Source: Myxococcales bacterium (GTDB lineage: Bacteria; UBA10199; 2-02-FULL-44-16; JAAZCA01). From it: 28,103 nucleotides of DNA. A program made the position numbers and the translations under genes. The stretch spans positions 1-28,103 of the forward strand of contig JAAZCA010000010.1 in assembly GCA_012513515.1 (NCBI GenBank). The letters run 5' to 3'. Positions 1 to 28,103 of this stretch are shown here, in pieces (position 1 is the stretch's first letter; every line of letters starts with the position of its first letter). The notes below the pieces were generated by a model. The model did no database searches and had not been told where the DNA came from. It worked only from the letters and a program-made list of their open reading frames with translations.

Positions 1-39
1 AAAGGCATCGTCATAGGTCTTGCGTTTCCTCCGCGTCAT
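1..39 (-). CDS. IS3-family transposase OrfA, N-terminal fragment
   Basis: The 13 visible codons read MTRRKRKTYDDAF and run off the left edge. This Arg/Lys-rich opening followed by an aromatic residue and a DxxF element matches the beginning of IS3-type OrfA proteins, which carry an N-terminal helix-turn-helix that binds the element ends. A good ribosome binding site, AAAGGAG (complement of 46-52), lies 6 nt before this ATG. A second ATG directly in front (40-42) would be only 3 nt from it, so the 39 start is preferred. With so few residues, subgroup and intactness cannot be judged. Confidence 0.6.
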   Translation of the reverse strand, partial: MTRRKRKTYDDAF

Positions 40-82
40 CATGGACTCCTTTCCGGGGCTCACTTAAGACCCCTTGAGTCCA
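1..82 (-). mobile_element. End of an IS3-family insertion sequence (partial)
   Basis: On the minus strand the first 39 bases encode the start of a basic protein typical of IS3-family OrfA (see the CDS entry), so the window begins inside an insertion sequence. The likely outer terminus is the TGGACTCAAGG sequence (complement of 72-82), about 40 bp upstream of the OrfA start. IS3-family ends normally begin with TG, and a short leader before orfA is usual. Only this end is in the window, so the terminal inverted repeat and target duplication cannot be confirmed. The exact boundary is inferred. Confidence 0.6.
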
Positions 83-105
83 CTTATCAACCCCGTTTTT
101 TCTGT

Positions 106-843
106 TCAGATTTCGCCGACCGTTATACAGATCTGATGCGTATCATCCGGGCTGACCAGCACGCCACCCTCCTCCTCGCAGTCAGCTATACTGAGGGTAA
201 AAACATCCCACGGGTTGGCGCAGTAGCGCCTACCGCAGGCGTCTCTGTCAAAGGAGAGACACACCTCCTCGCCGGAGCAGGCTGAATCTCTATCGCATGA
301 GTCCTGCGAAGGATCTACACCTATATGCGAATAGGCAACGCATTGGGAATACATGCACAGAGAGGCAGAGGGAGCGGTGCAATTGGAGGTGTATTCGCAG
401 GGAAGCAGTATCTCAATGTCAGCTGTAACCTCCCCGGAGGATTTGGAAAGGTCGCTCTGTAGCGTTATGCTGAGAAGCCTCACCGAAACCCGCAGCTTCA
501 GGTAGGAACCCGCCGTTGGAACAGAGTGGGGAGCGGTAAATCGTCCTTCGCCCCCCTCGCATACCAACGCACCAGCGCCGGATGCGACAGGCTGATCATC
601 CGCATCAAGTATTTCACAACCAAAGTCGCTCCGCTTTTCGCCATTGTAGGATACGGAGAATGAAAAGGATTCCCCAAACTTAAGCCTCATAATCCCATCC
701 GAACCAAAGGCATCTGAGATCAACAATAATTCCCCGCCGCCGCTCGGGAGTTCGGTATCGCTATTAGAGGTAGAGGCGCCGCCACAAGAGGAGATCGCCA
801 AAACGGCCGCCAGGAAAAGAACGAGATAAAATTTGATTTTCAT
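106..843 (-). CDS. Cysteine-rich lipoprotein of unknown function
   Basis: This 245-residue protein begins with a lipoprotein signal: a basic start (MKIK), a hydrophobic stretch, and the lipobox ISSC with the lipid-modified Cys at residue 20. The middle is beta-rich, with no domain I recognise. The C-terminal third holds most of the 14 cysteines in closely spaced pairs (for example DSCDRDSAC and DACGRRYC), as in disulfide-stabilised secreted modules of myxobacterial-type lipoproteins. A purine-rich RBS (GAAGGGGG) precedes the ATG. The stop lies 24 bp from the inferred IS end, so the gene appears intact, although insertion could have altered its 3' flank. It is probably anchored in the outer membrane or periplasm. 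Function is unknown. Confidence 0.75.
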   Translation of the reverse strand: MKIKFYLVLFLAAVLAISSCGGASTSNSDTELPSGGGELLLISDAFGSDGIMRLKFGESFSFSVSYNGEKRSDFGCEILDADDQPVASGAGALVCEGGEGRFTAPHSVPTAGSYLKLRVSVRLLSITLQSDLSKSSGEVTADIEILLPCEYTSNCTAPSASLCMYSQCVAYSHIGVDPSQDSCDRDSACSGEEVCLSFDRDACGRRYCANPWDVFTLSIADCEEEGGVLVSPDDTHQICITVGEI

Positions 844-1061
844 TTTTTTCCCCCTTCGAAGTAACCCGTATCACGAGCATCTTCCGTGCCAAAACTTTAA
901 AAACATAACATATTGACTTACAAGGTCTTTTTAAAGCACACCAATGACGGAGGGGTGTAAAAGCTGCCCGATAAGTCAATTTTTTGACTCCCCCTTGATC
1001 AGAATGGGGTATGAAAGGAGCCGTTGATGGGAGGTTTAAAGGCTGATACAGGGGGTTCGGT
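844..1061. other. Divergent intergenic region between lipoprotein gene and dciA
   Basis: This 218-bp noncoding stretch lies between two divergently transcribed genes, so it must hold both promoters. No hexamer pair is convincing. The one clear structure is a perfect inverted repeat, AGTCAA-TTTT-TTGACT (974-989), which could be an operator or a small hairpin in the dciA leader. A GGGGG run 7 nt before the dciA ATG is the probable RBS. No small ORF with coding character is seen. Confidence 0.4.
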
Positions 1062-1535
1062 ATGAAGCGAAAGAGATCACAACCCAGCAGCATCGCTTCC
1101 ATAATCGGCAAAAACGCCAGGAAGATGAATATCGAAAGGCGAATGGACATTTACAGGCTCACCAAGGCGTGGCCTGAAATAGTCGGTCCAGCGATCTGCG
1201 CCCATACATCTCCCGAAAGACTCCTCGGTAAAACACTCCTGGTTCGCGTCGATGGATCCTCATGGATGAACGAGCTCGTGTATTTTAAAAAAGAAATCAC
1301 AAAAAAAATCGGGGCGCGCATCCCCGAACTAAAAATACAGGATCTAAAATTTGAGATCGGCGAGATCAGGAGAATGTCGTCCGAGAAAAATTCGGAGGAG
1401 AATGCCTCAAGGGAAAGAAATCTCACGGAGGAGGAACTCGACTTTATCAAAATCGCAGCCGATGAGATATCAGATCCAGAAACAAAGAGCATCGCCGAAT
1501 CGGCCATGAAGCGAAGCTTTAAGAGGATGCGCTAG
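1062..1535 (+). CDS. dciA: DUF721/DciA family protein (replicative helicase-associated)
   Basis: This 157-residue protein has the DUF721 layout: a basic N-terminus, then about residues 8-100 with the characteristic W-x-E-I-V-G-P stretch (TKAWPEIVGPAICAHTSP), the L-V-R-V-D-x-S-S-W-M-N-E-L element and a downstream K-K-E-I region. DciA is the ancestral bacterial factor that helps load the DnaB replicative helicase onto DNA. The C-terminal 50 residues are charged and probably flexible. The gene stands alone on the plus strand and converges with the trmN6-like gene. Their stop codons share the palindrome CTAG at 1532-1535. The DUF721 family call is strong; the helicase-loading role is carried over from the family. 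Confidence 0.8.
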   Translation: MKRKRSQPSSIASIIGKNARKMNIERRMDIYRLTKAWPEIVGPAICAHTSPERLLGKTLLVRVDGSSWMNELVYFKKEITKKIGARIPELKIQDLKFEIGEIRRMSSEKNSEENASRERNLTEEELDFIKIAADEISDPETKSIAESAMKRSFKRMR

Positions 1536-2149
1536 CCGATTCGTTTCGAATACTGCGCCATGAAGATGCCATCCAAAGAGTCGTCATCGCGATTCAATTC
1601 AAAACCATATTTTGCAGCTATGCGATCCAATTCACCCCTCCGGGAGTTGATAAATACGATCGAAAATTTTCCGCCCCCTGAAAGGACAATTCTAGCCGAA
1701 GCCACCAGATCCTCGATAGTTCCATTCAGCTCATGCCTCGCAGCGGCCCTCTGAGGATCAGGGGAAAGCCGCCCGCTAAAAGCCCTGTGGAACGGAGGGT
1801 TTGCGATGAGGTGGTCAAATCTTTCCCTATTTTTAAGGGCAAATTCTCTAAAGTCCCCGCACACGCACGAAATGATTTTATCGAGGCCATTAGCTGAAAC
1901 ATTCCCCTTCATGATATCAAAAAGCGATTTCTGTATTTCGACACACGAAAAAGATAATGGCTTGCTCCTCGCCGCCAATAAAATAGAAATTACACCCACC
2001 CCGGCGCCAAATTCCACTACCCTTTCCCCATCACGAAGTTCTACGAATTTAGCGAGAGCAAGGGAGTCCATGCCATAGCGATAGCCTCTCAGCGGTTGAC
2101 GGATCTCAACGTCAGAGCTTTCAAAATATTCCGAGGTGGTTTCGATCAT
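1532..2149 (-). CDS. tRNA1(Val) A37 N6-methyltransferase-like SAM enzyme
   Basis: This 205-residue class I SAM-dependent methyltransferase resembles TrmN6/YfiC, which methylates N6 of adenine 37 in tRNA-Val. The N-terminal QPLRGYRYGMDSLAL (about 18-32) matches the family's opening before motif I. Motif I is VVEFGAGVGVISILLAA (about 44-60), and the catalytic NPPF tetrapeptide for adenine N6-methylation is at 117-120 (IANPPFHR). The length suits the family. It is the last gene of the minus-strand train, starting 1 nt after the tsaC stop with only a weak RBS, so its translation is probably coupled to tsaC. The exact RNA substrate is inferred; NPPF also occurs in other N6-adenine and glutamine methyltransferases. 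Confidence 0.75.
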   Translation of the reverse strand: MIETTSEYFESSDVEIRQPLRGYRYGMDSLALAKFVELRDGERVVEFGAGVGVISILLAARSKPLSFSCVEIQKSLFDIMKGNVSANGLDKIISCVCGDFREFALKNRERFDHLIANPPFHRAFSGRLSPDPQRAAARHELNGTIEDLVASARIVLSGGGKFSIVFINSRRGELDRIAAKYGFELNRDDDSLDGIFMAQYSKRIG

Positions 2150-2150
2150 T

Positions 2151-2786
2151 TTAGTTTTGGAAACATCTTATCACTTCGTCCGCTGAAATTGCGCCTTCAC
2201 GTATAATCCTCATGGACTCATCTGCAATATCAACTACTGTCGATCCACGAGATGGCTCGCATTCGCCGCCGTCGACTATGCATGGCAGCTTTTCGCCGAA
2301 GTATTTTCGCACGTGCTTTACGGAAAGAGATGGAGGAAACCCCGACAGGTTGGCGCTTGTCGTTGTAATCGGCCCGCCAAAGGATTCCACCAGCGCGGCC
2401 GCTACCGGATGTGACGAAACCCTTATGCCGATCTTCCCTGTGTTTGTGACAAATCCCTTCGGGATTATGTCGGAAACGGGAAACAGGATAGTAAGCGGAC
2501 CCGGCCAGTATTTTCGCATGAGAGGCAAAGTCCGGTCGGGGACGAAAGCCACTACCGTCCGCAACATCTTGAGATCTGCGACCAGAATCGAAATCGGCAA
2601 ACCGTAGTCGCGCGACTTGAGGTCGTAGATCCTTTTGACCGCTTTCCTGCTAAGCGCGTCAGCCCCGAGCCCGTATATCGTCTCAGTCGGATAGGCTATA
2701 ACCTGGCCCGACTTCAAAAACTCGACAGCCCTTGAAATCTCATTTCGATCGGGATGTCTCGAATCTATGCTTATTATCTCGGTCAT
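2151..2786 (-). CDS. tsaC: L-threonylcarbamoyladenylate synthase (TsaC/YrdC/Sua5 family)
   Basis: This 211-residue YrdC-fold enzyme makes threonylcarbamoyl-AMP from threonine, bicarbonate and ATP. This is the first step of the t6A37 modification on ANN-decoding tRNAs. Visible family motifs are YPTETIYGLGADA (about 32-44), the K-S-R element of the nucleotide pocket, KYWPGPLTILFP and TTTSANLSG, then GSTVVD near the end. The length fits the short TsaC form without the extra Sua5 C-terminal domain. It sits 2 nt after purE and 1 nt before the trmN6-like gene, placing two tRNA-modification genes at the distal end of the purine operon. No tsaB, tsaD or tsaE is in the window. Confidence 0.9.
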   Translation of the reverse strand: MTEIISIDSRHPDRNEISRAVEFLKSGQVIAYPTETIYGLGADALSRKAVKRIYDLKSRDYGLPISILVADLKMLRTVVAFVPDRTLPLMRKYWPGPLTILFPVSDIIPKGFVTNTGKIGIRVSSHPVAAALVESFGGPITTTSANLSGFPPSLSVKHVRKYFGEKLPCIVDGGECEPSRGSTVVDIADESMRIIREGAISADEVIRCFQN

Positions 2787-2788
2787 AT

Positions 2789-3283
2789 TTATGAATTCAA
2801 ATTTTTGTCGGCGGCTTCAACTCCGTCGGCCATGGATTTCTTGTACGCAGTCAATTTTTCAGCAAGCGACTTATCGGAAAGAGCTATGATCTGAGCGGCA
2901 AGAACTGCCGCATTCTTGGCGCCAGTCTTGCCTATGGTCACGGTCGCCACCGGCACCCCTCCCGGCATCTGCACTGTGGCGATAAGCGAATCGAGTCCGC
3001 CTAGCGAAGAACCTTCAAGCGGAACACCTATGATCGGAAGTATGGTGTGCGCAGCAAGGTTTCCTGCCAGGTGGGCGGCATAACCTGCGCCGGCGATGAT
3101 CACCTTGACGCCATCAGAAGCTGCGGAAGAAGCCAGCTTTTCGACCTTTGCCGGCGTCCTATGAGCGGAAGCTATCGACATCCTGCATTCTATTCCAAGC
3201 TCGTTTAGGAGTTTTCTCGACTCCTCCATCACTGGAAAATCGCTGGAGCTGCCCATAACTACAAGAACTTTCGCATTAGCCAT
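2789..3283 (-). CDS. purE: 5-(carboxyamino)imidazole ribonucleotide mutase (PurE)
   Basis: This 164-residue PurE converts N5-CAIR to CAIR in de novo purine synthesis. Motifs in order are [12 protein letters not shown] (nucleotide/phosphate site), SIASAHRTP with the catalytic His, [11 protein letters not shown], and [13 protein letters not shown] followed by [12 protein letters not shown]. The length is typical of the single-domain bacterial enzyme. The GSSSD/SAHRTP pattern suggests the class I mutase. That class normally needs PurK to supply N5-CAIR, but no purK is adjacent, so it must be elsewhere or CO2 is used directly. It is the next gene after purD, 3 nt away, in the alr-to-trmN6 train. 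Confidence 0.95.
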
Positions 3284-3286
3284 CCT

Positions 3287-4558
3287 TCACCCCTTTATGG
3301 ATTTACTTCCTATATCTTTCCTGAAAAATCCCCCCTCGAATGAAATCTTAGAAACTGCATCATACACATTTTTTATCGCACTGCCCGCATCGCTTCCGAG
3401 GGCGGTGACGCCGAGCACCCTGCCGCCATTGGTAGTGACATCGCCATCGACGAGCTTAGTGCCGGCGTGGAATACGAAGGTATCGGGAAGATCTCCAGCT
3501 TCATCGAGGCCTGATATCACCGCCCCTTTTCTGCAGTCGCCGGGATACCCCTGCGCAGCCATAACTACGCAAACGGCGTGCCTCGGATCCCAAGTCATTG
3601 AAACTTTATCGAGATCACCGGTGATGGCTGCATCGAAAATTTCCACTATGTCGGTCTTCAGTCTCATCAAAAGCGCCTGCGTCTCCGGATCTCCAAAACG
3701 GACGTTGTACTCCAGCACCTTGGCATCATCACCGTCTATCATCAAACCGGCATAGAGTACGCCGACAAAGGGCCTCCCCTCGGTGACCATGCCGCGGGAG
3801 GTCGGCAATATAATTTTTTCCATCACCTTTTCGACCATTTTTCCGGTCAAGACTCCGGCGGGCGATATAGCCCCCATCCCTCCTGTATTGGGACCAAGGT
3901 CACCATCGTAGGCGGCCTTATGATCCTGTGAACCGTCAAGTGGAAGTACGTGGTTGCCGTCGCATATCGCTATGAAGGAGGCTTCGACGCCGCGGAGAAA
4001 TTCCTCGATAATAATTCTTTTGCCGGACGACCCGAACTTCGCAGCGACCATCATATCATCAACCGCACGCGAAGCCTCGTCGATATTCCGACAAATGACC
4101 ACACCTTTCCCGGAAGCGAGACCATCCGCCTTTACCACCGCTGGAAATGAAAAATTTAGAAGAAATCTTTTAGCTTCCTGTGGATCGGTGAAGCTCTCTG
4201 CCCTTGCAGTTGGAATATTATAGCGAACACAGAAATCCTTCGCAAACACCTTGGAGCTCTCCAGCTCTGCAGCCTCCCTGGTCGGTCCGAATATCTTCAG
4301 CCCGGCTCGTTTGAATGCGTCAACTATTCCAGCGGAGAGGGGCGCCTCAGGGCCGACCACCGTCATCCCTATTTTTTTTGATTTGGCAAAGGACAAAAGG
4401 GCTTGGATATCATCGGCGGCTATTTCCACACATTCAGCTATTTTAGATATGCCGGGATTGCCCGGAGCGCAGTATATCCTTCCGGCCCTGCTCGACTGGC
4501 TTATTTTCCAAACCAATGCGTGTTCACGACCCCCGCCGCCGACTACAAGTATGTCCAT
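3287..4558 (-). CDS. purD: Phosphoribosylamine-glycine ligase (GAR synthetase)
   Basis: This 423-residue ATP-grasp ligase joins glycine to phosphoribosylamine, giving GAR, the second step of de novo purine synthesis. It opens with the Rossmann-like MDILVVGGGGREHALVW, then VVGPEAPLSAGIVD. The ATP-grasp core shows KADGLASGKGVVI and EEFLRGVEASFIAICDG. The substrate segment SQDHKAAYDGDLGPNTGGMG and the metal-binding EYNVRFGDPETQ follow, and the C-terminal domain is present. The length is full for the family. A strong GGGAGG RBS lies 6 nt upstream of the ATG. It follows the MopE-like gene by 49 bp and precedes purE by 3 bp on the minus strand. Confidence 0.97.
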   Translation of the reverse strand: MDILVVGGGGREHALVWKISQSSRAGRIYCAPGNPGISKIAECVEIAADDIQALLSFAKSKKIGMTVVGPEAPLSAGIVDAFKRAGLKIFGPTREAAELESSKVFAKDFCVRYNIPTARAESFTDPQEAKRFLLNFSFPAVVKADGLASGKGVVICRNIDEASRAVDDMMVAAKFGSSGKRIIIEEFLRGVEASFIAICDGNHVLPLDGSQDHKAAYDGDLGPNTGGMGAISPAGVLTGKMVEKVMEKIILPTSRGMVTEGRPFVGVLYAGLMIDGDDAKVLEYNVRFGDPETQALLMRLKTDIVEIFDAAITGDLDKVSMTWDPRHAVCVVMAAQGYPGDCRKGAVISGLDEAGDLPDTFVFHAGTKLVDGDVTTNGGRVLGVTALGSDAGSAIKNVYDAVSKISFEGGFFRKDIGSKSIKG

Positions 4559-4607
4559 CCAAAACCTCCCAGAGAGCAGCGTCTTAAATCATCTGCCGCG
4601 GGTAAAA

Positions 4608-7600
4608 TCAATCCGAAACAGAACTGGTCTCGCTTATCTTTTCCACCGAGCCGTCCTGGCGCAAGACGATGCTCGAAGTACTCACGAGTCCTCCCGGATC
4701 CGAGACCTCGACAAATATGGTTACCGGCCAGACCCCAACAGCGCTCCTGTCACCCTTCACTGAGAACTTGAGCTTGCCAGGGGAGATTCCATCTAGCCAT
4801 GAATCGAGGGAGCCCCCATGCTTGGCTTTTATCTTTGCCCTGTAGCTCAGTTTGTCGGATGAAGGATCCTCAAACGCCAGATCGAGAACGCCTCTTTCCC
4901 CGTTAAAAACGATATCACCTACCGAGCCCGATGGCGGCTCATTGGTATTCCAGTAGAAAAATCCCATCTCACCTATTTTAGATTTCCCTTTTTTTATTTC
5001 GAAGGCAGCGAAAAGATCCATCCCCCCGAAATCTTTAAGCGGAAGGTTAGCAAACGCATGAGGCCTATCGAACGACATCTTCTCTCCCGACACAATTCCG
5101 TCAGCACCTGACTCAGGCACCACAGGCGGAATGCGCATGGGCCTTAAAAGCTGAGAGCCATCAGATGATGCCATTACTGCAGCCGCCTCTACCCCGGATT
5201 TAGTTCCATAGATTAAAACCGGGCTTCTGTCCGTCTGCCTCGGAAACTCGCTCACGAAGGTAATCTCCCCGTCACCGCCTGACAAAAGATTACCCGCCTT
5301 TGATATGCGCATCTTCTTCGACTTCGAATCCGGCAGGAGAAATACCGATTCGCCATTATCCATGATAGCAATTGCCTTTTTATCCTCTGAATCGGTTAAT
5401 TGAATCAACGCGACTACTGAGCTGTGCCGTTTGCCAAGGTCATCATGCCAGCATGAAAAATTTTCATCATCCGCGCCGCATTGGCCCGCGACGAGCACCC
5501 CATGAGCTTGAGCAACGATAACGATACCGGCCGCCCCGACGGATATGAATCCAGCATCGGCCTTCGCATCCAGAAATTTTACAGGGACGAAGCGATGAGA
5601 AAATGTTCCATCCGAACGCCTGGCGAAAAGATCCATCCCCAATAAATGCCTGTCTTTCTTTAAAATCGATCCACTTGGAATCGAGCAACTGACGAGGCCT
5701 GCAAAGGAATATGGAGACTTGGCCACCGCAGCTATATCGAAAATCCTTTCAACAGCGCAGGAGATTTCGCCCTTCGCGTCATTTACCATTCTAAAATCCT
5801 GCACAAAGATATTGGAATCCTTGAGAAGGCATCCGCCCTCGCCCGCAGCGGAAGAAGGAATTTGCGTCGCTATTTTGGGGAATAAAAGATAGGAACGCCT
5901 GGTTGAAGCCACCACATCCACTATATCCCCTGTGGCCAGGATCTTGTGAGGAGTCGCCCCGTCACGAGCTCGGCAACTCTTGAATTCTATTATCGCTCCC
6001 GGACTTATCCCTTTGGCCTGAATAGCGGAAAGACCGCCGACTTCCCCATTTGAGCCCGCGATAATCAGCATCGCCTGATCCCTGCGACGAGGAGAGAGCA
6101 CCAGGGAAGAATGAACATTCTGCCATGGCAAAATCGCTGCTCTGGTCTTTCCAGCATTATAGAGACGCTGACTCGAAGGATATGCGCCCTCCGATACCCC
6201 CGAAATTTCCGCGTCGATACCCGCAACGAAGGTATCCCCATAATCGCAGTAGTTCGGTATTCCATCTCCATCATCATCCTCTGCATCGCGTGGATTTAGC
6301 GCTACACATACAGGATACTCCGCATCCCCAAGGCAGCGCTTCATCCCCCTGATTATGCAGGTGCCGACAGCCACAGGACAGTGCTCGTTCAGCGAAGCGA
6401 TATCATCGACGACTCCATTGCAATCATCGTCGACACCGGGATTGGAGCATGTCTCCACTGCAGGATTTTTGGGAATGCAGCTCAATTTTTCCCCTTTGAA
6501 GCAGTTTTCGACTGTGACCTCACACGCTCCGACTCCACAAGTTGTCTGGCCAAACCCCTCGTCAATATCGCCGTCACAATCATCATCTATGAGATTACAT
6601 TCCTCGCTCTTTGGGAAATTCACCTGAACGCAGGTGATCGTTCCTTCCGGCTGACATAGAAACTTTCCATTTGCGCAAGCGCCAAGCTTTCCATCTACGA
6701 TGCAGTCTTCACCAGGCGAATGCTTCAAAACTCCGCAACCTCCGCAGGCATTTTCCACTCCACCCTCTATAGCGTTGTGATAACATCCCCTGACGTGGTC
6801 GCAAAAATCGGCCGTGCACTTGTTTCCATCGTCACACGAAAGCTGCGTGCCTCCGACGCATACCCCCCCAATGCAGATATCATCGGTAGTGCATGAATTC
6901 ATATCATCGCACGGCACAACACCCAAAACCGGAGGATGGGAACACACGCCCATCTTGCAGATATCCTGCGTGCAAATGTTGCCATCGCTGGAGCAAGCAA
7001 TTCCATCGGTGAGTTTAGGGTCTATCGCACACTCCATCCCGGAAGCGGAATCGTCGCTGCAAGCCCACACGCCCATCGAGCACTCGTCCCCCTCCTGCCC
7101 TTGGCATCTTTCACCCGGAATTCCCGGCAGTTCACCACATCCCCCACATACGTTGAGAACCCCCTCATCGATCTGGCCATCGCAATCGTCGTCCACTCCG
7201 TTGCAAACCTCCGGCGACGGTTCCACCAAAGGGGCATTGCACACGAGCTCACCCTCGGACTTCCCGCAGATGAGAAATCCCTCACGACGGCATGCGCCGA
7301 GAAGGCCGTTATCACATGGATCTCCAAGCCCCTCTGCATCGGAATCGACAACTCCGTCGCAATCGTCATCTATCCCGTTTCCGCAAAGTTCTGGACCCGG
7401 CTCCCCAGCCACCGCATCGCATATCAGTGACAGCTTATCTTCCGAGCAGACCATCTTGCCATCGCGCTTGCAGGCCCCTATTCCTGCTGAACATGTCGAA
7501 CCGAGGGCTTCAAATCCTTCATCTATCCGGCCATCACAATCATTGTCTATTTTATCACCGCAAAGTTCTTCGCCGGGCATGCCCGGAATACACTCGACTT

Positions 7601-8285
7601 CCCTACCATCTATGCACGCAGAAACTTCTGTACGACATGCTCCGACCCCGCAAACGACAGTGCCAAGCGCGTCATCTATAAGGCCGTTGCAGTCATCGTC
7701 CTTGCCATTACAGATCTCTCTTGAAGGCGGTTTTGGCTCCGCATCGCAAAACGATTCAAGTCCAGAGCTGCTGCACTTCAGCTTGCCTTGCACAGCACAT
7801 TCGCCAAGCCCCGCGGTACAAAATCCCCCTACATTGAAACCTTCATCTATGAGCCCGTTGCAGTTGTCATCCTTGCCGTTGCATCGCTCGATAGCGTCCG
7901 GATATACCGTTGCATCCCTGTCGTTACAATCGCCGCCGCAGGTGGTAAATCCATCCCCATCCTTATCAAAACCCTCATCTACCCTGCCATCGCAGTTATC
8001 ATCCTCACCGTTGCAAATTTCCATCCTTTCACCGGGATTAATCGCAGAGCGGCATACGGATTTTTCGGCTCCGCACTCGAATATTCCACGACGGCAGATA
8101 CCATGCAGACCAGTGTCACACGGCTGATTACACGCGATGCATGAGTTTTTCCCCTCATCAAAGCCATAGCCGGGCGCACACTTTTGAGCTGTTTCCTCCT
8201 GTGCAAAGGAGTGCTGTGAAAGGATTGTTGCGGCCAGAATGACGACCGCCGCCAGAACCGAATGTAAGTTTTGCCTTCGCAACAT
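4608..8285 (-). CDS. Large secreted MopE-like Cys/Asp-repeat protein
   Basis: This 1225-residue protein starts with a Sec signal peptide (basic LRR, hydrophobic core, likely cleavage after SFA near residue 28). Residues about 35-620 are a Cys/Asp/Gly-rich region holding eight MopE-type motifs of the form C-N-G-x-D-D-x-C-D-G-x-x-D-E (the first, EICNGEDDNCDGRVDEGF, near 89-106). Also present are one DGDGF...GDCNDRDATVYPDA unit, CDDGNKCT-type repeats and a DDDGDGIPNYCD stretch like thrombospondin type-3 calcium sites. MopE motifs occur in a copper-binding surface protein of Methylococcus and widely in Deltaproteobacteria, where metal or calcium binding is suspected. The C-terminal 600 residues are Cys-poor, possibly a beta-propeller followed by an Ig-like domain; I do not recognise a specific family. 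It lies between purH (27 bp) and purD (49 bp), an unexpected place. The role is unknown. Confidence 0.85.
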   Translation of the reverse strand: MLRRQNLHSVLAAVVILAATILSQHSFAQEETAQKCAPGYGFDEGKNSCIACNQPCDTGLHGICRRGIFECGAEKSVCRSAINPGERMEICNGEDDNCDGRVDEGFDKDGDGFTTCGGDCNDRDATVYPDAIERCNGKDDNCNGLIDEGFNVGGFCTAGLGECAVQGKLKCSSSGLESFCDAEPKPPSREICNGKDDDCNGLIDDALGTVVCGVGACRTEVSACIDGREVECIPGMPGEELCGDKIDNDCDGRIDEGFEALGSTCSAGIGACKRDGKMVCSEDKLSLICDAVAGEPGPELCGNGIDDDCDGVVDSDAEGLGDPCDNGLLGACRREGFLICGKSEGELVCNAPLVEPSPEVCNGVDDDCDGQIDEGVLNVCGGCGELPGIPGERCQGQEGDECSMGVWACSDDSASGMECAIDPKLTDGIACSSDGNICTQDICKMGVCSHPPVLGVVPCDDMNSCTTDDICIGGVCVGGTQLSCDDGNKCTADFCDHVRGCYHNAIEGGVENACGGCGVLKHSPGEDCIVDGKLGACANGKFLCQPEGTITCVQVNFPKSEECNLIDDDCDGDIDEGFGQTTCGVGACEVTVENCFKGEKLSCIPKNPAVETCSNPGVDDDCNGVVDDIASLNEHCPVAVGTCIIRGMKRCLGDAEYPVCVALNPRDAEDDDGDGIPNYCDYGDTFVAGIDAEISGVSEGAYPSSQRLYNAGKTRAAILPWQNVHSSLVLSPRRRDQAMLIIAGSNGEVGGLSAIQAKGISPGAIIEFKSCRARDGATPHKILATGDIVDVVASTRRSYLLFPKIATQIPSSAAGEGGCLLKDSNIFVQDFRMVNDAKGEISCAVERIFDIAAVAKSPYSFAGLVSCSIPSGSILKKDRHLLGMDLFARRSDGTFSHRFVPVKFLDAKADAGFISVGAAGIVIVAQAHGVLVAGQCGADDENFSCWHDDLGKRHSSVVALIQLTDSEDKKAIAIMDNGESVFLLPDSKSKKMRISKAGNLLSGGDGEITFVSEFPRQTDRSPVLIYGTKSGVEAAAVMASSDGSQLLRPMRIPPVVPESGADGIVSGEKMSFDRPHAFANLPLKDFGGMDLFAAFEIKKGKSKIGEMGFFYWNTNEPPSGSVGDIVFNGERGVLDLAFEDPSSDKLSYRAKIKAKHGGSLDSWLDGISPGKLKFSVKGDRSAVGVWPVTIFVEVSDPGGLVSTSSIVLRQDGSVEKISETSSVSD

Positions 8286-8312
8286 CGGCTCCCCATCATG
8301 AATTAGAAGTGT

Positions 8313-9890
8313 TCAGTGCCTAAAATGCCTAACCCCTGTAAAGAGCATCGCCATGTCATGTTCGTCCGCGGCAGCGATAACTTCCTCGTCGCGTATCGAA
8401 CCGCCGGGCTGCACTATCGCACGCGCTCCCGCGGCAGCGGCAGTATCCACTCCGTCCCTGAATGGGAAAAATGCGTCGGAAGCGATAACCGAACCTGCAA
8501 GCGGACTCATCGCCTTCATCACGGCAATCTTTGACGAATCTACGCGACTCATCTGTCCGGCGCCTATGCCTATCGTTCTATCTTTCCCTGCAAAGACTAT
8601 CGCGTTGGATTTTACGTGCTTGCAAATTCTCCAGGCGAACTCAAGGGCGGCCACTTCATCGGCGGTCGGAGGCCGTTTGGTCACCACCTTAGCGGCTGAC
8701 ACTATCTCATCCGAAACATCCCTCTCCTGGACCAGCATCCCTCCGCGAACATCGCGCAAATGCCACCCTTTCGGTTCTGGAGAGCTTTCCGCAAGTGACG
8801 GAAGGGCCAGCAAACAAAGCTTTTTCTTCTTTGAAAGAATTACTTTGGAGCTCTCATCGAACGAAGGAGCCACGACGACCTCAAAAAAACTTTCAGCGAT
8901 AATCTTCGCCGCGGTTTCATCGACAGACTTGGTCAGACCTATTATTCCACCGAATGAAGAAGTGGGATCGCAGGCGATAGCTTTAGCCAGGGCATCGGAG
9001 ACGGAACTCTCTGAAATCGCAGCACCGCATGGATTGGCGTGTTTGACAACCACCGCCGCAAATGGCGCATACCTAAATTCCAGAAGCATCCCCAGAACCG
9101 CATCGGCATCCATTATATTATTGTATGAAAGCTCCTTCCCCTGAAGCTGCTTTGCATCTGCGATAGAGAAAGGGTGGACCAGCCCGCGCCTTTTGTAAAA
9201 AGCCGCGTTCTGATGCGGATTCTCGCCGTATCGCAGGCCGGAGACCAGATCATAGGTCATGCCTATACTGGTTGGAATCTCCGTGCGCTGTTTGGCATCG
9301 TTCCAAGCGGTGAGGTAGTTTATGATCGCAGAGTCGTATGACGCCGTCGTTGTGAATGCCTTTTTTGCGAGCGCAAAGAGTCTCTCCCGGGAAAGTTCGC
9401 CGTCGCCGGAATCCATCTCCGAAACTATTGCTGCGTAATCCGCGGGGTCGGTGACGACAGCCACATCCTGATGATTTTTGGCTGCCGCCCTTATCATGGT
9501 GGGACCACCTATATCTATATTCTCTATCGCCTCTTCGAACTTGCATCCCGGTTTGGCGATGGTCGCCTCGAAAGGATAGAGGTTTACCACCATCATATCG
9601 ATGTATCCGATGCCGTTGGCCTCAAGCTCCATGGAATGTTTGTTGTTTTCCCTTATAGCGAGAACTCCTCCATGAATCTTCGGATGAAGAGTTTTCAGCC
9701 TGCCGTCCAGAATCTCGGGGGATCCTGTGTAATCGGAAACTTCTTTGACAGGTATCCCTTCCTTGCTGAGTACGGAGTAGGTGCCGCCCGTCGAGAGGAT
9801 CTCGACGCCCATCTTCGATAGAGATCTGGCAAATTCAACTATGCCAGTTTTGTCATACACGCTCATCAACGCTCTTTTTATCTTGGCCAC
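8313..9890 (-). CDS. purH: Bifunctional AICAR transformylase/IMP cyclohydrolase
   Basis: This 525-residue PurH catalyses the last two steps of IMP synthesis. The N-terminal cyclohydrolase domain (about 1-145) shows LMSVYDKTGIVEFA, ILSTGGT, DGRLKTLHPKIHGG and NLYPFE. The transformylase domain shows LRYGENPHQNAAFY, the catalytic Lys-His in VVVKHANPCGAA, SSFGGIIGL and the canonical ending MLFTGVRHFRH. It is full length. The start is GTG at 9888-9890, chosen because a GGGAG RBS lies about 7 nt upstream and the protein then begins exactly where the family does. It lies 34 bp after mlaD and 27 bp before the MopE-like gene. Confidence 0.97.
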   Translation of the reverse strand: MAKIKRALMSVYDKTGIVEFARSLSKMGVEILSTGGTYSVLSKEGIPVKEVSDYTGSPEILDGRLKTLHPKIHGGVLAIRENNKHSMELEANGIGYIDMMVVNLYPFEATIAKPGCKFEEAIENIDIGGPTMIRAAAKNHQDVAVVTDPADYAAIVSEMDSGDGELSRERLFALAKKAFTTTASYDSAIINYLTAWNDAKQRTEIPTSIGMTYDLVSGLRYGENPHQNAAFYKRRGLVHPFSIADAKQLQGKELSYNNIMDADAVLGMLLEFRYAPFAAVVVKHANPCGAAISESSVSDALAKAIACDPTSSFGGIIGLTKSVDETAAKIIAESFFEVVVAPSFDESSKVILSKKKKLCLLALPSLAESSPEPKGWHLRDVRGGMLVQERDVSDEIVSAAKVVTKRPPTADEVAALEFAWRICKHVKSNAIVFAGKDRTIGIGAGQMSRVDSSKIAVMKAMSPLAGSVIASDAFFPFRDGVDTAAAAGARAIVQPGGSIRDEEVIAAADEHDMAMLFTGVRHFRH

Positions 9891-9924
9891 CTGAATCTCC
9901 CTTGAATTTTTCTTGTAGTCGAGA

Positions 9925-11295
9925 TCACTTCACAAGGCTGCTGGCACCGAGATACTTCTTGAAATCGTCATCCACGAATTTGAAACCAGCGCCGAGAAAC
10001 CATTCGGGTCTCGGCCCGTTCGTTCTTATGATATCATCTGCACCGCCTGAAACATATATGTTGGGCGTAATATTCAGATCTGCGCTGGCTTTTAGATGAG
10101 GTTTCTCGCCAAATTGTGTTGAAAAATCGTACGCGGAAAATGAAAGCTGAATCGGCCCCTGAAAATAATCTATGCCGAAGCCTCCGCTGGATTCGATAAG
10201 CCCTCCCCTGATCCTGAAGTCATAGAAGCTCTTGGCGAGCTGCGCGGAAAACCTGATTTTATCGCGGTCGATCGTCGCATTATGTGTGGTTACGGTAGTC
10301 GACCTCCCGCCGGTGCTTATAGTGGTCGTCGTTTCAGAGTATCTCGGACGCGGGTCCGGATCGGCGACTAAGCCGAGAAGCAGCGCCTTGTCAGGCGAAG
10401 GCCTGAGTGCGAGATCGACGTAGCTCTTAAAGTCCCTGCTCTGAGTGAGATATTCCGCCTTGTAACCGATCTCCATCTCGAGCGATCTGAATCCTCCAAG
10501 CGTTTCATTCAGGTTGTCGACAGCCTTGTTGAGCTTGTTGACCGTTTCATCATCGTTCACGAGTTTTCCGATCGTCCCCTCACCTGCGTCTATCTTTCGA
10601 GTGATGGAGGCGATATTTTCCATCGACTCCTCAACATCTACCCTTCCCTTTGCGACTATTTCACGAAGCTGGTCGGTCATCTCCGCAAGATTCATCGCAA
10701 CCCTATCGATATTCTGCTGATTCTGAATCGTTATGTCGCGAATCGACCTGGTGAACTCCTCCAGATTGGAGACTATCCTGTTGATAGGATAGTCCTGATT
10801 GTCACCGATCATCGTCTTGAGCGAGGAGGTCATCTGTTTGACATCTGTCGCGATGGAAGAGAACTGGCCGACCAATGAGTTTATATCCCCGGTCCGCCCG
10901 GTAAATTCTATTTGGGAATCCTTGGAAAGAAGGGGCGCCCCCTGCGAGCCAGGAATTATTTCAACGTATGTGTCGCCTAGAAAGCCCCTGGTCCTGAGAA
11001 CTGCCTGCGAATCGGCCGGGAGCCTGACCGCCTTGTCCATCAGGAGCAGCACCTTTGCTCGCCTGGAATCTAGAAGCTCGACGTTGCGCACCACACCGAC
11101 CTTCACCCCGGCCAGCTCAACCGGAGCCTTCACTTTGAGGCCGGTCGCATTGTCGAACACAGCGGTGAGATCGTAGCCACCGTAACCGCTGACAGAGGTT
11201 TTCTCGCTTACGCGGATAGTAGCCCATGCGAGCACGAGGATGACCGCGACAGCGAATATTCCAACCTTAACTTCCAACGAGAGATTCCTCACCAT
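9925..11295 (-). CDS. mlaD: MlaD/MCE-domain lipid transport protein with long C-terminal extension
   Basis: This 456-residue protein has an N-terminal membrane anchor (about 11-29, VGIFAVAVILVLAWATI). An MCE domain follows (about 38-118) with LTAVFDNATGLKVKAPVELAGV and the typical RGFLGDTYVEI ending. Residues about 140-280 form a long heptad-like helical segment (SLEEFTRSI, NLAEMTDQL, NIASITRKI). The last 170 residues look like amphipathic beta strands (FSAQLAKSFYDFRIRGG, ending EWFLGAGFKFVDDD), suggesting an outer-membrane-barrel-like extension. MCE proteins form hexamers that pass phospholipid between membranes together with MlaE and MlaF. E. coli MlaD is only about 180 residues, so this is a long form. 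It is 5 bp after mlaF. MlaB and MlaC are not in the window. Confidence 0.88.
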   Translation of the reverse strand: MVRNLSLEVKVGIFAVAVILVLAWATIRVSEKTSVSGYGGYDLTAVFDNATGLKVKAPVELAGVKVGVVRNVELLDSRRAKVLLLMDKAVRLPADSQAVLRTRGFLGDTYVEIIPGSQGAPLLSKDSQIEFTGRTGDINSLVGQFSSIATDVKQMTSSLKTMIGDNQDYPINRIVSNLEEFTRSIRDITIQNQQNIDRVAMNLAEMTDQLREIVAKGRVDVEESMENIASITRKIDAGEGTIGKLVNDDETVNKLNKAVDNLNETLGGFRSLEMEIGYKAEYLTQSRDFKSYVDLALRPSPDKALLLGLVADPDPRPRYSETTTTISTGGRSTTVTTHNATIDRDKIRFSAQLAKSFYDFRIRGGLIESSGGFGIDYFQGPIQLSFSAYDFSTQFGEKPHLKASADLNITPNIYVSGGADDIIRTNGPRPEWFLGAGFKFVDDDFKKYLGASSLVK

Positions 11296-11300
11296 TCCCC

Positions 11301-12041
11301 CTAGCCTGCACGCCTAGTTCCTACACTGAGAAATTCCACAACCGCCGGGTTCTTGGAACGCCTCATCTCATCGGGCGTTCCCGATTCGATTATCCTTCCA
11401 TCGTGTATCATCGCTATCTGATCGGCTATGCGAAATGCCGAATCAATATCATGACTTATAACGACCGAAGTCACGCGAAGTTCTTGTTGCATGGAGAAAA
11501 TCAGGTTGTCAATAGCAAGCGTCATAATCGGATCCAGCCCCGTCGTAGGCTCGTCGTACAGAATTATCGATGGTTCCAGAGCTATAGCCCTGGCAAGACC
11601 CACCCTTTTCCTCATCCCGCCTGAAAGCTCGGACGGCATCTTGTGCTCTATCCCTGGCAAACCGACCAAGCGAAGTTTATCTTTAACGATAGAATCGACA
11701 TCGGGAAGTCTTCCTCCCCTGTACCTCTCTACTATGGGAAAGGCGATATTGTCGTAGACGCTCATGGAATCAAAGAGCGCAGCGTTCTGAAAAAGCATTC
11801 CGAACCTTCGCCTGAATTCGTTCAGTTTATCGCTGCTGAGAGATCCGAGATCGCATCCATCAACCGTCACCGTTCCGCGATCAGGCCTAAGAAGCCCTAT
11901 TATGTGGCGAAGCAAGACCGTTTTGCCTGAACCGGAAGAGCCGATGATCACGGTAACCTTCCCCTCAGGGATGGATAGCGACAGCCCTTTAAGGACCTGC
12001 TGTGATCCGAAGGATTTGTATATTTCCTTTATCTCAATCAT
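11301..12041 (-). CDS. mlaF: ABC transporter ATPase of the Mla phospholipid system
   Basis: This 246-residue ATPase has Walker A GSSGSGKT (34-41), the ABC signature LSGGMRKRVGLARAIALEP (about 139-157), Walker B with ILYDEPTTGLDP (about 160-171) and the switch His in VVISHD. The GGMRKRV variant of the signature is characteristic of MlaF/Ttg2A importers. It would energise lipid movement through the MlaE permease. It lies 19 bp after mlaE and 5 bp before mlaD, the usual E-F-D gene order. Gene order and sequence agree, so the subfamily call is firm. Confidence 0.93.
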   Translation of the reverse strand: MIEIKEIYKSFGSQQVLKGLSLSIPEGKVTVIIGSSGSGKTVLLRHIIGLLRPDRGTVTVDGCDLGSLSSDKLNEFRRRFGMLFQNAALFDSMSVYDNIAFPIVERYRGGRLPDVDSIVKDKLRLVGLPGIEHKMPSELSGGMRKRVGLARAIALEPSIILYDEPTTGLDPIMTLAIDNLIFSMQQELRVTSVVISHDIDSAFRIADQIAMIHDGRIIESGTPDEMRRSKNPAVVEFLSVGTRRAG

Positions 12042-12060
12042 ATTCTCGCTTCGCTCCAGG

Positions 12061-12879
12061 CTATTTCGAAATATATTCTATTATCCACGTAGTCAGGAAA
12101 TAATCTGTCACAAGGACGGTAACGGCCGAAAAGACGACCGCACGAGTGGTCGCTCGCCCAACGCCTTTAGCGCCACCCCTCGTATTAAACCCCATATAAC
12201 AGCTGATGGCGGCGATCAAAAACCCGAATATCGCCGCTTTTATGAGCCCCCCGTATATGTCGTCGGCATCGACGTAATAATACATCCTTCCAAAAAAAGG
12301 CCCCGCGTCTATCCCGAGCAGATATATACTCACGATGTAAGAGCCTACCACGCCTATGTAATTGTAGACCATCGTCAACATGGGAACCATGACCGAACAC
12401 GCTATTATCCTGGGAACGACCAGGTACTGAAGCGGGCTGACAGCCATCGTCTCGAGGGCATCGATTTGCTCGGTGACGCGCATCGTTCCGAGCTCAGCCG
12501 CCATGGACGAACAGGCTCGAGCAGTTATCATTATGGCTGTAAAGACAGGAGCTATCTCCCTTGCGAGCGACATCGCAACCGTCGCACCCACCATGCTCTC
12601 CATGTTGAAAAGAGCATACACTTTGCCGGTCTGAAGGGCAAAAACCGCCCCCGTAAAAAATGAGGTGAGAGCTATGATCCAAATGGATTTGACGCCGACG
12701 AACTCCATTTGTTTCAAAACCTGATCGGCTCTAAATGGCTTCCGAACAGACCACTGAAGGGAGTCCCACACAAAACGGCACCAGTCGCCAAGGCCTGCGC
12801 ACATTGAAATGAGGCAAGAGCCTGTCCTCTCCAGAAAGGAAAAAGAAAAATCCAGCATATGAGCTATAATTCTTTGCAT
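12061..12879 (-). CDS. mlaE: MlaE-family ABC permease
   Basis: This 272-residue inner-membrane permease of the Mla/Ttg2B family has about five hydrophobic segments and the conserved cytoplasmic coupling stretch ELGTMRVTEQIDALETMAV (about 143-161), which contacts the ATPase. It also shows TARACSSMAAELG and FGFLIAAISCYMGFNTRGGAKGVG. Family length is about 260. The chosen ATG at 12877-12879 has GGTGAG 5 nt upstream and overlaps the end of alr by 16 bp, pointing to translational coupling. A second in-frame ATG seven codons on has a poorer RBS. With mlaF and mlaD it forms the core transporter. Confidence 0.92.
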   Translation of the reverse strand: MQRIIAHMLDFSFSFLERTGSCLISMCAGLGDWCRFVWDSLQWSVRKPFRADQVLKQMEFVGVKSIWIIALTSFFTGAVFALQTGKVYALFNMESMVGATVAMSLAREIAPVFTAIMITARACSSMAAELGTMRVTEQIDALETMAVSPLQYLVVPRIIACSVMVPMLTMVYNYIGVVGSYIVSIYLLGIDAGPFFGRMYYYVDADDIYGGLIKAAIFGFLIAAISCYMGFNTRGGAKGVGRATTRAVVFSAVTVLVTDYFLTTWIIEYISK

Positions 12880-14039
12880 GGATTCTCACCTGAATAAACG
12901 CGCGGCATACGCTTGGATATTCCACAAAGGATCTCGTACGGAATAGTTTCGGCCCACCTGGCCAAATCATTCATCGATATGCAGTCGCTGCCTTGACTGC
13001 CCATCAAAACCACCTCGTCATGAATTTCAACCCCTTCGATATCCGTAACATCGACTATTGTCATATCCATGGTAACCCTCCCGACCACCGGCGCACGAAC
13101 CCCGCGAATGAGCACGCTCGCCTTTCCGGTGAGCGCCCACGGATAGCCATCGGCATAACCTATGGGCACTATCGCCAGGCGGGTTTTCCTCTGAGTGACG
13201 AATATTCCGGAATAACTGACGCGCGCCCCTTCAGGAACATGCTTGAGGAGCACTACTCGACTCGCAAGCCCCATCACGGGAAGCAGCCGATCGCTGGAGA
13301 AACTGGCATCATCCATGCCTCCAAAAAGGGTAAGGCCGGGACGCACCCACACCTCGTCGGCACCGGGAATCTCCACCCCCCTTGAATTCGTTATTCCCTG
13401 GCTGTTGGCCATGTGCCATATTTTAACCCTGCCAACGCTCGCCTCTATTCGCTGCTTGCATTGAAGGAATATATCAAACTGCTCGCGCGACAATGGGCCA
13501 TCGTCGGCATCCATGAAATGGGTCATGACACCCTCAAGATAGAGGTTCTGCGAAGAGGCCAGCCTTGAAAGGACGGAATCAAGCGACTCCGGCCGGACCC
13601 CTAGCCTGCTCATTCCGGTATCGATCTTTAGATGAACGGGGATTTTTTTCCCGAATTCCTTGGCGTTATCTTCGAGCGGAGCTATAACCCCGTGCGAGTG
13701 TATGACCGGAGTAAGATCGCACTCGACCATCACCTTCGAAGCTGGCGCCCCAGCTCCTAAAAGTCCGCCCATCACCAAAATTTGTTTTTTAATTCCGTTT
13801 TTTCGAAGCTCGAGCCCCTCTTCCACCGTCGCCACACCAAAGGCCCTGGCCCCGTCATTTTCTAGCACCTTAGCCACAGGCAAGGCACCGTGACCATACG
13901 CATCGGCCTTGATCATCACCATTATTTCGGTTCCGGACGGAAGCGATCGTCGGAGCAGTCCAAAATTGTACCTGAGGGCATCAAGATCCACAGTTGCCCA
14001 TGTAGGTCTGAACGTGGGAATTTCATTTCTCTGAATCAT
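12864..14039 (-). CDS. alr: Alanine racemase
   Basis: This 391-residue PLP enzyme interconverts L- and D-alanine to supply D-Ala for peptidoglycan. The PLP lysine is K44 in MVMIKADAYGHGA, and the second catalytic base is Y276 in ARVSYSGIFVT. KIDTGMSRLGVRP, GYADGYPWALTG and GRVTMDMTIVDVT are all family signatures. Length is normal (350-390), with a short N-terminal extension before the usual PTWATVDLDAL opening. It is the first gene of the minus-strand train, with a good promoter about 40-65 bp upstream, and its end overlaps mlaE by 16 bp. Confidence 0.96.
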   Translation of the reverse strand: MIQRNEIPTFRPTWATVDLDALRYNFGLLRRSLPSGTEIMVMIKADAYGHGALPVAKVLENDGARAFGVATVEEGLELRKNGIKKQILVMGGLLGAGAPASKVMVECDLTPVIHSHGVIAPLEDNAKEFGKKIPVHLKIDTGMSRLGVRPESLDSVLSRLASSQNLYLEGVMTHFMDADDGPLSREQFDIFLQCKQRIEASVGRVKIWHMANSQGITNSRGVEIPGADEVWVRPGLTLFGGMDDASFSSDRLLPVMGLASRVVLLKHVPEGARVSYSGIFVTQRKTRLAIVPIGYADGYPWALTGKASVLIRGVRAPVVGRVTMDMTIVDVTDIEGVEIHDEVVLMGSQGSDCISMNDLARWAETIPYEILCGISKRMPRVYSGENPCKEL

Positions 14040-14078
14040 CGCGGCTGATGTTTTCCTTGAAAATTTAAGGGTTTGTCG

Positions 14079-14107
14079 CTTCTAACAACGTCATTTTGCC
14101 TTGTCAA
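14079..14107 (-). promoter_or_regulatory. Sigma70-like promoter for the alr-mla-pur gene train
   Basis: On the minus strand, a perfect -35 hexamer TTGACA (complement of 14102-14107) is followed after exactly 17 bp by TAGAAG (complement of 14079-14084), matching four of six -10 consensus bases. Transcription would begin near 14072, giving a leader of about 33 nt before the alr ATG at 14039. No other convincing promoter was seen in the gaps down to 1532. Confidence 0.6.
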
Positions 14108-14221
14108 AAATAATCATTGCCCAAGGTGGAAAAATTTATCATGAACTCCGGGCATGAAGGAGACTTCAGACGGAACTTTCATATTGCATTCAGGGGATCC
14201 TAATCGTAGAAAGCGGAAACT

Positions 14222-15004
14222 ATGAATCATTCCATTTCATGCACTTACATCGGACATGCTACAAATATCATTAGGTTTGGGGAGAGTTCTATAATAACCG
14301 ACCCTCATTTCAGAAATCGAATCTTCACGCAGAGGAGACTGATCCCTCTCCCAGTCGAACCATGGAGGTTACCCGACTTCGACTTGGTGCTTTTGAGTCA
14401 CGTCCACTGCGGCCACTTCGACGTCTCGAGCTACAAGTACATATCCTGCAAGACGCCGATCATAGTCCCCGACGGAACGGAACGAGCGGTGGGACAGTTC
14501 ATCCCAAATCCGGTAATCGAGCTGTCGCATTTCTCGTCGCACGAGCTTCACAATGGAATCACGGTAACAGCGCTTCCGGTTAGAGCCCCGTTTTTCAAAT
14601 TCTTCCCGATCAGGTATAGGGGAGCGAGCGCCTATCTGATAAGAAGCACCGATGGCGACCGGGCGGTATATTTCTGCGGCGATTCAGCCTACGGCGACCA
14701 TTTCAAGGAGGCCTCCGACATCTGTAGGATAGACGCGGCCCTCCTTCCGATCGGGGCTTATGAGCCGAAGTGGATGATGAAGAATCTTCACATGACGCCG
14801 GAAGAGGCGGTCGCGGCATCCGAAGACCTGCGAACCGGCGATATGATACCTATCTGCCATGGAACCTTCAGGCTTTCGATGGAAAAACCTGAGGCGCCAA
14901 AGGAAAGGCTTTCATCCATAGTCGCATCGAACCCAGATTTACAAAATAGGGTTCATATACTTGCACCTGGGGAAAGTTTCGATCTTAAATCCAAAAAACT
15001 CTGA
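14222..15004 (+). CDS. Metallo-beta-lactamase-fold hydrolase, UlaG/NAPE-PLD type
   Basis: This 260-residue protein has the beta-lactamase-like metal hydrolase layout of the UlaG/NAPE-PLD branch: TYIGHATNIIRF, SSIITDPHF, the metal motif, VYFCGDSAYGDHF (about 148), ALLPIGAYEPKWMM (about 170) and the ICHGTFRLSMEKP ending (about 213). The metal motif is SHVHCGHFD (59-67). The Asp of the usual H-x-H-x-D-H is Gly at residue 64, read clearly from a GGC codon. This would weaken the second metal site. In the NAPE-PLD branch, related proteins act on phospholipids; the substrate here is unknown. It begins the plus-strand block and lies 26 bp upstream of ctfA. Confidence 0.82.
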   Translation: MNHSISCTYIGHATNIIRFGESSIITDPHFRNRIFTQRRLIPLPVEPWRLPDFDLVLLSHVHCGHFDVSSYKYISCKTPIIVPDGTERAVGQFIPNPVIELSHFSSHELHNGITVTALPVRAPFFKFFPIRYRGASAYLIRSTDGDRAVYFCGDSAYGDHFKEASDICRIDAALLPIGAYEPKWMMKNLHMTPEEAVAASEDLRTGDMIPICHGTFRLSMEKPEAPKERLSSIVASNPDLQNRVHILAPGESFDLKSKKL

Positions 15005-15030
15005 AACAATTGCAACCGCGGAGCGGGAAA

Positions 15031-15726
15031 ATGTCCAAAATAATCACGGCAAAAGAAGCTGCGGCGATGGTCAATGAAGGGGACAAGATACTTTTTGGCA
15101 CCTTCCTGTGCGCCGGAGCGGCGCAGGATCTCATCGACGCATTGGTGGAAACTGGCACAAAAAATTTACAGATCGTCGCCATATCCACAGACTGGGACGA
15201 AAAAGGCATCGGCAAACTCTTCAACAGCGGCCAGGTAAAGCGCGCACAGATTTCCTGGAATGGCGGTAACAAGGCGGCGCAATCGCAATACGCCTCAAAA
15301 GAACTCGGCATAGAATTCAACCCTCAGGGCTCACTGCTAGAACGCGTCCGGGCCGGCGGCGCCGGTCTAGGCGGCTTTCTCACTCCAACCGGAATTGGTA
15401 CGGTAATAGAAGAACAGAGGGAAACTCTCGAAGTCGATGGGAAAAAATTCATCCTTGAAAAACCTATCCGCGGAAATTTTGCGTTCGTGAAGGCGGCAAA
15501 GGCGGACAAACTCGGCAACCTCACCTACAGCAAGACATCTAGAAACGCGAATCCGGTCATGGCAACGGCAGCCGATGTCGTCATAGCGGAGGTAGATGAT
15601 ATCGTGGAAGTCGGCGCAATCGACCCGGAGGATGTCGTTACTCCCGGCCTTTTTGTCGACTACATAGTTAAAAGCAAAAAACGCACGCGCGAGGAACGCA
15701 TCGAGATGATGAAGAGACCTCAATAA
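15031..15726 (+). CDS. CoA-transferase subunit A (acetate/acetoacetate type)
   Basis: This 231-residue alpha subunit of a class I 3-oxoacid/acetate CoA-transferase (AtoD/CtfA/ScoA type) shows ITAKEAAAMVNEGDKILFGTFLCAG, GGFLTPTGIGT, FAFVKAAKADKLGNLTYS and DIVEVGAIDPEDVVTPGLFVDY, all typical. The heterodimer moves CoA between acyl-CoA and a free acid, as in ketone or short-chain fatty acid use. The ATG at 15031 is preferred because GGAGCGG lies just upstream and the protein then begins as the family does. An in-frame TTG at 15010 would add seven atypical residues. Subunit B follows after 18 bp. The natural acyl substrate cannot be told from sequence alone. Confidence 0.92.
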   Translation: MSKIITAKEAAAMVNEGDKILFGTFLCAGAAQDLIDALVETGTKNLQIVAISTDWDEKGIGKLFNSGQVKRAQISWNGGNKAAQSQYASKELGIEFNPQGSLLERVRAGGAGLGGFLTPTGIGTVIEEQRETLEVDGKKFILEKPIRGNFAFVKAAKADKLGNLTYSKTSRNANPVMATAADVVIAEVDDIVEVGAIDPEDVVTPGLFVDYIVKSKKRTREERIEMMKRPQ

Positions 15727-15744
15727 TATTTTCCGGAGAAAAAG

Positions 15745-16416
15745 ATGCTGACAAAAGAACAGGAAATGGCGCTGATCGCCGGAAGGATCGCACAAGAGAT
15801 GAAGGATGGTTACACCGTGAATCTCGGCATCGGCTATCCTACCGCAATACCAAATCATCTTCCAAAAGGCGTGCACGTGATGATCCACAGCGAAAACGGA
15901 ATCATAGGAATGGGGCCGCGCCCAAAAGTCAGCGGGGAAGATCCGGACATGATAAACGCAGGAGGGTCATCCATCACCGCGATGAAAGGTGCAAGCTACG
16001 TCGATTCCGCCACGAGTTTCGCTATCATCAGGGGCGGCCATCTTAGCATGACCGTCCTCGGAGCGCTTCAGGTCGATCAGGAGGGAAGCATCGCCAACTG
16101 GATGATCCCCGGCAAATTCACCCCTGGCATGGGTGGCGCGATGGATCTCGCTGTCGGTGCCAAGCAGGTGGTGGCAGCGCTAAAGCATGTGGATAAGGAT
16201 AGAAAATCCAAGGTCGTGAAAAAATGCGACCTTCCTCTTACGGGATACAAAAGCCTCACTCTCATCGTAACCGATATGGCATTCATGCGCGTGACCGAGA
16301 AGGGGCTCGTTCTCGAAGAGGTCGCCTACTGGACGAATGTGGATGAGGTAGTCAAAAATACCGAGGCAGAGCTCATCCTGCCTGAAAAGATTGGCGTATT
16401 TCATCTTCCGGAATGA
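15745..16416 (+). CDS. CoA-transferase subunit B (acetate/acetoacetate type)
   Basis: This 223-residue beta subunit partners the gene just upstream. The catalytic glutamate that carries the CoA thioester is E50 in HSENGIIGMGP. VNLGIGYPTAIPNHLP, INAGGSSITAMKGASYVDSA, MGGAMDLAVGAKQVV and the FHLPE-like end match AtoA/CtfB/ScoB. A GGAG RBS lies 6 nt before the ATG. Together with subunit A this makes a complete heterodimeric enzyme. No thiolase or 3-hydroxyacyl gene is nearby, so the pathway could be acetoacetate activation, propionate or butyrate handling, or fermentation end-product formation. Confidence 0.93.
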   Translation: MLTKEQEMALIAGRIAQEMKDGYTVNLGIGYPTAIPNHLPKGVHVMIHSENGIIGMGPRPKVSGEDPDMINAGGSSITAMKGASYVDSATSFAIIRGGHLSMTVLGALQVDQEGSIANWMIPGKFTPGMGGAMDLAVGAKQVVAALKHVDKDRKSKVVKKCDLPLTGYKSLTLIVTDMAFMRVTEKGLVLEEVAYWTNVDEVVKNTEAELILPEKIGVFHLPE

Positions 16417-16446
16417 ACAATTCGCACCCGACAGAATATCATCGAG

Positions 16447-16475
16447 TTGACATAATACAATCCCTCTGTTAGCAG
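16447..16475 (+). promoter_or_regulatory. Probable promoter of the thi operon
   Basis: A perfect TTGACA (16447-16452) is followed after 17 bp by TAGCAG (16470-16475), a weak -10. The predicted start, near 16482, falls just before the first stem of the TPP aptamer at 16487, and this position is the main support. The -10 match is only three of six bases. Confidence 0.45.
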
Positions 16476-16486
16476 CAAACCCACTG

Positions 16487-16576
16487 TCGCTAGGGGTGCG
16501 GTAAGCTGAGAATCACGCGCAAAGGCGCGGGATACCCTCGGAACCTGAACCGGGTAATGCCGGCGAAGGGAAGCGA
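16487..16576 (+). ncRNA. TPP riboswitch (THI element)
   Basis: The conserved THI-box blocks appear in order: TAGGGGTGCG (16491-16500), CTGAGA (16506-16511), ACCCTCGGAACCTGA (16534-16548), then CCGGGTAATGCCGGCG and AAGGGAAG. Stem P1 pairs TCGCT (16487-16491) with AGCGA (16572-16576). P2 pairs GGGT with ACCC, and an optional hairpin CGCGC-AAAG-GCGCG sits between CTGAGA and ACCC. The element senses thiamin pyrophosphate and is followed by an intrinsic terminator and thiS, so it should repress the thi operon when TPP is plentiful. Confidence 0.95.
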
Positions 16577-16590
16577 ATGAAGCAAAATCG

Positions 16591-16616
16591 CGCACCCGTT
16601 TTAGGGTGCGTTTTTT
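16591..16616 (+). terminator. Riboswitch-controlled intrinsic terminator
   Basis: A 7-bp GC-rich stem, CGCACCC (16591-16597) with GGGTGCG (16604-16610), has a six-base loop and is followed directly by six T. It lies 15 nt after the TPP aptamer and 16 nt before the thiS ATG. The aptamer's own GGGTGCG (16494-16500) can pair with the first terminator arm, forming an antiterminator when TPP is absent. Confidence 0.9.
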
Positions 16617-16632
16617 ATTTGGAGCTGCACAC

Positions 16633-16833
16633 ATGAAGATAACCTTGAATGGAAACGAAAAGGATATCTCCGACGAAATCGTCCTATCCGCCCTCCTTTC
16701 CGAAATCGGGATCGATGAAAGAGGGACGGCAGTGGCTATAAATGGTGAAATCGTCTCAAAAAAAACATTCCACGAAAAAAAGATTAATGCAGGGGACAGA
16801 ATCGATCTTCTGCGCGCGATCGGAGGGGGATGA
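16633..16833 (+). CDS. thiS: Thiamin biosynthesis sulfur carrier protein ThiS
   Basis: This 66-residue ubiquitin-fold protein begins [12 protein letters not shown] and ends in the required Gly-Gly (RAIGGG). That C-terminus is adenylated and thiocarboxylated to deliver sulfur to the thiazole ring. [11 protein letters not shown] is the family's central strand. The start at 16633 is chosen over an upstream in-frame ATG (16606) because the upstream one lies inside the terminator hairpin, whereas GGAG (16621-16624) sits 8 nt before 16633. The thiS stop overlaps the thiG start. ThiF, the activating enzyme, is not in the window. Confidence 0.93.
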
Positions 16834-17606
16834 TGGACGAACTGAAAATAGCGGGAAAAACATTCTCTTCGCGGCTCTTAATAGGCACCGGAAAATTTCC
16901 ATCCAACGATTCGATGAGAGATGCGATTGAATCATCGGGAGCGCAGATAGCCACCGTTGCACTCAGGCGCGTCGATCTGAGCAAAGAGGATGGCGATATC
17001 CTGTCATACATCGACAGAAAAAAGATCACCCTTCTTCCCAACACCTCCGGAGCCAGAGACGCCAAAGAGGCGGTGATGCTCGCAAGACTCGCCCGCGAAG
17101 CAGGGCTCTCCGATTTCGTAAAACTAGAAGTCGTTCCGGAACCACGCTACCTGATGCCGGATCCAATTGAGACATTCAAGGCGGCGGAGATCCTCGTCAA
17201 AGAAGGCTTCACAGTCCTGCCGTACATAAACGCCGATCCGATACTGGCGAAAAAACTCGAAGAGATAGGCTGTGCCACCGTCATGCCGCTCGGCAGCCCA
17301 ATCGGATCGAACAGAGGAATAAAGACGCGCGACGCTATAGCTATGATAATAGATCAGTCGAACATACCGGTTGTGGTGGACGCCGGACTCGGCGCTCCTT
17401 CGCACGCCGCCGAGGCAATGGAAATGGGAGCCGATGCCGTGCTCGTAAACACAGCAATCGCCGTCGCATCGAATCAGTCGGAGATGGCAAGGGCATTCCG
17501 CCTCGGAGTCGAGGCCGGAAGATCGGCATATATGGCAGGTCTCGGTCCGCAAGGCGAAACTGCCTCGGCATCCAGCCCGTTAACGGGTTTTTTGAACAGG
17601 GAATGA
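16833..17606 (+). CDS. thiG: Thiazole synthase ThiG
   Basis: This 257-residue TIM-barrel enzyme builds the thiazole phosphate from deoxyxylulose 5-phosphate, dehydroglycine and ThiS thiocarboxylate. Family signatures are [13 protein letters not shown] near the N-terminus, the Schiff-base lysine K97 in [25 protein letters not shown]-type residues (here [17 protein letters not shown]), [20 protein letters not shown] and [10 protein letters not shown]. The start at 16833 is preferred to the adjacent ATG at 16830 because GGAGG is then 6 nt away. It overlaps thiS and is followed by thiH, whose GTG start is 1 nt after the thiG stop. Confidence 0.96.
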
Positions 17607-17607
17607 A

Positions 17608-18705
17608 GTGAAGAGACCAACTACCGACACTACGACAATTCAGCGAGCTGAGCTTGAAACGGCGCTTTCGAGGATTAGCTGCGAATCTCTATCCCTCGGA
17701 GAAATCGCTGTCCTGCTATCACATTCTGCCGATGAACATCTCGAAACACTCGCGCACGCAGCGAACGAGCTCACGCGTAAAATATTTGGCAGAACCGTAA
17801 AGCTCTACGCGCCGATCTACATCTCCAACGAATGTATAAACGGATGCCTCTACTGCGGATTCAACGCGTCCAGCAAAATCGCTAGGCGCACCCTCTCGAT
17901 CGATGAGGTCAAAAAAGAGGCAGAGACGCTGATATCGACAGGCCATAGACATCTGCTGCTTGTCTCCGGCGAAGACCCTAAGGCAGTCACCGTCGATTCC
18001 CTCTGCGAAATCGCGAAATCGATTCGTCCCTCTTGCGCAAGCCTGTCTGTAGAAGTTCAGCCATTCGACGAATCAGGGTATCGAAAACTTTCCGAGGCCG
18101 GCGTCGATGGTGTGACTCTTTATCAGGAGACCTACGACCGCATCTCTTACGAAAAATTCCACCGCAGCGGTCCCAAAAAATTTTTCGAGGCAAGGCTTAG
18201 ATCCGTGGATTCAGCCGGTGCAGCGGGGATGAGATTTTTGGGGCTTGGAGCTCTCCTCGGACTTTTCGACTGGAGGCAGGAGGCCCTGTCGCTGATCGCT
18301 CACGCCAGAGAGATGATGAAAAAGCATTGGAGATCGTTTGTTACGGTAAGCGTTCCCAGAATAAGGGACTGTTCATCATCCTTCAAAATGCCAAACCCGG
18401 TTACAGACAGAGATCTCGCTCACATGATCTGCGTCCTCAGGCTGGCGCTGCCGCGATGCGGAATCATCCTATCGACGAGAGAGCCGGCCGATCTCAGAAG
18501 AAACCTACTTCCTCTCGGAGTCACCCAGATGAGCGCAGGCTCGTGCACATCGCCTGGAGGATACACCTCGCAAGAAAAATCCGGCGAGCAATTTCATATG
18601 GAAGACCACAGAAAGGCCTCCGAAGTGGCAACCTCTCTGATCGAAATGGGATATGACCCGATCTGGAAGGACTGGGACAGCAACTTATTTGGAACCAACG
18701 GCTAA
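17608..18705 (+). CDS. thiH: 2-iminoacetate synthase ThiH (radical SAM)
   Basis: This 365-residue radical SAM enzyme cleaves tyrosine to give dehydroglycine for the thiazole ring. The iron-sulfur cluster motif CX3CX2C is C76, C80, C83 in [13 protein letters not shown]. Further signatures are [50 protein letters not shown] and [12 protein letters not shown]. It starts with GTG (17608), 1 nt after the thiG stop. Use of ThiH rather than the oxygen-dependent ThiO points to anaerobic or low-oxygen thiamin synthesis. thiC begins a few bases after its stop. Confidence 0.95.
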
Positions 18706-18719
18706 CAATGGAGAATGCG

Positions 18720-20042
18720 ATGAGAAAAGAATGGATAGCAAAACGTAGCGGCGATAAGATAAAAACGCAGATGTACTACGCGCGAAAAGGGATAATTACT
18801 GGAGAGATGAAGTACGTCGCTGAAAATGAATCCCTGCCCGCCGAAGATGTCCGCACCGCTATCGCAGCGGGAAGGATGGTAATACCCGCCAACATAAATC
18901 ATCCCCATCTAATCCCATCGGGAATAGGAAAACTCTGCAGATGCAAAATCAATGCGAACATAGGAAACTCTTCTATTTCATCGGATATAGGATGCGAGCT
19001 CGGCAAACTGCGCCTCGCCGTTGCCTACGGCGCGGATGCAGTCATGGATCTGTCCACGGGAACCGATATAAATGAAATACGCGAGGCGATAGTCGCCGAA
19101 AGCAGCGTGCCGATAGGAACTGTTCCCATATACGAAGCAGCTGAGATGGTCGAAAATATAGAAGAGCTTACGGTCGATCAGCTGTTCAGCGTCATAGAAA
19201 GGCAGGCGCAGCAGGGGGTAGACTTCATAACCGTTCATTGCGGACTACTCAGGGAGCATATGCCACTGGCCTCGACCAGGGCAACAGGTATAGTGAGCCG
19301 CGGTGGAGCGCTGACCGCCAGATGGATGCAGAAAAATAGAAAACAAAATCCCCTCTATGAACACTACGACAGGCTGTTGGAGATATGTCAGAGATACGAT
19401 CTCTGCCTAAGCCTCGGCGACGGGTTACGCCCCGGTTCGCTTGCAGATGCATCCGATGCCGCGCAGTTTGCGGAACTAAAAGTGCTGGGAGAGCTCACGA
19501 TGCGCGCAAGGGAGGCATACGTTCAGGCCATGGTGGAAGGCCCCGGACACATCCCTTTCGATCAGATAGAGATGAACATGCGTAAGCAGGATGAACTATG
19601 CGACGGAGCCCCCTTCTACGTCCTAGGCCCTATCGTCACAGACATCGCTGCCGGCTACGACCACATAGCTTCCGCGATAGGCGGTACGATGGCGGCGTTT
19701 TGCGGCGCAGCGATGCTTTGCTACGTCACGCCAAAGGAACACTTGGGACTTCCAAACGCCGATGACGTCCGCGCTGGAGTGATAGCTCATAAGATAGCCG
19801 CCCACGCAGCTGACATCGCCCTGAAAAAACCCGGAGCCCGGCTAAAGGATGACGCAATGTCGAAGGCTCGTTTCGAACTCGATTGGGATAAACAATTCGA
19901 ATTCATGCTCGATCCCGACAAGGCCAGGGACTACCTGAATGAGGCCAACTCGAAAAAGGGGCTCAAAACGGCGGAACCGTGTTCAATGTGCGGGCCCAAA
20001 TTCTGCGCAATGCGAATTTCCCGCGAAGTTTCAGGTCATTGA
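18720..20042 (+). CDS. thiC: Phosphomethylpyrimidine synthase ThiC
   Basis: This 440-residue radical SAM enzyme converts aminoimidazole ribotide to the HMP-phosphate pyrimidine of thiamin, drawing on the purine pathway intermediate. Signatures are [54 protein letters not shown] and the C-terminal cluster motif CX2CX4C in [10 protein letters not shown]. The length fits the short ThiC without the N-terminal extension. The start at 18720 has GGAG 6 nt upstream; an in-frame ATG at 18708 has no clear RBS and would add four residues. It completes thiSGHC, the thiazole and pyrimidine branches in one operon. Confidence 0.96.
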
Positions 20043-20075
20043 CGAGCACCTTTTTTTTTGCAAGCATCCCGACCC

Positions 20076-20531
20076 ATGAAAATGACAAACTACACCAAGC
20101 AGGAACGAACGCTGATACTCTTCATGAGGATAATCGGCGTCGCGTTTCTCATCGCAGCAGCCGTTTTCACCTCCTCGCCGGATTATATACTCACCTATAT
20201 AACCGACATCGGCAGCGTATTTTTCGGATGGAAATCCCCTCGCGGGGCTTTGGGCGCCGAAAAATTCTGGCTTGTTCCCGCTGTGGCGCTGCAGATATCC
20301 ATGGCGTATTCGGCTTTCATGGTCCAGAAAGATCCGGCGCTCCATATCGAACACTCGCGCCACATAATAATGAGCAAGTTCATTTGTGCAGCAGGTTTCA
20401 CGGCGCTGCTCTTTGCCGAAAGCATGCAATTTTTTTATCTGCTGGGAACGGTGGTCGAAGGCCTGATATTCGTAATCACACTCCTGATATACAGGAGCGC
20501 AATGCGCAGCAGAAACAGATGGCACGACTAG
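20076..20531 (+). CDS. Small four-helix membrane protein, unknown
   Basis: This protein of about 151 residues has four hydrophobic segments (roughly 11-30, 66-85, 101-118 and 120-138, for example LFMRIIGVAFLIAAAVF and FYLLGTVVEGLIFVITLLIY) and a short charged end. I do not recognise the family. The ATG at 20076 is a better start than the in-frame TTG at 20058, which follows a run of nine T, though no clear RBS is visible for either. It lies 33 bp after thiC and 15 bp before the acyltransferase gene. A link to thiamin or lipid metabolism is only positional. Confidence 0.65.
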   Translation: MKMTNYTKQERTLILFMRIIGVAFLIAAAVFTSSPDYILTYITDIGSVFFGWKSPRGALGAEKFWLVPAVALQISMAYSAFMVQKDPALHIEHSRHIIMSKFICAAGFTALLFAESMQFFYLLGTVVEGLIFVITLLIYRSAMRSRNRWHD

Positions 20532-20546
20532 AGACCTAAGGCATTC

Positions 20547-21431
20547 ATGAAAGAAAGCGGCAATTTCAACTCTAACATTCCTATCTACGTCGAACTGGCG
20601 AAGTCGATGGCCGGGCGCTTCATATCGAAGATCGAAGATTTCAGACGTGAATGCGAAAATGATGCCGACCGTTTCGGGATGAGCCCAACTTTTTTAGAAC
20701 GCGTGAGGCCAATTTTTCAATTCCTATACCACGATTATTTTCGCGTCGATATCTGCGGCGCAGACAACGTACCTAAAAAAGGGCCGGCGATTCTGGTTGC
20801 CAATCATTCGGGGACAATCCCCTACGACGCAACGATGTCTCACCTTGCCGTATACAATAACCTCAAAAGCAAACGGCTGGTCAGGTTCCTCGTGGATGAT
20901 TTCATCTTCAACATACCGGTTTTGGGCAAAGTCATAGAGCGGATTGGAGGCGTGCGCGCATCATTCGAAAACGCCATGGAGCTGCTGGAAGACGGCCATA
21001 TCGTCATGATCTTCCCTGAAGGAATCGAAGGAATCGGAAAACTCTACAATGAACGCTATCAGCTACAAGAATTTCAAAGGGCCGGTTTCGTAAGGTTAGC
21101 AATAAAAATGAAAGTCCCAGTTATACCGGTTTCAATAGTAGGGGCCGAGGAGATACATCCCCTGATATGGAAATCGAAAAAATTCGCGGAAAACCTGGGG
21201 CTTCCTTACATACCTTTCACTCCCACATTCCCATGGCTGGGTCCGCTAGGTCTCGTTCCGCTTCCGAGCAAATGGAAGATAACATTCAACAAACCTGTCA
21301 GTTTCAAAAAATTCAGGGCTGCCGACGCTAGAAAAAATTCCGTGGTCAAAAGGGAAGCAGCCAAAGTTCGCGAAACGATATTGAAAAGCCTGAAAAGGGA
21401 CCTGAAGAAGAGAAAGTCTGTCTGGGAATAA
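20547..21431 (+). CDS. Lysophospholipid/glycerolipid acyltransferase (PlsC/LPLAT superfamily)
   Basis: This 294-residue protein has the LPLAT core: VANHSGTIPYDATM (motif 1, H87 and D94), RIGGVRAS (motif 2), MIFPEGIEG (motif 3, 154-162) and a VPVIPVSIVGAEE strand (motif 4). The spacing H-x6-D differs from the usual H-x4-D and fits the MGAT-like branch rather than classical PlsC. Such enzymes transfer acyl groups to glycerol-based or other lipids. The tail is Lys/Arg-rich (KSLKRDLKKRKS), suiting peripheral contact with the inner membrane. It sits 27 bp before pgi. The acceptor is unknown. Confidence 0.82.
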   Translation: MKESGNFNSNIPIYVELAKSMAGRFISKIEDFRRECENDADRFGMSPTFLERVRPIFQFLYHDYFRVDICGADNVPKKGPAILVANHSGTIPYDATMSHLAVYNNLKSKRLVRFLVDDFIFNIPVLGKVIERIGGVRASFENAMELLEDGHIVMIFPEGIEGIGKLYNERYQLQEFQRAGFVRLAIKMKVPVIPVSIVGAEEIHPLIWKSKKFAENLGLPYIPFTPTFPWLGPLGLVPLPSKWKITFNKPVSFKKFRAADARKNSVVKREAAKVRETILKSLKRDLKKRKSVWE

Positions 21432-21458
21432 CCCGTAACGAAGACCAAGGAGAAACGA

Positions 21459-22769
21459 ATGCTGAAAGTGGATTTCAAAAACATATTCGAAGAAACAGTG
21501 GGCGGAAACAAGGCCATATCAAAGTGCGACGTACAGGAGCTGGAATCGAAAGTTCCAGCGGCACATGAAAAAATCCAGGACTGGCGCAAAAGCGAAGATG
21601 CGATATTCTACGATTACATATTCCGCGACGACATAACAGCCGGCATAGCGGAAACGGCGGAAAAAATCGCATCGAATTTCGAAAATGTGATCGTGCTTGG
21701 AATTGGAGGATCGGCGCTAGGCCTGCGCTGCGCGGCACAGTCGCTACTTCCACCGTTCTGGAACATGCTCGGAAAGGATTCGCGAAAGGGGAAACCCCGT
21801 CTCTTCGTGTGCGACAACATCGACTCCGATTCCTTCGCTGCGCTCATGCAACTCGTTGACATCGCGAAAAGCTGCTTCATCGTCATCAGCAAGTCAGGGA
21901 AAACCACCGAGACTGCGGCACAGTTTTTTATCGTGGCATCGAGGCTGAAAAAGCTGCTGGGTCAGAGCTGGTCTAAAAACCTTGTCATCATAACTGATCC
22001 CAAGTCGGGCGAATTGAGGCCGATGGTGGAAAAGGAAGGGATCACATCCTTCGCCATTCCGCCAAAACTCGGCGGAAGATTTTCCGTCCTCTCACCCGTA
22101 GGACTTTTTCCTGCCGCATGCGTAGGGATAGACATCGAAAATCTCGTGGCAGGCGCAAGGGAGATGGCCAAAAGATGTTGTTCGCCGGATCTGAAATCCA
22201 ATCCCGCCTACGCACTAGGGGGCTACCACTACATCCTCGACACCGAGAAGAAGATGAATATATCGGTCATGATGCCATACAGCGATGCCCTCTCGCTTGC
22301 CTCCGACTGGTACGTCCAATTGTGGGCCGAAAGTCTGGGCAAGGCCGGTCGCGGACAAACCCCGGTAAAAGCGCTGGGCGCTACCGACCAACATTCGCAG
22401 GTTCAGCTGTACATGGAAGGTCCTAGCGATAAGGTGTTCACCTTCCTGTATGTGGAAAAATTTTCTTCTCGGAACGAGGAGACGATAGTGGAAGAACCCT
22501 CGGAGGCATTCTCTTACATAAAGGAAAGAACTCTCTCGGAAATTCTCAACGCTGAATGCGAGGCCACGATAGGCGCGCTGACAAAGATGAACAGGCCGAG
22601 CATGAAGATATCTTTCCCGAACGTCGACGCCCTACATCTTGGTGAATTTTTCATGTTCTACCAGATCGCCACCGCGTTTGCAGGCGCGCTTTATGGGATA
22701 AACCCCTTTGACCAGCCGGGTGTCGAACTTGGAAAAATTTTGACGAGGGAAATTCTTACAAAACGTTAG
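21459..22769 (+). CDS. pgi: Glucose-6-phosphate isomerase (short bacterial form)
   Basis: This 436-residue PGI interconverts glucose-6-phosphate and fructose-6-phosphate. It shows VIVLGIGGSALGLR, the SIS motif VISKSGKTTETAAQF, GGRFSVLSPVGLFP (PGI signature 1), WAESLGK, GATDQHSQVQLYMEGP and INPFDQPGVELGK (signature 2). The length matches the short form found in Firmicutes and some Deltaproteobacteria, not the 550-residue enterobacterial form. A strong AAGGAG RBS precedes the ATG. Its TAG stop overlaps by 4 bp the TAA of the convergent lipoprotein gene. Confidence 0.96.
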   Translation: MLKVDFKNIFEETVGGNKAISKCDVQELESKVPAAHEKIQDWRKSEDAIFYDYIFRDDITAGIAETAEKIASNFENVIVLGIGGSALGLRCAAQSLLPPFWNMLGKDSRKGKPRLFVCDNIDSDSFAALMQLVDIAKSCFIVISKSGKTTETAAQFFIVASRLKKLLGQSWSKNLVIITDPKSGELRPMVEKEGITSFAIPPKLGGRFSVLSPVGLFPAACVGIDIENLVAGAREMAKRCCSPDLKSNPAYALGGYHYILDTEKKMNISVMMPYSDALSLASDWYVQLWAESLGKAGRGQTPVKALGATDQHSQVQLYMEGPSDKVFTFLYVEKFSSRNEETIVEEPSEAFSYIKERTLSEILNAECEATIGALTKMNRPSMKISFPNVDALHLGEFFMFYQIATAFAGALYGINPFDQPGVELGKILTREILTKR

Positions 22770-23884
22770 AAGTCGAGAGTCCCTTCCATAACGGCAATGA
22801 CATTCGCTCCCGAGAGAAACTGATCGAAAAGATCGTTGCCGGACGGGTTCTGTGGAAGAGATGTTTCCATTCTCATCGTAATAGAACCCTGCGAAAGCGG
22901 GGATATCGTTTCGATGGTCAGGTCAGGAACATTGAAATCTATAAGCGCTGCCATACCCTGCTTGACCTGATCGGCAGAGAGCTCTCCAAGCGCAGCCCTT
23001 ATCCTGAATGAAACTCCAGACAGCGTAATTCTTGAGCCGTCGAATGTCCCCTCAGCCTCAACGCCTTCCGTACCGCTCACGACAAGGGTCACGGTCGTTC
23101 CGCTAGGCAGCTGAGTGACCTCCTCGCTTCTCAGATAATATATCGCATTGGGAAAATCATCCATCCTGAGCTTTGCCGACCCTCCGCTGACGTTGAAGGT
23201 GACAGGTCCCGTCACCTCCATCGGCTTAGGTCCGCCCGGGGCAAGCTGAGGAATATCGATCGCAAAACCGCCGTTGTAACACGCCGTGTTCCCTCCCGGC
23301 TCACAGGAAGTGGAGCCACCGCCGAGTTCTATTTCGCCGTTCGGCCCTTCCTCAGCCTCGCCAACTAGCTGCAGATAATAATACCCCTCCTTGGGGTAAT
23401 CATAGACCGCTATTACAAGAGACCTGTGTATTACGGAAGTTTCGTTCCGCGATTCCTCTTCAAGATCTTCAATGCGTTTTGGAATCCAACGCTCCTCATG
23501 TCCGGTTACCCAGCCCCCCCACGAAGCCTTGGTGGTTTCAAGGTTTCTTGGAGAGTATGTAATTTCCACAGAGAGGGAGCTACCCGGAGGAACGACTATA
23601 TCGGCCGGCTCCACATCCACCGCCCCTACTTTTACTGAATTGATTTTAAAATGGCCGACAGCGTTCGACCCCTTGTCGAATGCTATCGCGCGAATATGCT
23701 GTTCCCCATCCGATGATGAATTGGCAAAGACAAAGCTCTTCGTAACGCTCTTCGTTATCTGCGTCTGGTCAAAATACTCGGTTCGCCATTCGAGAAACTG
23801 CGTCTCCGAGGAGCAGGATACGAGTAGAGAGATCGCGATAGAGATTATGGCGAGCGAGTTCTTTATGTTAATAGAAATATTCAC
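22766..23884 (-). CDS. Lipoprotein with possible ASH-type Ig domain
   Basis: This 372-residue protein has a signal sequence ending in the lipobox LVSC (lipid Cys about residue 24). Residues about 45-175 resemble an ASH/HYDIN-type immunoglobulin-like domain: a FVFANSSSDGEQH-like strand, then VPPGSSLSVEITYSPRN, typical of that fold. A Gly/Cys linker follows, then a beta-rich C-terminal half with no recognised family. The start is GTG (23882-23884), with GAGGGG about 5 nt upstream. It is probably exported and outer-membrane anchored. The domain call is by eye and tentative. It ends in a 4-bp stop overlap with pgi. Confidence 0.7.
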   Translation of the reverse strand: MNISINIKNSLAIISIAISLLVSCSSETQFLEWRTEYFDQTQITKSVTKSFVFANSSSDGEQHIRAIAFDKGSNAVGHFKINSVKVGAVDVEPADIVVPPGSSLSVEITYSPRNLETTKASWGGWVTGHEERWIPKRIEDLEEESRNETSVIHRSLVIAVYDYPKEGYYYLQLVGEAEEGPNGEIELGGGSTSCEPGGNTACYNGGFAIDIPQLAPGGPKPMEVTGPVTFNVSGGSAKLRMDDFPNAIYYLRSEEVTQLPSGTTVTLVVSGTEGVEAEGTFDGSRITLSGVSFRIRAALGELSADQVKQGMAALIDFNVPDLTIETISPLSQGSITMRMETSLPQNPSGNDLFDQFLSGANVIAVMEGTLDF

Positions 23885-24100
23885 CCAAGCCCCTCTACAG
23901 AATGTGATTTCCTCAGTCCATACGCAGCGCGCAAAGAGAGCAACAAAATGACATCCGGTGCCATCTTATCGGCTAGTCCGCAAAGATGTTGCTTGAAATT
24001 TCAACTTTTTCGGATTCTCCGCCCCGATCGTCGAACATAAGTCAAACAGAATGTACCCCCGCCAAATTCCCAAAAATGGAGAATTCCCATCAAAGGAACC
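23885..24100. other. Intergenic region without recognised gene
   Basis: This 216-bp stretch lies between the ends of two minus-strand genes. It must hold the promoter of the ASH-type lipoprotein gene and the 3' end of the mannose-phosphate gene transcript. Near 24075-24092 is an imperfect palindrome centred on GAATTC with TGG/CCA arms. No clear terminator, promoter hexamer pair or small coding frame was seen. Confidence 0.35.
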
Positions 24101-25072
24101 TCATTGGAAAATTTTTGCAAGCTCCCTGAGCACCGCACTCGGTGGATTTATTTTTCCTGAGACATACAAAGCGCGAATCCCCTCCCAGACTCCGATATCG
24201 GACCATTCGCTCTCCAGCGGAATCAGAAACATATCGCCAAACCGAGCCACCGACTCCATCACGGCGTGATCGATGGAAATCCTCGGCATCTCAGCCATAT
24301 AGAATTCATCGGCATCCTCAGCTCGCCCGTTACGAAGCAAGTTCAGATAAATATCCACCGAAGATAGGAGATCGGGAGAATACTTCGCCAGCATCCTCCT
24401 GAAAGAGGCGGCATGAAATACGTACATCCCGCTATTCCAGAGATAATCCCCGGCTTCAATCAGGGGCTGAGGAAAATCCGGCTTTTGAACAAACTCGGTG
24501 GCCACCATTGCGGGTGAGCCATCCACCGCTCTACCCTTGCGTATATATCCAAAACCTTTTTCCGGGCGCGATGGCGGAATCCCGAAGAGCAGCAGCGCAC
24601 TGTGCTGCGCAGCGAAGAGAACGCCATCTACAATATTTTTTCTGAATGCCGGGAGATTACCTATCCAGTGATCGGATGGGGTCAGGATGCCAACGGCGTC
24701 GGGATCCACCTCCGCAAGGCGAGCAGCAAAGATAGCGACCGCAGGCCCGGTATCCTTGTTTTTTCCAGTGGGCTCAAGGGTGATATTTTGAGGCAAAATC
24801 CAAGGCAGGTTCTCCTTTACGGCAGATTCAAAAGCCCTGTTGGTTGCAACATGCATTCGATCCGTTGCTACAAGCCCGGCAAACCTGTCGGCAGTAACCG
24901 CAATCATGGGGCCTTGCCCGGTAAGATCGCAGAACTGTTTTGGCCTCTCCGGAGTGCTTATAGGGGCTAGCCTCCCGCCCATCCCTCCGGCGAGCAGACA
25001 GCAATGGACCCTGGGTAGACTAGCCAGCATCGAAGCGGAGGCACCGAAAAATTGTGAAACTAAGCCCGTCAT
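24101..25072 (-). CDS. manC: Mannose-1-phosphate guanylyltransferase
   Basis: This 323-residue nucleotidyltransferase makes GDP-mannose from mannose-1-phosphate and GTP for surface glycans. The NTP-binding signature is LLAGGMGGRLAPIS with PKQF (about 26-47), where family members usually have WPLSR. LEPTGKNKDTGPAVAI, ILTPSDHWI, GFGYIRKG, FVQKPDFP, LWNSGMYVF, ISIDHAVME and EWSDIGVWEG follow in order. Residues 1-21 are an extension before the usual start; it is kept because a GGGAG RBS lies about 8 nt before this ATG. It lacks the C-terminal isomerase domain of bifunctional enzymes and stands alone, with no glycan cluster nearby. Confidence 0.88.
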   Translation of the reverse strand: MTGLVSQFFGASASMLASLPRVHCCLLAGGMGGRLAPISTPERPKQFCDLTGQGPMIAVTADRFAGLVATDRMHVATNRAFESAVKENLPWILPQNITLEPTGKNKDTGPAVAIFAARLAEVDPDAVGILTPSDHWIGNLPAFRKNIVDGVLFAAQHSALLLFGIPPSRPEKGFGYIRKGRAVDGSPAMVATEFVQKPDFPQPLIEAGDYLWNSGMYVFHAASFRRMLAKYSPDLLSSVDIYLNLLRNGRAEDADEFYMAEMPRISIDHAVMESVARFGDMFLIPLESEWSDIGVWEGIRALYVSGKINPPSAVLRELAKIFQ

Positions 25073-25188
25073 AAAATTATCTCCCTTTCTGAACTGACGT
25101 TATCGAAGCAATCGCAAATATGTTGCTATTTTCCTCGCCCGTTGTTTCCTCGCCCGCAGATGATTTTCTAGGTTCAGTCAACTGTTCG

Positions 25189-25201
25189 ATATCTGAGATA
25201 T
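25189..25201. repeat. 13-bp perfect palindrome, operator-like
   Basis: ATATCT and AGATAT flank a single G. A further half-site, GAGATAT, follows at 25211-25217. The spacing and dyad symmetry resemble a dimeric regulator site between two divergent genes. No regulator gene lies nearby, and AT-rich DNA gives short palindromes by chance. Confidence 0.35.
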
Positions 25202-25430
25202 TTTTTTATCGAGATATATAAAGTAATACATCATCTAAATTAATCTATACATTTGTTTTAAATCATCTAAATTATATTGAAACTGATTAGCACATGCCAT
25301 TGATCAGATTTGGGGAAAGTGTTAGGGAATCGGCTCCGGCGTCAACAGCTTGACTGACCCCATTCCGTTAAAAGGGAAATTAAAGTAAATTTGTCAGGGG
25401 TTTAGCGGTAAAACGTCAAAAGCTTAGGGA

Positions 25431-25477
25431 ATTTGTTGCAAATCTGGGTTAAAAACTACCCGCCGGCCAAGAGCCGG
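25431..25477 (+). promoter_or_regulatory. Three consecutive stem-loops in leader of right-edge gene
   Basis: Reading rightward: ATTTG-TTG-CAAAT (25431-25443), GGGT-loop-ACCC (25446-25461) and CCGGC-CAAGA-GCCGG (25463-25477). They are separated by 1-3 bases and lie 92 nt before the probable TTG start. The compact series looks like a structured 5' leader. It does not match the TPP, cobalamin or c-di-GMP consensus that I know. No T-run follows, so it is not a simple terminator. Confidence 0.4.
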
Positions 25478-25568
25478 GCTATAAAAAGCAATGTTTTCAA
25501 ATAGTTAAAAAAATCACTCTGGCATTACTCTTGCTCGTACCAAGCTAGCGCTTCAGGGAGGGGGGTTC

Positions 25569-28103
25569 TTGATCCTGTCTTCAACAGAGAAAGCAAAAAG
25601 GTTTCGAAGGATGGGGGCTTGGATACTTGTCCCCCTCCTCGCCCTCTTGATCTCTGCCTGCGGAAGCGAGCAAAAATCCATATCAGAACAGCCTGGCGAT
25701 GGTTGGATAGCAGACACGAAAGGGCCATTAACAAAAGAAAACGGTGGAATTCCCGGATGCGCGGATCTTTGTACGATGTTTGAAATAACGGATCCAAGTG
25801 ACTGCGATGATCTCCTCTTCGTGGATTCAGAAGGAAACTGTGCCTACGATTCAGGATCAGGCTGGACAGGATCGCTTGACAGTTGTGAAGATATCAAAGT
25901 CGCCTACTGCGAGGCGGCCGCTTCTGGCGGCTTCCCCTGCCACACCGAAGGAGGGGCATGTAAGGACAACTGCGGCAGTAGCGATAATTGTGAGGATGGC
26001 ACCATATGCTACTTTGGCAGATGTCTAGAACCCGAGTCGGTTGGTTATTATCCTGATGCGCCCTGCAGCGAAAGTAGTGATTGCACGGGTGATTACGAAG
26101 GTTTTACCTGCATTGGAATCTTACCACCTGATTGCAGTGGCGCATGTCTTGATATGGAGACGTTCTTTTCCGAGTCAAAAGGCGCCCCTCAAGATTCAAC
26201 TTCCTGTGAAGCTCTTGAAGGAACCTGGAATGAAGAGATGGGGATATGCCTCACCCCGGATATAGTGACATGCATGGGCGATGGCGGAGGAGAATCTGGT
26301 CCTCCTGAATGTAATTCAACATTAACCAACGACTGTTTCCAATATAACAACACGAGCAAGGAAGTATGCGAAACATATTACTGGGAAGCCTTTGATGGGC
26401 AGGGAAATTACGATGTAAGAAACTGCCGTTACTGGGATGGAACATGTGGAGTTGAAGGTTCTTACGGCCAAGCAAGCACAGCGTGTACAGGCGGAAGCTG
26501 CGGAAACAATATCTGCGAAGCAGGGCTCGGCGAAAACAGCAGTACTTGTAAACAGGATTGTGGAACCGGCGGCGGATACACCTGCCCAAACGGCATATGC
26601 GAAAGCTGGGCCGGCGAAAATAATAGCAATTGTCCGGCCGATTGCGGGGGTAGCGGATATACCTGTCCAAACGGCATATGCGAAAGCTGGGCCGGCGAAA
26701 ATAATAGCAATTGTCCGGCCGACTGCGGAGGAGGAGGGCCGCCCAGTTGCAACCCAGCTCCCGACTGCTGCGATGGAGGGGGTTATGCGTCAGGAGGCAG
26801 GTGCTACTCAGATAGCGAATGCACAATCGAATGCGACGAGGAAAACATCTCATGTGAGATGTTGTGTAATATCGGTGGCTACTCAGAAGAAGACGGCGAA
26901 GGCTGGCAACTGGAATGTTCAGAAGAATTTTCAAATGATTATTATTGCCAATGGAGCGGATCCGAATGGGTACACGAGCCTGATGACAACGCAGACTGCA
27001 CGATGGTAAGCAACCCCTTAAAGCACAATATTTGCCTTGCCATGGCAGCAGGCGATGAGCCTTACTGTGTATGGAATTCCAATCTCAACCAATGCCTAAA
27101 CGCTGGCGGCGGCGGTGAGAACACCGCACCGTCAGCAAGTAACGTTTCTGTAACTGGCACCATGAAAGCCGAAGAGACGGCCACTTGTTCTTACACATAC
27201 TCTGATGCTGATGGCGACGTCGAAAGTGGAAGCACATATGAGTGGTACAAAAGCGATACTGCGAATTTATTAGACGCAACAATCATAGAGGGCCAAACGT
27301 CTAACACTATTTCAATCATTGAAAGTTATAGAGGAAAATTTTTATTCTGCTCTGTAACTCCTTCCGATGGCGTTGATTTTGGAAATCAAGCTACCAGCTC
27401 GGCATCGAGTCGGGTGAACACCCCTCCGGTTGCAACCAACCTTTCAATAACCGGCAACCTCTTTGTAGGATCGACGCTAACCTGCAACTATGACTACTTT
27501 GACGCGGATAACAATCCGGAGTCAGGAACAGAAATTGTTTGGGCAAGGCATTCATCTCAAGAAATTGAGGGTGAACCCGATGGGTTTATGGAAGATGTCG
27601 ATGGAACCTACACACTGGTGGAAGCCGATATCGGCAAATATATTTTCTGCGCGGTAATACCGAATGATGGCATTGAGGAGGGAAATACGGTTGTTAAAGT
27701 CACGGACTCAACCGTGCAGGATGTTTCAGCCCCATCCTCTCCTTCGGTTTCAGCGACCACACCCACCTCCGATTCTACTCCTACATGGAGCTGGTCGACG
27801 GGGGGCGGAGGAAACGGGACATTCAGATATCAGCTAGACGGCGAGGAGGGCCCTTGGACGGAGACAACCGATACGAGCTACACCCCGACCTCTCCCCTGG
27901 ACGACGGCACACATACGCTGTATGTTCAGGAGCGCAACGGGGTCGGCAACTGGTCTGAAAGCGGATCGTTCACTGTAACGGTCGACACGGTTCCCCCTAC
28001 TTCCCAGAACACGGCATTTGCGACTTCTATCTCTGTAAAGGGCGGGGCCACCGTCACCATCACCGGCACAGGAGATTCTGCGGATGCGATCTGGTTCGCT
28101 CCT
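25569..28103 (+). CDS. Large Cys-rich repeat lipoprotein, partial (open at window end)
   Basis: One frame stays open from 25509 to the window end. From TTG at 25569 it gives 845 codons without a stop. The TTG is preferred because AGGGAGGGGG lies just upstream and the signal gains a basic region (KAKRFRR). The internal ATG at 25611 has GAAGG touching it and no spacer. The lipobox is ISAC (Cys at residue 31). Residues about 60-510 are very Cys-rich, including three 27-residue units of the form C-x-N-x-I-C-E-(x)-G-E-N...C-x-x-D-C (309-389). Two Ig-like repeats of about 99 residues follow, starting NTAPSASN (518) and NTPPVATN (617). A further beta domain (about 718-802) and the start of another reach the edge. 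It is probably a surface-anchored adhesin or binding protein. Its function is unknown and its 3' end is missing. Confidence 0.85.
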   Translation, partial: MILSSTEKAKRFRRMGAWILVPLLALLISACGSEQKSISEQPGDGWIADTKGPLTKENGGIPGCADLCTMFEITDPSDCDDLLFVDSEGNCAYDSGSGWTGSLDSCEDIKVAYCEAAASGGFPCHTEGGACKDNCGSSDNCEDGTICYFGRCLEPESVGYYPDAPCSESSDCTGDYEGFTCIGILPPDCSGACLDMETFFSESKGAPQDSTSCEALEGTWNEEMGICLTPDIVTCMGDGGGESGPPECNSTLTNDCFQYNNTSKEVCETYYWEAFDGQGNYDVRNCRYWDGTCGVEGSYGQASTACTGGSCGNNICEAGLGENSSTCKQDCGTGGGYTCPNGICESWAGENNSNCPADCGGSGYTCPNGICESWAGENNSNCPADCGGGGPPSCNPAPDCCDGGGYASGGRCYSDSECTIECDEENISCEMLCNIGGYSEEDGEGWQLECSEEFSNDYYCQWSGSEWVHEPDDNADCTMVSNPLKHNICLAMAAGDEPYCVWNSNLNQCLNAGGGGENTAPSASNVSVTGTMKAEETATCSYTYSDADGDVESGSTYEWYKSDTANLLDATIIEGQTSNTISIIESYRGKFLFCSVTPSDGVDFGNQATSSASSRVNTPPVATNLSITGNLFVGSTLTCNYDYFDADNNPESGTEIVWARHSSQEIEGEPDGFMEDVDGTYTLVEADIGKYIFCAVIPNDGIEEGNTVVKVTDSTVQDVSAPSSPSVSATTPTSDSTPTWSWSTGGGGNGTFRYQLDGEEGPWTETTDTSYTPTSPLDDGTHTLYVQERNGVGNWSESGSFTVTVDTVPPTSQNTAFATSISVKGGATVTITGTGDSADAIWFAP
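26493..26735 (+). repeat. Three 81-bp tandem repeats inside the right-edge lipoprotein gene
   Basis: Units are 26493-26573 (diverged), 26574-26654 and 26655-26735, each 27 codons. Units 2 and 3 differ at 7 of 81 bases and share an identical 56-base core (26586-26641 and 26667-26722). All differences except the last codon are synonymous. The first unit keeps the cysteine spacing but differs widely. This points to a recent duplication or gene conversion of the last two units. Confidence 0.9.

Follow-up and report, generated by a model that had tools for sequence, protein, structure and literature searches.

A predicted secreted MopE-repeat protein encoded between purH and purD in two related bacterial families

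In the purHD pair, as found for example in E. coli, the two genes share a strand and purH comes first. The locus described here, from a Myxococcales bacterium, has the same order and strand, but a 3.7-kb gene for a predicted secreted protein interrupts the pair. This protein has in common with MopE of Methylococcus capsulatus (PDB 2vov/2vow/2vox; PF11617) a signal peptide, secretion (predicted here) and an acidic, Asp-rich motif; it differs in having eight motif copies with paired cysteines and a propeller/Ig-like head, and in offering no match to the region of the Kyn/His Cu(I) site. The Cu(I) ligands of MopE are Kyn130, His132 and His203, its weaker Cu(II) binding has been placed near the N-terminus, its N-terminal 46 residues are cleaved or unseen in the crystal, and calcium protects it from proteolysis (PMC3423442). 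A further point of reference is provided by the MYXO-CTERM surface proteins of Myxococcota (PMC11980579), whose tripartite plan of a Cys motif, a transmembrane segment and a basic end is shared by tails that we find in two other families of the class (f5 and f15), whereas the protein described here has no tail at all.

The window, meaning the whole analyzed stretch of 28,103 nucleotides, contains the gene in the following setting.

4608..8285, minus strand: MopE-repeat cysteine-rich secreted protein gene (predicted export), 1225 aa, ATG start
8313..9890, minus strand: purH, upstream neighbor (TIGR00355, E=1e-198)
3287..4558, minus strand: purD, downstream neighbor (TIGR00877, E=1.4e-160)
1532..14039, minus strand: ten-gene co-directional run that includes the MopE-repeat gene

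An earlier note on this DNA had described a 1225-residue reading frame on the same strand as purH and purD and 27 and 49 bp away from them, and all of this is confirmed, the gaps being 8286-8312 on the purH side and 4559-4607 on the purD side; the latter is the widest in the run. The genes are tightly spaced on one strand in the order alr-mlaE-mlaF-mlaD-purH-[MopE-repeat gene]-purD-purE-tsaC/sua5-methyltransferase, and the identities of purH, purD and purE are backed by equivalog models. The description of the run as a purine gene train holds for these three genes but leaves out alr, mlaEFD, tsaC/sua5 and the methyltransferase gene, and because the run already holds envelope genes (alr for alanine racemase, mlaEFD for Mla lipid transport), an envelope gene beside purine genes is less odd than it first appears. 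The 1.79-Mb genome yielded no PF11617 locus other than the MopE-repeat gene, whose GC content, at 52.4%, is the same as that of its neighbors, as GC3 likewise is. Two other genes in the window encode cysteine-rich lipoprotein-like proteins: one of 245 aa (106-843, minus strand) lacks any Pfam match, and the other, of 845 aa (25569-28103, plus strand), has repeated NGICESWAGENNSNCPADCGG units and Ig-like domains and is left open-ended by the end of the contig.

The protein itself is divided into four parts.

8202..8285, minus strand: predicted Sec-type signal peptide, residues 1-28 (hydropathy peak at 5-28; cleavage expected after SFA/Q)
6243..8180, minus strand: N-terminal acidic cysteine-rich repeat array, residues ~36-681, with 8 MopE-type motifs and 74 of the 80 cysteines
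5106..6176, minus strand: beta-propeller-like region, residues ~704-1060 (low-confidence model, mean pLDDT 55; homology to class-mates)
4641..5054, minus strand: Ig-like C-terminal domain, residues 1078-1215, with the signature GGxDL ... NxNExP

The N-terminus, MLRRQNLHSVLAAVVILAATILSQHSFA followed by Q, has a hydrophobic core at residues 5-28 and an AxA-type site, in keeping with the signal peptide that had been claimed for it and suggesting, from sequence, that the protein is exported. The PF11617 profile matches eight stretches (E=1.6e-37, 127.9 bits against a gathering cut-off of 27), and a relaxed motif search finds eight sites at residues 91, 135, 192, 242, 301, 361, 563 and 613. The count of eight C-N-G-x-D-D-x-C-D-G motifs given previously thus stands for the relaxed pattern, but the strict form occurs at only two of them (91 and 361), the others being CNG..CNG, CGN/CGD, CNL or CSN variants. 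The pattern is not a product of chance, because orthologues of only 43-47% identity retain all eight motifs in position and almost every one of the 80 cysteines. DxDxDG-like loops are present in the array at residues 107 and 670, an NCBIfam search of the protein returns only a sub-threshold acidic disulfide repeat, and structure prediction of the N-terminal repeats gives a pLDDT of 71 with a pTM of 0.30. An antisense GTG-initiated ORF of 437 aa (6814-8127, plus strand) lies over the cysteine repeats and is most likely a by-product of their codon bias.

Residues 637-1225 are predicted to be all-beta, with propeller matches at Z 14-16 that include integrin alpha and bacterial lectins. The structure prediction that the earlier note had recommended for the C-terminal part yields a propeller-like model of low confidence (mean pLDDT 55). 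The top Foldseek matches (DDB1 and others) were rejected as relatives, as they reflect only the propeller fold, which is a common one. Closer relatives are found within the class, among the 46 genomes that we compared. Six of these (G010, G017, G021, G026, G031 and G036) belong to family f5, and all six encode homologues of the head (hhalign probability 100, E 5e-39) within cysteine-rich proteins of 1.0-2.6 k residues. Unlike the window protein, these f5 proteins are encoded at other genome sites, their cysteine-rich stalks consist mostly of other repeats (DUF4215, myxo_disulf), and most have an anchor-like C-terminus in which a Cys motif is followed by a hydrophobic segment and then by basic residues. 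The Ig-like end with its GGxDL ... NxNExP signature is also present in families f15, f17, f7 and f8, and the window protein matches both the head and the Ig-end profiles of this propeller-Ig head family of the class, as defined in our analysis. Near the f5 head-protein genes there are ORFs that look by eye like homing endonuclease genes (L141:10931-11605, L142:15007-15693 and L144:3765-4514).

The window protein terminates at ...LRQDGSVEKISETSSVSD with no C-terminal hydrophobic segment, and so without the C-terminal Cys motif, transmembrane segment and Arg-rich end; this Cys-TM-basic tail is missing in all four full-length orthologues from the window family and its sister family. The TIGR03901 model for MYXO-CTERM gave no match in 10 genomes, but because the control was silent too, this result carries no information.

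The purH-purD junction was compared across the same 46 genomes, in which the window genome (G000) and G001-G003, representing four genera, form family f1, G004 represents the sister family f2, and f3 is a third family of the order. In all five f1/f2 genomes, which come from related uncultured bacteria, purH and purD enclose a MopE-repeat orthologue of the same orientation, and in each of them it directly precedes purD; in G002 the contig is broken within the gene, with both ends in place. The full-length orthologues are 43-47% identical to the window protein, compared with about 57-65% for purD and 64-69% for purH, and a scan of genome contigs recovered three orthologues, with all other relatives matching by motif only. 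The purH side is more variable, with 27 bp in G000 and 29 bp in G002, a TerC gene in G001 and a 2.1-kb stretch in G004. The G004 junction also contains, between purH and the orthologue, a 310-aa opposite-strand ORF resembling by eye a DNA-binding regulator (L071:8029-8961).

Elsewhere in the class purH and purD are direct neighbors, 7-90 bp apart (G009, G012, G031, G032 and G039), or unrelated genes, some of them on the opposite strand, fill the junction (f3, G010, G014, G017, G019, G024 and G029). Among the junction ORFs of other families are several of 316-407 aa with no Pfam match (L072:5672-6667, L074:7990-9081, L146:1931-3154 and L147:2313-3263). Because purH and purD are elsewhere adjacent or separated by unrelated genes, the comparison argues that the gene was inserted long ago into a permissive junction and then inherited, which bears out the earlier suggestion that the site tolerated an insertion. 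The simplest reading would be that the adjacency of purH and purD is old and that the gene entered once, before f1 and f2 split. Fast-evolving genes seem to have landed in this junction repeatedly. A recent horizontal import was considered and rejected, since GC and GC3 resemble those of the neighbors and orthologues are present in five genera. In a distant family, relatives of the Ig-like end that carry a hydrophobic C-terminal tail lie upstream of purD at distances of 36 bp (G042, family f15, L082:141-857) and 7.6 kb (G033, L080:1545-8510), which may be a coincidence or a trace of older linkage.

Two candidate expression signals flank the gene in the window.

8289..8294, minus strand: Shine-Dalgarno-like GGGGAG before the ATG of the MopE-repeat gene, within the 27-bp purH gap
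4582..4611, minus strand: degenerate purD promoter-like site TTGATT-N18-TTAAGA, overlapping the MopE-repeat stop codon; intact in G001-G004

The GGGGAG site is as expected for read-through from purH. Scans of the window for sigma-70 promoters and terminators returned counts no different from those in shuffled sequence (11 vs 10.6 and 10 vs 11.3), so that no isolating promoter or terminator is shown there, and Rfam places no riboswitch or other RNA element at the junction; its sole match is a TPP element elsewhere in the window (16482-16588, plus strand, RF00059, 66.9 bits), upstream of thiG-thiH-thiC. The purD promoter-like site of the window is 23 bp before the purD ATG. All four relatives (G001-G004) have a TTG(A/C)TT-N18-TATAG(A/G) site just upstream of purD that scores 11-12 of 12; its -10 element precedes the start codon by 46 bp in G004 and by 22-25 bp in the other three. 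The background is roughly one such site in every 10 kb of a single strand, but since the consensus was taken from the same sites before scoring, the enrichment describes them and does not test them independently. In G001 and G003 the MopE-repeat gene also has a promoter-like site of its own, 7-8 bp upstream of its ATG, a leaderless layout seen for 0.21% of ATGs in these loci. As consensus matches, these sites are no proof, but they imply that separate transcription of the gene and of purD is feasible and that sharing one mRNA is not a conserved trait. The layout is suggestive of co-transcription in G000 and G002 and speaks against it in G001, G003 and G004, and the single mRNA previously proposed for purH, the MopE-repeat gene and purD is thus plausible for the window genome, given the spacing, the Shine-Dalgarno-like site and the lack of a detected promoter, but not as a conserved arrangement.

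These data bear on whether the gene is functionally coupled to its neighbors, with the protein co-produced from the purine/envelope operon to keep its level in step with growth rate, and with selection maintaining its position. We regard this as unlikely. Adjacency and orientation are conserved in five of five f1/f2 genomes, the distance from purH is only 27 and 29 bp in G000 and G002, and an Ig-end relative is directly upstream of purD in G042 too; however, the spacing to purH is disrupted by TerC in G001 and by 2.1 kb in G004, promoter-like sites precede the gene (G001/G003) and purD (G001-G004), the same head protein is encoded far from purD in f5, f7, f8 and f17, and purH-purD works without a MopE-repeat gene in most of the class. 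The proposal that expression is tied to growth is without direct support, and a link in function to purine synthesis, while conceivable, lacks support.

Together with the observed reading frame, motifs, orthology, synteny, modular homology and missing tail, these comparisons lead us to favor, as probable though far from certain, a modular exported protein with a calcium-stiffened stalk and a binding head, encoded by an old, inherited junction insertion that is not a sign of joint function with purine synthesis. It is likely a secreted protein of the binding or adhesion type. Following Sec export, the ~640-residue cysteine-rich acidic array would fold into a disulfide-locked stalk, probably stabilized by calcium in the Asp-rich loops, and the propeller-like and Ig-like head carried on it would bind a surface or extracellular partner in the manner of an adhesin or binding protein. 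Since the anchor-like tail of its class relatives is missing, the f1/f2 protein probably stays in the periplasm or is released. Entry of the gene into the purH-purD junction would predate the f1/f2 split, with inheritance ever since. Read-through from an alr-mla-purH mRNA is its probable mode of expression in the window genome, with translation from its own Shine-Dalgarno site. Against this explanation stand the head model, with its pLDDT of 55 and a propeller fold that is common, and the adjacency to purD of the gene in all five f1/f2 genomes and of a relative in G042, which could mean either a benefit or an older shared linkage.

A variant in which the untagged protein is a calcium-dependent sorting or attachment component, held at the surface through a partner lipoprotein or a type II secretion system, appears improbable: relatives bear an anchor-like tail and the window encodes further cysteine-rich lipoprotein-like genes, but no partner was identified and the tail is missing from every full-length f1/f2 orthologue. 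Equally speculative, and doubtful, is the broader scenario in which an undescribed extracellular head shared across the class, made up of a propeller and the GGxDL/NxNExP Ig-like domain, is carried on interchangeable cysteine-rich stalks, and in which loss of the anchor and linkage to purD in one branch gave a shed binding protein made with the growth machinery.

Least probable by a clear distance is a role in copper acquisition like that of Methylococcus MopE, for although the PF11617 motif matches strongly and 2vov, the only solved relative, matches weakly (phmmer, E=0.038, residues 106-145), this match is confined to chain residues 5-44, inside the cleaved or unseen N-terminal segment, the Cu(I) ligands lie outside it, His and Trp are scarce, and the conserved head belongs to another family. 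No homology to the copper site (Kyn/Trp130, His132, His203) was found in the phmmer alignment, which stops at chain residue 44. Of the surface metal-binding, MopE-type character attributed to the protein, the acidic motif is therefore present and the Cu(I)-site region unmatched; the motif region may still bind some metal, because the Cu(II) binding of MopE lies near its N-terminus. Matches to the Pfam family named Cu-binding_MopE are by themselves no ground for calling a protein a copper protein.

The protein that we favor, a calcium-stiffened stalk with a binding head, suggests that there is a family of modular secreted proteins in which a common head is combined with swapped cysteine-rich stalks. 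The purH-purD junction, although part of core metabolism, seems to be a recurrent landing site that, in one lineage, can long keep a 3.7-kb envelope-type gene.
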